From NCBI RefSeq assembly GCF_004345745.1, contig NZ_SLXJ01000003.1, positions 1-64,000 on the forward strand: DNA of 64,000 nucleotides, given 5' to 3'. Positions 1 to 64,000 of the stretch are shown piece after piece; within the stretch, counting starts at the first letter, position 1; each line of letters begins with the position of its first letter. Origin of the DNA: Nicoletella semolina (GTDB lineage Bacteria; Pseudomonadota; Gammaproteobacteria; Enterobacterales; Pasteurellaceae). Position numbers and translations under genes: made by a program. The notes below the pieces were generated by a model. The model saw only the letters and a list, made by a program, of their open reading frames with translations. It was not told where the DNA came from and ran no database searches.

Positions 1-638
1 CGGTCAATGTCTAGCTTTAATTGTTTATGTGAACCAACCGTCAGTTCTTGTAGTTTCTGATTGATAATAGACTGGTTCTTTAGGGCGGCGATTAGAGCAG
101 CGTCTTTGGGGCTGTTTCCAAATGGTAGCAACTTCATTGATACCAATGATGAATTAGATAAATTTCTGTCTGCTAATATCTCTTGTGCTTGTGTAGCTAA
201 CTCTTTGATTCCAATTTTTTTACCATTTCCGATATTTTCCATTATTTCTGACTTATTCCTTAGCACTTCCGTAACCTTAAGATATTGTGCTTCTGCTAAG
301 CCTAACATTAATTTTTGTTGAGGCATTGGCAAAGACGGTAGTAATTCCTGCATACGTTTATAAATCCCATTCGCATACACGCCATTATAAGTAATCTTTG
401 CAAAACTATCGAGAGTAAGAAGTTCAAGTTCTGTTTTCACATTATCTGAGATTTGCTCATGTCTATTATTAAGATATTCTTGGCTTTGCCCCAAAACAGA
501 TAGGCTATCGGCTTGTTGAGAAACACTCAACTTTGGATCAACAAGTGAACTGGAACTCTGAGCCACCCCCACACCACTCACACTCAACACAGCCAAAGCC
601 ACAACAGACTTCTTTAAGCTAAACACAGATTTTTGCAT
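1..638 (-). CDS. Exported protein of unknown function (5' part)
   Basis: The frame is open from an ATG at 638 to the window edge (212 codons), so the C-terminus is not visible. A GGAGAA ribosome site lies 7 bases before the start. The first 26 residues form a clear signal peptide: basic start (MQKSVFSLKK), hydrophobic core (VVALAVLSVSGVG) and VAQ before the probable cleavage. The mature part is polar, mostly helical in character and has no cysteine. I recognise no family. It could be the front of a surface protein or autotransporter. The notable point is its promoter, whose spacer is a G homopolymer, as seen for phase-variable surface proteins. Confidence 0.75.
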   Translation of the reverse strand, partial: MQKSVFSLKKSVVALAVLSVSGVGVAQSSSSLVDPKLSVSQQADSLSVLGQSQEYLNNRHEQISDNVKTELELLTLDSFAKITYNGVYANGIYKRMQELLPSLPMPQQKLMLGLAEAQYLKVTEVLRNKSEIMENIGNGKKIGIKELATQAQEILADRNLSNSSLVSMKLLPFGNSPKDAALIAALKNQSIINQKLQELTVGSHKQLKLDID

Positions 639-667
639 AATATTATTCTCCAAGTTAAGTAATATTA

Positions 668-688
668 CGCTGTCTAATACAGACAGCG
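668..688 (-). promoter_or_regulatory. 5'-UTR stem-loop
   Basis: Perfect 8-bp inverted repeat (CGCTGTCT / AGACAGCG) with a 5-base loop. It would begin a few bases after the transcription start predicted from the -10 at 701-706. A stem at the extreme 5' end often protects mRNA from decay. The role here is inference. Confidence 0.5.
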
Positions 689-700
689 ACTTAACCACGG

Positions 701-735
701 ATTATCCCCCCCCCCCCCCCCGCATATTTTGTCAA
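701..735 (-). promoter_or_regulatory. Promoter with poly-G spacer (probable phase-variable switch)
   Basis: On the minus strand a perfect -35 TTGACA (735-730) is followed by AAATATGC, a run of 16 G, and a -10 GATAAT (706-701) that uses the last G. The spacer is 23 bp; 17 bp would need about 10 G. Slippage in the run would move the two boxes relative to each other, as in Neisseria porA and opc. At the length read here the promoter should be weak or off. Confidence 0.7.
706..721. repeat. 16-nt C/G homopolymer
   Basis: Sixteen consecutive C on the plus strand inside the promoter of the exported-protein gene. Such tracts slip during replication. The exact length in an assembly is the least reliable base count in this window. 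Confidence 0.9.
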
Positions 736-904
736 GCGACTACACTCAAAATAGATAAAAAATTTATTTTTGTTTTAGCTAAAGAGGAAAAGCAGTGCGA
801 ATAACGCAGCATAGGGAATATATGAAATTACCTTTCAATCAGATTATTTAATTGTATTGCCAAAAACACTTTTCTGGCTGATTAGAGAAAGCTATTAAAG
901 GCAT

Positions 905-951
905 AAAAAAGACCAAAACGGCTTTACTTTGTTACTCGTAAAACCGTTTTT
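905..951 (-). terminator. Terminator of uspA
   Basis: AAAACGG...CCGTTTT with an inner TTTAC/GTAAA extension (915-950), separated by one mismatch. Read leftward it is followed by GGTC and a T run (914-905). It lies between uspA and the exported-protein gene, both leftward. The rest of 739-1027 shows no gene. Confidence 0.6.
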
Positions 952-1027
952 CTCGCAGTTTTTGTAGTTCTCTACGTTGAAAGTTTCACTAATTTTCTTC
1001 TGGCTCGAAGAGAATTGAACAAAAGCC

Positions 1028-1450
1028 TTAATCATTAAGAGGGATAACAAGCATATCAACAGAGATATTATTCATCACTTGACGTGTTGATGAGATAAAC
1101 TTACTCCAAAAATCTTGGTGATGTCCTGTTACTAATAAGTCAATTTGATATTTTTCAATCGTTTCTTCTAGCACCTGACTAAAATCACCTCTTCCATTTA
1201 GTCGTTCTGTAATAGGATAGTCAATTTTAGTAGATAATGCTTCCAACGCCTGATGAGAATCTTGCGAAGCACAGTCTTGGATAGAAGAAAGGTTAATATC
1301 AATTAATCCAGTGTAAAGGTCAGAGAAATTTACATCAACGTGAATAATAGACAGTTTAGCTTCACATTTTTTAGCTAGACTCGCCCCCTTACGGAGTAAA
1401 ATTAGGCTCTCTTCTGAAAGATCTACTGCAACTAGGATATGTTTATACAT
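1028..1450 (-). CDS. uspA: Universal stress protein A
   Basis: 140 residues, matching the usual UspA length (144 in E. coli). The sequence is close to UspA throughout: MYKHILVAVDLS at the start, SDLYTGLIDINL in the middle, then GHHQDFWSK and the closing VDMLVIPL. UspA is a small cytoplasmic alpha/beta dimer induced by growth arrest and many stresses. The ATP-binding G-2x-G-9x-G motif of the other Usp class is absent, as in true UspA. It is a single gene with its own terminator downstream and an AGGAG site before the ATG. Confidence 0.93.
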   Translation of the reverse strand: MYKHILVAVDLSEESLILLRKGASLAKKCEAKLSIIHVDVNFSDLYTGLIDINLSSIQDCASQDSHQALEALSTKIDYPITERLNGRGDFSQVLEETIEKYQIDLLVTGHHQDFWSKFISSTRQVMNNISVDMLVIPLND

Positions 1451-1645
1451 AAAATCTCCTTATCTAATGAACGATTTTCAATCGTGATATTAGCATATTC
1501 TTTTAAACAAAAACTTGAACTCGTTCTCAAATTTACAAATTGATCGTAAAAAATTTATGCTAAAAAGCGTATAATTCGCATTATTTACACCGCTTGTTGG
1601 ATTTATTTTTTCTATTCTAACATCAATATAATAGGTCTAACTTTT

Positions 1646-2452
1646 ATGGCGAGCGGTCGATTTTTTGGAAAATTTTACACAGATGAGGTTGGTATGAAAA
1701 AAGAGGAAGTCGGTCATCACTTTTTAGCACGTCTTGGTAAAACACGCTTACGCCCAGGCGGTAAATTAGCAACAGACTGGCTGATTGCTAACGCTAATTT
1801 TCATTCAGAGAAAAAAGTGCTAGAAGTGGCTTGTAATATGGGGACAACCGCCATTCAAATTGCTAAACAGTTTGGTTGTCAAATCACAGGTGTTGATATT
1901 GATGAAGAAGCATTAAAAAAGGCAAAAGTCAATATTAATGAACAAGAAGTTAGCGATCTTGTTCAGGTTCAGCGTGGCAATGCGACAAGGCTACCTTTTG
2001 AAGATAACACTTTTGATATTGTTATTAACGAAGCAATGCTCACAATGCTTCCTATTGAAGCAAAAGAAAAAGCCATTCGTGAATATTTTCGAGTGCTAAA
2101 GCCAAATGGACTTTTACTGACTCACGATGTTATGCTCAATCGTGAGGATAATACTCAAGTTGTACTAGACAAGCTAAGAAATGCGATCAATATTTCCGTT
2201 ACACCGCTCACTAAAGCAGGTTGGAAAAACACCTTTTCAAATTGTGGCTTTCGTAACGTAGAAACGTTTACTGGTGAGATGAGTTTACTCTCCCCTAAAG
2301 GGTTAATTCACGATGAAGGTATTTTAGGCACACTTAAAATTATTAAAAATGCTCTCAAACCAGAAAACCGAGAAACCTTCAAAAAAATGTTCAACACATT
2401 TAATGATCCTGAAAATAAACTCGGCTTTATCGCAGTGTGCAGCCAAAAATAA
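1646..2452 (+). CDS. Class I SAM-dependent methyltransferase
   Basis: 268 residues. Motif I of the Rossmann methyltransferases is VLEVACNMGTTAIQIA (about residue 58), with the acidic end of strand 2 in ITGVDID and motif IV in FDIVINEAML. This places it in the UbiE/Methyltransf_11 type; Haemophilus has a similar uncharacterised protein. The substrate cannot be read from sequence. The start ATG follows a run without a strong Shine-Dalgarno, and a second ATG (Met17) is possible. It is divergent from uspA and stands alone. Confidence 0.75.
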   Translation: MASGRFFGKFYTDEVGMKKEEVGHHFLARLGKTRLRPGGKLATDWLIANANFHSEKKVLEVACNMGTTAIQIAKQFGCQITGVDIDEEALKKAKVNINEQEVSDLVQVQRGNATRLPFEDNTFDIVINEAMLTMLPIEAKEKAIREYFRVLKPNGLLLTHDVMLNREDNTQVVLDKLRNAINISVTPLTKAGWKNTFSNCGFRNVETFTGEMSLLSPKGLIHDEGILGTLKIIKNALKPENRETFKKMFNTFNDPENKLGFIAVCSQK

Positions 2453-2568
2453 AAAATTGCATGTGTTGGCGATCAGTTTGCAAAAAATTGCAAGAATTCG
2501 ACCGCTTACACACGCAATGTATCCATATTGTTTAACATTAATGTTCATCCACATCGTTTTGCAGATTT

Positions 2569-3456
2569 TTAGCTTTCACGATGAATGATAAAGCTCGCTA
2601 AACTCTCTAACGCAATTGTATCAAAAGGTAATTCCGCTAGTGCATTTAACGCTGTTTGGTATAATTCTTGAGCTTTATTTTTTGCCTCTTCTAAACCCAA
2701 TAATTTAGGGTAGGTACTTTTATTTAGTGCCTGATCAACCCCTATATTTTTCCCCATTTGTTCACTGTTGCCAATCACATCAAGAATATCATCTTGCACT
2801 TGAAAAGCTAAACCAATCGCTTGTGCATAAGCAATTAATTTTTGCTTTATCTCTGACTGATTGACATATTCTGAAAGGTTAAACCCCATCAAAATAGCCG
2901 CCTCAATTAACGCACCCGTTTTGTAGCTATGAATCTGTTCTAATTCTGCTAACGACACTACCTTATGTTCAGAAAGTAAATCTAAACTTTGTCCTAAGCA
3001 CATCGCTTTTGCAGATCCTGATAATACCAGACATTGTGCAACCTTTTGCTTATCCGTTAAATTTGGATCTTGTGTGATCAACTCAAAGGCAAAACTTTGT
3101 AACGCATCGCCTGCCAAAATGGCGGTTGCTTCGTCAAAGGCAATATGACAGGTTGGCTGACCACGGCGTAATTTGTCGTTATCCATTGCAGGTAAATCAT
3201 CGTGTACTAACGAATAAGCATGAATGGCTTCCATCGCTGTAGCACAATGATCCAATTTATCCAGAGCAACGCCAAGCATTCTGCCCGTTGCATAAATCAA
3301 AAATGGGCGAATTCGTTTACCACCTAGCAGTACAGCGTAACGCATAGCGTTAAATAAGGGACTTTTACAAGCGGTCTGTTCTGCCAATTTTTTTGCAAGA
3401 AAATCATTTACACGTTGCTGGCATTGTGCGAGATCTGCATTGAGTGCGTAGTTCAT
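2569..3456 (-). CDS. ispA: Farnesyl diphosphate synthase
   Basis: 295 residues, normal for bacterial IspA. Both aspartate-rich motifs that bind the Mg-diphosphates are present: HDDLPAMDND near residue 92 and QDDILD near residue 221. GGKRIRPF near residue 50 is the usual substrate-binding segment. It condenses isopentenyl and dimethylallyl diphosphate to farnesyl diphosphate, the precursor of undecaprenyl phosphate and quinone tails. It lies 10 bp downstream of xseB in the same direction; the xseB-ispA pair is conserved in gamma-proteobacteria, often with dxs after it. No dxs follows here. Confidence 0.95.
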   Translation of the reverse strand: MNYALNADLAQCQQRVNDFLAKKLAEQTACKSPLFNAMRYAVLLGGKRIRPFLIYATGRMLGVALDKLDHCATAMEAIHAYSLVHDDLPAMDNDKLRRGQPTCHIAFDEATAILAGDALQSFAFELITQDPNLTDKQKVAQCLVLSGSAKAMCLGQSLDLLSEHKVVSLAELEQIHSYKTGALIEAAILMGFNLSEYVNQSEIKQKLIAYAQAIGLAFQVQDDILDVIGNSEQMGKNIGVDQALNKSTYPKLLGLEEAKNKAQELYQTALNALAELPFDTIALESLASFIIHRES

Positions 3457-3466
3457 CTTTCATTCC

Positions 3467-3694
3467 TTATGGTGTGTAATCCGAAAGGCTAGCATTCTCA
3501 TCTTTCTGTAATAAAATTTGAATGCGTTGCTCCGCTTTTTGTAATTTCTCTTGCCCAAATTGTACTAATTTGATCGCAGTTTCAAATTCACTCAATGCCT
3601 CTTCAAGTGGCAGCTCCCCCCCCTCTAGACGTGAAACAATGTCTTCTAATTCCTTGAGCGTACTTTCAAAGTCTTGTGTTGGTTTTTTAGCCAT
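3467..3694 (-). CDS. xseB: Exodeoxyribonuclease VII small subunit
   Basis: 75 residues, the usual XseB size. The pattern [26 protein letters not shown] is characteristic of the family, a helical hairpin whose copies decorate the XseA catalytic subunit. Exonuclease VII degrades single-stranded DNA from both ends to short oligonucleotides. The partner XseA is in this window at 22099-23565, not adjacent. An AGGAG site precedes the ATG. Confidence 0.94.
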
Positions 3695-3802
3695 TTATTC
3701 CTCCGATAAATAGAACTTCATTCTACTTGAGAATACTATAAAAGTAGATTTTTTTCTGCTATCGTGCAAAGTAATTTAAGATAAAACATCATTTAGGAGA
3801 AT

Positions 3803-4600
3803 ATGATGCAAGTCACAGAACTGAATCTTTATCCCATTAAATCAACTCAAGCCTATCAAGTCTCACAAGCTTTTATTCTCCCCCAAGGGTTACATTTCGA
3901 TCGTGAGTTTATGCTAACAGAAACCACTGGAAAATTTATTACTGCTCGTAAAGATAGCTCACTTTATCGCCTCACCGCCTTTCCTATCCCGTTAGGTATT
4001 GTGATTTGTGATGAAAAAGGTGAACAGTGCATCGCACTTTACCGTGATTTTACGCACACTCAAACAAGCGAAGTATGGGGGACACATTTTCTCTCTTGGG
4101 TCGCACCTAAAAAAGTAAACTCGTGGCTTTCGCAATATATTGGACGAGAAGTTCAATTACGCTGGATTGGAGAACAGGGCTTGCGAACTGTGGAAACTTT
4201 CGCTAAAAATCCCCTCAGCTTTGCTGACAGCAATCCAATTCTACTTACCTCTGAATGCTCGCTTAAACAACTAAATAAATGGTCTCCTATCGCTGTCAGT
4301 ATGGCACATTTTCGATCCAATATTGTCATTAATGGTCATACTCCTTTTGAAGAGGAACAGTGGCGGCGTATTCAAATTGGCAATGTCATTTTGCAATTTG
4401 CACAACATTGCACTCGTTGTGTGTTAGTTACACGAAATCCACACACACTTGAACTTGATCCTAACGTTGAACCCTTTAGAACCTTGAAACAACATCATAC
4501 AAATGAGCAAGGTAAACCAATTTTTGGGATACATTTAGTACCTCAAAATAGTGGTGTAATTCGTTGTGGAGATACAGTGAAAGTGTTGGAAAAAAGATGA
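3803..4600 (+). CDS. MOSC-domain protein (YcbX-like, without ferredoxin domain)
   Basis: 265 residues. The N-terminal MOSC_N barrel begins VTELNLYPIKSTQAYQV and contains GLHFDREFML. The MOSC domain follows with FRSNIVING and FAQHCTRCVLVT, holding the conserved cysteine thought to bind the molybdenum cofactor. E. coli YcbX has about 370 residues because of a C-terminal 2Fe-2S domain; that part is missing here and the protein ends normally after CGDTVKVL. YcbX-type proteins reduce N-hydroxylated compounds. Whether this short form does so is unknown. An AGGAG site precedes ATG-ATG. Confidence 0.8.
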   Translation: MMQVTELNLYPIKSTQAYQVSQAFILPQGLHFDREFMLTETTGKFITARKDSSLYRLTAFPIPLGIVICDEKGEQCIALYRDFTHTQTSEVWGTHFLSWVAPKKVNSWLSQYIGREVQLRWIGEQGLRTVETFAKNPLSFADSNPILLTSECSLKQLNKWSPIAVSMAHFRSNIVINGHTPFEEEQWRRIQIGNVILQFAQHCTRCVLVTRNPHTLELDPNVEPFRTLKQHHTNEQGKPIFGIHLVPQNSGVIRCGDTVKVLEKR

Positions 4601-4627
4601 GGACAACAAAATGGAAGCATAAAAGGT

Positions 4628-4737
4628 GAGGGCACCTCCAGCTAAGTCTCGGCACATAAACATTTCGACTTTGGCTGCTTTCTTCCGAACCTGACCGAGT
4701 AAACCGAACGTTATTGCAAGCGACCGAAAATGCCCTC
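4628..4737 (-). ncRNA. ffs: 4.5S / small signal recognition particle RNA
   Basis: The minus strand contains the near-invariant Ffh-binding core GGTCAGGTTCGGAAG and AGCAGCC (about 4698-4671), including the GGAA tetraloop region and asymmetric loop of domain IV. The ends pair: GAGGGCA at 4737 with TGCCCTC at 4628, giving one long hairpin of about 110 nt, as in E. coli 4.5S RNA. Reading-frame hits over this stretch are spurious. A short T run follows (4624-4621). Confidence 0.93.
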
Positions 4738-4768
4738 ATAGAATTACACTTGATGTGTAAGGCTTGCG

Positions 4769-4797
4769 ATTATAATGCTATCTTACTTATAGTACAA
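4769..4797 (-). promoter_or_regulatory. Promoter of the 4.5S RNA gene
   Basis: TTGTAC (4797-4792), a 17-bp spacer and a perfect TATAAT (4774-4769). The start would fall about 25 nt before the mature RNA, leaving a 5' leader like the one RNase P removes from E. coli 4.5S precursor. Confidence 0.75.
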
Positions 4798-4809
4798 GCT
4801 AAATTATTG

Positions 4810-6126
4810 TTAAAACTGCCCAAACAAGTCATTGATTGCTTCGCTGATGGTTGGGTGAGTGAAGATTTGGCTCTTGAAATAATCCGCTTTGATGCCGTTA
4901 TCCATCGCCAATTTAAATAAGTTGATGATTTCGTGGCTGTTTTCACAAAACAGCGTTACGCCTAGGATTTCACGAGTCTGTTTGTCAATAATCGCTTTTA
5001 AGAAGCCTTGCGTTTGATTGACGATTTTGGCTTTTGGTACGCTGTTTGCTGGCAGTTTGGCGACTTGATAATCCCTGCCACTGGCACGGGCTTGTTTTTC
5101 GGTCATACCGATGTGCGAAAGGGGCGGCTCAATAAAGACACTGGTTGGGAAAATTTGGCGATCATTGCGGCTTCTTGTGCCACTGCCAAACAAATCGTCC
5201 ACCACGATGCGATAGTCATCAAGCGAGATGTAGGTAAACTGTGGGCTGCCTGCCACATCGCCCAATGCCCAGATGTGGTCGCTGGCTTTTAATTTGTCAT
5301 TGCAAACCACATAGCCACGCTCATCAAGCTGCACTGAAGTGTTTTCTAATTTCAATCCGTCTGTATTGGCACGTCTGCCAATCGCCACCAGTACCGCATC
5401 AGCCTCAAGCGTGAGTTTATTGGTCAGCACTTCGGTGTGCGTATCTTGCTCTACAAACTGCTCAACGCTTGTGCCAAGATGTACCTCAATACCACGCTCA
5501 GCCAGCAGCCCTTGCATCACTTCACGCACATCGTCATCTTCTTTTGCCAGCAGAGTGTCATTTAGCTCAATAATACTCACTTTGCTACCAAAGGCTTGAT
5601 ACATAAAGGCAAATTCCAACGCAATAAATCCGCCGCCGACAATCACCAAACGCTCAGGGTGGCTGTCTTGAGTGTCGCCTAGATTGAGCATTTGTGTGCT
5701 GTTATAAATCCGCTTGCCGTCAATGCCTGCAATTTTTGGCATAATACTGACCGCTCCTGTATTGATAAAAATACGCTCAGCGGTGATTTGCTCGCCTGTG
5801 GAAAGCTCAACCGTGTGGTCATTGACAAAACTTGCCGTAGCGTTGATCACCTCAACATTCGCTAAATCGTCCACTTTTTTAAAATTCGCCTGACGCAAGG
5901 CTGAAATGAGGGCGGTTTTTTGAGCCATTGCAGAGGCAAAATCGTGCTTTTTGCCTGCAAATAGTAATTTTTTGGAGGGGATGCAGCCCACATTGATACA
6001 AGTTCCGCCATACATTTGGGCAGATTCTTCCACCAAAATGGTCGACTCGCCGTGTTTATCAAAGGTTGCCGCCAGCGTTTTACCTGCCTTACCAAAGCCA
6101 ATGATAAGATTTTTGGTTTGTTTCAT
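4810..6126 (-). CDS. rclA: RclA-like FAD/NAD(P) disulfide oxidoreductase
   Basis: 438 residues; E. coli RclA has 441. The FAD-binding start is NLIIGFGKAGKTLA, the redox pair is in GGTCINVGCIPSK (about residue 42), the NAD(P) motif is IVGGGFIALEFA, and FTYISLDDYRIV plus HPTISEAINDLF match RclA well. RclA is a cytoplasmic flavoenzyme that protects against reactive chlorine species and binds copper. No rclR, rclB or rclC lies nearby. The coding strand is visibly richer in G+C at third positions than the genes on either side, which suggests acquisition, possibly from a Neisseriales or Moraxella-type donor. Confidence 0.82.
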   Translation of the reverse strand: MKQTKNLIIGFGKAGKTLAATFDKHGESTILVEESAQMYGGTCINVGCIPSKKLLFAGKKHDFASAMAQKTALISALRQANFKKVDDLANVEVINATASFVNDHTVELSTGEQITAERIFINTGAVSIMPKIAGIDGKRIYNSTQMLNLGDTQDSHPERLVIVGGGFIALEFAFMYQAFGSKVSIIELNDTLLAKEDDDVREVMQGLLAERGIEVHLGTSVEQFVEQDTHTEVLTNKLTLEADAVLVAIGRRANTDGLKLENTSVQLDERGYVVCNDKLKASDHIWALGDVAGSPQFTYISLDDYRIVVDDLFGSGTRSRNDRQIFPTSVFIEPPLSHIGMTEKQARASGRDYQVAKLPANSVPKAKIVNQTQGFLKAIIDKQTREILGVTLFCENSHEIINLFKLAMDNGIKADYFKSQIFTHPTISEAINDLFGQF

Positions 6127-6166
6127 TTCTAACTCCTAGGTTATTTTATACGACATATTTTCATAA

Positions 6167-6706
6167 CTACAAACGGCGAGCTTGCCAAAATGCTTTCGAC
6201 CAGTAAGGGGAATTTATATCTGAATAAATCACACCACCTTTCGTTGAAGCGTGCAGAAATTGACCATTTTTAACATACACCCCAACATGCTTGCCGTTCG
6301 GTCCTCTACCTGTGTTAAAAAAGACTAGATCGCCTGTACGAATGTCTTTTCTATCCACTTTATTGCCAGCTTTTGCCTGTTCTACTGTTGTTCTTGGTAA
6401 TTTAATGCCAAACAAATCACGATAAGTAATTTGCGTAAATGCAGAACAATCTACCCCCCTTTTACTGTTTCCTCCTAAACGATAGCGAGTATTTTTCCAC
6501 TCTCGTTGGTGTTCACTTAGATGAGCGATCGTCATAATCGGATCGCTGATTGAAGTTTGATGAATAGCAAATATTTTATTGGTTGTTTTATTTGATACCT
6601 TTTCGCCTGTTTGGTTCGCACAAGCTGCCAATAATATTGATGTCCCTATAATGAATAAGAAACGACTCTTTCCAATTATGGTTTTCTTTATTTTTTTACA
6701 TTCCAT
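6167..6706 (-). CDS. nlpC: NlpC/P60 endopeptidase lipoprotein
   Basis: About 179 residues from the ATG at 6706; an in-frame TTG at 6754 is possible but less likely. The lipobox LLAAC follows a hydrophobic signal, so the mature protein should be lipid-anchored. The NlpC/P60 papain-like domain has its catalytic Cys in GVDCSAF, His in KHVGVYV and a second His in FLHAST. Enzymes of this group cut D-Glu-gamma-DAP bonds or peptide crosslinks in peptidoglycan. It follows ihfA, as in Haemophilus. Confidence 0.88.
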   Translation of the reverse strand: MECKKIKKTIIGKSRFLFIIGTSILLAACANQTGEKVSNKTTNKIFAIHQTSISDPIMTIAHLSEHQREWKNTRYRLGGNSKRGVDCSAFTQITYRDLFGIKLPRTTVEQAKAGNKVDRKDIRTGDLVFFNTGRGPNGKHVGVYVKNGQFLHASTKGGVIYSDINSPYWSKAFWQARRL

Positions 6707-6784
6707 TTTGTTATTTACATATCCTATGAAATAGCCGACATAAAAGGCACTCAATAATAGAATGCCTTAATAAGAGAATAATAA

Positions 6785-7081
6785 TTACGTCTTAACTTTC
6801 GCTTGTCCAACTCGCTCTCGCAATTTTTGCCCTGGTCTAAATGAAACTATCCTGCGTGCTGAAATGATTACATCTTCGCCTGTTCTAGGATTACGTCCTG
6901 GTCTAGGCTGTTTTTCTCGTAATAAGAAATTGCCAAACCCAGAAAGTTTTACATAATCCCCTTGCTCTAACGCAACACGAATTTCCTCAAAAAATTGCTC
7001 CACAAAGCATTTCGCAGTTTGTTGTTCAAGCCCACATTTATCAACTAGGTTTTCAACTATATCCATTTTAGTCAGTGTCAT
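6785..7081 (-). CDS. ihfA: Integration host factor alpha subunit
   Basis: 98 residues from the ATG at 7081, which has a GGGGGA site just upstream; the open frame extends further back into pheT but the family length fixes this start. The sequence has the IHF-alpha hallmarks [23 protein letters not shown] and the DNA-wrapping arm [18 protein letters not shown] with the minor-groove proline. IHF bends DNA at specific sites. It starts 13 bp after pheT, the classical pheT-ihfA arrangement. Confidence 0.96.
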
Positions 7082-7094
7082 ATTTCCCCCTACA

Positions 7095-9488
7095 CTAATC
7101 TCGTAGCAAGGCTTGATAACGTTGAGATAAAGTTTCAAGAATTGATTGAACAACCGCATTAATTTCTTCATCTTCAAGTGTTTTTTCTGTGTCTTGAACC
7201 ACTAAACTAATTGCAAGGCTCTTCTTACCCTCTGGTAAATTCTCTCCTTGATATACATCAAATAAATTAGCTGCGACCAATTTTTCTCCACCAATTTGAC
7301 GACAAGTTTCTAAAACTTCACCTGCAAATACCGTTTTATCAACAACAATCGCAATATCACGCTTGTTAGCAGGGAAGCGAGAGATCTCTTTTGCATTTGG
7401 AATAAGGCGTTCTTCAATAGCTGAAAGACGCAGCTCAAATACAATTGGCCTACCAGACAAACCTAATTTTTGTGCAATTTTGGGGTGGAGCGTACCGATA
7501 AAGCCGACTTCTTCACCATCAACCACAATAGCTGCCGACTGTCCTGAGTGTAATGCTGGGAATATTTTAGCAACAAATTGCACATTGTCTTGTTTACTAG
7601 TCAAAGAAAGAATACGTTCCACATCGCCTTTCAAATCAAAGAAATCCACATTCTCACCTTTACTTTCCCAGTGTACTGAACGCTTATCCCCTGTAATCAC
7701 CGCTCCTAACACAGCTTCTTGGCGAATACCATTTTCAGCATTTGCATCAGGAAGGAAACGTAGTCCTGTCTCAAAAATACGCACTCTATTTTGCTGGCGA
7801 TTTTGATTATAAGCCACAGTATTTAATAAGCCTGTCAGCAGAGAGACACGCATTGCCGACATCTCACTCGAAATAGGATTTGGAAGAATAAGAGCTTCTT
7901 GCTCAGGGTGTAAAAGTTGTTGAATCTTTGGATCAACAAAGCTATAAGTAATCACCTCTTGATAATCATTATTCGCCAGAACTGCTCGAATATTCTTCTC
8001 TTCCAACACCTTTTCAGGCACCCCTTTCATTTGTAAATGTGCCAAAGGTGCATTATTTGGAATGCTGTTATAACCATAAATACGAGCGATTTCTTCAATC
8101 AGATCTTCCTCGATCTCGATATCAAACCGCCACGTTGGTGATTTCACTGTCCAGACCTCATCAGCATAAACCGCATTAAACCCTAAACGAGTAAAAATAT
8201 CGGTAACGACCTCTGTTTCAATATGATGACCCAATAAGCTATCTAGCTTACTACGGCGTAATGTTACCTCTTTTGATTGAGGTAGATATTCATTATTCTC
8301 CGCTACATTAATTTCGCCAGCTTGTCCACCACAAATCTCCAGAATTAAGGCTGTTGCTCGTTCCATTGCTTGATAGGTCAATTCTGGATCAACGCCACGC
8401 TCAAAACGATGTGAAGCGTCAGTATGTAAACCATATTGGCGAGCACGACCCGCAATCGCAAGTGGTGCAAAAAATGCCGCTTCTAAGAGAATATCTTGAG
8501 TTTCACTGCTCACGCCACTCTCTTTTCCGCCAAAAATCCCTGCCATTGCAAGCGGTCCATTTTGATCAGAAATAAGTAATGTGTTTGACTGTAACTTAGC
8601 TGTTGTTCCATCAAGCAAGAGCAATTCTTCATTCTCTTTTGCAAAACGAACCTGTATAGGCTGAGCCACTTTCCCCATATCAAAGGCGTGCATTGGCTGT
8701 CCTAGTTCTAGCAAACTTAAATTGGTAATATCCACGATAGGATCAATAGAACGAACACCACAACGGCGTAGCTTTTCTTGTAGCCATAATGGTGATGGTG
8801 CTTTTACATTGACATTTTTAATCACACGCAAAAGATAGCGAGGGCAAGCTTCCGACGCTTGTAAATCTATCGCAATTTTATCCGCAATCGTCGCTTTAAT
8901 TGGCTCAATTTTAGGCGTGTTTACAGACATTTGATTAACTACACCCACTTCTCGAGCAATGCCAGTAATACTCAAACAGTCTGCTCGATTTGGCGTTAAG
9001 CTAATTTCAATCGTATTATCATCAAGCGTTAAATAACGACGCAAATCTTCACCAATATGCTCTTTCGCATCGGCTGGCAATTCAATAATTCCATCAGTAT
9101 CTATGCCAATGCCTAGTTCAGAAAATGAACAAAGCATACCCTCTGAAACTTGACCACGCAATTTAGTTTTCTTAATTTTAAAGTCATTTGGTAAAACAGC
9201 TCCCTCTGTAGCACAAGCCACCAGCAAGCCAGCACGGCAATTCGCCGCACCACACACAATATCCAATAAACGCTCGCCACCCACATTGACTTTTGTAACC
9301 CGCAATTTATCAGCGTCAGGGTGTTGCTCTGCTGAAACCACTTCCCCAACAACAACACCACTAAATTGTCCAGCAACGGGTTCAACGCTATCCACTTCTA
9401 GTCCTAGCATAGTGATTTGTTCACATAGCTGCTCTGTTGAAATAGTAGGGTTCACCCACTCTCGCAGCCAAGATTCGCTAAATTTCAT
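7095..9488 (-). CDS. pheT: Phenylalanine-tRNA ligase beta subunit
   Basis: 797 residues (795 in E. coli). Domains in order: an EMAP/OB-like tRNA-binding domain (about 40-150), B3/4 editing domain (about 210-390), B5 (about 400-475), the class II-like core, and the C-terminal anticodon-binding FDX-ACB domain beginning near [15 protein letters not shown]. It forms an alpha2-beta2 enzyme with PheS. It is separated from pheS by 100 bp that include an uptake-signal core near 9552. Confidence 0.97.
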
Positions 9489-9588
9489 TCTCTATCCCCT
9501 TCATTATAATTCTATTAGTCGTTTAAAAATTTGCAAAAATCAAACAAATAACGACCGCTTGTTAATCTATATCCTTGTTAATCTATGA

Positions 9589-10602
<1,014 letters not shown>

Positions 10603-10858
10603 CTACTCAATAATAAAAATATGTTCACCAACTGAATATTTATTTGATGATGACAAAAACAAATGATAATACGTCTAGCGGAGCTTGTAAATTTTTATTA
10701 CAACTAACACATTGATTTTAAACGCTCTTCATTTTCTTTTCGAAGTATAATTCAAGATTTATACTTGTTCAAAAACTCTCTTATTTTGTAAACTATTTGC
10801 AAAATCTTTCATCTATCTAACCGCTCGTGGGAGATTAATTCGTGATCTTCCCCACAAC

Positions 10859-10905
10859 ATACGCTAAAATAGCACCGAATATAAGAACGCAGGTGGCGTA
10901 TTTTT
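10859..10905 (+). promoter_or_regulatory. Leader hairpin with T run before the DUF47-pit operon
   Basis: In the 360-bp gap between divergent pheS and the DUF47 gene, ATACGC (10859-10864) and CACC (10873-10876) can pair with GGTG-GCGTAT (10892-10901), followed directly by TTTTT. This looks like a weak intrinsic terminator or attenuator. Nothing else is recognisable in 10594-10953. Confidence 0.35.
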
Positions 10906-10953
10906 GTATTACGTTGCTTAATTTAATCTGATCTATTTTATGGAGATACCTCT

Positions 10954-11634
10954 ATGGCAATGAATAATATTTTAGGATTATTCGCACATTCGCCGCTTAA
11001 GCCATTACAAAAACATTCAAAAAAAGTAACTGAATGTTGTACATTATTAATTCCTTTCTTTGAAGCTACTTTTGATAATCGTTGGGAAGATGCAGAAGAA
11101 ATTCGCAACAAAATCATTGATCTAGAACGTCGTGCTGATGCACTTAAACGTGAAATTCGATTAAAATTACCTCGTGGCTTATTTATGCCACTAGAACGTA
11201 CCGATCTATTAGAACTCGTTACACAACTTGATAAATTAGCCAATTACTCAAAAGATATTTCAGGGCGTGTCATTGGTCGTCAATTATCTATCCCTTCGGA
11301 AATTCGCACTGATTTTATCCATTTCTTAGCTCGCAGCCTTGATGCTACCATTCAATCTGACAAAGTGATTAATGAGATGGATCAACTGCTTGAAACAGGT
11401 TTTCGTGGACGTGAACTTAACTTTGTCAATACGATGATTTTAGAGCTAGATACTATTGAAGATGATACGGATCAATTACAAATTATCCTACGCAAAGGAT
11501 TGTTAGGAATTGAATCATCATATAATCCGATTGATATTATATTTTTATATAAAATCATTGAATGGGTTGGCGTACTAGCTGATCAAGCACAGCGTGTTGG
11601 ATCACGTATTGAACTAATGTTAGCACGCTCATAG
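10954..11634 (+). CDS. DUF47 (PhoU-like) protein paired with Pit
   Basis: 226 residues, the TIGR00153/DUF47 family, an all-helical relative of PhoU. Acidic patches such as EDAEEIRNKIIDLERRAD and LELDTIEDDTDQL fit the metal-binding ExxxD pattern of that fold. The gene ends 9 bp before pit, and DUF47-pit pairs are common in bacteria; the protein is thought to modulate low-affinity phosphate uptake. An ATGGAGA site precedes the start. Confidence 0.88.
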   Translation: MAMNNILGLFAHSPLKPLQKHSKKVTECCTLLIPFFEATFDNRWEDAEEIRNKIIDLERRADALKREIRLKLPRGLFMPLERTDLLELVTQLDKLANYSKDISGRVIGRQLSIPSEIRTDFIHFLARSLDATIQSDKVINEMDQLLETGFRGRELNFVNTMILELDTIEDDTDQLQIILRKGLLGIESSYNPIDIIFLYKIIEWVGVLADQAQRVGSRIELMLARS

Positions 11635-11643
11635 GAGAACAAA

Positions 11644-12906
11644 ATGGAAATTATTCAACAATATGGACAGCTAATTATCATCATTACTACTATCTTCGGC
11701 TTTTTAATGGCGTTTGGAATAGGGGCTAATGATGTATCTAATGCAATGGGAACCTCCGTGGGATCAGGTACAATTACCGCTAAACAAGCAATTTTTATTG
11801 CCATGATCTTCGAATTTGCAGGCGCCTATCTAGCAGGTGGAGAAGTTACTGAGACAATAAAAAGTGGCATTGTTGATCCTAGTTTATTTACCCATACCCC
11901 TGACACTTTAGTCTTAGGAATGATGTCTGCCCTTTTGGCTGCAGGTGCTTGGCTACTCATTGCTAGTTTAATGGGTTGGCCAGTATCCACCACGCACTCT
12001 ATTATTGGTGCAATTATCGGATTTTCTCTCGTTACCGTAGGAAGCGAAGCGGTAGAATGGAGACAACTCGGTGGCATTGTTGGAAGCTGGTTTGTAACCC
12101 CTCTTGTGGCTGGCTTAGTTTCATTTACTATTTTTAGCAGCACACAAAAATTAATTTTTGATACCGAACAACCAATGATAAATGCTCAAAAATATGGTCC
12201 TTTCTATATGGGATTAACTGCCTTTATTTTGAGCATTGTAACAATGACAAAAGGTTTAAAGCACGTTGGGCTTACTCTATCTACTTCAGAAACTGTCATT
12301 ATTTCAAGTATTATTGCCGTAGTTTCAATCGTTGGCTGCTATTTCTATTTCCGTAGCAATGCCTTCGCCAACCGTGTACAAGGCGGTACGTTTGGTGGTG
12401 TTGAAAAAGTATTTAGCATTCTAATGCTGCTTACAGCTTGTTCAATGGCTTTTGCTCATGGGTCAAATGACGTCGCCAATGCAATTGGTCCATTGTCTGC
12501 TGTAGTATCCATCGTTGAACAAGGCGGTATCATTGCAGGCAAAAATACCTTAGCCCCGTGGATTTTACCATTAGGTGCAGCAGGCATTGTTGCTGGCATG
12601 GCAATAATGGGCTACAAAGTGATGGGAACAATTGGTACAGGGATTACAGATTTAACCCCTAGTCGTGGCTTTTCAGCAGAATTTGCGTGTGCGATTACTG
12701 TTGTTATAGCCTCAGGTACAGGCCTACCAATCTCAACAACTCAAACACTGGTTGGTGCGGTATTAGGGGTGGGTTTTGCAAGAGGAATTGCAGCACTAAA
12801 TCTAGGCGTAATCCGAAATATTGTAGCCTCTTGGGTGATTACACTGCCTGCTGGAGCGATTCTTTCAATTATTATTTATCGTATTTTAGACTCATTTTTC
12901 CGTTAA
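11644..12906 (+). CDS. pit: Inorganic phosphate transporter, Pit family
   Basis: 420 residues with about ten membrane segments and the two inverted PHO4 signatures, GANDVSNAMGTSVGS near the start and HGSNDVANAIGPLSAV in the second half. Each has the GxNDxxN pattern that binds phosphate or cation. It transports metal-phosphate with protons across the inner membrane. It is translated just after the DUF47 gene and followed by a strong terminator. Confidence 0.94.
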   Translation: MEIIQQYGQLIIIITTIFGFLMAFGIGANDVSNAMGTSVGSGTITAKQAIFIAMIFEFAGAYLAGGEVTETIKSGIVDPSLFTHTPDTLVLGMMSALLAAGAWLLIASLMGWPVSTTHSIIGAIIGFSLVTVGSEAVEWRQLGGIVGSWFVTPLVAGLVSFTIFSSTQKLIFDTEQPMINAQKYGPFYMGLTAFILSIVTMTKGLKHVGLTLSTSETVIISSIIAVVSIVGCYFYFRSNAFANRVQGGTFGGVEKVFSILMLLTACSMAFAHGSNDVANAIGPLSAVVSIVEQGGIIAGKNTLAPWILPLGAAGIVAGMAIMGYKVMGTIGTGITDLTPSRGFSAEFACAITVVIASGTGLPISTTQTLVGAVLGVGFARGIAALNLGVIRNIVASWVITLPAGAILSIIIYRILDSFFR

Positions 12907-12918
12907 TTTGTAATTAAA

Positions 12919-12951
12919 TCAAAAGGAAAGTGATTAATGCTTTCCTTTTGA
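12919..12951 (+). terminator. Intrinsic terminator after pit
   Basis: Perfect 12-bp stem TCAAAAGGAAAG / CTTTCCTTTTGA with a 9-base loop, then TTTTCT. Confidence 0.85.
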
Positions 12952-12976
12952 TTTTCTCTCCAATCTAGGATTTTCT

Positions 12977-13624
12977 ATGCGGCAGCAAATTTCATCTTTA
13001 TTTTTTGTATCATTACTAGCAAGTTTACTGTTGGGAATGTCTTTCTCCAGCTATGCACAAACATCACCATCTTCCCAAGCTTATCCAACACACTATGTTA
13101 GCGAAAATCTAAAGACCTATTTGCGTAAAGGACCAAGCGATCAATTTAAAATTTCAGGCACAATCACAGCAGGTGAAAAAATCACGTTAATAGAACGTAA
13201 AGAACGTTATTCCCTCATTCGTGATAGTAAAAACCGAGAAGCGTGGATACTCAATTCGGAACTGACCACAATCCCCAGTTCGAAGGAACTCACACCTAAA
13301 CTTCAACAGCAAGTACAAGAATTAAGTCTCAAATTGCAAAAAATCGATCAAGATTGGCAACAACGTACCACAGAAATGCAGCGTAGAACGATCCAAGCAC
13401 AGCAACAAAGCCACGATTTAATTGAACAAAATGCAAGACTAAAACAAGAAATCAACATTCTCAAAAATAAAAACCGAGAATTAGAAGCCTTTCAAGATAC
13501 TGAGACTAGAGAAATTATGATTCAATATTTTATTTATGGTGGCAGTGTGCTATTTGTCGGACTGTTAATTGGATTATTGATGTCTATTTTCCTACCTAAA
13601 CGCCGTTCACATTGGAATCACTAA
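12977..13624 (+). CDS. SH3-domain membrane protein (YgiM-like)
   Basis: 215 residues. Signal peptide (1-28, ending SYAQ), a bacterial SH3 domain (about 35-97, with TYLRKGPSDQFKISGTI and REAWILNSEL), a long coiled coil (about 105-165, rich in Q), and one C-terminal membrane helix (FIYGGSVLFVGLLIGLLMSI) followed by basic residues. This is the TIGR04211 architecture of E. coli YgiM and its Haemophilus counterpart. The periplasmic SH3 domain probably binds peptidoglycan. Function is unproven. The stop codon abuts the trmJ ATG. Confidence 0.85.
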   Translation: MRQQISSLFFVSLLASLLLGMSFSSYAQTSPSSQAYPTHYVSENLKTYLRKGPSDQFKISGTITAGEKITLIERKERYSLIRDSKNREAWILNSELTTIPSSKELTPKLQQQVQELSLKLQKIDQDWQQRTTEMQRRTIQAQQQSHDLIEQNARLKQEINILKNKNRELEAFQDTETREIMIQYFIYGGSVLFVGLLIGLLMSIFLPKRRSHWNH

Positions 13625-14344
13625 ATGTCTCTTAATAACATTAAAATTGTGCTAATTGAAACTTCTCACAGCGGCAATATTGGTTCTGCTGCTCGTGCAA
13701 TGAAGACGATGGGATTATCCCAATTATGTCTTGTTTCACCAAAAAAACCTATTGATGAGCAGGCTATCTCATTAGCGGCAGGAGCAACGGATCTGTTAGA
13801 AAATTGCCAAACTTTCTCCAATTTTAATGACGCTGTTGCCAATTGTCAGCTTGTCATCGGCACCAGTGCTCGATTAAGACACCTACAAAATACCCTGTTT
13901 GAACCACGTGAGTGTGCAGAATTAGCGTTACAACGTAGTCTAAAAAACAAAATAGCGATTGTGTTTGGACGTGAAAGAATTGGGCTAACCAATAGCGAAT
14001 TACTAAGATGCCACTATCATCTTAATATTCCAACTAACCCTGATTACGGCTCGCTAAATATTGCAATGGCGGTTCAACTTGTTAGCTATGAGCTACGAAT
14101 GGCTTGGCGTACTATGCAAAAAAATCCTCAAAATCCACCGCTTGCAGACTACCCCACTGCTGAAGTGCTAGAACATTTTTTTGCACATACTGACCGTTTA
14201 TACACACAACTCGGCTTTATTCGTAACGATAGCGTTATGTTGAAATTACGCCGGCTCTATCAACGAGCAGAACTTGAGACGGCTGAGTTAAACCTACTGC
14301 GAGGAATGCTTACCGCTGTGGAAAAATACACGGCTCAAAAATAA
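13625..14344 (+). CDS. trmJ: tRNA (cytidine/uridine-2'-O-)-methyltransferase
   Basis: 239 residues, a SpoU-type SPOUT enzyme. The three motifs are visible: SGNIGSAARAMKTMG (motif 1, with the catalytic Arg), IVFGRERIGLTN (motif 2) and LNIAMAVQLVSYE (motif 3). TrmJ methylates position 32 of several tRNAs. It starts immediately after the YgiM-like gene and probably shares its transcript. Its 3' end faces queF 8 bp away. Confidence 0.92.
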   Translation: MSLNNIKIVLIETSHSGNIGSAARAMKTMGLSQLCLVSPKKPIDEQAISLAAGATDLLENCQTFSNFNDAVANCQLVIGTSARLRHLQNTLFEPRECAELALQRSLKNKIAIVFGRERIGLTNSELLRCHYHLNIPTNPDYGSLNIAMAVQLVSYELRMAWRTMQKNPQNPPLADYPTAEVLEHFFAHTDRLYTQLGFIRNDSVMLKLRRLYQRAELETAELNLLRGMLTAVEKYTAQK

Positions 14345-14352
14345 CTGTTCCG

Positions 14353-15186
14353 CTACTGGCGAGCTAAACGCAAGTTCGCTGGAAGCGGTTCAAAATTGGA
14401 TCGGAACGGATTAATATCTAGACCACCTCGCCTTGTATAACGAGCATAAACCGTTAATTTCTCTGGCTTTGCAAAACGCATTAAATCACAAAAAATTCGC
14501 TCAACACACTGCTCGTGAAATTCATTGTGTTCACGGAAGGACACCAAATAACGCAATAATTTTTCACGATCTAACCGCTTACCCACATAATGAATTTGCA
14601 CGCTTCCCCAATCTGGCTGGTTGGTAATTAAACAGTTTGATTTTAATAAATGGCTGACCAATTTTTCCTCAACCATTTCGCCTGTCGCCACCTGTGCTAA
14701 ATGCTCAACAGAAAATTGATAATCATTAATCTCAATATCCTGCTCATCAATTAACTCACCTTCCAAAGTTGTAATAGGTTGATTCGTGTAATCCGCTAAT
14801 TTGCAAAGTTTTACTGAAATTTCACCGCTTGCACAACTTTGCAGGTCATGTTGCAGTGTAGTTTGTACATCATTCCAAGATGCAAAACGTGTCTGATTAA
14901 AACTATTCAAATATAATTTAAAACTTTTTGATTCAATTAAATTTTGGCTATCGGCATTAATCACCACATCAGCAATCGCTACTTGAGGTACACCTCTCAT
15001 ATTTAGCCAAGATAACTCATATAACGTCCAAAGATCAGCCCCAACAAATGGTGGATTTTCCATAATCCCTAAATCGGTTCGATTTAACTGGCGAGGTACA
15101 GATTGCAAAAGCGAAGCATCGTAAGCGTGCTTATATTCGGTTTTCTTTCCTAATTTCAACGTGGAAAGACTTTGATGATCGTACAT
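14353..15186 (-). CDS. queF: NADPH-dependent 7-cyano-7-deazaguanine reductase
   Basis: 277 residues, the two-domain YqcD-type QueF. The catalytic Cys and Asp lie in [19 protein letters not shown] (about residue 182), and the NADPH motif SxKLYLNS appears as [14 protein letters not shown] near residue 84. It reduces preQ0 to preQ1 in queuosine synthesis. The 5' gap to gmhB is only about 36 bp, too short for a preQ1 riboswitch. Confidence 0.95.
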
Positions 15187-15222
15187 AATTTTTTCCTTAA
15201 CAATTAGAATGAAACAAGATGG

Positions 15223-15768
15223 TTAAAAAAAGCGAGGTAATTGTGCGAGACTATCCAACACCAAATCCGCTTTTTGCTCTGCTTCAACAGTAGTCATCTT
15301 ACCTGTTCTAACCAGCACTTTTGTTTTCACTCCAGCATTTTCCGCTGCCAACAAATCGTCCAACTTATCGCCCACCATCACAGACTGCATAGGATCGATA
15401 TTCAAATCTTCAATTGCCTGTAGCAGCATACCCGCCTGCGGTTTACGACAATCACATTCCTCACGATAAGGCTCTTTCCCTTCTGGGTGATGAGGACAAT
15501 AATAGATCCCATCAAGCACCACGCCATAATCTTCTTCTAAAGACCAGTCTAGCCATTCTGTCAGCTTTTCAAATTCCGCTTCGCTAAAATAGCCTCGAGC
15601 AATGCCAGATTGATTGGTGACTAATACCAATAAATAGCCTTTATCTTGCAGCTGCTTTAACGCCTTCCCCACGCCATCAATCAACTGAAAATCATCTCTT
15701 TTATATACATAACCGTGATCGATATTAATCGTGCCATCACGATCGAGAAATATTGCTTTATTTACCAT
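15223..15768 (-). CDS. gmhB: D-glycero-beta-D-manno-heptose 1,7-bisphosphate 7-phosphatase
   Basis: 181 residues from the ATG at 15768, which follows an AGGGGC site and overlaps the end of bcp by 11 nt. HAD motif I is FLDRDGTIN, motif [14 protein letters not shown] and motif [17 protein letters not shown]. The zinc loop CPHHPEG...CDCRKP is typical of GmhB. It acts in ADP-heptose synthesis for lipooligosaccharide. The overlap with bcp suggests translational coupling. Confidence 0.94.
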
Positions 15769-16246
15769 TTTTTTGCCCCTGTTGTGCAAGAATAAAATCA
15801 AGCAATCTCTGATGATGTTCTGATGTTTTAAATTTATCAAATACCGCCTCAATGATTCCTTTTTCATCAATCAAAAAACTCACACGGTGTATCCCCTCAT
15901 AAGTTTTACCCATAAATTTCTTTTCACCCCAAACACCGAATGCTTGTGCAACTTGATGATCAGGATCAGAAAGTAGCGTGAAATTAAGGGATTTTTTTTC
16001 TTTAAATTGACGTAATTTCACAGGTAGATCAGGGCTAATCCCCAACACCACAACATTTAATTCATCAAATTGCGATAGATTATCTCGCAGTCCACAGGCT
16101 TGTGTGGTACAACCTGGGGTCAAGGCTTTTGGATAGAAATAAACGACAACTTTCTTCCCTAAAAATTGCGATATAGAAACAGTTTGCTCATCTTGATCAA
16201 GCAATGAAAATTGTGGCACTTTTTGTCCAACGGTTAATAAATTCAT
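15758..16246 (-). CDS. bcp: Thioredoxin-dependent thiol peroxidase
   Basis: 162 residues, PrxQ/BCP type. The peroxidatic Cys is in [16 protein letters not shown], with the resolving Cys five residues later as in E. coli Bcp. It reduces H2O2 and lipid hydroperoxides in the cytoplasm. It overlaps gmhB by 11 nt, forming a bcp-gmhB transcript. Confidence 0.94.
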
Positions 16247-16508
16247 TACAAAGTTCCTTGTAAAAGATTATTTTAATTATTGCTATTTTACCTCTTTTTT
16301 TCGCCGACTGTCCTATTTTTCACACCACCCATAAATGAAAAAAGTTTCCTAGATTGTGTGTTGAGAACACACCACTTGCCAGCGATTTTTAGTTTCCTAT
16401 CAAAAATTTATATGTGGTGTAGTATGAACGTTAGTGATAGAATACCTTCTAATTACATCACCACTAGCTGAACTCAATCCACGATTTAATCCTTATTTTA
16501 TATAAAAT

Positions 16509-16532
16509 AAACCCACACATTAGTGTGGGTTT
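16509..16532. promoter_or_regulatory. 10-bp perfect hairpin just before a ribosome site
   Basis: AAACCCACAC / GTGTGGGTTT with a 4-base loop, ending 6 nt before the GGAG of the downstream methyltransferase. It could be a terminator stem from an earlier gene, without a T run, or a 5'-UTR element. The remaining gap 16247-16508 shows no gene. Confidence 0.5.
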
Positions 16533-16546
16533 GCGATGGAGTTTTT

Positions 16547-18070
16547 ATGTCCAACATTTACCAAGGTTACAACACAGACACCACCTACACTTACGGCTAT
16601 TATCTAGCCCTTAATCCCTCACAAATTATTATGCCATTTTTAGCATCGGGCATCGCACCGCCTGAAGTGATCAATGCCTGCGAACTCGGTTTTGGTCAAG
16701 GCGTTACCATCAATATGAATGCCGTCAATACCCAGACCCACTGGTATGGTACCGATTTTAACCCATCGCACGCAGCGTTTGCCCAGCATCTAAATCAAAT
16801 CAGCGGTGCTGGCAGTGTGTTATCCGATCAAGGCTTTGATGAATTTTGTCAGCGTGATGACTTGCCTGAATTTGATTTTATCGCCCTGCACGGCATTTGG
16901 TCGTGGATATCCGACCACAACCGCCAAGTCATCATCGATTTTGTCCGCCGCAAACTCAAAATCGGTGGTGTGCTGTACATCAGCTACAATACCCTCCCTG
17001 GCTGGTCAGCAGCTGCTCCAATTCGCCACCTAATGGCAGAGCATCATCGTGTTATGTCGGCAACAGGCACTAACCATTTTGCCAATCTGGATAAAACACT
17101 AAACGACATTGAACAGATCTTTGAGAAAAGCCCTCGCTTACTAAACAATAATCCAAATATTTCTGCCCGACTAAAGGATTTAAAAGAACAGAATAAAAGC
17201 TACATTATTCACGAATACCTCAATCAAAACTGGTATCCGCAATATTTTTCAGAAATCGAACAAATGCTTCATGATGCCAAAGTCAGCTACGCTTGCTCGG
17301 CAAACTACCTAAACGACTTTGCCGAAACCACACTCAATAACGACCAAAAACAAATATTAGCAACCATAAGCAACCCAAGTTTTGCCCAAACCGTCAAAGA
17401 CTTCTTCTTAAACACTCAATTTCGTGCCGACTATTGGGTCAAGGGCAAGCGTGAATTAAACTCTGTCGAGCTCAAAAAATACTGGTATGATCTGCGTGTA
17501 ATGCTCAAAAATCGTGATCAAGTCAAGCTAGAAGCCTCACATGTGCTTTCTACCGAGCTGGTCGCTGATATTTTTAACCCAATTTTAGACTTACTTGCCG
17601 ATAACAAACCTAAAGCTGTTGCACAAATCGCTGAAAAACTGACCGCTATCTCAGATGAGATTTTATTTCAGATCTTAACCATTCTACACGCCAAAGGCGA
17701 TTTGGTATTGGTGCTGCCCGATGAACAAATTGAACAAAACAAAACTCGCACCCAAGCTCTAAATAGGTATCTACTCTCACAAGCTCACAGCAATCCTGAG
17801 GTATTATATCTGGCAAGCCCCGTCACTGGCACCGCCTTTAGCTATAATCACCCACAGTTGCTGTTCTTAAGTGCCTATTTAGCAGGTGAAAATCCCAAAA
17901 ATTGGGGTAAATATGCAGTTAAAGCACTAGAAGCCAACAACCTATTGCTTAAAAAAGACGGTGAAATCCTCCAAGATCCAAAAGACAACCTCGCCGAAGC
18001 CAGACGACAAGCCGAAGAATTCCTCGCCAACGGTCTTGAAATGGCGAAAAGATTGGGGATTGTGGAGTAA
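16547..18070 (+). CDS. SAM methyltransferase with regulatory domain, probably acquired
   Basis: 507 residues from the ATG at 16547 (GATGGAG site upstream). Residues about 10-190 form a methyltransferase core: VINACELGFGQGVTINM is motif I, WYGTDFNP the end of strand 2 and FDFIALHGIWSWI motif IV. The long C-terminal part fits the methyltransferase regulatory domain (PF10119 type). The substrate is unknown. Codons are clearly richer in C and G (many GCC, CTG, ACC) than in flanking genes, and inverted repeats sit at both ends (16509-16532, 18087-18118). I infer lateral transfer. Confidence 0.7.
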   Translation: MSNIYQGYNTDTTYTYGYYLALNPSQIIMPFLASGIAPPEVINACELGFGQGVTINMNAVNTQTHWYGTDFNPSHAAFAQHLNQISGAGSVLSDQGFDEFCQRDDLPEFDFIALHGIWSWISDHNRQVIIDFVRRKLKIGGVLYISYNTLPGWSAAAPIRHLMAEHHRVMSATGTNHFANLDKTLNDIEQIFEKSPRLLNNNPNISARLKDLKEQNKSYIIHEYLNQNWYPQYFSEIEQMLHDAKVSYACSANYLNDFAETTLNNDQKQILATISNPSFAQTVKDFFLNTQFRADYWVKGKRELNSVELKKYWYDLRVMLKNRDQVKLEASHVLSTELVADIFNPILDLLADNKPKAVAQIAEKLTAISDEILFQILTILHAKGDLVLVLPDEQIEQNKTRTQALNRYLLSQAHSNPEVLYLASPVTGTAFSYNHPQLLFLSAYLAGENPKNWGKYAVKALEANNLLLKKDGEILQDPKDNLAEARRQAEEFLANGLEMAKRLGIVE

Positions 18071-18086
18071 ATTTTAATATCAATGA

Positions 18087-18118
18087 TTTCCTCCTTCTGT
18101 CTAACCCGAAGGAGGAAA
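18087..18118. terminator. 11-bp perfect inverted repeat after the methyltransferase
   Basis: TTTCCTCCTTC / GAAGGAGGAAA with a 10-base loop, 17 nt past the stop codon. It is followed by A rather than T residues on the plus strand, so it is not a canonical rho-independent terminator. Confidence 0.45.
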
Positions 18119-18187
18119 AAATATTCACTTTGCCAAAGTTTAGTGAAATGCGGTATCATCTGCAAAAAACCATTACCGCTAAATCCT

Positions 18188-19006
18188 ATGGCAACTTACC
18201 TTATTGGCGATTTACACGGCTGCTTTCGTGAATTTCAACAGCTACTTCAACAAGCAGATTTCAATCCACAATACGACGAACTTTGGCTAACAGGTGATCT
18301 CGTTGCTCGAGGAGAAGATTCACTTTGTTGCCTACGATTCGTCAAAAATCTAGGCAAACAAGCCACCGTCGTATTAGGAAACCACGATCTCCATTTACTC
18401 GCCGTCTTGCAAGGCATTCAGCCATTAAATCCTAAAGATCGGATTGAAGCCATACTTTCTGCTGATGACCGAGAAGAGTTGCAAGATTGGCTGAGAAATC
18501 AACCACTTGCAGCTTACCACCCTCAATATCAATTCTTACTTGTACACGCAGGCGTTAGTCCCGAATGGGATCTAGCCACCACATTGCAATGTGCCAATGA
18601 AATACAAGCGGTGCTTTCTAGCGAAAAATTTGCAGAGCTGCTAACACAAATGTATGGCAATATGCCTAATCAATGGTCGCCTCAATTACAAGGCATAGAA
18701 AAATTACGCTACGCAATCAACGTATTCACTCGAATGCGTTTTTGCTACCCCAATAAACAACTCGATTTTGAATGCAAACTGCCAGCTGATCAAGCTCCAG
18801 AAATATTAAAACCGTGGTTTGAATTAGATAATCCGCTATTTAAAACGCAATCAATTGTCTTCGGACATTGGGCAAGTCTAATCGGCTACCCGACCCCAAC
18901 AAATATTTACGCACTAGATACAGGTTGCGTATGGGGAAACCATTTAACCATGCTACGCTGGGAAGACAAGCAGATTTTTACTCAACCTCGCCTACATGCG
19001 GCGTAA
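18188..19006 (+). CDS. apaH: Symmetrical diadenosine tetraphosphatase
   Basis: 272 residues from the ATG at 18188. The metallophosphatase motifs are GDLHGC, GDLVARGEDS, GNHDLHLL and HAGVSPEWD. ApaH splits Ap4A into two ADP and removes NpnN caps from RNA. The open frame upstream of 18188 has no family match, so the shorter start is used. Confidence 0.94.
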   Translation: MATYLIGDLHGCFREFQQLLQQADFNPQYDELWLTGDLVARGEDSLCCLRFVKNLGKQATVVLGNHDLHLLAVLQGIQPLNPKDRIEAILSADDREELQDWLRNQPLAAYHPQYQFLLVHAGVSPEWDLATTLQCANEIQAVLSSEKFAELLTQMYGNMPNQWSPQLQGIEKLRYAINVFTRMRFCYPNKQLDFECKLPADQAPEILKPWFELDNPLFKTQSIVFGHWASLIGYPTPTNIYALDTGCVWGNHLTMLRWEDKQIFTQPRLHAA

Positions 19007-19032
19007 ATTTCAGCAAACAAACCAGCAAGCGA

Positions 19033-19061
19033 TTGACTAAACATTATAACCTCACTATAAT
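19033..19061 (+). promoter_or_regulatory. Promoter of tRNA-Val
   Basis: TTGACT, 17-bp spacer, perfect TATAAT, 22 bp before the tRNA. Confidence 0.75.
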
Positions 19062-19083
19062 TCGCCTCGTTTTCACGCAAATT

Positions 19084-19160
19084 GCGACTGTAGCTCAGTT
19101 GGTTAGAGCACCACCTTGACATGGTGGGGGTCACTGGTTCGAGTCCAGCCAGTCGCACCA
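19084..19160 (+). tRNA. tRNA-Val (anticodon GAC)
   Basis: 77 nt with an encoded CCA. The acceptor GCGACTG pairs with CAGTCGC. The D loop is AGCTCAGTTGGTTAGAGC, the anticodon stem CCACC/GGTGG with loop TTGACAT, and the T arm CTGGTTCGAGTCCAG. It is nearly identical in the core to E. coli tRNA-Val(GAC). The following 275 bp before rdgC hold no gene I can see. Confidence 0.97.
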
Positions 19161-19435
19161 TCTTATCTTTCCTAATCTCTCATCGTTTATTGCAGTACAT
19201 TCAAAATAATGGCACTAGCAAGTTTTTTCTCAGCCCTCGTTTCTCTTCTTATCATCTTTTTTCTTTGCAAATGTCGCAGTAACTGGATTAAATAACATAT
19301 TCAGATCCCCTTCTCTTTCGCAAGTTTTTCAATTTTTCCTCATAATTTCTCATCACTACTTTCTAAAAAATAACATAAAAATATTACCGTTTATAGTAAA
19401 CTAGCCCTAATTGAAATAATAAGGATAAATAAATA

Positions 19436-20341
19436 ATGTGGTTCAAAAATCTAATCATTTATCGCTTAACAAAGCCGTTCTCTTTTGATTCTGAAATATT
19501 TTCTGATCTGCTTGAACAAAATAAATTTTTTCCTTGTAAACAGAGCGATATGAGTAAATTTGGTTGGTCATCACCACTCAATAACAGTGAGCTGCTTTAT
19601 TTTAGTCAGGGCAAGCAGCTTTTATTGATCTCACATAAAGAAGATAAATTGTTGCCTTCATCTGTTGTGAAAAAAGAGACTGAATCTCGTATTGAATCAT
19701 TAGAACAAAAAGAACAGCGTAAATTGAAAAAAAACGAAAAGCAGGCAATTAAAGAAGACGTAATTGCAATGTTATTGCCTCGTGCTTTCAGCAAACATCA
19801 ATTAACCACCCTTTGGGTAGATTTAGAAAATCAGCTCATTTACATTGATACCGCCTCAACTAAACGAGCGGAAGATAGTCTTGCACTACTACGTAAAACG
19901 TTAGGTTCTTTGCCCGTTGTACCATTGTCATTCAAGCAATCTCCCAGTGAAATAATGACAAATTGGATTGCCAAAGGGCATCTCCCAAGCTGGCTAACGT
20001 TATTAGAAGAAGCGGAATTAACATCTTTTGAAACAGGCAGTATTATTCGTTGTAAAAGACAAGATTTAGAGAGTGAAGAGATTAGCCAACACCTCGCTGC
20101 GGGTAAATTTGTTACGAAACTGGCATTAGAATGGGAGAGGCATTTTTCTTTTGTTCTTAGTGAAGACGGCACGATGTTACGTTTAAAATTTACAGACGAG
20201 GTGCGAGACAAAAATGAAGATATTCTAAAAGAAGATAAAGCACAACGTTTTGATGCAGATTTTCTCTTGATGACAGAAGAATTGCGACTGTTTAGCGAAA
20301 AAATTATTGCCGAATTTGGTGGCATTCAGGAGAGCATTTGA
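19436..20341 (+). CDS. rdgC: Recombination-associated protein RdgC
   Basis: 301 residues (303 in E. coli). Family landmarks: [11 protein letters not shown] at the start, [16 protein letters not shown], and [13 protein letters not shown]. RdgC forms a ring dimer that binds DNA and restrains RecA. The stop codon overlaps the cca start by one base (TGATG), so the two are co-translated. Confidence 0.95.
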
Positions 20342-21588
20342 TGGAAATTTATTTGGTCGGTGGTGCAGTTCGAGATCGCTTGCTAGGTTTAGAAGTCGGC
20401 GATCGAGACTGGTTAGTCGTTGGTGCAACAACGGAACAACTCAAAAAAAGTGGCTTTCAACAAGTGGGAAGCGATTTTCCTGTGTTTTTACACCCAATAA
20501 CGAAAGAGGAATATGCACTTGCTAGAACTGAGCGTAAAATTGGCAATGGCTATAATGGGTTTATTTGCGATTTTTCTCCGACCGTTACCCTTGAAGAAGA
20601 CTTGCAACGGCGAGATTTAACTATTAATGCGATTGCAGAAGACAAAAATGGTCAATTACACGATGTTTACGGAGGCATTAAAGATCTGCACCAACGGGTA
20701 TTACGCCATATTTCTCCCGCATTTAGAGAAGATCCTCTACGCGTCCTACGAGTGGCTCGTTTTGCTGCTCGCTATCATCATCTAGGATTTAAAATTGCAC
20801 CTGAAACTGCAAAATTAATGCAAGAAATAACCGCTTGTGGTGAGCTTAATCATCTGACAGTAGAACGAATATGGCTTGAAACTCAAAAAGCATTTGCAAC
20901 TGCCTCGCCACAAATTTACTTTCAGGTATTGCGTGAGGTCGGTGCTTTAGCTGTACTTTTCCCTGAACTTGATGCTTTATTTGGCATACCACAACCTGAA
21001 AAACATCACCCTGAAATTGATTCAGGTATTCATACCTTATTGGTGATCGAGCAGGCAAAAAAACGGATTGATCAAGCTCATAATCCTGAAGCTGTGCTGT
21101 TTGCCGCACTGTGCCACGATTTAGGCAAAGCACTCACGCCGAAAGCAATTTTGCCTCATCACTATGGACACGAACAAAAAGGTGTTGCTCCAACTACTCA
21201 TTTAGCTAACCGTTTAAAAGTACCTAACGACCACAAAACGCTAGCAAAACTAACCGCTGAATTCCATACACACTGTCATAAAATTGCAGAGCTACGCCCT
21301 GAAACCATAGTAAAGCTATTCAATAAATTTGATGCGTGGAGAAAGCCTGAACGTTTTTTTGATTTTCTCCTAGTCTGTGAAGCAGATAGCAAAGGACGAT
21401 TAGGATTTGAACAACGTGAATATCCACAACGAGACAACATAAAACAATTGCTAGATATTGCAAACCAAGTCAGCGTGCAGCAGGTAATTGCTGACGGTTT
21501 TGAACAATCTGCTATCCGTGTTGAATTAGATAAACGTAGAGCGTTAGCAATTAAACAGCATTCTACGATAGCTCATAAATCTTCATGA
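20341..21588 (+). CDS. cca: CCA tRNA nucleotidyltransferase with HD phosphohydrolase
   Basis: 415 residues (412 in E. coli). The nucleotidyltransferase motif is [13 protein letters not shown] with the metal-binding [15 protein letters not shown] and the [11 protein letters not shown] helix follow. The HD domain shows CHDLGKA and H-x-K patterns (about 255-330), giving phosphatase and phosphodiesterase activity. It adds or repairs the 3' CCA end of tRNA. The start is the ATG at 20341; the TTG just before belongs to rdgC. Confidence 0.95.
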
Positions 21589-21612
21589 TCATACCCACTC
21601 ATACCCCAAAAA

Positions 21613-21638
21613 ATAAAAGCGACCGAAGTCGCTTTTAT
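21613..21638. terminator. Bidirectional terminator between cca and rplY
   Basis: Perfect 11-bp stem ATAAAAGCGAC / GTCGCTTTTAT with a 4-base loop, T-rich on both strands. It serves convergent cca and rplY. Confidence 0.88.
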
Positions 21639-21660
21639 CAAAATCATCGCCCATTAGAGA

Positions 21661-21948
21661 TTAAACACGTTTAAAATCTAAGTGAACTAATTTTGGTTTA
21701 GTTGGGTGGCGTTGAATTGCTTGAACTTTTACTTGCTCTTCTTTTCCATTAACAGAGATCGTTAATACTTCGTTATAGAATGCATCGTGAGCTTGTGCAT
21801 TATTCACTTTATCGTGATCTAATATAACAGAAACAGGTTCTGCAGAACCACCATAGATAATTGCAGGTACTTGACCATTATGACGCAGGCGGCGGCTCGC
21901 ACCCTTACCTTGCGCTACACGCACTTCAGCTTCAAATTTAAATGACAT
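21661..21948 (-). CDS. rplY: 50S ribosomal protein L25
   Basis: 95 residues from the ATG at 21948, matching the short (E. coli/Haemophilus) L25 form that binds 5S rRNA, without the CTC extension. The sequence [18 protein letters not shown] and the ending [12 protein letters not shown] are typical. An ATG five codons upstream (21963) is in frame; family length favours 21948. Confidence 0.95.
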
Positions 21949-22098
21949 AAATACATTTCTCATTCATTGAGTTTTTCAACTCGAGTAAATAAACAAAAAT
22001 AGCAGGCGACCCAGCTATTCCCTAAAATCTCGACTAAAAAGTCGGTGGCAGATTCTAATCAAAAAAGATTAAAAAGTCAAAAATAACGTAGCTGAAAC

Positions 22099-23565
22099 TC
22101 AATGATAAATTGCAGTTACCTCACTGACGATTTCACCTTGCGAGAGCGTAGTAGTAATTTTTTCTCCTATTTTGACCGCTTGTGGATTAATCAACGCTCT
22201 TCCTTGTGAGTCTAAGGTAACTGAATACCCTCTTGATAGCACATTCAACGGGCTTAAATTATCGAGTTGTAAGCAGATGGATTGGAATTGTTGCTGCCGC
22301 TGCCGTAATTTGGCTACCATTGCAATACGCAGACGCTGTTGCAAATATTTATGATCTTTTTTATAGCGTGCCAATTGATGACTTAATGCGGACTGATCTA
22401 ACTTGATCATTATTTTTTCTAATTTATTTTGCTGATGAGTAACGATTATGCGGCATACTTTTTGTAATCGCCGTTGCATTTGATTAAGCTGTTGCTGCTG
22501 CCCCCTTAATTTTTGTTGAGGCTGTTGCTGATGTAAACGGTCAGATAAGCGAGCAAATTTTGTAGAAGACATTGCCAATAAATTGGTCATCGCTCTTGCT
22601 AATCGTTGTTGTAATATGGAAAGTAATTTATGCTGCTGTTGCCATATTCTAAGCGGATTTTGTGCATTTAAACGTGTATTTAAGTGAGCAAAACCACTCA
22701 ATTTATCATTCCAAAGCCGATCAAATGCCAAATTTGTCCTATTCTGCAATTGTGATAATCGACGAATCCACTCTTGTCTGTCTCGACTTACTAGCTCTGC
22801 GGCAGCCGATGGTGTTGCTGCTCGAATGTCGGCAACAAAATCAGCAATGGTAAAATCAACCTCGTGTCCAACAGCACTCACAATAGGTAATGAAGAGTAG
22901 TAAATTGCCTGAGCCACAACTTCTTCATTAAAGCACCACAAATCCTCAAGAGAACCGCCGCCTCGCCCAACAATCAGTACCTCACACTCTTGACGCCTAT
23001 TTGCCAGCTCAATCATTTTAACGATCTCACCTGCCGCTTCTTTTCCTTGCACTAAGCTAGGGTAGATAATGACCTCAAGGGTTGGATCTCGCCGTTGTAG
23101 TACAGAGAGAATATCCTGCAATGCAGCCCCATTGGAAGAGGTAATCACGCCAATTCGCCTGATAAATGTCGGTAAGCTTTTTTTGTGCGATGGGTCAAAC
23201 CAGCCTTGATGTGATAATTTATTTTTTAATGCCTCAAATTGTTGCTGTAAAACGCCTTCACCTGCAAGTTGCATACTCTCAATAATCACTTGATAGTCAC
23301 CACGAGGTTCATATAAACTGACGCTAGCACGCACTAAAACTTGTAAGCCATTTTGTGGCCTAAAAGCCACTCGCAAATTTTTCATTCTAAACATCGCACA
23401 GCGAACTTGTGCGTGTTCATCTTTCAGTGTCAAATACCAATGCCCTGAAACTGGACAGCTAAAATTAGAAATTTCTCCTACTAGCCAAATATGCCCAAAT
23501 TCCGTTTCTAATAGTTGTTTAATTGAACCGTTAAGTTGCGTTACGGTAAAAATATTTTGCTGCAT
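22099..23565 (-). CDS. xseA: Exodeoxyribonuclease VII large subunit
   Basis: 488 residues (456 in E. coli). An N-terminal OB fold (about 5-105, [19 protein letters not shown]), then the catalytic domain with [30 protein letters not shown] and [21 protein letters not shown]-type motifs, then a long glutamine-rich coiled coil (about 260-420) that carries XseB copies. The coiled coil is somewhat longer than in E. coli. Confidence 0.95.
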
Positions 23566-23676
23566 CTTGGGTCTCGCCTATCCTAATCCACATAAAGTCT
23601 CTTTTCATATTCTAGAGCATATACGAACAAGAACATATAAAAACAGCACAAATAAAAAATTACAACACTAAATTTA

Positions 23677-23704
23677 TTTACAATTCGCCTTGTTTCTGTA
23701 TAAT
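23677..23704 (+). promoter_or_regulatory. Promoter of guaB
   Basis: TTTACA, 16-bp spacer, TATAAT, about 50 bp before the guaB ATG. I see no clear PurR palindrome. Confidence 0.6.
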
Positions 23705-23754
23705 TCGCTCGCAATTTTTCCACCTACTTTTTACCTTTTTAAGGAATTATTGCT

Positions 23755-25218
23755 ATGCTAAGAATTGTACAAGAAGCTCTTACATTTGACGATGTACTTC
23801 TTATTCCTGCACATTCAACTGTCTTGCCGAATACTGCCGATCTTTCTACTCAATTAACTAAAGATATTCGATTAAATATTCCAATGCTTTCTGCTGCAAT
23901 GGATACCGTTACTGAAGCTAAATTAGCCATTTCTCTTGCACAAGAAGGCGGTATTGGCTTTATTCATAAGAATATGTCCATTGAACGCCAAGCAGATCGT
24001 GTGCGTAAAGTGAAAAAATTTGAAAGCGGTATCGTTTCTGATCCTGTAACCGTCTCACCAGATATGACGCTCTCTGAACTTGCACAACTCGTTAAGAAGA
24101 ATGGTTTTGCGGGTTATCCAGTCGTTGATGGCGAAGGTAATTTAGTGGGGATCATTACAGGACGAGATACTCGTTTTGTATCAGACTTAAGCAAAACTGT
24201 CGCTGATTTTATGACGCCAAAAGATCGCTTAGTCACTGTGAAAGAAAATGCCAAACGTGAAGAAATTTTTCACTTAATGCACGAACATCGTGTTGAAAAA
24301 GTGTTAGTCATCAATGACTCATTCAAATTACAAGGTATGATTACCTTAAAAGACTATCAAAAAGCGGAACAAAAACCAAATGCCTGTAAAGATGAATTTG
24401 GACGTTTACGTGTAGGTGCAGCAGTCGGAGCTGGGGCTGGTAACGAAGAACGGATTGAAGCACTTGTTGCTGCAGGTGTTGATGTATTATTAATTGATTC
24501 CTCTCACGGTCATTCTGAAGGTGTGTTGCAACGAGTACGAGAAACTCGAGCCAAATACCCAAATCTACCCATTATTGCAGGCAATATTGCGACCGCTGAA
24601 GGAGCAATTGCATTAGCTGATGCTGGAGCAAGTGCCGTTAAAGTCGGGATTGGACCAGGTTCAATCTGTACCACTCGCATTGTAACAGGCGTTGGCGTCC
24701 CACAAATCACAGCGATTTCTAATGCTGCCGAAGCACTAAAAGATCGTGGTATTCCTGTGATTGCTGATGGTGGCATTCGCTATTCTGGCGATATTGCAAA
24801 AGCCATTGCAGCAGGAGCAAATTGTGTGATGGTTGGCTCAATGTTTGCTGGAACAGAAGAAGCACCAGGGGAAGTTGAACTCTTCCAAGGCAGAGCATTT
24901 AAATCCTACCGTGGAATGGGATCGCTGGGTGCCATGAGTAAAGGGTCATCAGATCGCTATTTCCAATCAGATAACGCTGCGGATAAGCTCGTGCCAGAAG
25001 GTATAGAAGGTCGTATTCCATACAAAGGTTTCTTAAAAGAAATTATCCATCAACAAATGGGCGGATTACGTTCTTGTATGGGCTTAACAGGTTCAGCGAC
25101 GATCGAAGATCTCCGCACTAAAGCTCAATTTGTTCGTATTAGTGGTGCGGGTATCAAAGAGAGCCACGTCCACGACGTAACCATTACCAAAGAAGCGCCA
25201 AACTATCGCTTGGGCTAA
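23755..25218 (+). CDS. guaB: Inosine-5'-monophosphate dehydrogenase
   Basis: 487 residues (488 in E. coli). The TIM barrel is interrupted by a CBS pair (about 92-205). The catalytic Cys loop is [13 protein letters not shown], the flap has KGSSDRYFQ, and NAD-site residues lie in [10 protein letters not shown]. It converts IMP to XMP, the first step toward GMP; the next enzyme, GuaA, lies 0.8 kb downstream with a DUF1919 gene between. Confidence 0.97.
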
Positions 25219-25258
25219 CTAGTGTATGGACTAGTTTGAACGAAATTATCCGTTCACA

Positions 25259-25303
25259 AGCGGTCAAATGCAGCAAAAATTTTGTAAAATTGACCGCTCT
25301 TTT
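25259..25303 (+). terminator. Terminator made of two inverted uptake signals
   Basis: AGCGGTCAA (25259-25267) pairs with TTGACCGCT (25290-25298), then CTTTT. The left arm is part of ACAAGCGGTC. Paired inverted uptake signals acting as terminators are a known Pasteurellaceae habit. Confidence 0.65.
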
Positions 25304-25325
25304 GCTAATTAAAATAAATTAACCT

Positions 25326-25949
25326 ATGCAATTCTTAACAAGAATTACCAACAAATTCAACCGAGCTATTCGGATTTTGCACAATCGAAGAAGCCAAGAA
25401 AAATTACTTAACCGTAATTTAACGTTGCTCTCGAGCAATTGCACAGGTGCATTTATTTTGCACGATTTAAATGTCCGTTTTAATTCGCCCTTCGTGAATT
25501 TATATTTAACACCAAAAGATTTCATTCGTTATCTAAAAAATATCGAATTTTATCAACAACAAGCATTAACGTTTATTCAAACGGGGAAACCATATCCTGT
25601 TGCTAATTTAGCGAATTTAACTATTCATTTTATGCACTATCACAGCGAACAAGAGGCTGCAAAAAAATGGCAAGAACGCACCGCTAGAATGAATTTAGAG
25701 CAGCTCTTTATTATAATGAGCGAGCGTGATGGCTGTACTTACCAAGATCTTGTCGAATTTGACAACTTAGCATTCTCAAACAAAGTGGTCTTCACCTACA
25801 AAGTCTACCCCGAGCTTAAAAGTGCAGTGCATATTTCAGGCTTTGAAGATAAAAACCAACTTGGTGATTTATACGAATACGTTGGATTAACAGGCAAACG
25901 CCATTACGATAAATTCGACTATGTTCGCTGGTTTAATCAAATGGATTAA
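25326..25949 (+). CDS. DUF1919 protein
   Basis: 207 residues. The block LSSNCTGAFILHDLNVRFNS PFVNL, followed by DFIRYLKNIEFY, fits DUF1919, a family seen in polysaccharide loci of Pasteurellaceae and Firmicutes and of unproven function. There is no signal peptide and no membrane span. It sits between guaB and guaA, in the same direction, after the guaB terminator. No other polysaccharide gene is near. Confidence 0.65.
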   Translation: MQFLTRITNKFNRAIRILHNRRSQEKLLNRNLTLLSSNCTGAFILHDLNVRFNSPFVNLYLTPKDFIRYLKNIEFYQQQALTFIQTGKPYPVANLANLTIHFMHYHSEQEAAKKWQERTARMNLEQLFIIMSERDGCTYQDLVEFDNLAFSNKVVFTYKVYPELKSAVHISGFEDKNQLGDLYEYVGLTGKRHYDKFDYVRWFNQMD

Positions 25950-26013
25950 TTTTTAAAAATTAATAAATAATACAGCCTAAAATCATACTAATTTTTACTT
26001 AAAGAGAAATAAA

Positions 26014-27585
26014 ATGAACAACATTCACGATCATAAAATTTTAATTTTGGACTTTGGTTCACAATATACGCAACTTATCGCACGCCGTGTGCGTGAAATT
26101 GGAGTTTACTGTGAACTTTGGGCGTGGGACGTAACGGAAGAGCAAATCCGTGAATTTAACCCAACGGGAATTATTCTATCAGGTAGCCCTGAAAGCACCA
26201 CTGAAGAAGGCAGCCCACGAGCCCCTGAATATGTATTCAACGCTGGCGTGCCAGTGCTTGGTATTTGCTACGGAATGCAAACGATGGCAATGCAATTAGG
26301 CGGATTAGCTGAAAGTTCTGAACAGCGTGAGTTTGGTTATGCTTCAGTTGATTTAAAAGCAACGGACGCCTTATTTTCAAAACTTAACGATGATTTGACC
26401 GCTAGTCAGCCTAAATTAGACGTTTGGATGAGCCACGGCGACAAAGTCACTCATTTGCCACAAGGTTTCCAAATCACAGGCGTCACGCCAACTTGTCCGA
26501 TTGCCGCAATGTCAGACGAAAGCCGTCGTTTCTATGGCGTGCAATTCCACCCAGAAGTTACCCACACCAAAAGCGGTTTGGCATTATTAACCAACTTTGT
26601 GGTAGATATTTGTGGTTGTGAATGCAAATGGACAGCCGAAAATATTATCGAAGACGCTGTCGCTCGCATCAAAGCACAAGTGGGCGATAATGAAGTCATT
26701 TTAGGCTTATCTGGTGGTGTAGATTCATCAGTCACTGCATTGTTGTTACACCGAGCTATCGGCAAAAACTTACACTGCGTATTCGTAGACAACGGCTTAC
26801 TTCGTCTAAACGAAGGCGATCAAGTCATGGAAATGTTTGGCGATAAATTTGGGCTGAACATCATTCGTGTGAATGCAGAAGATCGTTTCCTAGATGCACT
26901 CAAAGGTATTGATGAGCCAGAAGCGAAACGCAAAACCATCGGTAAAGTCTTCGTGGACGTATTTGATGACGAATCCAAAAAACTCACCTCAGTAAAATGG
27001 TTAGCACAAGGTACAATTTACCCAGACGTGATCGAATCCGCCGCCAGCAAAACAGGCAAAGCCCACGTTATCAAGTCTCACCACAACGTAGGCGGTCTGC
27101 CAGATTATATGAAATTAGGCTTGGTTGAACCGTTACGTGAACTATTCAAAGACGAAGTGCGTAAAATTGGCTTGGCGTTAGGCTTGCCTGCACAAATGCT
27201 CAATCGCCACCCATTTCCTGGTCCTGGCTTAGGCGTGCGTGTGTTAGGCGAAATCAAAAAAGAATACTGCGATTTACTCCGCAAAGCAGATGCTATCTTT
27301 ATCGAAGAATTACACAGGTCAGGTTGGTATGAGAAAACCAGTCAGGCATTCACGGTTTTCCTACCCGTAAAATCGGTTGGTGTAATGGGCGATGGTCGAA
27401 AATATGACTGGGTTGTCTCACTCCGTGCCGTACAAACAATTGATTTTATGACCGCACACTGGGCAGAACTCCCTTACGATTTACTCGGTAAAGTATCCAA
27501 TCGTATCATCAATGAAGTAAATGGTATCTCTCGAGTGGTATACGACATTTCAGGCAAGCCGCCAGCCACAATTGAGTGGGAGTAA
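26014..27585 (+). CDS. guaA: GMP synthase (glutamine-hydrolysing)
   Basis: 523 residues (525 in E. coli). The class I amidotransferase domain (1-205) has the nucleophile in [10 protein letters not shown] and the His-Glu in FHPEVTHT. The ATP pyrophosphatase P-loop is [11 protein letters not shown], followed by the dimerisation domain ending PPATIEWE. It converts XMP to GMP. An AAAGAG site precedes the ATG. Confidence 0.97.
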
Positions 27586-27646
27586 AGAAATAAATTAGCT
27601 CTTTCATCATTGTAGTTGTGCATCATATAAGGGCTAAATAAAAATA

Positions 27647-27676
27647 AAAGAGTTATGAAACAATTCATAACTCTTT
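27647..27676. terminator. Bidirectional terminator between guaA and gltA
   Basis: Perfect 13-bp stem AAAGAGTTATGAA / TTCATAACTCTTT with a 4-base loop. Confidence 0.85.
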
Positions 27677-27703
27677 CAAATACACTGAAATATATCTTTT
27701 CTA

Positions 27704-28984
27704 TTACTTAATATGCCGTTCAAGTTCTCCAATATAGATTTGTCTTGGACGAACAATTTTTAGGCTGCTTTCATACATTTCTTTCCAATTTGCTATCCAC
27801 CCTACTGTTCGAGCTAAGGCGAAAATAACGGTAAACATTGATGTTGGAATACCAATTGCTTGTAAAATAATGCCTGAGTAAAAATCAACATTTGGGTACA
27901 GTTTACGTTCAATAAAATAGGGATCATTGAGTGCTATCTGCTCTAGCTCCATTGCAACTTCTAACAACGGTGTATTTACGCCCAACTCCTTTAACACTTC
28001 GTGGCAAGTTTCTCTCATTACTTTTGCCCTAGGATCATAGTTTTTATATACTCGATGTCCAAATCCCATTAATCGGAAAGGATCATTTTTATCTTTCGCT
28101 CGAGCAATAAATTCTGGAATACGATCAACAGTTCCAATTTCTTCTAACATTCTGATACAGGCTTCATTTGCTCCACCGTGAGCAGGTCCCCATAGAGAAG
28201 CAATGCCTGCGGAAATACAAGCAAATGGATTTGGTCCTGAAGAAGCGACACTGCGAACAGAGGACGTGGAGGCATTTTGTTCGTGATCGGCGTGGAGAGT
28301 GAAAATTCTATCTATCGCACGTTCAACAACAGGATTGACAACGTATGGTTCGCAAGGTGTCGCAAACATCATATATAAAAAATTGCCTGCATAAGATAAG
28401 TGATATTGAGGATACATAAATGGGCGACCAATGCTGTATTTATAACACATTGCAGCCAATGTTGGCATTTTGGCAAGTAATCGGATAGCTGTTTTGTCAC
28501 GTGATTCTCGATTACCAGAATCGACCATTTCATTATAAAAGGCTGCCAATGCACTACTCGCTGCACACATTACAGCCATTGGGTGAGAATCTCGTCTGAA
28601 ACCTTGGAATAGACGAGTGAATTGCTCATTAACCATATAGTGAGAGCTAATTTCCTTCTTAAAATCAGAAAATTCTTCTTGCGTAGGCAATTCACCATTC
28701 AAAAGAAGATAAGCCACATCAAGATAAGATTTATTCAATGCCAACTCATCAATTGGATACCCTCGGTGAAGCAAAATACCCTCCTCGCCGTCAATGTATG
28801 TGATACTAGATTCACACAATGCGGTTGAGGTCAGTCCTTGGTCATAGGTAAATAATTTTTCTCTTTGCAATTGCTCAACATCAATTGCATCATAGCCTAA
28901 ATTGCTTTGATATACAGGAAGTTGAAATTTACGTCCATCACTTAAATGTAATTCAGCAGTTAATGTTGGGTGGAGTTTTGGCAT
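27704..28984 (-). CDS. gltA: Citrate synthase (type II)
   Basis: 426 residues, the length of the hexameric, NADH-sensitive Gram-negative type. Active-site histidines are in [11 protein letters not shown] and [15 protein letters not shown], and the catalytic Asp in NVDFYSG. It condenses acetyl-CoA and oxaloacetate. It lies 55 bp after acnB in the same direction, so the first two TCA enzymes form a unit. H. influenzae lacks both, so their presence argues for a different genus. Confidence 0.96.
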
Positions 28985-29039
28985 AACAATTCCCTCTTGG
29001 TTAGTTTAATTCACTGAAATAACGTTCCGTCATACAGTC

Positions 29040-31643
29040 TTACACAGCGGTCTGGAAAATAATATTTTCTGCTTTTTTCATATAGCTATTGATTTCATTA
29101 AAATTCATATAGCGATAAGTATCTTCTTTGTCATTTTCTAAGCGATTCACATAGGATAAATATTCCTCTGGGTTTGGAATTCGTCCTAATAAAGCACACA
29201 CAGAGGCAAGCTCTGCTGACGCTAAATAGACAAATGCCCCTTTCCCCATACGGTTAGGAAAATTTCTTGTAGAAGTAGAAACAACCGTTGCCCCATCTTC
29301 TACTCGAGCCTGATTCCCCATACAAAGTGAACAACCTGGTACTTCAATCCTTGCTCCACTTTTATCATAAATGTTGTAGTAACCTTCTTCATTCAATAAT
29401 GAAGCGTCCATTTTTGTTGGCGGAACAACCCACAAACGAGTAGGAATTTCACCTTGATGTTGATTCAATAATTTACCTGCTGCTCGGAAATGCCCAATAT
29501 TGGTCATACAAGAACCAATAAACACCTCATCGACCTTATCACCTTGCACCTCCGATAATTTCCGTGCATCATCAGGATCATTTGGAGCACAAACAATCGG
29601 TTCTTTAATCTCATTCAAATCGATCTCAATAATTGCTGCATACTCTGCGTTGGAATCAGCCTCAAACAGTTCAGGATTAGCAATCCACTCTTCCATTGCT
29701 CGTATACGTCGTTCCAACGTACGCACATCACCATATCCCTCAGCTATCATCCATTTTAATAACACGATATTCGAATTGAGATATTCAATAATAGGTGCTT
29801 TGTCCAATTTAATCGTACAAGCCGCCGCAGAACGTTCTGCTGAAGCATCAGATAATTCAAACGCTTGTTCAACTTTTAAATGTTCTAGCCCCTCAATCTC
29901 AAGAATTTTGCCTGAAAAAATATTTTTCTTACCTGCTTTTTCTACCGTTAATAAACCTTGTTTAATCGCATAATAAGGAATAGCGTGAACCAAATCTCGT
30001 AACGTAATGCCAGCTTGCAATTCACCTTTAAAACGCACCAATACAGATTCTGGCATATCTAATGGCATAACCCCTGTTGCTGCAGCAAATGCGACTAGAC
30101 CAGAGCCTGCTGGAAATGAAATACCTATCGGAAAACGAGTGTGTGAATCGCCACCAGTTCCTACCGTATCAGGTAGTAACATACGGTTTAACCAAGAGTG
30201 AATAACGCCATCACCAGGACGGAGCGACACACCGCCACGGTTCATAATAAAGTCAGGTAAAGTATGGTGGGTGACTAAATCAACGGGTTTAGGATAAGCT
30301 GCAGTGTGGCAAAATGATTGCATCACAAGATCCGCTGAGAAACCTAAACAAGCTAAATCCTTTAATTCATCTCGAGTCATTGGTCCTGTCGTATCTTGCG
30401 ATCCCACACTCGTCATTCTAGGTTCGCAATATTGTCCTGCTCGAATACCTTCAACGCCACACGCACGTCCAACCATTTTTTGTGCCAAAGTATAGCCTTT
30501 ATTACCATTAGAAACAGATTGTGGCTTCACAAAAACATCACTTTCTGGCAATCCTAATGCTAAACGAGCCTTGTGAGTTAAGCCACGTCCAATAATAAGT
30601 GGAATTCGCCCCCCAGCACGCACTTCGTCAAGTAACACTTCTGTTTTTAAGCAAAATTTTGCTAAAATCTCACCGCTAGTATGATCACAAATCTTGCCTT
30701 CATAAGGATAAAGATCAATCACATCGCCCATATTCAAGCGACTCACATCAACCTCTATCGGTAAAGACCCAGCATCTTCCATCGTATTAAAAAAAATTGG
30801 GGCAATTTTTCCACCTAATACGACACCGCCTGCACGTTTATTCGGAATATAAGGAATATCCTCACCCATCAACCACAATACCGAGTTAGTCGCCGATTTT
30901 CGAGAAGACCCCGTTCCTACAACATCGCCAACATAGACGAGTGGAAACCCTTTCTCTTTTAATTTTGCAATTTGCTTCATCGGACCAATTGTGCCAGCCT
31001 CATCAGGCTCAATCCCCTCTCGCTCATTTTTCAACATTGCCAAAGCATGTAATGGAATATCAGGGCGAGACCACGCATCTTGAGCAGGAGACAAATCATC
31101 GGTATTGGTTTCACCCGTAACTTTAAATACCGTCAAGGTAATCTTTTCCGCCAATTTAGGGCGAGATAAAAACCATTCTGCCTCTGCCCAAGAGTGCAGG
31201 ATTTGCTGTGCAAATGCATTCCCTTTTTCAGCCTTTTCAACCACATCGTGAAAATTATCAAACATAAGTAATGTCTTAGAAAGTGCTTTAACGGCAAGTG
31301 GAGCAAGCTGTTCATTATCAAGTGCGTCCAATAGAGGTTCAATATTGTATCCCCCTTGCATTGTGCCTAATAAATGAATAGCTTGTTGAGGCGAAATCAA
31401 AGGTGAACTAACCTCTCCTTTTATCAGAGCAGCCAAGAAAGAAGCTTTAACATAAGCCGCTTCATCAACGCCTGCTGGCACTCTATTTTCAAACAACTCA
31501 ACTAAAAATGCCTCTTCACCAACAATAGGTTTCTTCAATAATTCTACCAAGTGTGCCGTCTGCTCTGCATTCAACGGCAAAGGAACAACGCCCTGCTCTG
31601 CACGTTCCTTAACCTGAGTACGATAATCAGCTAAAAAAGACAT
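29040..31643 (-). CDS. acnB: Aconitate hydratase B
   Basis: 867 residues (865 in E. coli). The HEAT-like domain typical of AcnB comes first, then the swivel domain ([16 protein letters not shown]), then the 4Fe-4S catalytic domains with cluster ligands in SFCHTAAYP and [12 protein letters not shown]. It interconverts citrate and isocitrate and can bind mRNA when the cluster is lost. About 100 bp of its native upstream region remain before the probable prophage junction. Confidence 0.96.
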
Positions 31644-31742
31644 AATTTGTCACTCCAATATAAAAGTAGATACCGCTAAAACTAGCTTCATCATAACAAA
31701 CAAAATGAAAACAACAAATAACAAAATTAAAAAATATTTAAC

Positions 31743-31754
31743 ATTAAAAACAAA
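31743..31754. repeat. Candidate attL
   Basis: ATTAAAAACAAA, repeated at 56768-56779. It sits about 100 bp upstream of acnB and before the first phage gene. It is AT-rich and short, so chance is possible, but the positions fit both junctions. The interval 31644-31823 shows nothing else but acnB upstream DNA. Confidence 0.4.
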
Positions 31755-31823
31755 AATATATACAAAAATTAACATTATCTATTTCATTTGTAATTATGAT
31801 TACATACGCCCTTACTCTCTCAT

Positions 31824-31958
31824 TTAATTCTGTTCTCTCTTAGTCCCGAAAATAGCTCCTGTAAATTTGCTCTGCTTACATGCAACAAGATAGGCTTGCG
31901 TGTAGTTGCCTTGGTTTAAATAACGAAAAAAGTAGAACGCTTCACCACCCTTCAGCAT
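31824..31958 (-). CDS. Short ORF at the prophage left end
   Basis: 44 codons from an ATG inside the endolysin remnant (MLKGGEAFYFFRYLNQ...). It reads FTGAIFGTKREQN at the end. I do not recognise it. It may be the out-of-frame tail of a phage gene joined to the endolysin by a deletion. Confidence 0.3.
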   Translation of the reverse strand: MLKGGEAFYFFRYLNQGNYTQAYLVACKQSKFTGAIFGTKREQN

Positions 31959-32082
31959 TGCCTATTACCTCAAGTCCTTTTTTGCTAGTACGGAATTCAT
32001 CGCTATAATGAGCTAATGTCAATCCGATGATAATCGAAACACTGCAGACAATAATCTTCTTCTTGTGTTTAACTACTCTCAT
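31942..32082 (-). pseudogene. SAR endolysin, N-terminal remnant
   Basis: 46 codons. The start KHKKKIIVCSVSIIIGLTLA is a signal-arrest-release anchor, followed by FRTSKKGLEVIGNAEG, the opening of phage lysozymes of glycoside hydrolase family 24 with the catalytic Glu in NAEG. The next codons normally encode CRRDPY; here the frame ends at TGG-TGA. About 110 residues are missing. The ATG overlaps the holin stop (ATGA). The deletion that removed the late genes probably ended here. Confidence 0.75.
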
Positions 32083-32297
32083 TCTAACAATTTCCCTTTT
32101 TTATCTCGCACTCCAGCTTTGATTTCCTCAAGCTCAGTCATTCGCTTTTTAAAGCGAGATTCTCGAACATAGCCACAGACCGTAACCACAATACCAATAA
32201 TCACCGCCCATTCGTGTAAAGTCAGCACACCAACAATAGAAGTTATCCAGCCGTAGACTTGCGAACCTAACGGAATATCTTTAAACGTATCTTTCAT
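32079..32297 (-). CDS. Phage holin-like protein
   Basis: 72 residues from the ATG at 32297, which follows AAGGAGGGG. One or two hydrophobic segments (GWITSIVGVLTLHEW AVIIGIVVTVCGYV) and a charged C-terminal tail (RESRFKKRMTELEEIKAG) fit a small class II-type holin. It overlaps the endolysin by 4 nt, the expected lysis-cassette order. Confidence 0.7.
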   Translation of the reverse strand: MKDTFKDIPLGSQVYGWITSIVGVLTLHEWAVIIGIVVTVCGYVRESRFKKRMTELEEIKAGVRDKKGKLLE

Positions 32298-32448
32298 TGC
32301 ATCGTTCCCCTCCTTGATTTTCAGGCAATAAAAAACCCCGACTGGCAAAACCAATCAGGGCTATAAAATTTACTTGGTGAACATCAGTTATACGACGACC
32401 ACCATCGCTGATATACTATATGAAACCACCACCAAATTCAATGCCTTT

Positions 32449-32910
32449 TTACACGTTAAAAGCAAATTTCTTTAACTTATCGGCATTTTTATGATTTTTA
32501 ATCGCAAGATCGAGAAATTTAGCAATTACCCATTCAGACGATTTGATACTTTCACTTATCCGCTTATACCAACCATTCCGAGAAATAGACTTGTCTTTTT
32601 CCCACTGATACTTCGCAATCGCATAAACCGACAATCCATACACATATTTGGCTTCGAGGTATTTAAAATCCTGTGGGCAAGGATTTTTAATGCAGTAACC
32701 TACAACCGAACTAATTACCAAGCCTAAATCATCATCGCACATCTCACGCTCTGGCACAGTAATACGAGCTGGGTCGGCAGACATCATCAACTTGGCAATC
32801 ATATTCATACGGCGGTTAAAATCTAAGCCACTAAATACCCAAGCTCCCCAAAGGTTCAGAAGATTCTCAATCCATTCTTGCTTCGGTTCTTTCAGTAATT
32901 TATCTGTCAT
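32449..32910 (-). CDS. Late antitermination protein Q-like
   Basis: 153 residues resembling the phage antitermination Q family: LLNLWGAWVFSGLDF at the start, a central helical part with DDDLGLVISSVVG, and YVYGLSVYAIAKY as a possible helix-turn-helix. Q proteins load on RNA polymerase at the late promoter and allow read-through into lysis genes. Position just before the holin supports this. Its ATG overlaps the rusA stop. Confidence 0.7.
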   Translation of the reverse strand: MTDKLLKEPKQEWIENLLNLWGAWVFSGLDFNRRMNMIAKLMMSADPARITVPEREMCDDDLGLVISSVVGYCIKNPCPQDFKYLEAKYVYGLSVYAIAKYQWEKDKSISRNGWYKRISESIKSSEWVIAKFLDLAIKNHKNADKLKKFAFNV

Positions 32911-33278
32911 TAACTCAACTCCCTTATCCTGACTACCACTCTTCCACCTTTCTCTATACCCACAGCCTCAATCGACTGCTTAGGCACACATTGCCAACAA
33001 TCATCAGGCAAGATTTGAGCATTGACCAAACTATCTAACAACACCTTCCACAGATTATCCAAATCTCGTTTACGATTGTCAGGCAACCATACCTTGACAG
33101 AAATAGACACTGGCTTTTCAAACTTCAAATAGCCTAAACAAGCAACAAACACCTTGCTTTGATACATCTTGCCTTTCTCCGTAATGTAATGCCTACCTTG
33201 TTTAGTATGCCGCCAATAAGTATTCACTGTCGGCGGATAAGGCAAATCAATCGTGATTTCATTCGCAATATCGGTCAT
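32910..33278 (-). CDS. rusA: RusA-family Holliday junction endonuclease
   Basis: 122 residues (120 in E. coli RusA). LPYPPTVNTYWRH near the start, the metal-binding RDLDNLWKVLLDSLV and DDCWQ are diagnostic; the catalytic aspartates lie in DLDN and the later DD. It resolves four-way junctions as a dimer. It overlaps both neighbours by 4 nt or less in a tight late-early operon. Confidence 0.9.
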   Translation of the reverse strand: MTDIANEITIDLPYPPTVNTYWRHTKQGRHYITEKGKMYQSKVFVACLGYLKFEKPVSISVKVWLPDNRKRDLDNLWKVLLDSLVNAQILPDDCWQCVPKQSIEAVGIEKGGRVVVRIRELS

Positions 33279-33562
33279 CGTTTTCCTTCTCGTTGTAAAA
33301 TCGCTTGTGTACGAAATACCCCTTCAGAATGAAACAGCCTCAACTGCTCACGGTCATAGTCCACTTTCATTCGTCCATCAATCGCATCGTGGCAACTACT
33401 ACAACAGAACGCCCCAAACAAATCATCAGGCTTCATTCCCACGCCATTTAGCCCAGCCAGACGATAATGAGCCAGTACCACCGTTTCAGGATTATGATTG
33501 CAGACGCCTACCACTCGCACTTGACATTCTCGCCCTTTTGCTTCCTTACGCAGATTTACCAT
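33275..33562 (-). CDS. DUF1364 phage nuclease-like protein
   Basis: 95 residues from the ATG at 33562 (an ATG at 33565 is also possible; AGAGGGG lies just upstream). CQVRVVGVCNHNPETVVLAHYR and FCCSSCHDAIDG form a Cys/His cluster like an HNH-related zinc fold. DUF1364 proteins occur in the nin regions of lambdoid prophages. Function is unproven. Confidence 0.75.
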   Translation of the reverse strand: MVNLRKEAKGRECQVRVVGVCNHNPETVVLAHYRLAGLNGVGMKPDDLFGAFCCSSCHDAIDGRMKVDYDREQLRLFHSEGVFRTQAILQREGKR

Positions 33563-33593
33563 CATCACCCCTCTCATTTTATTATTTGCATAA

Positions 33594-33622
33594 TTGCACT
33601 GTGCATTTGTTTCTGATAAAAT
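33594..33622 (+). promoter_or_regulatory. Promoter of higBA
   Basis: TTGCAC, 17-bp spacer, TAAAAT, 31 bp before higB. Overlapping TGCA repeats in this region could bind the antitoxin. Confidence 0.5.
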
Positions 33623-33652
33623 ATCCTCATTACGACATAACAAGGAAACCCG

Positions 33653-33970
33653 ATGTTTAACCTAACCGCCGCACACTTTCGAGATGATTACCTTTACCAG
33701 TTTTTCATCAACGGTACAGCTCACAGCAAAATACCGTCAAACTTGACTGGCGTACTTGCTCGTAAGCTCGATATGATCAGTGCGGCTAAAAACTTAAACG
33801 ACCTACGAGTACCGCCAGCGAACCGCCTTGAATTGCTCGAACCGAAAGAAAACAACCGCTACTCAATTCGAGTAAACAAGCAATACCGCCTAATTTTTAC
33901 CTTTGAAAATGGCGAACTCTCAAACTTGTATTTAGATCCACATACACCCTATAAGGAGTCACTATGTTAA
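33653..33970 (+). CDS. higB: HigB-type mRNA interferase toxin
   Basis: 105 residues of the RelE/HigB fold: SNLTGVLARKLDMISAAKNLNDLRVPPANRLELLE and NRYSIRVNKQYRLIFTFENG are typical HigB blocks. It cuts mRNA on the ribosome. The toxin comes first and overlaps the antitoxin by 7 nt. It opposes the leftward phage operon. Confidence 0.9.
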   Translation: MFNLTAAHFRDDYLYQFFINGTAHSKIPSNLTGVLARKLDMISAAKNLNDLRVPPANRLELLEPKENNRYSIRVNKQYRLIFTFENGELSNLYLDPHTPYKESLC

Positions 33971-34293
33971 ATATGCAACGTAAACCAACACCTGTTGGCG
34001 AAATTCTTTTAGAAGAATTTTTAGAACCACTTAATCTTAAAATTGGTGATCTTGCCCAAATTCTTGACGTACACCGCAACACTGCTAGCAGCCTCATCAA
34101 TAACAACACACGCATTAGCCTAGAAATGGCGGTAAAACTCTCAAAAGCCTTTGGCACAACACCTGAATTTTGGCTCAACCTCCAACACAGCGTGGATTTA
34201 TGGGAACTCAACCACAACAAACGTTTTCAGCAAACCTTAGCGAACGTACGAGTAGCCAATCAATGCCAACCTACGCCTGCTTTTGCGATGTAA
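33964..34293 (+). CDS. higA: HigA-type antitoxin
   Basis: 109 residues with a Cro/C1 helix-turn-helix (about 22-75: LKIGDLAQILDVHRNTASSLINN) and the HigA motif TTPEFWLNLQHSVDLWE. It neutralises HigB and represses the operon. A terminator follows. Confidence 0.9.
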   Translation: MLNMQRKPTPVGEILLEEFLEPLNLKIGDLAQILDVHRNTASSLINNNTRISLEMAVKLSKAFGTTPEFWLNLQHSVDLWELNHNKRFQQTLANVRVANQCQPTPAFAM

Positions 34294-34299
34294 TCCCCC

Positions 34300-34328
34300 C
34301 TACGCTTGAATCGATCAAGCGTAGTTTT
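34300..34328 (+). terminator. Terminator after higBA
   Basis: 10-bp stem CTACGCTTGA / TCAAGCGTAG with a 5-base loop, then TTTT. A related CCCTACGC...GCGTAGGG repeat follows hicB (about 35120-35157). Confidence 0.75.
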
Positions 34329-34425
34329 ACCCCAAAAACTTCAACCCCAACACAGAAAGCCTCGTTATCCCAGTTTTTCACTGTTCCTCCATAAAAACAA
34401 ATTACACACCTTACACATAAAACCA

Positions 34426-34454
34426 TTGACAACTACAGTTTTTATACTTATACT
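34426..34454 (+). promoter_or_regulatory. Strong promoter of hicAB
   Basis: Consensus TTGACA, 17-bp spacer, TATACT, 35 bp before hicA. Confidence 0.8.
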
Positions 34455-34488
34455 ACACATATATAAGCAACCACGAGGGCAGATAAAT

Positions 34489-34674
34489 GTGGCCAGTAGC
34501 AGACAAATAATTAAACTTATTGAGAAAGACGGCTGGGTCTTCCACCACGCAACAGGAAGCCACCACCACTTTACTCACCCAACCAAAAAAGGCATTGTTA
34601 CCGTACAGCACCCTAACAAGGACTTAAAAAAAGGAACGGAACATTCAATACTTAAACAAGCAGGGCTGAAATAG
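34489..34674 (+). CDS. hicA: HicA mRNA interferase toxin
   Basis: 61 residues from a GTG at 34489, preceded by GAGGGC; the longer open frame upstream has no family match. The double-stranded RNA-binding-like fold shows IIKLIEKDGWVFHHATGSHH HF, with the catalytic His in GSHHHF, then HPTKKGIVTVQHPNKDLKKGT. HicA cleaves mRNA independently of translation. Confidence 0.88.
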   Translation: MASSRQIIKLIEKDGWVFHHATGSHHHFTHPTKKGIVTVQHPNKDLKKGTEHSILKQAGLK

Positions 34675-34698
34675 CCCTGCTATAACAGGAGCATAAAA

Positions 34699-35115
34699 AT
34701 GTTATACCCACTCGCAATCGAACCGGGCGATGACACTCACGCATTTGGCGTAGTTGTACCAGATATTCCAGGCTGTTTTTCTGCTGGCGACACACTAGAT
34801 GAAGCCTATAAAAATGCGAAAGAAGCTATCGTTGGTCATCTTGAATTATTAGTAGAAATGGGCGAAGAAGTACCATTGCCTACTTCAATCGACAACCACC
34901 GCAACAACCCTGACTTTACCGAATATGATTTCTTCTTCGGTTTTGTGGACGTGGACATCACACACTTACTCGGCAAAGCAGAACGCATTAATATCACAAT
35001 GCCATCGCATTTGCTCAAACGCATTGATGACTTCGTCGCCACGCATAAAGAGTACAAAAACCGCAGTAGCTTTTTAGCCCAAATCGCAGCGGATAAAATC
35101 TTAGCGGTGGCTTAA
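34699..35115 (+). CDS. hicB: HicB antitoxin
   Basis: 138 residues. The partial RNase H fold (FGVVVPDIPGCFSAGDTLDEA) neutralises HicA, and a C-terminal ribbon-helix-helix (RINITMPSHLLKRIDDFV) binds the operator. This is the second toxin-antitoxin pair in 1.5 kb. Confidence 0.9.
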   Translation: MLYPLAIEPGDDTHAFGVVVPDIPGCFSAGDTLDEAYKNAKEAIVGHLELLVEMGEEVPLPTSIDNHRNNPDFTEYDFFFGFVDVDITHLLGKAERINITMPSHLLKRIDDFVATHKEYKNRSSFLAQIAADKILAVA

Positions 35116-35202
35116 CCTCCCCCTACGCTTGACAGCTTCACTTGTTAGGCGTAGGGCTACAAAAGAAAGGAAAATTTGAAAGGAATTTAGATAAGCCAGA
35201 TA

Positions 35203-36162
35203 TTATTCACTAACCAGTGTCAGTTTTGGATGAATTTTATCTAACATCTCATAAAAATTTTCCCTATCTTTTGACAGTTTTAAAATCGTAATAACGGATG
35301 ACAAATGTTCTCGCAATTTTGGATGCCCAATATCCTCACTTAAGAATTGGTGTAACTTAACTTTCCTTGCTTGCTTATTCGCCATTTTCTTCAATTCAGG
35401 CAGTAACTCGGGTGCTAAACGCTCATAAATCGCATTGTTTGTAACATGTCCAAAGAATTGTGGAAATTGCGTTCCTATTTTTGGCGGAAATTGCACACCA
35501 TACAAACGGCATAATTCTTTGTAATAATCCAAAGGAAAAGTTTTTACCCACGGCTGCAATTCTTTTGCGACAAAAGCTTCAAAAATTTTCGCTAATGCAT
35601 CTTTTGCACGAGCATCTTGATAACCTGTTGCTTCATCAACAAGAGCAACAATCCCGACTTTCGCCAACGAACGTACTAAAATTTCTGCTTTTTTAGCGGT
35701 GTCTTGCTGAATTTTGGTTAAAGCATTTTCTTCACGTGCTTTTAAATAAACATCACAAACAATCGGTAAAATAGTTGCATCATATCCCTCCTTAATCTGC
35801 CCGTCTTTAGTCTTAAATTTGACCCTTTTGATCACATCAATAACATCTTGATTTATAAAGGGTTTTAAGTTATTTGCATCCATAAAAGCAGGTAAGTTGA
35901 TCACCTCTTCATTTTCAGTAATGGATGCACCTCGAGAACCTCGCTTAGGACGATCTAATGCTTGGAAAACAGAAGCGGTAGAAATAACCCGCTTATCATC
36001 TTCCAATACAGCAACATCAAGTAGCATATCGCCAATCGTCAAAATACCTTCATGTATTGCTAGCGGTAGCTCATCTAGCATTTTTTTGTGTTCCCAACGA
36101 GTTTGAGCGGCTTTCTCGGCTCGTGCTTTGCATAATTCTGGTGTTAATTTTTTTGTTGTCAT
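35203..36162 (-). CDS. P63C-domain phage protein
   Basis: 319 residues. The C-terminal two thirds match the P63C family of phage and plasmid proteins: GYDATILPIVCDVYLKAREE, KVGIVALVDEATGYQ, KTFPLDYYKELCRLYG, NAIYERLAPELLPEL and SEDIGHPKLREHLSSVI. The N-terminus is basic (KARAEKAAQTRWEHKK). Function is not established. It has its own promoter with a palindrome (36205-36220) and is divergent from Bro cassette 1. Confidence 0.8.
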   Translation of the reverse strand: MTTKKLTPELCKARAEKAAQTRWEHKKMLDELPLAIHEGILTIGDMLLDVAVLEDDKRVISTASVFQALDRPKRGSRGASITENEEVINLPAFMDANNLKPFINQDVIDVIKRVKFKTKDGQIKEGYDATILPIVCDVYLKAREENALTKIQQDTAKKAEILVRSLAKVGIVALVDEATGYQDARAKDALAKIFEAFVAKELQPWVKTFPLDYYKELCRLYGVQFPPKIGTQFPQFFGHVTNNAIYERLAPELLPELKKMANKQARKVKLHQFLSEDIGHPKLREHLSSVITILKLSKDRENFYEMLDKIHPKLTLVSE

Positions 36163-36204
36163 AAAAACGCCCTCTTGCTAATTTAAACTTAAAATATAGC
36201 ATAA

Positions 36205-36220
36205 TGCTAAATAAATAGCA
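36205..36220 (-). promoter_or_regulatory. Palindrome in the P63C gene promoter
   Basis: TGCTA-AATAAA-TAGCA lies between a TTGAAA -35 and a TATGCT -10 read leftward. It is a probable operator for autoregulation or a phage repressor. Its sequence differs from the CI operators. Confidence 0.45.
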
Positions 36221-36233
36221 TTTCAAGTTTTAT

Positions 36234-36332
36234 TTGACAACGACTAAAAAACGGCGTAGGATATTTCACACGGAGCGTCGAAAACTCCCAGTTTATAATG
36301 ACCGTTCTTCACCACGTCAGCGTGATTTTTTT
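36234..36332 (+). ncRNA. C4-like antisense leader of Bro cassette 1
   Basis: TTGACA-17-TAGGAT promoter, then a short RNA (start about 36269) ending in CACG-TCAG-CGTG-A and seven T. Two segments, TCGAAAAC (36278) and TAATGACC (36296), are complementary in antiparallel order to GTTTTTCGA (36462) and GTCATTA (36452) just before the Bro gene. This is the layout of the phage P1 C4 antisense RNA, which blocks translation of the downstream antirepressor. Confidence 0.55.
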
Positions 36333-36509
36333 GTACCTATTACTTGCTCTTCGTTGTTACCATTATTCGAGTTGCAGTTTTGGTCAAAAATATATTTATT
36401 TCAATCTATGGTTAGGTGGGTGTGGAAATATCCAATACCACACGGCAGGTCGTCATTACCTGTTTTTCGAACCACCTAACCACCAATCCCATCGAAAAGG
36501 AAAACAAAA

Positions 36510-37112
36510 ATGACAACTCAAATCTCAACATTCAATTTCAAATCATTACCTGTTCGTGTAGAGCTTTTCAACAATCAACCGCATTTTTGCTTGATTGATG
36601 TTTGCAACATTTTTGAGATCCAAAATTCACGTCGAGTACAGCGTGAAATGTTAGATCCGCAAGGTGTACGCTTGGCGTACGTTTTGGCAAAAGACGACAA
36701 ACAACGCAGAACGGCATTTATCAATGAGCCAAATCTCTACCGAATTATTTTCCGTAGCGAAAAAGAAATCGCCAAAACATTCCAAAACTGGGTATTTGAA
36801 GAAGTATTACCGCAAATCCGCCAAACTGGGCAGTATTCGCAAAATCATCAACCAAACTTACCGCTTGCTAAACCAACCAAAGACACAATGTCAGTAGACG
36901 TGAATGTCTTTCACCACTTGCTACATCTAGCACGCACCGCAAGCGACACTTGCGAAGAACTAATGCAAAAACAAATCCGCATACTCGACACCTTCGACTT
37001 AACGCTAATGCCACGAAATAGGCTCACATTAAATTACGAGCTAGTTAAAGAAATGCAGTTTGCGATTGATGATGCCGAAGAAACCGCACGTAAACACCTG
37101 CGCCGTTTCTAA
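36510..37112 (+). CDS. Bro-N domain protein 1 (antirepressor-like)
   Basis: 200 residues. The Bro-N domain (about 8-115) ends with INEPNLYRIIFRS...FQNWVFEEVLPQIRQTG, the signature of phage antirepressors. The C-terminal 85 residues (from QPNLPLAKPTKDTMS) are almost identical at DNA level to the copies ending at 47618 and 50630, while the N-terminal parts differ. The role is probably antirepression or transcription control. An AAAGGA site precedes the ATG. Confidence 0.8.
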   Translation: MTTQISTFNFKSLPVRVELFNNQPHFCLIDVCNIFEIQNSRRVQREMLDPQGVRLAYVLAKDDKQRRTAFINEPNLYRIIFRSEKEIAKTFQNWVFEEVLPQIRQTGQYSQNHQPNLPLAKPTKDTMSVDVNVFHHLLHLARTASDTCEELMQKQIRILDTFDLTLMPRNRLTLNYELVKEMQFAIDDAEETARKHLRRF

Positions 37113-37130
37113 TGGATAACAAACCTAACC

Positions 37131-37156
37131 AACCGCCCACAAGGGCGGTTTTTTCT
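37131..37156 (+). terminator. Terminator after Bro 1
   Basis: AACCGCCC-ACAA-GGGCGGTT then TTTT. The identical 20-base hairpin recurs at 37755, so the relBE module is framed by copies. Confidence 0.88.
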
Positions 37157-37228
37157 TTCCAGTTTATTGCTTTGCATTACATTTTGCATTACAATCGCCA
37201 CAAATTTAACCACTCAAGGAGAATACGA

Positions 37229-37471
37229 ATGGCAACCTTAAACGTCCGCTTAGACGACAACCTAAAACAACAAGCCTATGCGGTTTTGGCAGATCTTAAC
37301 ATCTCGCCAAGTGAGGCAATCCGCCTTTATTTCCAATACATCACCGATAATCACAGTCTGCCGATTAAGCAAGCGGTCATTACCGATGAAGAAGATGAGC
37401 TAATTCGCATTGCTCGCCAACGTCTCGCCAACCCTCAAGGCTTTGTTGAGGTAACCTTAGATGACCTATAA
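37229..37471 (+). CDS. relB: RelB/DinJ-type antitoxin
   Basis: 80 residues from the ATG at 37229 with an AAGGAG site. TLNVRLDDNLKQQAYAVLADLNISPSEAIRLYF is the ribbon-helix-helix of the RelB/DinJ family. The acidic C-terminus should wrap the toxin. It overlaps the toxin gene by 11 nt. Confidence 0.88.
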   Translation: MATLNVRLDDNLKQQAYAVLADLNISPSEAIRLYFQYITDNHSLPIKQAVITDEEDELIRIARQRLANPQGFVEVTLDDL

Positions 37472-37751
37472 ACTCGTCTTCGAAACGCAAGCGTTGAAAG
37501 AGTGGCAAAAACTCAATCACAGCATACGAGAACAGTTTAAGAAAAAGCTCGCTAAAGTCTTGGAAAATCCAGAAATCCCTGCAAACAAATTGCGAGAAAT
37601 CCCTAATGGTTACAAAATCAAACTCCGCTCTGCAGGGTACCGCCTCATCTACCAAGTGCAAAATCAACAAGTCACTGTCGTTGTGGTAGCCATTGGCAAG
37701 CGAGAACGTTCAGAAGCCTACGAAACCGCCAAACATCGGCTTGCTCACTAA
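37461..37751 (+). CDS. relE: RelE-type mRNA interferase toxin
   Basis: 96 residues. YKLVFETQALKEWQKLNHSIREQFKKKL and GYKIKLRSAGYRLIYQV match RelE, including the basic residues and the Arg/Tyr of the catalytic face. This is the third toxin-antitoxin pair in the element. Confidence 0.9.
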   Translation: MTYKLVFETQALKEWQKLNHSIREQFKKKLAKVLENPEIPANKLREIPNGYKIKLRSAGYRLIYQVQNQQVTVVVVAIGKRERSEAYETAKHRLAH

Positions 37752-37754
37752 CCC

Positions 37755-37781
37755 AACCGCCCACAAGGGCGGTTATTTTTT
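37755..37781 (+). terminator. Terminator after relBE
   Basis: AACCGCCC-ACAA-GGGCGGTT then ATTTTTTT, identical in the stem to 37131-37150. Confidence 0.88.
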
Positions 37782-37809
37782 TATGCCTTACTACCTACTA
37801 CACTCGTTA

Positions 37810-38259
37810 CTACCAAAAAAACGCATACAACTGAGCTTCTGTTTGGCTGTCGCACCCCTTGAAAATGTGCTGAATGGCAGCGGTAATCAATGCCTGATAG
37901 CATCGTTCGAACTCGTCTTGCTCCATATTGCCGTAAGCCAAGGATTTCGCCTCTACTCGCATACGCCCATCAATCGTATAGCTCACGTCCTTAAAGCCAG
38001 CTAACACCGTTAAATTTTTACGAAACACATCAAACTGCGTCCTTTCATCGAAATACTTCCACTCCGTTTTATCTGCCGCCCAATGGTCGAAACAGAACTT
38101 GAAAAAAGCAAACACCTTGCGATGAAACTGCGGATTGCGTGATAGCTTGATTTCAATCTCATACTGCTCGCCATTGCGAAACTTCTTTAACGCCTCTGCT
38201 TCTGTATCATCTAATGGCACAAACGTCCCACCAGCCGCTTTAATCATCTGAGCTTTCAT
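37810..38259 (-). CDS. DUF1367 phage protein
   Basis: 149 residues from the ATG at 38259. GGTFVPLDDTEAEALKKFRNGE and LSRNPQFHRKVFAFFKFCFDHW are typical of DUF1367, a family found next to O/P replication and nin genes in lambdoid prophages. Biochemical role is unknown. Confidence 0.8.
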   Translation of the reverse strand: MKAQMIKAAGGTFVPLDDTEAEALKKFRNGEQYEIEIKLSRNPQFHRKVFAFFKFCFDHWAADKTEWKYFDERTQFDVFRKNLTVLAGFKDVSYTIDGRMRVEAKSLAYGNMEQDEFERCYQALITAAIQHIFKGCDSQTEAQLYAFFW

Positions 38260-38273
38260 CACTTAACCCTAAA

Positions 38274-38360
38274 TCACTTGGCTCCAACCCAATTATCTTC
38301 CCATTTGAAAAGCTGACCATCACATTTTGGGCATTTCAGTTCAGTAAATTGTTCACACAT
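38274..38360 (-). CDS. Small zinc-ribbon protein
   Basis: 28 codons (MCEQFTELKCPKCDGQLFKW...). The CPKC knuckle and its place after the P gene, starting inside its 3' end, suggest a Com-like or nin-type zinc finger. There is only one CxxC pair, so it may dimerise to bind zinc or be a remnant. Confidence 0.45.
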   Translation of the reverse strand: MCEQFTELKCPKCDGQLFKWEDNWVGAK

Positions 38361-38995
38361 CTTGAAACGCCCAATGTTTTCCGTAGAGCTGAAAATCGCT
38401 TATCTATTACGTCTGGTGGTAGTGGACGACTTTCCGATTTTTTAGGTAAAGTTAAATTTGGTGCTGGAATTTGCTCGCCTACCTGAATCCGTTTTGCCAT
38501 CGCCTTCAACGCTTTTTCTGCTTCATTGCGTAGCGTGTCATCTTTCCAGCCACGCTGACGGTTTCGCTGGTAGAGGTCAGTCAAAAGCCAGTATTCCGCA
38601 TTCGACCGAAATTTAAACTTGTGGATTTCCTCAAACCCATAAGACGAGAAATGATTCAACCGCTTGAGCAGTTGCTCAACGTTCGGTAAGCCTAAATCCT
38701 TAAAATCAATCTGCTTACACCAACCAATGAACTTCCCCACACTTGGCACATAATCGTCCTCTTTGGCTCGCAAGGCTTTCATTCCTTGCCGAACTTGCTC
38801 AACCGTGCGAATGTTGTTTTCGACAAATCCCATAATCCATTGCTGTTTTGCGATGGAGATTTGTTGAGGCGTGTAGTACGACAATCTCGGACAACTTGCG
38901 AGCATCTGCTCGAAAATGCGATTTACCAACATTTCCGCCCCCTCGTTCACAAGCGGTCGATTTGCGGTCTTATTTTGCAAAGCAACAGCAGTCAT
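38336..38995 (-). CDS. Phage replication protein P-like
   Basis: 219 residues from the ATG at 38995, which overlaps the upstream stop (ATGA) and has GAGGGGG as ribosome site. It resembles phage P proteins and helicase loaders: an N-terminal helical region (RIFEQMLASCPRLSYYTPQQI), GKFIGWCKQID, then a basic tail. It would recruit host DnaB to the phage origin. Function is inferred from position and weak similarity. Confidence 0.7.
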   Translation of the reverse strand: MTAVALQNKTANRPLVNEGAEMLVNRIFEQMLASCPRLSYYTPQQISIAKQQWIMGFVENNIRTVEQVRQGMKALRAKEDDYVPSVGKFIGWCKQIDFKDLGLPNVEQLLKRLNHFSSYGFEEIHKFKFRSNAEYWLLTDLYQRNRQRGWKDDTLRNEAEKALKAMAKRIQVGEQIPAPNLTLPKKSESRPLPPDVIDKRFSALRKTLGVSRCVNNLLN

Positions 38996-39708
38996 AACAC
39001 CCCCTCCCACGCTTCAGGCGTATTCCACGCTTGGGACAAGTTATCTCCACGCTGTCGAGATTTCGGCTGTGCATCTTCCCACTCCCAGCTAGATTTAAAA
39101 CCACGCCAGCCACGCTCAATCGAAATAGAGACCGCCTGCTGAATGGAAATCCCAGCCTTGTCCGCTTCACGTTGAAAACCATCTAGGGCAGTCTTTGTGA
39201 TAGTCGATCGACAAGCTTTACGATGTTTTACAAAATCTTCAGCCAATTGCCCTGTAATGCCGAACTGCTCAAGTAAATCCAACGCATCGGATTTTCTCGT
39301 GCGTGCGTTACTAACCGTTAGGTTAGTATTGTTAGTATTCTCTGTAGTAATCTTTGTATTAACGAATGGCGGATTTGCGACTTCCCGAATGCTTTCCATC
39401 AAGGCATCAAATTTTGCTAAATCTAATTTGAAATAAATTCGATGTTCTAGGCGTTTGTGCGTTTCAATTAAAATGCCTAACTCGACTAATTTTTTGCGTG
39501 CGGTTTCCTGTTCTCGACGACCTAACCCCGTTTCTTGCTCAAGCTCAGCTTGTGTTTTGTACACACCTAGCGGATTTTCTGTTTTATCTTGCCAGTAAAA
39601 AATCTGTCCAAATAAAACAGCGGCAGTCACACCGCCTAATGGCTTCGCTAACTGTGGATAATAGGCAATAGGCTGTCCTAATCGCCGTAAATGTTGGCTA
39701 AAACTCAT
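38992..39708 (-). CDS. Phage replication protein O-like
   Basis: 238 residues. The N-terminal winged helix (VTAAVLFGQIFYWQDKT...YKTQAELEQETGLGRREQETARKKLVELGIL) matches phage replication initiators. The middle is polar, and the C-terminus (GWRGFKSSWEWED) is typical. Lambda carries its origin inside O; the T-rich run near 39320-39350 (repeated GTTAGTATT) is a possible iteron region. Four-base overlaps join it to both neighbours. Confidence 0.75.
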   Translation of the reverse strand: MSFSQHLRRLGQPIAYYPQLAKPLGGVTAAVLFGQIFYWQDKTENPLGVYKTQAELEQETGLGRREQETARKKLVELGILIETHKRLEHRIYFKLDLAKFDALMESIREVANPPFVNTKITTENTNNTNLTVSNARTRKSDALDLLEQFGITGQLAEDFVKHRKACRSTITKTALDGFQREADKAGISIQQAVSISIERGWRGFKSSWEWEDAQPKSRQRGDNLSQAWNTPEAWEGVL

Positions 39709-39950
39709 TCCGACACCTCAATAAAATACTGCTTCACACGCTTGCCATTTGGCAACGTAATCCATTCATCTTTCACGTTATAACCCTGTGATTTAATGTC
39801 ATAAATTCGAGCCGAAAGCCTAAAACTGCCCACGCCTTCTAACGCTGAAATTTGCGTAATTCGCCCACCTTCGAGCATATACTGCAAAATCCGCTTGGTT
39901 TGCGATTGACTGCTTTGAGCGTTTGGATTATCATTTCCCTGTGTTTTCAA
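39705..39950 (-). CDS. Helix-turn-helix phage protein
   Basis: 81 residues starting at a TTG (39950), set by AAGGAGG six bases upstream; no in-frame ATG is better. KRILQYMLEGGRITQISALEGVGSFRLSARIYDIKSQGY is a winged helix-turn-helix common in phage early operons beside O. It has no known specific role. Confidence 0.65.
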   Translation of the reverse strand: MKTQGNDNPNAQSSQSQTKRILQYMLEGGRITQISALEGVGSFRLSARIYDIKSQGYNVKDEWITLPNGKRVKQYFIEVSE

Positions 39951-39968
39951 AACATACCTCCTTCGAAT

Positions 39969-39993
39969 ACCACCGTGACTGCGGTGGTTTTTT
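39969..39993 (+). terminator. Rightward terminator between cro and the early genes
   Basis: ACCACCG / CGGTGGT then six T on the plus strand, opposing the leftward cro operon. In lambda a short antisense RNA (oop) ends in the comparable place. I see no clear promoter for one here. Confidence 0.5.
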
Positions 39994-40204
39994 ATTGCTT
40001 ATTTTCTGGCGGAAACACGTCATCAATTGAGACATTCGCTCCGAATTTATTTAACGCTTCTACTAATTTTCTAGCCATTGCTAGCGATGAATTTCTTCTC
40101 TGTTGCTCATAATGCCCTAAAGCTCCTTGAGTAATATTGATTGCACTAGCTAATTCTGTTTGAGTTAAGCCTATTTTTTTTCTAAATATAATTATCTTGT
40201 TCAT
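39992..40204 (-). CDS. Cro-like repressor
   Basis: 70 residues. IIIFRKKIGLTQTELASAINITQGALGHYEQQRRNSS is a Cro/C1 helix-turn-helix. It is divergent from cI across the operator triplet. The -35 TTTACT and -10 CATAAT (40261-40233) with 17-bp spacing form its promoter; operators cover both boxes. Confidence 0.85.
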   Translation of the reverse strand: MNKIIIFRKKIGLTQTELASAINITQGALGHYEQQRRNSSLAMARKLVEALNKFGANVSIDDVFPPENKQ

Positions 40205-40227
40205 AGTTCCTTACCATCACAAATTAA

Positions 40228-40299
40228 AATACATTATGTATTTTTATTCTATAAAAGTAAATACTTTTTGTATTTTGAAAAACTAATACAAAACGTAAT
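40228..40299. promoter_or_regulatory. OR-like operator triplet
   Basis: Three sites of the form AATAC-N5-GTATT: 40228-40242 (ATTAT), 40260-40274 (TTTTT) and 40285-40299 (AAAAC, right arm GTAAT). Centres are 32 and 25 bp apart. The first two cover the leftward cro promoter and the third the likely cI promoter. The same consensus recurs three times at 44065-44133. Confidence 0.8.
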
Positions 40300-40329
40300 A
40301 ATTAGAAAAAGCTAAAATTAGGAGGAGTT

Positions 40330-41001
40330 ATGAAAAGACAGTGGAGTGAATTAGTACGCGAAAAAATGGCTGAAAAGAATCTTAAACAAGATGATCTCGC
40401 TGAAGCACTTGATAAAACACAGGGAGCAATAGGACACTGGCTCACAGGTAAACGAAAACCTAATTTTGATGATGTGGCTAAAATGCTAGGTGTTGTTGGG
40501 GTTGAACGTGTAATGCTCAACTCTGATGGGCTAATCTTGCTAGAAGATGAAGTTGAACTCGCAGGAAAACCTAAAGAAGGCTTGATCCGAGTACTCGGCG
40601 AAGCGGTCATGGGAGCAGATGGTGAATTTGAGATAAGCGAAGAACTAATGGGGTTTGTTCGTATATACAGTTCAGACAAAGAAGCCTACTGCTTACGAGT
40701 AAAAGGCAACTCTATGGAACCTCGCATTCTCAGTGGTGAATTTGTCGTCATTGAGCCAAATACAGAGATTTACCCAGGCGACGAAGTATTTGTCCGCACA
40801 AACAACGGCAAGAATATGATTAAGGTAATGGATTATTGCCGTGATGGAGAATATCGTTTTTCTAGCATTAACAAAGCTCACGATTCTTTTACCCTAGATT
40901 ATGATGAAGTCAATACCGTCGCATCAGTAGCAGCTATTGTTAAACGCAGTCGGTTTATTTCATTAGAGGAAATACCAGAAACAGAATTTCATTCCATTTG
41001 A
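40330..41001 (+). CDS. CI-type repressor with S24 self-cleavage domain
   Basis: 223 residues. The helix-turn-helix (about 18-60) reads LKQDDLAEALDKTQGAIGHWLTGKRKP. The S24 peptidase domain has its Ser in VKGNSMEPRI and Lys in NGKNMIKVMDY; VLGEAVMGADG is the usual cleavage-region context. DNA damage should trigger self-cleavage and early gene expression. An AGGAGGAG site precedes the ATG. Confidence 0.92.
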   Translation: MKRQWSELVREKMAEKNLKQDDLAEALDKTQGAIGHWLTGKRKPNFDDVAKMLGVVGVERVMLNSDGLILLEDEVELAGKPKEGLIRVLGEAVMGADGEFEISEELMGFVRIYSSDKEAYCLRVKGNSMEPRILSGEFVVIEPNTEIYPGDEVFVRTNNGKNMIKVMDYCRDGEYRFSSINKAHDSFTLDYDEVNTVASVAAIVKRSRFISLEEIPETEFHSI

Positions 41002-41083
41002 TACCCTACGCAAGGTAAAAATCCACCAAAGTCAGCGGTTGGATTTTGTTAGGTGATTTTTTTGCAAAGAAAAAGGAAATTTT

Positions 41084-42142
41084 ATGAATATCAATGAGTT
41101 ATCACTTATTAATGAATTAAGTGATCAGAAGCGTAAAGTTGATTTCAATAGCTACGATTTTAGTGTCAAAGAATTAGTTTCTATGGTAGCTGAAGGTATT
41201 ATTGATATTGCTCCAGAATATCAAAGACAATTTCGGTGGGAAGATGCTCGCCAATCTAAATTGATTGAATCACTCTTACTAGGTATCCCTATTCCCAATA
41301 TCTTTATGGCAACAAATAATGATGGTAGCTGGGAAGTCATTGATGGTGTACAACGACTAACTACGATTATTCGCTTTATGGATAATCAAAATGCCAAAGA
41401 TAAAGTTGGTGTAACGGATAATCTTATTTTGCAAAAACTGGAGAAAATTCCATCTTTCAATAAACAAGTTTTTGCAAAATTACCACAAAAAATTAAATTA
41501 GATTTTATGTTACGTACACTTAAAGTTACAACACTCACAGACAAAAGTGATCTTGATGTTCGCTTCGATCTCTTTGAGCGGTTAAATACAGGCGGTATAA
41601 AATTAACAGCACAAGAAATACGTAGCTGTGTCTTTCGTGGTAGCTTTAACGAATTTGTTAAACGAATGGCTCAAGACAAAAACTTCTTAAAATCCACTTT
41701 ACTGAAAGAACAACGCATAAAAGACGGTACGGCAGAAGAAGCCGTACTCCGATTTTTTGCATTTTTGCATAATTATAAAAACTTCAAATATAACGTAACG
41801 AGTTTCTTAAATAACTACATGTCTTTTGCAAATAAAGATTTTGACTACGAACAAAATGAAAAACTCTTCAAAAAGACATTCAAAGAACTTGCTAAGCTCG
41901 AATTTGGCATATCAAAAGGGCAAACTGCTCGCCGATATAGTTTCAAAATCAACTTCTTTGAAGGTGTTGCGGTCGGTGCTGCTCTTGCTTTGCAAAAAAA
42001 ATCAAAACTCAATCTTAGTTCCTTTTATGAATGGGTAAATGACCCAAGTTTTATTGAGTCCACCACAGGGGCAACAAACCGTCCTCAAATGGTTCAACAT
42101 CGCATTGAATTTTGCAAAAACCACTTTTTAGAAAATGTTTAG
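41084..42142 (+). CDS. DUF262-domain protein in the rex position
   Basis: 352 residues. The N-terminal DUF262 (GmrSD/ParB-like) domain has ITPxYQR-like IAPEYQRQFRWED and the nucleotide-binding IDGVQRLTTI (the DGQQR motif with V for Q), then FERLNTGGIKLTAQEIRSCVF. DUF262 proteins include GmrS of the modification-dependent endonucleases and many defence genes. No C-terminal HNH (DUF1524) is present. It follows cI by 82 bp, so it could be transcribed in the lysogen. It overlaps the next gene by 8 nt. Confidence 0.82.
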   Translation: MNINELSLINELSDQKRKVDFNSYDFSVKELVSMVAEGIIDIAPEYQRQFRWEDARQSKLIESLLLGIPIPNIFMATNNDGSWEVIDGVQRLTTIIRFMDNQNAKDKVGVTDNLILQKLEKIPSFNKQVFAKLPQKIKLDFMLRTLKVTTLTDKSDLDVRFDLFERLNTGGIKLTAQEIRSCVFRGSFNEFVKRMAQDKNFLKSTLLKEQRIKDGTAEEAVLRFFAFLHNYKNFKYNVTSFLNNYMSFANKDFDYEQNEKLFKKTFKELAKLEFGISKGQTARRYSFKINFFEGVAVGAALALQKKSKLNLSSFYEWVNDPSFIESTTGATNRPQMVQHRIEFCKNHFLENV

Positions 42143-42824
42143 TTCAATCAAAACCGAACATTCCACAAAGCAATTAGAAATTCAAGCTTTTTTTGCACAA
42201 ATTAAGCAACTGAATAATGAGCAAAATGAATGTGTAGTAACACGACAAGTTTTTACAAAAGAATTATTGTTCAACACGCTCAAAGGAATGCTTTTTGTTC
42301 TCTTATATGGATCTATTGAATACACTGTTTCAGAAACAGTAAAAATAGCAGAGAGAGAAATTTCTTTGCAAAATCTCCATTTAAACGAAGTTCAACCAAG
42401 CTTACTTATCCGTTTTTTGCATAAAAATTTTGATGCTTTGCACAACGTAGGTAGAAAATATAAATGGCAAAAACGCCTTGATTTTATGCAAATTTTCTCA
42501 AGCAATAGCAAAATTATAGAAAACATTTGCGATGATTTAGAATTACCAACCGATGGAAAGAATATACGAGTTGAACAACTTCGTAGTATTTTTTGCACAT
42601 TCAATATTGAACCCACATTACTTAATGCTCAATGGGGTGGTCGCCTAAAAGATATTGTGGAAAATAGAAATACGATTGCTCACGGCAATACCACAGCTGC
42701 AGATGTGGGTAAGAATCTGTTTATCTCCGATTTACAGGTTAGAATAGATGAAGTGAACGCATTCTGCACAACATTCATTGCCTTGTTTGAAGACTATCTT
42801 AATAATAAAAAATATAAAGTATAA
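42135..42824 (+). CDS. HEPN-domain protein (MAE_28990-like), partner of DUF262
   Basis: 229 residues, mainly helical. Near residue 190 is ENRNTIAHG, the R-N-x4-H motif of the MAE_28990/MAE_18760-like HEPN group, many of which are RNases. The N-terminal VTRQVFTKELLFNTLKG...YGSIEYTV fits that family. Overlap with the DUF262 gene implies coupled synthesis. A terminator overlaps the stop codon. I infer an abortive-infection or exclusion pair. Confidence 0.75.
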   Translation: MFSSIKTEHSTKQLEIQAFFAQIKQLNNEQNECVVTRQVFTKELLFNTLKGMLFVLLYGSIEYTVSETVKIAEREISLQNLHLNEVQPSLLIRFLHKNFDALHNVGRKYKWQKRLDFMQIFSSNSKIIENICDDLELPTDGKNIRVEQLRSIFCTFNIEPTLLNAQWGGRLKDIVENRNTIAHGNTTAADVGKNLFISDLQVRIDEVNAFCTTFIALFEDYLNNKKYKV

Positions 42825-42845
42825 CCGCCCACCATGGCGGTTTTT
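42823..42845 (+). terminator. Terminator of the cI-DUF262-HEPN transcript
   Basis: AACCGCC / GGCGGTT with a 6-base loop and five T. It overlaps the HEPN stop codon. The gap to 42979 holds an uptake signal (42898) and no gene. Confidence 0.85.
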
Positions 42846-42979
42846 CTTTACCCAAAATCTACTCTTAACTACGCCTTACTACTCTAAACCCACCTCACAA
42901 GCGGTCAAATTCCTTTCAAAATCTGCAAAACAAAGCCCACCAAAGCGGGCTATATTATGCGTGTGCGACTTGCTTTACT

Positions 42980-43294
42980 TTAAGGGTAAGACTGAATACT
43001 CGCATTACTTTGCTCCATCAAAAAAGCAATAGGTAAAACAGACTTTTTACGTGCTTGTTTTAACAACCATAAATCATATTTAGTCTGTAAATTCAGCCAT
43101 AATCTTGCCGTACTAATACCTGCTTCTTCCAAAGATAAGGCTAAATTTGCCGTCATAGGCGATTTACCATGCAACACTCGTGAAAGTGTTTCACGAGAAA
43201 AACCCAAATGGGTAGCAAGTGTACTGATTTTTATATTATTCGGCTCAATAAATCCATCTAATAAAATCTGCCCTGGGTGTGCTGGTTTACGCAT
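42980..43294 (-). CDS. HigA-like antitoxin, third gene of a toxin-antitoxin operon
   Basis: 104 residues. HPGQILLDGFIEPNNIKISTLATHLGFSRETLSRVLHGKSPMT and ARLWLNLQTKYDLWLL are typical HigA. No HigB is adjacent; instead it follows an HI1420-like antidote with a 4-bp gap. It may be a second regulator of the pair upstream or a stranded antitoxin. Confidence 0.82.
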   Translation of the reverse strand: MRKPAHPGQILLDGFIEPNNIKISTLATHLGFSRETLSRVLHGKSPMTANLALSLEEAGISTARLWLNLQTKYDLWLLKQARKKSVLPIAFLMEQSNASIQSYP

Positions 43295-43298
43295 AACA

Positions 43299-43589
43299 TT
43301 AAGCCTGCGCGACCTGTTTTATTTCAATGTTCAAATTCAACGCTTTCATCACTTTTAACACCGTAGCAAATGTCGGATTGCCTTTGCCTGAGAAGGCTTT
43401 ATACAATCCCTCACGGCTTACACCTGTTTCTCTTGCTAATTGGCTCATATTGCGTGCTTTCGCAATATCGCCTAATGCTGAAAGGATTAAATCCACATCA
43501 TCTTCTTTCAGCACTTCATTTAAGTAAGCCTGAATTTCCTCTTCGTTTCTCAAATGTTCTGCCACATCAAAATCTTGTAGTTCTATCAT
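43299..43589 (-). CDS. HI1420-type antidote protein
   Basis: 96 residues. YLNEVLKEDDVDLILSALGDIAKARNMSQLARETGVSREGLYKAFS is the Cro/C1 helix-turn-helix of the 'addiction module antidote' family named after Haemophilus HI1420. It begins 1 bp after the killer gene. Confidence 0.88.
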   Translation of the reverse strand: MIELQDFDVAEHLRNEEEIQAYLNEVLKEDDVDLILSALGDIAKARNMSQLARETGVSREGLYKAFSGKGNPTFATVLKVMKALNLNIEIKQVAQA

Positions 43590-43590
43590 A

Positions 43591-43887
43591 TTAAACTCCT
43601 AATTCTTTTGCTAAGGCTTTCGCCCTTTTAATATCATTCTCTTGTGTGGACTTATCACCACCACAAACTAAAATCACAATTACACCGTTCTGATTCTTCA
43701 GATATACCCGATAACCTTTCCCTTCTGTAATTCTTAACTCTGAAAGCCCATCACCAATAGGCTTCACATCACCAAAATTACCAAGCTGTAACCGCTTAAT
43801 CCGTGTTTTTATTTTGGCTCTTGCACGCAAATCCTTCAGTGTATCTAACCATTCTTTAAAAATTGCCGTGGATTTAATCTGTATCAT
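43591..43887 (-). CDS. HI1419-type RelE/ParE killer protein
   Basis: 98 residues. FKEWLDTLKDLRARAKIKTRIKRLQLGNFGDVKPIGDGLSELRI and KGYRVYLKNQNGVIVILVCGGDKSTQ define the putative addiction module killer family. It is first in the operon, like HI1419. This is the fourth toxin gene of the prophage. Confidence 0.88.
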   Translation of the reverse strand: MIQIKSTAIFKEWLDTLKDLRARAKIKTRIKRLQLGNFGDVKPIGDGLSELRITEGKGYRVYLKNQNGVIVILVCGGDKSTQENDIKRAKALAKELGV

Positions 43888-43909
43888 AACAATCCCCTTT
43901 CATAGTTGG

Positions 43910-43938
43910 ATTATATCACTGTGAACTATAATTCACAA
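43910..43938 (-). promoter_or_regulatory. Promoter and operator of the killer/antidote operon
   Basis: TTGTGA (43938-43933), 17-bp spacer, TATAAT (43915-43910). The palindrome TGTGAA-N6-TTCACA (43920-43937) covers the -35 and spacer and is a likely antidote-binding site. Just upstream at 43946 is AAGTGCGGT, the uptake signal of the other Pasteurellaceae clade. Confidence 0.7.
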
Positions 43939-44064
43939 CAAATCAAAGTGCGGTCAAATCTCCTAAATCTTTCCATTTTTTCTTTCTCTTTTTACTTAAC
44001 TGAATAAAAAACAAGCAGTCAAACACATCAACTAAAATTTACCTCCTTATAAATCAACACATTA

Positions 44065-44135
44065 AATACATTTTGTATTTTTAATTTAAAAATAAATACA
44101 TTTTGTATTGACAAATAAAATACTTATTGTATTAT
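44065..44135 (+). promoter_or_regulatory. OL-like operator triplet and early promoter
   Basis: Three perfect AATAC-N5-GTATT sites at 44065-44079, 44095-44109 and 44119-44133, centres 30 and 24 bp apart, nearly the spacing of the set at 40228. TTGACA (44108-44113) and TATTAT (44130-44135), with 16-bp spacing, overlap the second and third sites. The repressor should therefore shut off the rightward early operon. Confidence 0.8.
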
Positions 44136-44174
44136 GCCCCCATCAAAACAAAACGCCCACACGGAGAAAACAAG

Positions 44175-44405
44175 ATGAACGTACAAAGCCTAAATGAAAA
44201 TAAAGATTACATCTTATGCAGACGCAAAGAAAAACGTGGAAACGGATTTATTCAAATTTTTGAAGCGTTCCAAAACGAAAAAAACGGCGAGTTAGTTATT
44301 GAGCGTGCAATGTTTAGAAACGGTGAGTTAATTGATTGGAACCAAAGCGAAAAAATGAATGCAAAGCAAGCTGAAAATCTTTGGAAGATGTACACCGTTC
44401 ACTAA
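44175..44405 (+). CDS. Small early phage protein
   Basis: 76 residues from the ATG at 44175 (ACGGAG upstream). It is a charged single-domain protein (YILCRRKEKRGNGFIQIFEAF...). It is the first gene of the repressor-controlled operon, where lambda encodes N. There is no arginine-rich N-terminus, so an N function cannot be claimed. Confidence 0.6.
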   Translation: MNVQSLNENKDYILCRRKEKRGNGFIQIFEAFQNEKNGELVIERAMFRNGELIDWNQSEKMNAKQAENLWKMYTVH

Positions 44406-44442
44406 GAATTTTTACCAAAGCCCTTTATAGAGGGCTTGAATA
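44405..44442 (+). repeat. 38-bp direct repeat, copy 1
   Basis: Identical to 44663-44700. It contains the hairpin AAGCCCT-TTATAG-AGGGCTT. Each copy directly follows a small ORF stop. It may be a processing or pause site. No T run follows. Confidence 0.85.
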
Positions 44443-44469
44443 GCAATACAGGAAAACACGGAGGAAAAA

Positions 44470-44661
44470 ATGCGAGTTGGATCACTAGAACACGAAAAAA
44501 TGATGGAAGTCTTTGAAAAAACCATACAAGGCAGATTTGACAGAGAGCCTTATGAACTTTGGAAAAAAAGTCGGATTTACCAAGATGGAGAGACTAATGA
44601 GAAGTTCATCATGTTTAGGTTTGGCTACTCAGCAGGAAGATTAGAGTATATGCACCGATAA
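44470..44661 (+). CDS. Small early phage protein
   Basis: 63 residues; GGAGGA lies just before the ATG. The ending FIMFRFGYSAGRLEYMHR resembles a motif (F..GY.AGR) common in small phage proteins. Function is unknown. Confidence 0.6.
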   Translation: MRVGSLEHEKMMEVFEKTIQGRFDREPYELWKKSRIYQDGETNEKFIMFRFGYSAGRLEYMHR

Positions 44662-44662
44662 C

Positions 44663-44700
44663 AGAATTTTTACCAAAGCCCTTTATAGAGGGCTTGAATA
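44663..44700 (+). repeat. 38-bp direct repeat, copy 2
   Basis: Exact second copy of 44405-44442, directly before the large structured region. Confidence 0.85.
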
Positions 44701-44726
44701 AAGGTTCTAAACCAGCCGAAAGGCAA

Positions 44727-44741
44727 TGTTCTTTAAAAATT
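44727..44741 (+). promoter_or_regulatory. boxA antitermination element
   Basis: TGTTCTTTAAAAATT matches the boxA of Pasteurellaceae rRNA leaders and lambda nut sites (GYTCTTTAANA). It lies 7 nt before the first long stem of the structured region, so Nus factors may keep polymerase going through untranslated RNA. Confidence 0.6.
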
Positions 44742-45364
44742 GAGATAAAACCGCATTATGCCTGATGGTGAAAGGTAGGAAGATGAAAAATCGGAGGAAG
44801 CCCATAAAACCCCCACTACCTCACAGCGTGATGCCTTTTTGATTAAACAAAGAGGAAACAGACATCACCCATAATGCGGTTTAGGTGAAATCTGGGCGTG
44901 GACAGTGAGCCACAAGAGAGTAGCCGAAAATCACCGAGCAAGGTTTGCTGTTTTGTGGAAAAACAGATTTTTTAATCCCTGTTGAATGATAGTGGGGTCA
45001 GAACCCATCTTGCTCACCATTGAAAACCGTACTGGTTCTCCCTTGAGGGTTTTACCTTTTTACCCTCAAGCAGTGCGGTTTTCAATGGTAACAACGGAGA
45101 AACCTCCAGACCTTGCCACTGGGTCACAAAAAAATAGTGGTAAATTAATGGCAGTATAAAGGGATTTAGGCACTTTGCCCGCCCTGCTCTGTTGATAGTC
45201 GGTGTAGGGACGATTCAGTTGCTTGACGCATTCACAAGCAATCATACAAAGAAGCTAAGCCTGAAAGGGGAGTGAGCAGTCTACACAGTGTAGGTAATCC
45301 GCCAGCGACAATGCCTCACAGCACATGTCCTTGAATTTTTAAGGTTTTGAAAAGGGGAAAACCT
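44727..45364 (+). ncRNA. Large structured non-coding RNA candidate
   Basis: No ORF above 60 codons lies in 765 bp between genes, but long helices tile it: 44748-44760/44870-44882 (13 bp) enclosing GTGA-AA-GGTAG/CTACC-TCAC and GTGATG/CATCAC; 44884-44888/44931-44935 with GTGG/CCAC inside; GAGCAAG 44936/45009; ACCATTGAAAACCG 45016/45076 (14 bp) enclosing CTTGAGGGT/ACCCTCAAG; CCACT 45117/45136; TTGCTTG 45219/45235; CTACA 45281/45289; AGGTTTT 45342/45358. Successive domains abut like a multi-domain RNA. I cannot match it to a named family; ends are approximate. Confidence 0.6.
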
Positions 45365-45425
45365 GAATGCAACAATCAACCCTTGATCTATGCTCGCAAG
45401 ATGGTTTCTACAAAGGAAAAAGAAA

Positions 45426-46184
45426 ATGAACAAATACGAACTGCTGAAAGACGACACAATCCAGTATGCAGGAAAAACACTTTACCGAATTAAAGCATTA
45501 ACTTCTTTTGGTGTGGTTAAAGCAGGTGATTTAGGCGGATATATCGAAAAAGAAGCTAATCTATCACATACTGGCGATGCTTGGGTATATGACAATGCTG
45601 AGGTATATGACAATGCTAAGGTATGTGGCAATGCTGAGGTATATGGCGATGCTTGGGTATGTGGCAATGCTGAGGTATATGACAATGCTTGGGTATATGA
45701 CAATGCTGAGGTATATGGCAATGCTAAGGTATGTGGCAATGCTTGGGTGTCTGGCAATGCTGAGGTATATGACAATGCTAAGGTATGTGGCAATGCTTGG
45801 GTGTCTGGCAATGCTGAGGTATATGACAATGCTAAGGTATATGACAATGCTAAGGTATATGACAATGCTAAGGTATGTGGCAATGCTAGGGTATGTGGCG
45901 ATGCTTGGGTATATGACAATGCTAGGGTATGTGGCGATGCTGAGGTGTCTGGCGATGCTAGAGTGCATAAAATAAACCATATTGTGTGCTTTTCTAACGT
46001 TGGTCGTGAAAATGGTACACTGACTGTCTATGCTGGCGAGGAAGGTTTAATTGCCACTCGTGGCTGTTTCTGCGGTACGGTTGATGAATTTTTAGCGAAA
46101 TCTGCCGAAGTCCATGACGAAAAAACCAAGCGAGAGTATCAATTACTGATTGAAGTAGCAAAAAGTAGAATTCTAGGCGAATAA
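45426..46184 (+). CDS. Hexapeptide-repeat (left-handed beta-helix) phage protein
   Basis: 252 residues from the ATG at 45426. The N-terminal part (YELLKDDTIQYAGKTLYRIKAL...KAGDLGGYIEKEANLS) is shared by many phage early proteins, followed by about 22 six-residue repeats of the type (N/D)A-x-V-(Y/C/S)-(D/G) and a C-terminal cap. Such repeats form a left-handed beta-helix, as in hexapeptide acyltransferases, but catalytic loops are missing. Function is unknown. The repeat DNA has an 18-bp period, so long but meaningless frames exist on other strands. Confidence 0.8.
   Translation: MNKYELLKDDTIQYAGKTLYRIKALTSFGVVKAGDLGGYIEKEANLSHTGDAWVYDNAEVYDNAKVCGNAEVYGDAWVCGNAEVYDNAWVYDNAEVYGNAKVCGNAWVSGNAEVYDNAKVCGNAWVSGNAEVYDNAKVYDNAKVYDNAKVCGNARVCGDAWVYDNARVCGDAEVSGDARVHKINHIVCFSNVGRENGTLTVYAGEEGLIATRGCFCGTVDEFLAKSAEVHDEKTKREYQLLIEVAKSRILGE
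45576..45965 (+). repeat. 18-bp tandem coding repeats
   Basis: About 22 units built on GGTATATGACAATGCTGA, differing in a few positions. They encode the beta-helix turns. Copy number may vary between strains through recombination. Confidence 0.88.
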
Positions 46185-46218
46185 TGGCTTTTATACTAAA
46201 TTCAAAAAGGAAAACCGA

Positions 46219-46392
46219 ATGAAACGTAACTGGGATTTAATCCGTAAAATCTTGCTCAAGCTGGAAGACAAAGCTGATAATACAAGTTGGCTAGAAAGCT
46301 CAGATATCAAAGGTTACGATTATTGCACTGTCGCTTATCACTACGGCTTATTAACCGAAGCACAGCTAATCAAAAGTATTGATATAATTTGA
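46219..46392 (+). CDS. DUF2513 protein, truncated
   Basis: 57 codons. NWDLIRKILLKLEDKADNTSWLESSDIKGYDYCTVAYHYGLL is the N-terminal half of DUF2513, a phage winged-helix family of about 110-130 residues. The stop TGA lies inside the TTTGACA that opens Bro cassette 2, so insertion of that cassette probably cut the gene. Confidence 0.65.
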   Translation: MKRNWDLIRKILLKLEDKADNTSWLESSDIKGYDYCTVAYHYGLLTEAQLIKSIDII

Positions 46393-46476
46393 CACCACCA
46401 CCCACTTCGGATACGATGACCTCAATTTCAAGCCGTTTCAAACGGCTTTTTTTGTATCTAAATTCGGAGAATAAAA
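46389..46476 (+). promoter_or_regulatory. Reduced leader of cassette 2
   Basis: TTGACA-17-TACGAT promoter and an intrinsic terminator (AAGCCGT / ACGGCTT with seven T) placed before the KilA-N ribosome site. Unlike the other four leaders, there is no room for antisense and target segments. Confidence 0.55.
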
Positions 46477-47067
46477 ATGGCAAATAATGTAATCACTGTC
46501 CAAGATGCAGAAATACGAGTCATTGAACGGAACGGTGAAGATTATATCAATTTGACCGATATGTTGAGAGCAAAAGATGGGGAGTTCTTCATCAGCGATT
46601 GGTTGAGAAATCGCAACACATTGGAATATATCGGCATTTGGGAAGAAATTAACAACCCTAATTTTAATTATGGCGAATTCGCCACAATTAGAAACCAATC
46701 TGGTTTAAACCGATTTAAAATTAGCGTGAAAGAATTCGTGGCACAAACGAATGCCATTGGCTTACAAGCTAAAGCAGGGCGTTATGGTGGCACCTATGCT
46801 CATAAGGATATTGCATTAGAATTTGCAATGTGGATCAGCCCAGAGTTCAAACTCTACCTCATCAAAGAGTTCCAACGTCTTAAACAAAAAGAAGCCACAG
46901 AAAACAAGCTGGAATGGAACGTTAAACGTATTCTCAGTAAAGCAAACTACCGCATTCACACCGATGCAATCAAAGCCCACATTATCCCAGCGTTGCTCAA
47001 TACCAAACAACACAATTTTGCCTATTCAAGCGAGGCGGATATTCTCAATCAAGCCCTGTTCGTGTAG
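46477..47067 (+). CDS. KilA-N domain protein, C-terminally truncated
   Basis: 196 residues. The KilA-N DNA-binding domain covers about 8-115 (INLTDMLRAKDGEFFISDWLRNRNTLEYIGIWE...TYAHKDIALEFAMWISPEFKLYLIKEFQRLK). The usual C-terminal region should continue after EADILNQALF; here it stops two codons later, where Bro sequence begins in another frame. It is likely a phage antirepressor damaged by recombination. Confidence 0.75.
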   Translation: MANNVITVQDAEIRVIERNGEDYINLTDMLRAKDGEFFISDWLRNRNTLEYIGIWEEINNPNFNYGEFATIRNQSGLNRFKISVKEFVAQTNAIGLQAKAGRYGGTYAHKDIALEFAMWISPEFKLYLIKEFQRLKQKEATENKLEWNVKRILSKANYRIHTDAIKAHIIPALLNTKQHNFAYSSEADILNQALFV

Positions 47068-47618
47068 AACTCTTCGAAAATCAACCGCACTTTTGTTTAG
47101 CTGATGTTTGCGAAATCTTAGAAATTAAAAATTCTCGCCGTGTAAATGCTGAAATGCTAAATGAAAAGGGGGTACGTAAAACGTACACCCTTACCAAAGG
47201 CGGAAAACAGGAGCTTACATTCATCAACGAACCGAATTTATACCGCATTATTTTTAAATCAAGAAAAGCTGAAGCGGTAGAATTTCAAAACTGGGTATTT
47301 GAAGAAGTTTTGCCACAAATTCGCAAAACTGGGAAATACTTGCAAAATCAACAACCAAACTTACCGCTTGCTAAACCAACCAAAGACACAATGTCAGTAG
47401 ACGTGAATGTCTTTCACCACTTGCTACATCTAGCACGCACCGCAAGCGACACTTGCGAAGAACTAATGCGAAAACAAATCCGCATACTCGACACCTTCGA
47501 CTTAACGCTAATGCCACGAAATAGGCTCACATTAAATTACGAACTAGTTAAAGAAATGCAGTTTGCGATTGATGATGCAGAAAAAGTCGCTCGTCAGCAC
47601 GTCAGAAATCGCTTCTAA
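47055..47618 (+). pseudogene. Bro-N protein 2, start codon lost
   Basis: 188 codons from PVRVELFENQPHFCLADVC onward equal a Bro gene lacking its first ten or so codons and its start. It is joined at CCTGTTCGTGTAGA to the KilA-N gene in a different frame. An internal ATG at 47154 could give a 154-residue product. From 47290 on it is nearly identical to Bro 3. Confidence 0.7.
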
Positions 47619-47641
47619 TTGCAAAAAATTAAACACAACCG

Positions 47642-47670
47642 ACCGCTTGTGAAACATCAAGCGGTGGGTT
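47642..47670 (+). terminator. Inverted uptake-signal terminator after Bro 2
   Basis: ACCGCTTG / CAAGCGGT with an 8-base loop, then GGGTTTCT. The same element follows Bro 3. Confidence 0.65.
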
Positions 47671-47736
47671 TCTACACCCTACAATTTAATAAATATGAAA
47701 ACACATTTAATACATTTTTAACCATAGGAACCCCCA

Positions 47737-47844
47737 ATGAAAAACTTACTTAAACAGATTATCACAACACTATTACAAGACAACTACGCCTTAACGCTTT
47801 GGATATTAATTGCCATTACAACAGTCGCCTTGCTTGCGGCTTAA
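47737..47844 (+). CDS. Single-span membrane microprotein
   Basis: 35 residues (MKNLLKQIITTLLQDNYALT, then LWILIAITTVALLAA). An AGGA site lies 8 nt upstream. The hydrophobic C-terminal half is a membrane helix. Unknown. Confidence 0.5.
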   Translation: MKNLLKQIITTLLQDNYALTLWILIAITTVALLAA

Positions 47845-47873
47845 AATCCAACTTTTACATAAGGAAACAAAAA

Positions 47874-48188
47874 ATGAACCACTTTAACTATCATTTTAAA
47901 CCCCTACTTATCGCCTTCATCGCCATACTTTTCTTTGCCATTGTGTTAGAGATAGTAGAGGACGAACCGATACCTTCCACGCCCACCCTAGCCGTGGAAG
48001 ACAATTTTAACGCTACCAAAATTTGGACAGAATATGACTTCCAACAAGCGGAAATTGACCCACTTGATATTTCATACCACGACCCTTGCCAAACCGCCTG
48101 CCCTGATAATCTCACGGCAGACGACCTCGCTCTCCTCCAGCAACACTATCAAAAACAAATACAACGATTAACCGCAGGAGGTCAGTGA
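47874..48188 (+). CDS. Membrane-anchored phage protein
   Basis: 104 residues from the ATG at 47874 with an AAGGA site. There is one N-terminal membrane anchor (PLLIAFIAILFFAIVLEIV) and an acidic soluble part with two cysteines (DPCQTACPD). The stop overlaps the next ATG by one base. Unknown function. Confidence 0.55.
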   Translation: MNHFNYHFKPLLIAFIAILFFAIVLEIVEDEPIPSTPTLAVEDNFNATKIWTEYDFQQAEIDPLDISYHDPCQTACPDNLTADDLALLQQHYQKQIQRLTAGGQ

Positions 48189-48445
48189 TGGCTAAGAATA
48201 AACTGGAAGACCTAACCGACCACCTATTTATGGCAATGGAACGGCTAAATGAAGAAGACTTAGATGCCGAACAAATTCAACAAGAAGCGACCCTTGCCAA
48301 AGCGATTGTCGATATTGGCGACAAAATTATTGATGTGGCAAAAGTCTCGCTTGAAGCGATGAAAGTACAAAGCGACTACCTTGGTAATTCATCAGCATTA
48401 CCAAAGATTTTTCAATCTACCCCACTTTTGGAGAATAAATCATGA
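48188..48445 (+). CDS. Small phage protein upstream of recT
   Basis: 85 residues. NKLEDLTDHLFMAMERLNEEDLDAEQIQQEATLAKAIVDIGDKI resembles a small conserved phage protein that regularly precedes recombination genes in Mu-like and lambdoid Pasteurellaceae prophages. It is helical, without a catalytic motif. It overlaps both neighbours (ATGA). Confidence 0.6.
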   Translation: MAKNKLEDLTDHLFMAMERLNEEDLDAEQIQQEATLAKAIVDIGDKIIDVAKVSLEAMKVQSDYLGNSSALPKIFQSTPLLENKS

Positions 48446-49020
48446 TAAACCCAATCACCGAAATGCAAGCACAAATCACCACGGCTAAAGTTTTACAACG
48501 TGATTTACGTCAGGTAGTTCAAGAGAAGAAAGAGAGTATCCGTAACTTCTACCACGCCAAAGAGAAAGCTCAACAAGCGGTACAAACACCCCAAAAAATT
48601 GCAAAAACCGCCGAAGCGACGCCGATAGAGACTAAACCTAGACAGATTATTGCCGACCAAGAAAAAGAGCAGCAGCTGCTGAAAATGGCAAAAGAACATT
48701 ATACAGGCTATGAAGATGTTGCAAAATTTGCCCAGGCATTAAATTTAAGTGCAGAAGTTGTCTATCTGACACTGAAATATCATAGCTTCATCATACAGAA
48801 CGAAACGACACAATATCGAGTGCTAGATAGCTACTACCGCAACAACGGCAACCTAAAAGCGATGACAATCGACACTGGCTTAAAAGTATGGATTGTCTCC
48901 AAAACGCTTGAAGGACTAGGCTTGTCTCCCAACTGGGCAAGTTACAAGAACTTCTCAATAAGAATGCGAGCAGTTTTACTACTAGCGTGTTACAAATCGT
49001 CAATAGCAATTCAATGTTAA
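48442..49020 (+). CDS. Helix-turn-helix phage protein running into recT
   Basis: 192 codons. A helical N-terminus is followed by HYTGYEDVAKFAQALNLSAEV and YRNNGNLKAMTIDTGLKVWIVSKTLEGLGLSPNWASY, a DNA-binding-like region. The last 25-30 codons (from about 48945) are recT sequence read in the wrong frame, so the natural stop has been lost by a fusion or deletion. Confidence 0.5.
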   Translation: MINPITEMQAQITTAKVLQRDLRQVVQEKKESIRNFYHAKEKAQQAVQTPQKIAKTAEATPIETKPRQIIADQEKEQQLLKMAKEHYTGYEDVAKFAQALNLSAEVVYLTLKYHSFIIQNETTQYRVLDSYYRNNGNLKAMTIDTGLKVWIVSKTLEGLGLSPNWASYKNFSIRMRAVLLLACYKSSIAIQC

Positions 49021-49793
49021 AAAATGCTGACCCTCAAAGCGTTTTCAATGCAGCCTGTATGGCAGCAACACTTAACCTACCTATTCAAAATGGACTAGGC
49101 TTTGCCTACATTGTGCCATATCAAAACAAGAAAGAGAAAAAAACCGAAGCCCAATTCCAATTAGGCTACAAAGGACTCATTCAACTGGCACAACGTAGTG
49201 GACAATTTAAAAGATTGGTTGCTGTACCTGTTTATGAAAAACAACTTATTGCAGAAGATCCAATTAACGGCTTTGAATTTGACTGGAAGCAAAAGCCCGA
49301 AAATGGCGAAAAGCCTATTGGCTACTACGCCTACTTCAAACTCCTTAATGATTTCACCGCTGAACTCTATATGACCACGCATGAGGTGGACGAACACGCT
49401 CAACGTTACAGCCAAACTTACCGAACCTATTTAGATAAGAAATCCAAAGGACAATGGGCAAGCAGTGTATGGGCAGATAACTTTGAAGCGATGGCTCTCA
49501 AAACCGTAATGAAGCTTCTACTATCCAAACAAGCCCCACTTTCGGTCGAAATGCAACAAGCCGTACTTGCCGATCAAGCGGTTGTAAAAAATGTTGAAAC
49601 AAACGAGTTTAGCTATGTGGATAATCAAATCGAAGAAGCGGAATACACCGAATTAAAAGTGAGCACGGACATCTTCGAGAAATGCAAACAAAGTATTCTC
49701 AACAAAGAAACTACGCTTCAAGAACTCTGTGATAGTGGCTATGAGTTCAGTCAAGAACAGTATGCTGAATTAGAGAAATTGGAAGTGGAATAA
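48987..49793 (+). CDS. recT: RecT-family single-strand annealing protein, 5' end displaced
   Basis: 268 residues from the GTG at 48987, but RecT-like sequence (QLGKLQELLNKNASSFTTSV) continues upstream to 48930 with no normal start codon; the frame is open only from 48912. The core VFNAACMAATLNLPIQNGLGFAYIVPY, FQLGYKGLIQLAQRSGQFKRL and ALKTVMKLLLSKQAPLS is clear RecT. It anneals single strands for phage recombination. Its exonuclease partner is 0.9 kb away, separated by Bro cassette 3. Confidence 0.8.
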   Translation: MLQIVNSNSMLKNADPQSVFNAACMAATLNLPIQNGLGFAYIVPYQNKKEKKTEAQFQLGYKGLIQLAQRSGQFKRLVAVPVYEKQLIAEDPINGFEFDWKQKPENGEKPIGYYAYFKLLNDFTAELYMTTHEVDEHAQRYSQTYRTYLDKKSKGQWASSVWADNFEAMALKTVMKLLLSKQAPLSVEMQQAVLADQAVVKNVETNEFSYVDNQIEEAEYTELKVSTDIFEKCKQSILNKETTLQELCDSGYEFSQEQYAELEKLEVE

Positions 49794-49794
49794 T

Positions 49795-49876
49795 TTGACA
49801 AACCGCCAAAATCGGCTAAGATAACCGCACTACAATATCTGGCGGTTATCCGCACCCGACAATAAGCGTTTTTTTT
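49795..49876 (+). ncRNA. C4-like antisense leader of Bro cassette 3
   Basis: TTGACA-16-TAAGAT promoter, RNA start about 49829, end in eight T (49869-49876). ACTACAATATCTG (49829-49841) is complementary at 11 of 13 positions to CAGATACGGTAGT (49956-49968) in the mRNA leader. ACCCGACA (49853) can also pair with TGTCGGGT (about 49905), which alternatively pairs with CCCGACA (about 49973). The leader contains AATACCGAAAGGAAA, shared with cassette 5. Confidence 0.6.
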
Positions 49877-50027
49877 ATGCCCAAAATTTACATAGTGATC
49901 TATGTCGGGTCGAGAGAACCTAATAAAATACCGAAAGGAAATAAGTTCCGCCGTCCAGATACGGTAGTTGAAGCCCGACACCCTACTAAGGTTTCGGATT
50001 ACTAACTAAATTATCTGGAGCATAAAA

Positions 50028-50630
50028 ATGTCAAATTCTCAAATCTTAACTTTCGATTTCAAATCTCAACCTGTTCGTATTCAATCATTTAACGATGAAC
50101 CATATTTCTGTTTAACTGATGTTTGCTTTGTACTAGGTGTAAATCGTCGTAGTTCTGAAGCCTTTCGCTTAAATACAGAGGGGTGCAAAGAAATTGCAAC
50201 CCTTACAAACGGGGGTGAACAGATTGTTACTTTCATCAACGAACCAAACCTTTACCGCATCATTTTCAGATCGAACAAAGCTAACGCTGTAGAATTTCAA
50301 AACTGGGTATTTGAAGAAGTCTTGCCACAAATTCGCAAAACTGGGAAATACTTGCAAAATCAACAACCAAACTTACCGCTTGCTAAACCAACCAAAGACA
50401 CAATGTCAGTAGACGTGAATGTCTTTCACCACTTGCTACATCTAGCACGCACCGCAAGCGACACTTGCGAAGAACTAATGCAAAAACAAATCCGCATACT
50501 CGACACCTTCGACTTAACGCTAATGCCACGAAATAGGCTCACATTAAATTACGAGCTAGTTAAAGAAATGCAGTTTGCGATTGATGATGCAGAAAAAGTC
50601 GCTCGCCAGCACATCAGAAATTGCTTCTAA
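50028..50630 (+). CDS. Bro-N domain protein 3 (antirepressor-like)
   Basis: 200 residues. Bro-N: QILTFDFKSQPVRIQSFNDEPYFCLTDVCFVLGVNRRSSEAFRL, then INEPNLYRIIFRSNKANAVEFQNWVFEEVLPQIRKTG. The C-terminal half is shared with Bro 1 and Bro 2. It sits between recT and the exonuclease gene, which are normally adjacent, and has its own leader and terminator. Confidence 0.8.
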   Translation: MSNSQILTFDFKSQPVRIQSFNDEPYFCLTDVCFVLGVNRRSSEAFRLNTEGCKEIATLTNGGEQIVTFINEPNLYRIIFRSNKANAVEFQNWVFEEVLPQIRKTGKYLQNQQPNLPLAKPTKDTMSVDVNVFHHLLHLARTASDTCEELMQKQIRILDTFDLTLMPRNRLTLNYELVKEMQFAIDDAEKVARQHIRNCF

Positions 50631-50653
50631 TTGCAAAAAATTAAACACAACCA

Positions 50654-50685
50654 ACCGCTTGTGAAACATCAAGCGGTGGGTTTTT
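50654..50685 (+). terminator. Inverted uptake-signal terminator after Bro 3
   Basis: ACCGCTTG (50654) / CAAGCGGT (50670), then GGG and five T. Confidence 0.75.
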
Positions 50686-50704
50686 ACACCCAAAAGGTAT
50701 CAAA

Positions 50705-51373
50705 ATGACTATGCTTTATACATTCAAACCACGCTGCTCAATGCTACATCAGCTAATGAGTGAGCCCAAAACAAAAGCTGACAAAGAGGCAGGCAAAATA
50801 TCCGATACGGCAAAAGCTGCTGTTCGAGAAATTGCAAAATTTGACCTGTTCGGCTATTCCAGTTTTGACGGCAACAAATATACCCAAAAAGGTATTCAGC
50901 TCGAAGATCAAGCCATTAAATTAAGTGGTTTTACTCGTGGCTTAGCACTCAAGAAGAACACTGAAAGACGTGAAAACGATTGGATTTCAGGCGAGTGCGA
51001 CATTTACGTTCCAAGCCGAAAACTCATCATCGACACAAAATGTTCGTGGGATATTGGCTCACATCCATTCTTTGCTGACGAAGCCGAAGCCAAAGCACAA
51101 AAATCTGGCTACGACATTCAAATGCAAGCCTATATGTGGCTTTGGGAGTGCGAACAAGCCGAAATAGATTTTGTGCTTTTCCCCACGCCAATAGACTTAA
51201 TCAGCACCTACGACAATGACGAGAAGTTGATTGATTTAGTCGAGCAAATCCCACAACACAAACGAATCACCACCGTTACGATTAAGCGAGATGATGAAAT
51301 CATCGAGAAAATCAAAGAGCGAGTGGAAGCAGCCCGACATTATTACGACAAACTTATTCAAGAGGCAATTTAA
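50705..51373 (+). CDS. YqaJ/lambda exonuclease-like recombinase nuclease
   Basis: 222 residues. The PD-(D/E)XK core reads SGECDIYVPSRKLIIDTKCSWD (catalytic Asp and D-x-K), with GIQLEDQAI as the helix bearing the conserved Glu and YDIQMQAYMWLW as the family's Q-x-x-x-Y motif. It resects double-strand ends to feed RecT. An AAAAGGT site precedes the start; an in-frame ATG two codons later is possible. Confidence 0.85.
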   Translation: MTMLYTFKPRCSMLHQLMSEPKTKADKEAGKISDTAKAAVREIAKFDLFGYSSFDGNKYTQKGIQLEDQAIKLSGFTRGLALKKNTERRENDWISGECDIYVPSRKLIIDTKCSWDIGSHPFFADEAEAKAQKSGYDIQMQAYMWLWECEQAEIDFVLFPTPIDLISTYDNDEKLIDLVEQIPQHKRITTVTIKRDDEIIEKIKERVEAARHYYDKLIQEAI

Positions 51374-51394
51374 TTATCACCCAAAAGAGAAATA

Positions 51395-52696
51395 ATGATG
51401 TTTACCTACGGATCAATATGTTCAGGAATTGAAGCTGTATCGGTTGCGTGGAAAGGCATTGGAAAGCCTGCTTGGTTTTCTGAAATTGAGCCTTTCCCTT
51501 GTGCCATTCTTGCTCATCACTACCCTAATATTCCCAATCTAGGCGATATGACCGCCCTAGTACCAAAAATTCTCAATCGTGAAATTCCCGCACCTGATGT
51601 ATTAGTTGGCGGCACACCTTGCCAAGCATTTTCTGTTGCAGGCAAGCGTGAAAGTTTAGATGACGACAGAGGAAATCTTACTTTAACCCTCATTCAAATT
51701 TTGGAGGCAATTGATTATGTCCGACTCTCTGACGGAAAACAACCTTGCATACTTGTGTGGGAAAACGTGCCGGGTGTTTTATCCACCAAGGACAACGCAT
51801 TCGGACACTTTTTGGCTGGATTGGCTCAAGAATATCAGCCATTACAACCACCAGGTAACAAATGGACAAACGCTGGTTATGTGCATTCAGTCAGAACTAT
51901 CTCGTGGCGAGTCCTCAATGCTCAATACTTCGGAGTTGCCCAACGACGTAAGCGAGTGTTCCTTGTGGCAAGTGCTAGAAAGCGAAGTGTCGCACAAATA
52001 CTCATTGAGCAAAAGAGCTTGCGAGGGAATTTTGGTGAGAGCAACGAAAAGAAGGAAGAATTTACCACCAATTCTAAAACAAGCGTTACTTGCTCACGCC
52101 AAGTGATTTGTAAAGGCAAAGAGCATTCCGTTTGTTTTAATATCGCACCAACAATGACAGCCTCCCAATATAAAGAACCACAGATTATTGTCCACGGCAC
52201 TCAAGATCCGATTGTTAATACCCAAATTGCTCATTGTTTAGGCAGGAATAACGGACAAGAAAATGTGTTATTTGAAATCAAAGGTTCAGAAGCTATTCGA
52301 GTTTCAAATTCATCTATATCCCCCACTCTGAAAGCTCGAATGGGAACTGGTGGTGGGAATGTTCCTTGCATTGCTCTTGCTGGCAACATAATCGGCAGAA
52401 AATCAGAAAACGGAGGGAATGGCAACGGATTTGATGAACGTGGCATTAGTTATACACTAACCGCAACAGATGTTCACGCAGTCTGCAACGAATACACCAT
52501 TCGCAAACTCACGCCAAAAGAATGTGAACGCTTGCAAGGTTTTCCAGATGACTACACCGAAATCCCCTATCGAAATAAACCCGCAGAAAATTGCCCTGAT
52601 AGCCCACGTTACAAAGCGATTGGTAACTCAATGGCAGTACCTGTAATGCAATGGATTGGCGAAAGAGTTGTGGAATACCTTAAATCTGAACACTAA
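51395..52696 (+). CDS. C5-cytosine DNA methyltransferase (orphan)
   Basis: 433 residues. Motif I FTYGSICSGIEAVSVAW, motif IV VGGTPCQAFSVAGKR with catalytic Cys, motif VI WENVPGV, motif VIII QRRKRVFLVA, then the variable recognition domain (about 200-370), motif IX LTPKECERLQGFPDDYTE and motif X IGNSMAVPVM. There is no cognate nuclease beside it, so it likely protects phage DNA from host restriction. The target sequence cannot be read. Confidence 0.92.
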   Translation: MMFTYGSICSGIEAVSVAWKGIGKPAWFSEIEPFPCAILAHHYPNIPNLGDMTALVPKILNREIPAPDVLVGGTPCQAFSVAGKRESLDDDRGNLTLTLIQILEAIDYVRLSDGKQPCILVWENVPGVLSTKDNAFGHFLAGLAQEYQPLQPPGNKWTNAGYVHSVRTISWRVLNAQYFGVAQRRKRVFLVASARKRSVAQILIEQKSLRGNFGESNEKKEEFTTNSKTSVTCSRQVICKGKEHSVCFNIAPTMTASQYKEPQIIVHGTQDPIVNTQIAHCLGRNNGQENVLFEIKGSEAIRVSNSSISPTLKARMGTGGGNVPCIALAGNIIGRKSENGGNGNGFDERGISYTLTATDVHAVCNEYTIRKLTPKECERLQGFPDDYTEIPYRNKPAENCPDSPRYKAIGNSMAVPVMQWIGERVVEYLKSEH

Positions 52697-52703
52697 CCAC
52701 AGA

Positions 52704-52737
52704 CCATTTTCCTGACGCCAGGAAAATGGTTTTATTT
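52704..52737 (+). terminator. Terminator of the methyltransferase gene
   Basis: Perfect 11-bp stem CCATTTTCCTG / CAGGAAAATGG, 4-base loop, then TTTTATTT. The T run merges with the TTGACA of the next cassette. Confidence 0.9.
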
Positions 52738-52854
52738 GACAAACCGCCCAGCCCTATTCTAGAATGCCTTCACTTTCAACAGAAAGTCGGGAATTGGCGT
52801 TCCTGAATTGAATTTTAAGGGTGGAAATGATAGTCGCCCAAAGCGACTTTTTTT
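52736..52854 (+). ncRNA. C4-like antisense leader of Bro cassette 4
   Basis: TTGACA-18-TAGAAT promoter, start about 52772, terminator AGTCGC / GCGACT with seven T (52832-52854). A hairpin GGAA-TTGGCG-TTCC exposes TTGGCGT (52794-52800), complementary to ACGCCAA at 52983, which can also pair with a second TTGGCGT at 53014. The rest of the leader to 53065 has further stems (CATCAC/GTGATG, GTTCAA/TTGAAC). Confidence 0.5.
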
Positions 52855-53065
52855 ATTTCTATGATCAGAAAAATCAAACCTTTCAAAGGGTGTTACGAAT
52901 TATCATACCCTTTTAAAAGTAGTCAATGATGGACTGGTTAAGGGATCAAAAGATCGCCGTCTTTACCTTAAAGTTCAACGGTACGCCAACCTTGATCAGT
53001 TCATCACCAGTAATTGGCGTTGCTAGTGATGAGTTTTACAACTTTGAACTATAAGGACAGTCAAA

Positions 53066-53425
53066 ATGACTACATTAACATTTCAAGCTACAACTCTTTC
53101 AGTTATCAATCAACAAAATAAAATTTGGTTTTCTATCTCTGATGTTGCAAATGCATTGGGCTATAAAGAAACAAATGGCGTTACTCGTTTATACAATGCC
53201 CACCAAGATGAGTTCACTCAAAATATGACTACACTTATTGATATGCAAACAAATGGTGGCATTCAGAAAGTCCGTATTTTCTCACTGCGTGGTTGCCATC
53301 TTATCGGAATGCTTTCACACACCAAAGTCGCCAAAGACTTCCGCAAATGGGTTCTAGACATTCTCGACAAAGAGCTTTTGCAAAATTCCCAACCGAACAT
53401 ACCGCTTGTCGAAGAGAAAAGCTAG
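53066..53425 (+). CDS. Bro-N domain protein 4 (short)
   Basis: 119 residues: only the Bro-N domain (VINQQNKIWFSISDVANALGYKETNGVTRLYNAHQDE...FSLRGCHLIGMLSHTKVAKDFRKWVLDILD) and a short tail QPNIPLVEEKS. The C-terminal domain is missing, either a natural short form or a truncation at the region where the other copies recombine. The 187 bp after it hold no clear gene. Confidence 0.72.
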   Translation: MTTLTFQATTLSVINQQNKIWFSISDVANALGYKETNGVTRLYNAHQDEFTQNMTTLIDMQTNGGIQKVRIFSLRGCHLIGMLSHTKVAKDFRKWVLDILDKELLQNSQPNIPLVEEKS

Positions 53426-53612
53426 ATAAATTTTGCGATCAAGATCGAAGAATTGACTTTTGATGTTTGACACTTGCCGCCTTTTAAGGCTAACATAACA
53501 AAACAAATTGATTAGTGACAGTAATCTTACGTTCTTTATGACAATTAAACTATGATACCAGCTTACCAAAGGAATTTGTGTAGGCTATTTTAGTTTGTGA
53601 AATGAGGGGGTT

Positions 53613-53804
53613 ATGATGAAGAATACAATTTTAAAGCCTGTTAAAAAACGGTATCTTTCTCCAAAAGACTATTTAAAAGACGTGCAGTTAAATAGCACGA
53701 ATAATAATATCGACCGAGTTCGATTTATTCCGCCAGAAATTGGTAAATCTGGATTTGGGAAATTCCTTGTTGAATATAAAACTGCGGTATTGGTGGCTCG
53801 ATGA
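53613..53804 (+). CDS. Small phage protein
   Basis: 63 residues, basic at the N-terminus (KPVKKRYLSPKDYLKDVQL). It has a GAGGGGG site, and the stop overlaps the next ATG (ATGA). Not recognised. Confidence 0.5.
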   Translation: MMKNTILKPVKKRYLSPKDYLKDVQLNSTNNNIDRVRFIPPEIGKSGFGKFLVEYKTAVLVAR

Positions 53805-54211
53805 ACAACGAAAATCTTCCACAACCATTTGAAAATAAAGATGAATTCATCAAAGAATTTTTTGCTATCCAGCAACAAGAAGTGGCTGTTAAGCGTGATG
53901 AATTGGCAATCCGAAAAGAAGAAACCAAATTAAACCAAGAAGTTGCACTCGCTTCTATTGCATCGCAGGAAAAAGTTGAGTTAAAGCGTGGTGATGTGTT
54001 TTTGAAAACACAAATCGGCAAATATTGGCTTTGGGGCGTATTAGGTGTTTTGTTTGCTGTCATTATAGGTGTCGCAATGTACCTCAACCAATCGGATATT
54101 GCTATTCGGATTATTGAAATTAGTGGTGCTGTTTTATTGGGGTATTTCGCTGGTGTAAACCGAGGAAAAGCTCAAATACTTGAGCAACAAAACAGACAAA
54201 AAGAAGAATGA
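53801..54211 (+). CDS. Coiled-coil membrane protein
   Basis: 136 residues. A charged coiled coil (about 20-65: EVAVKRDELAIRKEETKLNQE) is followed by two membrane segments (YWLWGVLGVLFAVIIGVAMYL; IIEISGAVLLGYFAGV) and a basic tail. This topology, encoded beside an antirepressor cassette, would fit an exclusion or signalling protein, but no family is recognised. Confidence 0.6.
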   Translation: MNNENLPQPFENKDEFIKEFFAIQQQEVAVKRDELAIRKEETKLNQEVALASIASQEKVELKRGDVFLKTQIGKYWLWGVLGVLFAVIIGVAMYLNQSDIAIRIIEISGAVLLGYFAGVNRGKAQILEQQNRQKEE

Positions 54212-54216
54212 CAATT

Positions 54217-54246
54217 AAATCCCACTTTAACCAGTGGGATTTTTAT
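54217..54246 (+). terminator. Terminator before cassette 5
   Basis: AAATCCCACT / AGTGGGATTT with a 6-base loop, then TTATTT running into TTGACA at 54247. Confidence 0.88.
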
Positions 54247-54341
54247 TTGACACCTTAAAAACTTTATACTACTATTCCGCTAACGGTGCTCAACACACCT
54301 TGACTCAAAGCGGAATATGACCGCAGGAATGCGGTTTTTTT
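54247..54341 (+). ncRNA. C4-like antisense leader of Bro cassette 5
   Basis: TTGACA-17-TACTAT promoter, start about 54282, terminator ACCGC / GCGGT with seven T. GGTGCTCAACAC (54285-54296) pairs with GTGTTGAAGCACC (54419-54431) except for one bulge, and CTCAAAG (54304-54310) with CTTTGAG (54410-54416). The target is closed by GATCGGGTG / CACCCGATC (54357/54428). This is the clearest of the antisense/target pairs. Confidence 0.65.
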
Positions 54342-54487
54342 GTATCCTGATTTTATGATCGGGTGGTGTTCCGTTCATACAATACCGAAAGGAAAAGACG
54401 GAAGGCTGACTTTGAGCAGTGTTGAAGCACCCGATCGCCCTATCTCAACAGTAGGGTAAATTTAAAATACTCAAAGGATACAAAACA

Positions 54488-55128
54488 ATGTCAAATTTAC
54501 CAATCCAATTCCAATCATTTGATTTCAATTCATCGACTGTCCGTGTCATCATTGATCCAAACCAAGAACCGTGGTTCTGTGGTGCAGATGTCTGCGATAA
54601 TCTAGGATATACAAATGCTCCCGATGCATTAAGAAAACATTGTAAAGAGAGGGGTATCGCAAAACGCTATACCCCCACTAAAAGCGGTGAACAAGAGATG
54701 ATTTTCATCAACGAACCCAACTTATACCGCCTGATCATCAAATCACGCAAACCACAAGCGGAAAAATTCGAGGCGTGGGTATTTGAAGAAGTCTTGCCTC
54801 AAATCCGCAAGACTGGGCAATATTCACAAAATCCCCAACCAAACTTACCCTTGTTGAACCAACCTATAGTATCGAACTCAAAGAGGAAGAAATCCGCCAA
54901 CTTGCTTGGCTACACTTCTCACACCGCAGAATGATGTCCCTACTCGGCTGGGTTGCCAAAGGGCTTGAAGTTATCGGTTCAAAATTCGCAGGCGAGGCTT
55001 ACGGTTGTTCAACAGAATACCGTCGCCAAAGTGATAAAACTAAACCCACGCTTGAGCTAATGATCGCCAAAATCGAACACAAAGGCACACGACAAGAACT
55101 CACGCACCGCCTAACAGCGTCCGTTTAA
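54488..55128 (+). pseudogene. Bro protein 5, broken by a 1-base deletion
   Basis: The first frame (54488-54934) encodes Bro-N to QPNLPL, then drifts. From about 54865 the next frame encodes PTYSIELKEEEIRQLAWLHF and MMSLLGWVAKGLEVIGSKFA to TASV (55128), the Bro C-terminal domain. At the junction TTACCCTTGTTGAACC lacks one base relative to the TTACCGCTTG of the paralogs. The C-terminal domain differs from that of Bro 1-3. Confidence 0.75.
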
Positions 55129-55136
55129 CTCCCATT

Positions 55137-55176
55137 CCCTCCCCTTTATCCCCAATCGTACTGGGGAGGGCTTTTT
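55137..55176 (+). terminator. Terminator after Bro 5
   Basis: CCCTCCCC / GGGGAGGG with an 18-base loop, then CTTTTT. Confidence 0.7.
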
Positions 55177-55206
55177 ACACCCAAAAATTTACCAAGAGGT
55201 GGAAAA

Positions 55207-55339
55207 ATGAACCGAGAAAAAATACATCAATGAATTAGAAATCGCCCTACAAATCGCCAAACGCAACCTAAAAAGCACAGGCTTTTGGAAGTGGCAACTT
55301 GAAGCAAACGAAATCGAGCATTTGCTCGAAATCGCCTAA
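55207..55339 (+). pseudogene. Small phage ORF with A-tract frameshift
   Basis: ATG at 55207 runs to a stop after eight codons. Removing one A from the AAAAAA at 55216 gives a 43-residue protein (MNREKYINELEIALQIAKRN, then LKSTGFWKWQ...) ending at 55339. It is either a mutation or a homopolymer read error. Confidence 0.5.
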
Positions 55340-55378
55340 CCCACCGCCATCAGTCGAGGGCTTTTTATTGGAGAAAAT

Positions 55379-55651
55379 ATGCCCCAATCTGAATTTCTCA
55401 CCCTCAAAGAACTTGTTGATTTAACAGGGTACACACAGAAAAAACGCCAAATCCAATGGCTAAAACAGAGAAACTATATTATCCAAGATGAAAACCGCTA
55501 CAAACCACTCGTCCTTTACAAGGACGTGTTTGGACAACCTCGTCATCTATCAAGCCATATACAGCCAACAAAGACTTGGCACCCCTCAGTTCACCTCACA
55601 GGAGTAACCTATGGGAAGACCTCGAAAAATCACCAACAAGCATCTACCTGA
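55379..55651 (+). CDS. DUF4224 protein next to integrase (excisionase position)
   Basis: 90 residues. FLTLKELVDLTGYTQKKRQIQWLKQRNYIIQDENRYKPLVLY matches the short DUF4224 domain that commonly precedes tyrosine integrases. It likely binds DNA as an excision or integration accessory factor. The last 40 bases overlap the integrase frame; the true end may be as read. Confidence 0.75.
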   Translation: MPQSEFLTLKELVDLTGYTQKKRQIQWLKQRNYIIQDENRYKPLVLYKDVFGQPRHLSSHIQPTKTWHPSVHLTGVTYGKTSKNHQQAST

Positions 55652-56663
55652 CAACCTAAGACCAAAAACCGTTATTCGAAAATCAGGCAAAACCGTCATC
55701 TACTGGCTCTATCGCACTCACGGCAAAACAGAAATTTCCCTTGGTACAGATCGAAACCAAGCCTTTATCAAAGCAGCACAGCTCAATATTGAGCGGGAAA
55801 GTAAAAAAGACTACATCACATTCGGCCTAGTGGCGAAACGCTACCGTGACGAAATCATTCCACAGAAAAAAAACAGCACTGCTCAAAACGACTTAGTAAA
55901 ACTCAAACCACTGCTACTTTTCTTCAGTGATGCACCACTAGAACAAATCACTGCCCAACATATTCGAGAATATATGAATTGGCGAAAAGAGACACCAAGT
56001 GCGGCAAATAATGAATTTTCGATGTTTGGCCATATTTGGCAACACGCCCGAGAATGGGGATACACCAACTTGCCTAGCCCAAACACCAATATGAAACGCT
56101 TTCCAATTCGCAAACGAGAAATCTACGTTGAAGATCACATCTTCCAAATGGTGTACGAATTTGCCGACCAAGATATGAAAGACCTAATGGATCTCGCCTA
56201 TCTCACTGGGCAACGTCCTGTCGATCTTGCCAATTTAGAGCGAGAACATATTTTTGACGGCTACCTGCACATCGTCCAACAAAAAACGAATGCCAAACTG
56301 CGAATTGAAATAGTTGGCCAACTCGCAGAAATTCTTCACCGACGATTGGAAACGGCAATAGGAATTTATCTATTCACTACAAAAAAAGGTGAAAAAATGA
56401 CAGCAAGAAAACTGGGAAAACGGTTTATTGTTTATCGAGAACACGCTATCAAAGCCTACCCAGAACATAAAAAAGAACTAACTGCTTTCCAGTTCCGAGA
56501 CCTGCGAGCCAAATCAGGCACAGACATCGCAATGACTTCAGGCGAAGAAATGGCACGCCAACAACTTGGGCATACCAATATTCAAATGACAAAAACCTAC
56601 ATCAGAAAAGCCCCCATCATCACCCCAATTCAAGACAGCATATCAACCAAACAAAAGGGCTAA
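55611..56663 (+). CDS. int: Tyrosine recombinase integrase
   Basis: 350 residues. N-terminal arm-binding and core-binding domains (about 1-175) precede the catalytic domain with Arg in YLTGQRPVDLANL, the Lys region in VQQKTNAKLRIE, the R of FQFRDLRAKSG, His in QLGHTNIQMT and the nucleophile Tyr in KTYIRK. This is the lambda-type integrase layout. It ends 105 bp before the candidate attR. Confidence 0.92.
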   Translation: MGRPRKITNKHLPDNLRPKTVIRKSGKTVIYWLYRTHGKTEISLGTDRNQAFIKAAQLNIERESKKDYITFGLVAKRYRDEIIPQKKNSTAQNDLVKLKPLLLFFSDAPLEQITAQHIREYMNWRKETPSAANNEFSMFGHIWQHAREWGYTNLPSPNTNMKRFPIRKREIYVEDHIFQMVYEFADQDMKDLMDLAYLTGQRPVDLANLEREHIFDGYLHIVQQKTNAKLRIEIVGQLAEILHRRLETAIGIYLFTTKKGEKMTARKLGKRFIVYREHAIKAYPEHKKELTAFQFRDLRAKSGTDIAMTSGEEMARQQLGHTNIQMTKTYIRKAPIITPIQDSISTKQKG

Positions 56664-56676
56664 TTTAGCCCTTTTT
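56653..56676 (+). terminator. Terminator of int
   Basis: AAAGGGCTA / TAGCCCTTT around the int stop codon, followed by a T run to 56676. Confidence 0.8.
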
Positions 56677-56767
56677 CCCTCCCTAAAAAATCGCCATTTA
56701 TTACAGAGTTTCGGAACACTTCACTTTTTTTCGGAACGTTTCCCAAAAATAACCGTCTAACATATTG

Positions 56768-56779
56768 ATTAAAAACAAA
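56768..56779. repeat. Candidate attR
   Basis: ATTAAAAACAAA, second copy of 31743-31754, 95 bp before yacL. The interval 56677-56873 also holds repeated TTTCGGAAC (56709, 56730), possible arm-type integrase sites. Confidence 0.4.
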
Positions 56780-56873
56780 TATTTTTTGTTTGAATAATAT
56801 TGCAAAATTTTGCTAGAATTTTGCAAAATTTCCGCAAAAACTCACCGCTTGTATCATCAATAAAAGGAAAAAA

Positions 56874-57248
56874 ATGGAATATCAATTTACCCATACCGTT
56901 CACGGTGTATTGGCAAAATGCTCAATGGAACACGAGGCTTTTGCTCACTGGTTAAATATTGAGATCATACCAAATCCCGAGAAAATTCCTGCGATTCTAG
57001 ACGAAGTTAAGCATTGTCGTACTAATCTCAACGGAGAAAGTGTGTTTGAGGGCAAAGAATATAGCCTTTATCTTTCAAATGATGAAGTTGTGGCAAAATC
57101 TAACCAAGTAGACTTCCCTTTTGAGGAATTTGATGAGATGGAAAATGGCTTCCACGTCTATGAAGATGAGAGCATCGCATTTTGCGGATTAGAAGACTTT
57201 GAGGCTTTTCTACAGGCTTATTTACGTTTCGTCAAAAATTATCACTAA
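56874..57248 (+). CDS. yacL: YacL / UPF0231 family protein
   Basis: 124 residues (120 in E. coli YacL). [41 protein letters not shown] and [16 protein letters not shown] match the family. Function is unknown. In E. coli it neighbours acnB; here the prophage separates them, and the two genes are divergent. Confidence 0.88.
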
Positions 57249-57266
57249 AGCTTAAAGCAAAAATCA

Positions 57267-57294
57267 TTACCCTATAGTATCAGCTATAGGGTAA
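57267..57294. terminator. Hairpin between yacL and dapA
   Basis: Perfect 11-bp stem TTACCCTATAG / CTATAGGGTAA with a 6-base loop between convergent genes. It is T-rich on the leftward side. Confidence 0.6.
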
Positions 57295-57348
57295 CGAAAA
57301 TTCAGAGCAGCAGAGATGCTATAACAACCAAAAGTTATAATGGTAAAG

Positions 57349-58236
57349 TTATAGTAGTCCTGCTTTTTCTAATGCTGAAAGCACAATCGGCTGATGTTGT
57401 TCAGACAATGTTGTAAGCGGTAAACGCAAACTTGGCTGGCTAATTAAGCCCATTTTATAAGCAGCCCATTTCACTGGAATTGGATTTCCTTCCACAAATA
57501 AATTTTTATGCAACGCCATTAATCGCTGATCAATTTGTTCTGCTTCTTCAAATTTACCTGCCAATGCTAACTTACACATTTTTGCCATATCCGCCGCCGC
57601 AAGATTGTTCGTTACCGAAATCACGCCTTGCCCGCCAAGTTTCATTGACTCTAACCCTGTCGCATCATCACCACTTAAGAAAATGAAATCTTCACCAGCT
57701 AATTGTTTAATTTTAGCCAAACGACTTAAATCTCCTGTTGCCTCTTTCACCGCAACAATATTTGGAATTTCAGCTAAACGAGCAATCGTTTCAGGTTGTA
57801 AATCAGTAACGGTACGTCCTGGTACGTTATATAAAATTTGTGGCAACTCTGTACTTTCTGCGATGGCTTTATAATGCTGATACAGCCCTTCTTGGGTCGG
57901 TTTATTATAATAAGGCACAACACTTAGACAGCCGGCAACACCACTATTTGCCAGCAATTTCGTCATAATAATCGCTTCATTGGTAGAATTTGAGCCAGCT
58001 CCAGCAATAATGGGAATACGACCTGCGGCATATTCAACTGTTTTTTTAATGACCTTTACATTCTCATCAATACTTAACGTACTTGATTCCCCTGTTGTAC
58101 CAACTGAAACAATACCATCTGTCCCTGATTTGATATGAAACTCAACTAATTTTTTCAGTTCACCAAAATTAATTTCGCCGTCTGTCATCGGTGTTAGCAA
58201 GGCAACAATACTGCCTGAAAAAATGGGTTTTGCCAT
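57349..58236 (-). CDS. dapA: 4-hydroxy-tetrahydrodipicolinate synthase
   Basis: 295 residues from the ATG at 58236 (AGGAGT site; a GTG precedes it). [10 protein letters not shown] binds pyruvate, the catalytic Tyr is in YNVPGRT, and the Schiff-base Lys in VAVKEATGD. It condenses pyruvate and aspartate semialdehyde on the lysine/DAP route, needed for peptidoglycan. Confidence 0.96.
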
Positions 58237-58337
58237 CACTCTACTCCTGTCCGTTTTGTAAATATCAAATTTTCACTAGCTTGCAAAATTACACACAAAT
58301 ATGCAAGTTTTTCTTGCTCTTTTTGCAAAAATTTTAC

Positions 58338-58886
58338 CTAATCGACCGCTTGTTCAATCTGTTGCTGATATGCCATCATCACCAGAGTACGCCACTGATC
58401 TTGCCCTTGTGAATCTTTTCTCATATTCGCTAAATTTGGAAAACGCCCCCAACATTCAAAACCGTGCTTGCACATTAGGTTAATGCTCACCTGATTTAAC
58501 TCAAATACATAGGCAAGCAGTGTTTGAATCCCTCGCTGTAACATATTAGCCTGCATAAATTGAATAATTTTTGAACCATACCCTTTCCCTTTTGCTTGCT
58601 CATCAAGATAGAGGCTAATTTCTGCACTGCAAGCAAAAGCAGGACGCTCATAAAATGGCGAGAAACTGAACCAGCCTGCGATCCTATTTGAATTGGCCAC
58701 TTCATTTTTATCCTCCACCACCCAAAGAGGATATTTTTCACTGGATAAATGAAAATCAAACCAGCCTTGGCGAGTTGTTCTATCCGCTATCTCAAGATCA
58801 CCTGTGATTTGATAGCTTGGAATAGCTTGATTATAAATATCTAAGATCGTATCAAAATCCGCAAGTTCCGCACGGCGAATATTCAT
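58338..58886 (-). CDS. GNAT N-acetyltransferase (phosphinothricin-type)
   Basis: 182 residues. IRRAELADFDTILDIYNQAI at the start, EISLYLDEQAKGKGYGSKIIQFM as the acetyl-CoA loop (Q/R-x-x-G-x-G/A) and NQVSINLMCKHGFECWGRF near the end place it with the Pat/Bar-like GNATs. The substrate is unknown. Its ATG lies just downstream of the phosphatase gene stop, in the same direction. Confidence 0.82.
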   Translation of the reverse strand: MNIRRAELADFDTILDIYNQAIPSYQITGDLEIADRTTRQGWFDFHLSSEKYPLWVVEDKNEVANSNRIAGWFSFSPFYERPAFACSAEISLYLDEQAKGKGYGSKIIQFMQANMLQRGIQTLLAYVFELNQVSINLMCKHGFECWGRFPNLANMRKDSQGQDQWRTLVMMAYQQQIEQAVD

Positions 58887-58890
58887 AAAA

Positions 58891-59709
58891 TTATAGCCCC
58901 AATAGCTCTACCAACGCTTGAGCAATACTATCATCGTTGTTAGAGCCAATCGTACGTTTTGCAGCACGTTGTACATCATCTTCAGAACCGCCCATTGCGA
59001 TCCCCATTCCGACTAACTCTAACATACTAATATCATTGAAATTATCGCCGAATGCGATTACCTCTTTCGAAGAAATGCCTTCAATTTGCAGCAATTCCGC
59101 TAAACTTTTTCCTTTGCTATTTCCTTTTGCTGTAATATCAACCCTGTCCACCCAAGACCACTCAGCACTCACTTGATCAAACGGTAATTTGCGACAAAAA
59201 TTTTGCAATTTCTGAACATCAGGATCGCTAATCAAGACTTTCCAAATTGTTGTGTCATTGTCAATAAACTGCTGAAAGTCTTCGACCTGATACACGTTTG
59301 GACGCACTTCTTCAGAGCAACTTTCAACCCATTTGAGCAATTTAGTAAAATGATTATTCAAAGTTTCATAAGTCATCGCATCACGAGTATAAACAGAAAG
59401 GTGAATATCCTCAGCTTTCGCTGCTGAAACCAGCTCTGCAACTTGTACCGAACTTAGTGGATTTGATGCCAACACACGATCACTCGCAAAATCATAAAGA
59501 TAAGTACCGTTACAGCACACAACAGGAGTATCCAATCCCAACTCAACATAATACGGGCGCACTGCCGTGTGATGCCGTCCGGTCACAATAAACACTTCAA
59601 GCCCTTTTTGTTGAGCCAGTTTAATTGCTTTTTTACTTGATTCCAAAATCGTTGCGTTACTTGATAACAATGTACCGTCAAGATCAAATGCAATCGCTTG
59701 ATAAGTCAT
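58891..59709 (-). CDS. ybhA: Cof-type HAD phosphatase, YbhA-like
   Basis: 272 residues from the ATG at 59709 (GGAGGAA site). HAD motif I is AFDLDGTLL, motif II IVTGRHH, and the end has GNSKGKSL and FGDNFNDISMLE. CCNGTYLYD and the overall match follow E. coli YbhA, a pyridoxal phosphate phosphatase. Exact substrate is inference. Confidence 0.85.
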   Translation of the reverse strand: MTYQAIAFDLDGTLLSSNATILESSKKAIKLAQQKGLEVFIVTGRHHTAVRPYYVELGLDTPVVCCNGTYLYDFASDRVLASNPLSSVQVAELVSAAKAEDIHLSVYTRDAMTYETLNNHFTKLLKWVESCSEEVRPNVYQVEDFQQFIDNDTTIWKVLISDPDVQKLQNFCRKLPFDQVSAEWSWVDRVDITAKGNSKGKSLAELLQIEGISSKEVIAFGDNFNDISMLELVGMGIAMGGSEDDVQRAAKRTIGSNNDDSIAQALVELLGL

Positions 59710-59835
59710 TATTTCCTCCCCCAAAAGCATATAAAAATAAATAGATAAAAACAGATTAAAAATAAAGGGTGTTTCCGCAGAATACACCCTTTAAAACGAA
59801 CACGATATACAATCAACTACATAGGAGTAGAAAAA

Positions 59836-60705
59836 CTATTTACCTGAGTTATGAGCAGGTGTTTTGTAAAGCGGTGCGGGACCTTGTTGTCCTGCTACAC
59901 CACTATTTTGCTGTACAGCTTGCTGTTTTAACACCGTACCGCCTGCATTAATTTCAACACGACGATTCGGTCTTAAACAATCACGCAATGCTTGACCAGT
60001 CTCGTGATGACACGCTACAACCTGTTTTGCTTTACCATAGCCTACCGCTTCAATTTGACCTGTTACCCCTTGCTGCTGTAAACGAGCTTTCACCGCATTT
60101 GCACGACGTTGAGATAAGGTTTGATTATAGCTATCTGATCCTAAACGGTCAGCGTAACCTGCAATTTGAACTTGCTGTGAACTCGCATCTTTAAGCTGAC
60201 GAGCAATATCATCAACAATTTCTTCACCTTTTTCACTTAGCACATCTTTATTAAAATCAAATGAAAAATCCCCATCTAACTTAAATGATGAGTGAGTGAT
60301 CTCATTGCTGTTACAGCCATTTGGATACCAAAAGAAACTTTGTGCTGTCATATTTTTATCAAATAAAACTTTAAATTGGCAGGTTTTATGCTCACCATTT
60401 TCACGGTAATTAAATAAATAATCCCACTCACGCACACCGTACAATCCTTCCTCAAAATGAGGTGACCCAATTAATGTACGCAATTGATGCTTATTCATAC
60501 CACGCTCAACTTGACGCACATTTTCCCAATTTGGCCAAGTTCCACGCTGCGTATCTTCAGTTCCTAAGTTATAATCTTCAAGATTAGGGAAAATCGGATT
60601 GGTTGTCGTCCCCTCATCAGACACATCACTTAAATTACCACACGCAGCTACTGCGACTGCCATAGAGGACAATAAAAATCCACGAAATAAAGCTGATTTT
60701 TTCAT
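59836..60705 (-). CDS. BamE/OmpA two-domain lipoprotein
   Basis: 289 residues. Signal with lipobox AVAAC, a BamE (SmpA/OmlA)-like domain (about 60-125: VERGMNKHQLRTLIGSPHF...REWDYLFNY), then an OmpA peptidoglycan-binding domain (about 145-255: FDFNKDVLSEKGEEIVDDIA...GYADRLGSDSYNQTLSQRRA...NRRVEI) and a Q-rich tail. It probably links the outer membrane to peptidoglycan. The fusion is found in other Pasteurellaceae. Confidence 0.85.
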   Translation of the reverse strand: MKKSALFRGFLLSSMAVAVAACGNLSDVSDEGTTTNPIFPNLEDYNLGTEDTQRGTWPNWENVRQVERGMNKHQLRTLIGSPHFEEGLYGVREWDYLFNYRENGEHKTCQFKVLFDKNMTAQSFFWYPNGCNSNEITHSSFKLDGDFSFDFNKDVLSEKGEEIVDDIARQLKDASSQQVQIAGYADRLGSDSYNQTLSQRRANAVKARLQQQGVTGQIEAVGYGKAKQVVACHHETGQALRDCLRPNRRVEINAGGTVLKQQAVQQNSGVAGQQGPAPLYKTPAHNSGK

Positions 60706-60797
60706 TTTTTATCCTTATTCAAATTAAATTAATGAAATACCTATCTGTATAAGACCTAGCCTCATTCTACGCTACTCATTCTATGAATTCCAGCATT

Positions 60798-62537
60798 TTA
60801 TAAAGGCTCCAAATAGTCTACTAATAACTGAACTGTTCGATTTCCCTTATAAAGATTAATATCCAATTTATAAACTAATTTTGCTTGTTTAATCGATAAA
60901 TCAGGAAACTGCCTAATATCCACATTAAACCAAATCGCATCAAATAACATACCCTGCGAATGCTCCACTAACATTTTTAAATACTTACCTGCTAATAATC
61001 GTTGCTGCAAGATACGAAAATTACCCTCAAAAACAGGCTCTGCAAAATTTTGCCCCCAAGGCCCCGCTTGTGCTAGTAATTCTGCGGTCTCAAGGGAAAG
61101 TTCGTAGCCTTGTAATTCACCATCAGTATAAATCACACCTTGTAACGCCTCTGCAGAAATAAATTGTGCAATCGCTTCATCAAAACAATCCTCAAATTGT
61201 TTCAAATTATCGCTATGAATCGTTAAGCCCGCTGCCATTGAATGCCCACCAAATTTCACCAGCAGTTGCGGATAATTAACATCAATTCGCTCCAGTACAT
61301 CTCGCATATGTAACCCCATTATCGAACGAGCTGAACCTTTCAAATAAGGACTTCCTTCACTTTCTTGAGCAAAAACAATCACGGGACGATGAAATTGATC
61401 TTTAATCCGAGCCGCCAAAATCCCAATTACTCCTTGATGCCAATCTGCTTGATATAACACAATGCCTTTTGCTTGATTACTCTCATCTATTACAGCACTT
61501 GGTTGCAATAAATTGGGCAACTTCGCACAAATAGCAAGTGCTTCAGTTTTCATTTCTTGCTCAAATGCTTTACGCATTTGATTTAGCCCATCTAGCTCTA
61601 AAGCTAGCTGGCGAGCTTTTTGAATATCCTCACACAGCAGCAACTCAACACCAATCGACATATTTTCTAACCGTCCAGCTGCATTCAAACGTGGAGCAAT
61701 CGCAAAGCCCAAATCCCCTGCCCTCAAATTAGCCAGCTCTCGTTTTGCAACTTCCGCCAATGCTTGAATACCAACTCGACAACGACCAGATCGAATACGA
61801 TTCAATCCTTGATGAATTAAAATACGATTGTTGTGATCTAAACTCACTACATCAGCCACTGTACCCAGTGCAACCAAATCAAGCAATTCTGCAATATTTG
61901 GCTCCTTGCCTACAAACATATTTCGTTCTCGTAATTGAGTGCGTAATGCCATCATCAAGTAAAAAATCACCCCTACCCCTGCCAACGATTTAGACGGAAA
62001 TTGACACTCACTTAAATTAGGGTCAACTATCGCATCAGCATTTGGCAGTACTTCGGCAGGTAAATGGTGATCGGTTACCAATACCTTAATTCCGTGTGAT
62101 TTTAATAACTCGATCCCCTCAAAAGATGATACGCCATTATCCACGGTAAGCACTAGATCTGCTCCCTTTTCTCGTACACAATCTGCCACGCTAGTGCTTA
62201 AGCCATAGCCTTGCGAAAAACGATCTGGAATTAAATAATCAACAGAATTAAAACCAAACTGACGTAATGCAATCATCGCCAATGCCGTGCTCGTTGCCCC
62301 ATCAGCATCAAAATCCCCCACAATCACAATGTGTACTTGACGTTGATAACAATCAATCAACAATTCCACAGCTTGATCAATATTCGCCAGCAAATGAGGC
62401 GTTAAAAGATGCTGAAATGTCAGCTCCAGTTCTTGAGGAGAAGATACTCCTCTATTTTGATACAGACGATTGAGTAGCGGATTTTCTGATAAATATTGAG
62501 AAGAAAGCGGCGAACGAGACTTGATAATTTTCTGCAC
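60798..62537 (-). CDS. recJ: Single-stranded-DNA exonuclease RecJ
   Basis: 579 residues (577 in E. coli) from a GTG start. DHH-family motifs: VIVGDFDADGATSTA, VLTVDNGVSSFE, VTDHHLPAEVLPNADAIVDPN, LVALGTVADVV, and the DHHA1 motif VKFGGHSMAAGLTI. It degrades single strands 5' to 3' in repair and recombination. Confidence 0.96.
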   Translation of the reverse strand: MQKIIKSRSPLSSQYLSENPLLNRLYQNRGVSSPQELELTFQHLLTPHLLANIDQAVELLIDCYQRQVHIVIVGDFDADGATSTALAMIALRQFGFNSVDYLIPDRFSQGYGLSTSVADCVREKGADLVLTVDNGVSSFEGIELLKSHGIKVLVTDHHLPAEVLPNADAIVDPNLSECQFPSKSLAGVGVIFYLMMALRTQLRERNMFVGKEPNIAELLDLVALGTVADVVSLDHNNRILIHQGLNRIRSGRCRVGIQALAEVAKRELANLRAGDLGFAIAPRLNAAGRLENMSIGVELLLCEDIQKARQLALELDGLNQMRKAFEQEMKTEALAICAKLPNLLQPSAVIDESNQAKGIVLYQADWHQGVIGILAARIKDQFHRPVIVFAQESEGSPYLKGSARSIMGLHMRDVLERIDVNYPQLLVKFGGHSMAAGLTIHSDNLKQFEDCFDEAIAQFISAEALQGVIYTDGELQGYELSLETAELLAQAGPWGQNFAEPVFEGNFRILQQRLLAGKYLKMLVEHSQGMLFDAIWFNVDIRQFPDLSIKQAKLVYKLDINLYKGNRTVQLLVDYLEPL

Positions 62538-62680
62538 GAATAATCACTCAAAAGGTAATAACTATGAAATGGTTGCCATTTTAGCATAAAATAGTATGCT
62601 GTTTTTACAAAGTTTAATACTCACTTCAATAAAAGATAATACATAGCTACAAAATACTTTTGCAACGATTTCAGAATTTG

Positions 62681-62911
62681 TTACTGTTTACGGTCTTTGT
62701 TTTGTACAAATTGTTTAAAGTTTTCAAGGGCAATTTCAAAATAGCACAAGAGGTCAAAGGCGATATTTTTACAAGGCAAACAGTGTAATTCATCGCCCTT
62801 AGAAATCACTAAACCACGGCATTTTTGCCAAAACGCAATTCACAGCTAAGCAGATTGAAACTTAGCTTTTTCAAACACTAAGGTAATAGTGAATTTTCCT
62901 AAACCACTCAT
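62681..62911 (-). pseudogene. Decayed phage-like ORF
   Basis: One frame of 77 codons (MSGLGKFTITLVFEKAKFQS ... WQKCRGLVISKGDELHCLP ... NKDRKQ) is interrupted by TAG and TGA after codon 21. It sits in a 1.3-kb patch between recJ and infB with tail-region remnants. Family not identified. Confidence 0.45.
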
Positions 62912-62927
62912 ATTTTCTCCCATAAAA

Positions 62928-62956
62928 AAGCCGTTAGGTCTATTTCCTAACGGCTT
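62928..62956 (-). terminator. Terminator downstream of the 62982 gene
   Basis: AAGCCGTTAGG / CCTAACGGCTT with a 7-base loop, followed leftward by a T run. Confidence 0.85.
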
Positions 62957-62981
62957 GAGTGTCTCTCATTGAACGACTATA

Positions 62982-63383
62982 TTATTTCACTCGAATATAT
63001 TTCACACCATTGCTATCTACCTCATAATCCACAGACTTCATTGGCTTTTTTACCTCTGGCTGGTCAAAGTGTACGCTGTTTTTCTTAATAGTAGATGAAA
63101 TATTCGGTGGTTCATCATATATCCCAAAACTCCGACGCCATTTTTGGGCTGTCGTTAAATTTGTGTTGAGCCAGATACTTATCAATCCATACACCGCCAT
63201 CAACAGTACGCTAAAGCTGAATACCATCATAATTGATATCGTATTCAGTTCGCCATATCGGTCTATGAGAAAAATATAAATGAACGCAGGCGAAACCAAT
63301 AGCAAAGCAAACAGCATAAATTTGAACAGGATTTTCAAGATATACCCAAAAATCCCTAATAATTCACACACTTCTTTAAACAT
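62982..63383 (-). CDS. Two-span membrane protein in phage remnant
   Basis: 133 residues from the ATG at 63383, which has a full AAGGAGGTG site. Two membrane segments (ILFKFMLFALLLVSPAFIYIF; SIMMVFSFSVLLMAVYGLI) are followed by a soluble tail with NTNLTTAQKWRRSFGIYDEPP. Not recognised. It lies just after a tail-assembly-like fragment, where phage tail operons often have small genes. Confidence 0.6.
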   Translation of the reverse strand: MFKEVCELLGIFGYILKILFKFMLFALLLVSPAFIYIFLIDRYGELNTISIMMVFSFSVLLMAVYGLISIWLNTNLTTAQKWRRSFGIYDEPPNISSTIKKNSVHFDQPEVKKPMKSVDYEVDSNGVKYIRVK

Positions 63384-63435
63384 TTTTTCACCTCCTTTTT
63401 CATCTTTCGTAAGGCAATAATAGGGAAAAATCAAG

Positions 63436-63606
63436 CTATCTCTTCGCCAAATAATCCGTCACACTGCTCTGTTCTGTCTCTTGCGTGTCTATTTTTTGGT
63501 GAAAAGGCAGAAAATCAGCAAGCGTCGGCACACGTCCTTTTGTATCACGGTTTATCATTGCCAATAAATGACTAATTTGGGCAGTGCGATAATCTTCATA
63601 ACTCCA
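63436..63606 (-). pseudogene. Tail assembly (gpT-like) remnant
   Basis: 56 codons without a start (WSYEDYRTAQISHLLAMINR then DTKGRVPTLADFLPF). The DYR-A and DFLPF pattern resembles the C-terminus of tail assembly chaperone T of siphophages. It is a fragment. The stretch 63607-63772 has no gene. Confidence 0.45.
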
Positions 63607-63772
63607 TCAATATCAAAACCTTAAATCTGATCGATGAAGGGTAATACTATTAAGATAAGAAACCTCAATCCCATCTTTGTTGATTGAATCATAATTTGTG
63701 ATCGTTTCTCACTAACAACTTGCCATGTGGTTTTATGATTGCCTGTTAAAAGTAGCAAGAAGTATATAAAAA

Positions 63773-63830
63773 AACAGCGGTTAGATCCTATCTAATTTTT
63801 GCAAAATAAGATAAAAAACTAACTGCTGTT
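63773..63830 (-). terminator. Terminator of infB
   Basis: AACAGC-G-GTTAG (63773-63784) pairs with CTAAC-T-GCTGTT (63819-63830), with one mismatch; a T run follows leftward (63772-63768). Confidence 0.75.
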
Positions 63831-63847
63831 CTACAAATTAAATCACA

Positions 63848-64000
63848 TTAAATACTGCGTTTAATCTCAACAATTTCAAAGACTTCAATTTGATCGCCGA
63901 CTTTCACATCATTGTAGTTTTTCACGCCAATACCGCATTCCATACCGTTACGCACTTCGGCTACATCGTCTTTGAAACGACGAAGCGATTCGAGTTCACC
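63848..64000 (-). CDS. infB: Translation initiation factor IF-2 (C-terminal end)
   Basis: The last 50 codons: [20 protein letters not shown], then [20 protein letters not shown] and the ending EIVEIKRSI. This is the C2 domain of IF-2, which binds the formyl-Met group. The rest lies beyond the window. Confidence 0.95.

What the first reader, a model, noticed from the sequence alone, without database searches (positions are those of the whole stretch)
44700..45426. A roughly 640-nt, ORF-free, multi-helix RNA behind a boxA in the prophage early operon
Seen: no credible ORF in 765 bp, but consecutive perfect helices of 5-14 bp whose ends abut (44882/44884, 44935/44936, 45015/45016), including a 13-bp and a 14-bp closing stem with nested inner stems. 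A boxA (44727) precedes it as in rRNA, and a CI-type operator triplet controls the operon. Known: phages encode giant ornate RNAs (GOLLD, ROOL) that accumulate during lytic growth. I recognise no match to a known family, nor to tmRNA, RNase P RNA or group I introns. Inference: a new or divergent large phage RNA.
Basis: partly seen in the sequence, partly recalled or inferred. Interest (0 to 1): 0.85.

Follow-up and report, generated by a model that had tools for sequence, protein, structure and literature searches.

The report
Modular phage RNA behind rRNA-type boxA
A dormant virus in a Pasteurellaceae bacterium carries a long folded RNA that codes for no protein, placed behind the kind of control signal that bacteria put in front of their ribosomal RNA genes; related viruses shuffle such RNA pieces together with transfer RNA genes, and what the RNA does is not yet known.

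Summary
In detail: 44700-45426 has no credible ORF and the listed abutting helices exist. Folding energy alone is weak evidence; covariation is strong. Module A (44727-44928), 13 sequences: 25 of 44 pairs change on both sides, covariation score 0.408 against 0.149 shuffled and at most 0.096 slid. Module C (45156-45378), 9 sequences: 0.296 against 0.136 and at most 0.074. No Rfam match. Strong relatives appeared only in Pasteurellaceae.

It is probably not one giant fold but a chain of modules that relatives combine differently, with each other and with tRNA genes. Of 31 distinct hairpin leaders, 30 are followed by a boxA. Hairpin, boxA, then a closing helix follows the plan of rRNA leaders; the boxA 14-mer of several phage copies heads ten 16S genes in two relatives.

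Best reading: a CI-repressed immediate-early phage RNA operon that borrows the host Nus complex to make and fold untranslated RNA. The RNA's final job is unknown, and no transcript data were available.

The parts
44065..44133 (.). three CI/Cro-type operators (44065-44079, 44095-44109, 44119-44133)
   Evidence: same word type at 40228 and 40260 between cro and cI
44108..44135 (+). pL-like promoter TTGACA-16-TATTAT, overlapped by the operators
   Evidence: 11 of 12 consensus bases; such sites are as common in shuffles (4 found, 3.7 expected), so the operators are the better evidence
44175..44405 (+). first small ORF of the operon, phrog_12192, function unknown
   Evidence: E 1.9e-39
44418..44437 (+). 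first copy of hairpin H1 (AAGCCCT/AGGGCTT), not followed by a boxA
   Evidence: sequence; window 44393-44442 is 92% identical to the copy at 44653-44700
44470..44661 (+). second small ORF, 63 aa, no family match
44676..44695 (+). hairpin H1 of the leader
   Evidence: 31 distinct H1 leaders among the loci, 30 with boxA 4-64 nt behind
44715..44724 (+). small hairpin H2 (GCC-GAAA-GGC) just before boxA
   Evidence: sequence; shape varies between leaders
44727..44738 (+). boxA (TGTTCTTTAAAA)
   Evidence: fits GYTCTTTAANA; as do 44 of 46 sites
44727..44928 (+). module A: boxA, closing helix P1 (44748-44760/44870-44882), inner P2 and P3, then P4/P5
   Evidence: covariation; model R1
44936..45015 (+). 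local helix 44936-44942/45009-45015, seen only in the window's copy
   Evidence: exact complement; no relative among the loci held
45016..45089 (+). long hairpin H, candidate RNase III-type processing stem
   Evidence: z -10.55; hairpins of this type in 23 of 46 sites
45156..45378 (+). module C, with helix 45202-45207/45281-45286
   Evidence: covariation
45426..46184 (+). next gene, beta-solenoid repeat protein (frame also open from 45390)
   Evidence: PF18836

Best explanation
44727-45378 is the untranslated-RNA part of a phage immediate-early operon, laid out like a bacterial rRNA leader: hairpin(s), boxA, then the 5' strand of a closing helix whose 3' strand lies about 110 nt further on. 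On prophage induction CI leaves the operators and transcription starts at the pL-like promoter. boxA in the nascent RNA recruits NusB/S10 and the other Nus factors; the modified polymerase crosses the long untranslated folded stretch and, as proposed for rRNA, holds the first helix strand near its exit channel while the module loops out and folds. The product is a chain of separately folding modules (A, H and C here; B, class II and tRNAs in relatives), perhaps cut apart at hairpin H, which acts as phage RNA in its own right. Shown here: structure by covariation, the strand, boxA and its place, modularity, co-location with tRNAs. Inferred: Nus recruitment, lytic expression, processing, a role in trans.
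For: Covariation of A and C. Strand: G-U cells 14, A-C cells 2 in the well-aligned helices. boxA behind 30 of 31 distinct H1 leaders against about 0.02 expected per 150 nt. Exact 14-mer TGCTCTTTAACAAT heads ten 16S genes in two family genomes and several phage copies. Module A's P1 starts 20-22 nt after the start of boxA, boxC in those 16S leaders 25 nt after it. rRNA order boxB-boxA-boxC and the looping model: PMC10250234. boxA raises long untranslated CRISPR-array RNA about 10-fold: PMC7862264. tRNAs in the same stretch in 11 of 46 sites, 9 of them trusted. Operators and promoter.
Against: No transcript or Nus-binding data. boxA does not always promote expression: at suhB and at a ParE-like toxin gene it lowers it, and rRNA is reported to resist Rho by itself (PMC5725501). 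The first H1 copy (44418) has no boxA. In some relatives an ORF follows soon after boxA (52 nt in L018, 182 nt in L120), so the leader does not always drive long RNA. Over all helices the strand test is weak: G-U 34 to A-C 24 in A, 12 to 13 in C. Only 11 of 46 sites have a tRNA call within 2 kb.
Confidence: 0.5

Rival explanations
1. Cis-acting antiterminator: boxA plus module A is the phage's N-independent substitute for nutL, making polymerase resistant to terminators in the left operon; the RNA has no role of its own.
For: Fixed place behind the early promoter and boxA. In the passages seen of the Mannheimia phage paper Q is named and no N (PMC4553209); neither small ORF of the window matches a known antiterminator. 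boxA sits directly before a structured module in many classes.
Against: The right operon of the window shows no boxA in 35500-41000, whereas lambda has nut sites in both operons (recalled). Up to about 1.6 kb of further RNA modules and tRNAs follow in Pmp13, more than an antiterminator needs.
Confidence: 0.22
2. Attenuator or riboswitch-like leader that controls the next gene.
For: It lies in front of, and is probably cotranscribed with, early genes; modules of about 200 nt are riboswitch-sized.
Against: What follows is not constant: other RNA modules, tRNAs, or ORFs of different length. No + strand terminator-like site in 43900-45500.
Confidence: 0.08
3. Decoy: the abundant phage boxA RNA titrates NusB/S10 away from host rRNA synthesis; the structured modules only make the RNA stable.
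For: boxA equals or nearly equals that of host-family 16S leaders; second boxA words lie about 490 nt upstream of the main one in L064 and L081.
Against: A decoy needs no conserved, covarying modules such as C and no tRNAs.
Confidence: 0.07

Closest known systems
rRNA operon leader (boxB-boxA-boxC) and its Nus antitermination complex
   Same: Hairpin upstream of boxA, same boxA word, a helix strand 20-22 nt (phage) or 25 nt (boxC) after the start of boxA, untranslated RNA and tRNAs downstream.
   Different: Phage early promoter under CI control; cargo is not rRNA (no Rfam rRNA match); sequence between boxA and the helix differs. In one of the ten 16S leaders (L147) a tRNA-like sequence, not the usual hairpin, stands before boxA.
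GOLLD and ROOL RNAs
   Same: Long, structured, phage-borne, often near tRNA genes, function unknown (PMC12286853 passages).
   Different: No Rfam match; built of modules that move separately; oligomer or cage not testable here.
lambda nutL and boxA sites
   Same: boxA in the left early operon.
   Different: Hairpin before, not after, boxA; no N recognised. The boxA-boxB order of nut is recalled.
boxA upstream of CRISPR arrays
   Same: boxA before long untranslated RNA; the L. pneumophila Lens word GTTCTTTAAAA is contained in the window's boxA (PMC7862264 passage).
   Different: Different cargo and host element.
ICP1 ~800-nt abundant noncoding RNA
   Same: ORF-free phage stretch of similar length (PMC7567579 passage).
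   Different: No tRNAs in ICP1; lies at the lysis genes; sequences not compared here.

Membership tests
Any Rfam family, GOLLD and ROOL included | covariance-model match at the gathering score | tested here: not met
   no match inside 44400-45600 at gathering score; three sub-threshold ones, none phage-like; 16 related loci give only tRNAs and one sRNA-Xcc1
GOLLD / ROOL | neighbourhood of tRNA genes in phage genomes | tested here: inconclusive
   absent in the window; tRNA call within 2 kb in 11 of 46 sites, 9 trusted
GOLLD / ROOL | RNA-only oligomeric cage | not testable with these tools
   needs in vitro RNA
rRNA-type Nus leader | boxA of consensus GYTCTTTAANA | tested here: met
   window and 44 of 46 sites; 30 of 31 in the set picked by the hairpin alone. 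The sites found with model R1 are biased, as R1 contains boxA
rRNA-type Nus leader | hairpin upstream of boxA | tested here: met
   but that set was picked by its hairpin; same order in 9 of 10 16S leaders
rRNA-type Nus leader | helix strand at short fixed distance after boxA | tested here: met
   20-22 nt in the 12 sequences of A1 that have boxA; in the wider set predicted first pairs scatter from 8 to 29 nt
rRNA-type Nus leader | binding of NusB/S10 and antitermination | not testable with these tools
   needs experiment
lambda nut site | boxA followed by a boxB hairpin bound by N | tested here: not met
   the conserved hairpins precede boxA; no N-like match for the two small ORFs
HK022 put RNA | RNA acts on polymerase without protein factors | not testable with these tools
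   no sequence or structure comparison was made beyond Rfam

The most novel reading that the evidence does not exclude
A group of Pasteurellaceae phages runs a ribosomal-operon mimic: an rRNA-type leader loads the host rRNA transcription complex onto polymerase on phage DNA so that it both transcribes and co-transcriptionally folds a chain of exchangeable RNA modules and tRNAs, giving phage RNA or RNA-protein particles at the start of lytic growth. The leader is the common chassis and the modules are cargo.
Probability: 0.3. Interest if true: 0.88.

Novelty: new variant of a known kind. Interest (0 to 1): 0.72.

Why it matters
Large phage RNAs beside tRNA genes are an open riddle. Here is a covariation-backed set in lambda-like phages of gamma-proteobacteria with a recognisable host system (Nus) at its start, so that its making and folding could be tested in laboratory E. 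coli K-12. It would be a phage use of the rRNA folding machinery, and a natural test of whether boxA serves RNA folding, Rho resistance or both.

Tried and rejected
Hidden coding sequence: rejected for the window's copy, which has at least 2 stops in each of six frames in module A and in module C; 5 of 22 aligned copies have one stop-free frame, not a shared one (A: L007 frame -2, L047 +3; C: L017 -3, L030a -2, L090a +3), and the helices are kept by paired changes.

Known RNA family: rejected. One global fold: rejected in favour of modules; the long-range pairs of the minimum-energy fold were not supported by a relative. Folding energy as proof: rejected; the most stable control stretch (z -6.04, 54200-54851) holds an sRNA-Xcc1 match. 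The 240 nt after boxA at 46 sites have median z -1.09, and 6 are above 0. RNAalifold on its own finds P1, P4 and P5 but not P2 and P3.

Spread outside Pasteurellaceae: two R1 hits of 22.1 and 19.7 bits among 369 genomes of the class are what chance gives at E 0.01; likewise the two 53-nt hits in G023 and G029. The searches of order and class scored only 6 candidates a genome with stricter filters, so weak members may be missed. The host's own rRNA leader could not be checked: the draft shows no 16S, so other family genomes were used. A right-operon counterpart: none in the window; in 587AP2 two boxA-like words lie inside right-operon genes, in Pmp13 one weaker word near cro. Viral scans: one search gave 27 stretches, of which 16 are module A (L034 cut short) and 11 look like chance; one search gave 9, of which only L059 also held the other module C word.

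Rows dropped: module A alignment has 13 of the 21 distinct sequences (left out: L005, L029, L033, L040, L041, L042, L045 as close copies, L020 for a long insertion); module C has 9 of 10 copies (second copy of L090 left out for an insertion); 46 of 53 sites kept after removal of near-duplicates. Hairpins H were chosen for complementarity, so their pairing is not independent evidence.

Papers: passages only of PMC11109978, PMC12286853, PMC4553209, PMC7862264, PMC5725501, PMC9577009, PMC11893012, PMC7567579; passages and one section of PMC10250234; all others as listings. None of the paper searches showed a paper on this RNA; the library lacks most subscription journals, and the motif lists of PMC8040213 and PMC2864571 were not read.

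Full report
What is there. The window holds a lambda-like prophage: cro (39992-40204, -), cI (40330-41001, +), a GmrSD_N-type and a HEPN-type gene (41084-42824), an antitoxin-toxin pair (43299-43887, -), then a + strand early operon. Its promoter-like site (44108-44135) is overlapped by operators of the type found between cro and cI. Two small ORFs follow, then about 760 bases without a credible ORF, then a beta-solenoid repeat protein (45426), a KilA-N protein, RecT and an exonuclease. Pasteurella phages Pmp13 and Pm86 and Mannheimia phages 535AP2 and 587AP2 carry their related stretches in the same place, between the repressor and the recombination genes.

Is the structure real? Energy says little. 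The region folds better than all 150 shuffles (z -5.29), but 19 other stretches of 36000-62000 have z between -0.23 and -6.04, 14 of them below -1.5, and module C alone has z -0.06. Relatives decide. Module A (44727-44928) in 13 sequences: 84% of cells pair, 25 of 44 pairs change on both sides, covariation score 0.408 against 0.149 (sd 0.015) for shuffled and at most 0.096 for slid partners. RNAalifold, given only the alignment, finds P1, P4 and P5, not P2 and P3. Module C (45156-45378) in 9 sequences: 14 of 26 pairs change on both sides, score 0.296 against 0.136 (sd 0.021) and at most 0.074. Some helices do poorly in these alignments (P2 67%, its inner stem 43%, P3-inner 65%, one module C stem 44% of cells paired), at least partly because lengths vary. 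In P1, P3, P4, P5 and the first module C helix G-U cells outnumber A-C cells 14 to 2, as expected if the + strand is the RNA; over all helices the difference is small (34 to 24, and 12 to 13).

The leader. Hairpin H1 occurs twice in the window (44418-44437 and 44676-44695). The full leader pattern was found at 31 distinct places among the loci held; in 30 a boxA follows 4-64 nt on, and the other is cut by the contig end. About 0.02 such words are expected per 150 nt. In 5 family genomes the exact 14-mer TGCTCTTTAACAAT was found at 13 places in 4 genomes: ten stand 127-143 nt before a 16S gene (in G045 and G113), one is a phage locus (L136), two in G048 are neither. Nine of the ten have an inverted repeat a few bases upstream, and boxC (TCTGTGTGGG) starts 25 nt after the start of boxA. 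The same 14-mer is the boxA of phage copies such as L003, L055 and L073; the window's own differs from it at two bases. Published order in rRNA leaders is boxB, boxA, boxC, with boxA necessary and sufficient for the complex, and a model in which boxA-NusB keeps boxC at the exit channel until the trailer emerges (PMC10250234). In module A, P1 begins 20-22 nt after the start of boxA. The phage leader thus follows the rRNA plan rather than the nut plan.

Modules. Among 46 non-redundant sites, module A was recognised in 16, class II cores in 8, module B in 6, hairpin H in 23, module C in 7, and a tRNA call within 2 kb in 11, of which I trust 9 (Arg-TCT, Met-CAT, Cys-GCA); Rfam adds a tRNA in L070. 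Orders differ: A-H-C in the window; A-B-H-C-C-tRNAs in Pmp13 (L030); A-tRNA-tRNA-H in L065; class II-H in L073; C-H in L107 and L125; B-H-C in L004. Two copies of C stand in tandem in L030 and L090. In L065 only 8 nt part module A from a tRNA. The likeliest reading is separately folding units in one transcript. The stretch from boxA to the first plausible ORF varies from 52 nt (L018) to about 1.6 kb (Pmp13).

Spread. R1 finds 21 of 140 genomes of the family at E 0.01, 19 of them at E 1e-4; 6 of 394 genomes of the order, all of the family; 3 of 369 of the class, two of them at chance level. A long exact pattern in one genome for each of 84,980 species gave 6 loci in 5 species, all Pasteurellaceae. 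That the family is Pasteurellaceae rests on equal contig lengths: G026 and Avibacterium paragallinarum NCTC11296, G012 and Actinobacillus seminis, G099 (L006, L065) and Muribacter muris, G008 and Actinobacillus ureae. Nine phage records match by DNA, 7 Mannheimia and 2 Pasteurella.

How it works. Shown: structure, strand, boxA, leader plan, modularity. From the literature: boxA binds NusB/S10, and a boxA raised long CRISPR-array RNA about 10-fold (PMC7862264); but at suhB and at a ParE-like toxin gene boxA lowers expression, and rRNA is said to be Rho-resistant with Nus factors serving its folding (PMC5725501). Inference: lytic expression, Nus loading, co-transcriptional folding, processing at H. 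The final job of the RNAs is open: an RNA or RNA-protein particle, a translation-related role beside the tRNAs, or a Nus decoy all remain.

Compared with the known. As far as sequence shows it works like an rRNA leader. It resembles GOLLD and ROOL in being long, phage-borne and, in relatives, near tRNAs (PMC12286853), and the ~800-nt ICP1 RNA in being ORF-free (PMC7567579), but it matches no Rfam family and is modular. I file it as a new variant of a known kind and keep the ribosomal-operon mimic as the boldest reading.

Noticed in passing
window 49904-49987 and 54357-54444: Two matches to Rfam sRNA-Xcc1 (53.4 and 68.1 bits) in the same prophage region; another in L018 2716-2799 (-).
   Followed up: no
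window 52922-53011: C4 antisense RNA match, 54 bits against a cut-off of 45.
   Followed up: no
window 41084-42824: GmrSD_N-type gene and HEPN-type gene side by side between cI and the toxin-antitoxin pair; looks like a defence or moron cassette.
   Followed up: partly
window 47154-47618 and 50028-50630: Two ORFs share a long, nearly identical C-terminal part (PNLPLAKPTKDTMSVDVNVFHHLLHLARTASDTCEEL...), a duplication inside the operon.
   Followed up: no
window 45426-46184: Repeat protein with an 18-base DNA period (beta-solenoid repeats, PF18836); similar repeats follow the RNA in L022.
   Followed up: no
window 45016-45089; hairpin H of L019, L062, L068, L083: The 3' arm of hairpin H holds AAGTGCGGT, or nearly so, the core of the Haemophilus-type DNA uptake sequence (recalled); H may derive from a pair of uptake sequences.
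   Followed up: partly
L064 and L081 1014-1037; L040 163-186; L045 2782-2805 (-): Second boxA words about 490 nt upstream of the main one.
   Followed up: no
L095 4235-4309 (-) and L098 10195-10269 (+): Class II cores without a boxA word within 300 nt upstream (L095 shows only ATTTCTTTAT), with another closing helix.
   Followed up: no
L147 about 1430-1514: A 16S leader of G045 in which a tRNA-like end, not the usual hairpin, stands right before boxA.
   Followed up: no
window 44175-44405: First ORF of the early operon belongs to phrog_12192, unknown function.
   Followed up: partly
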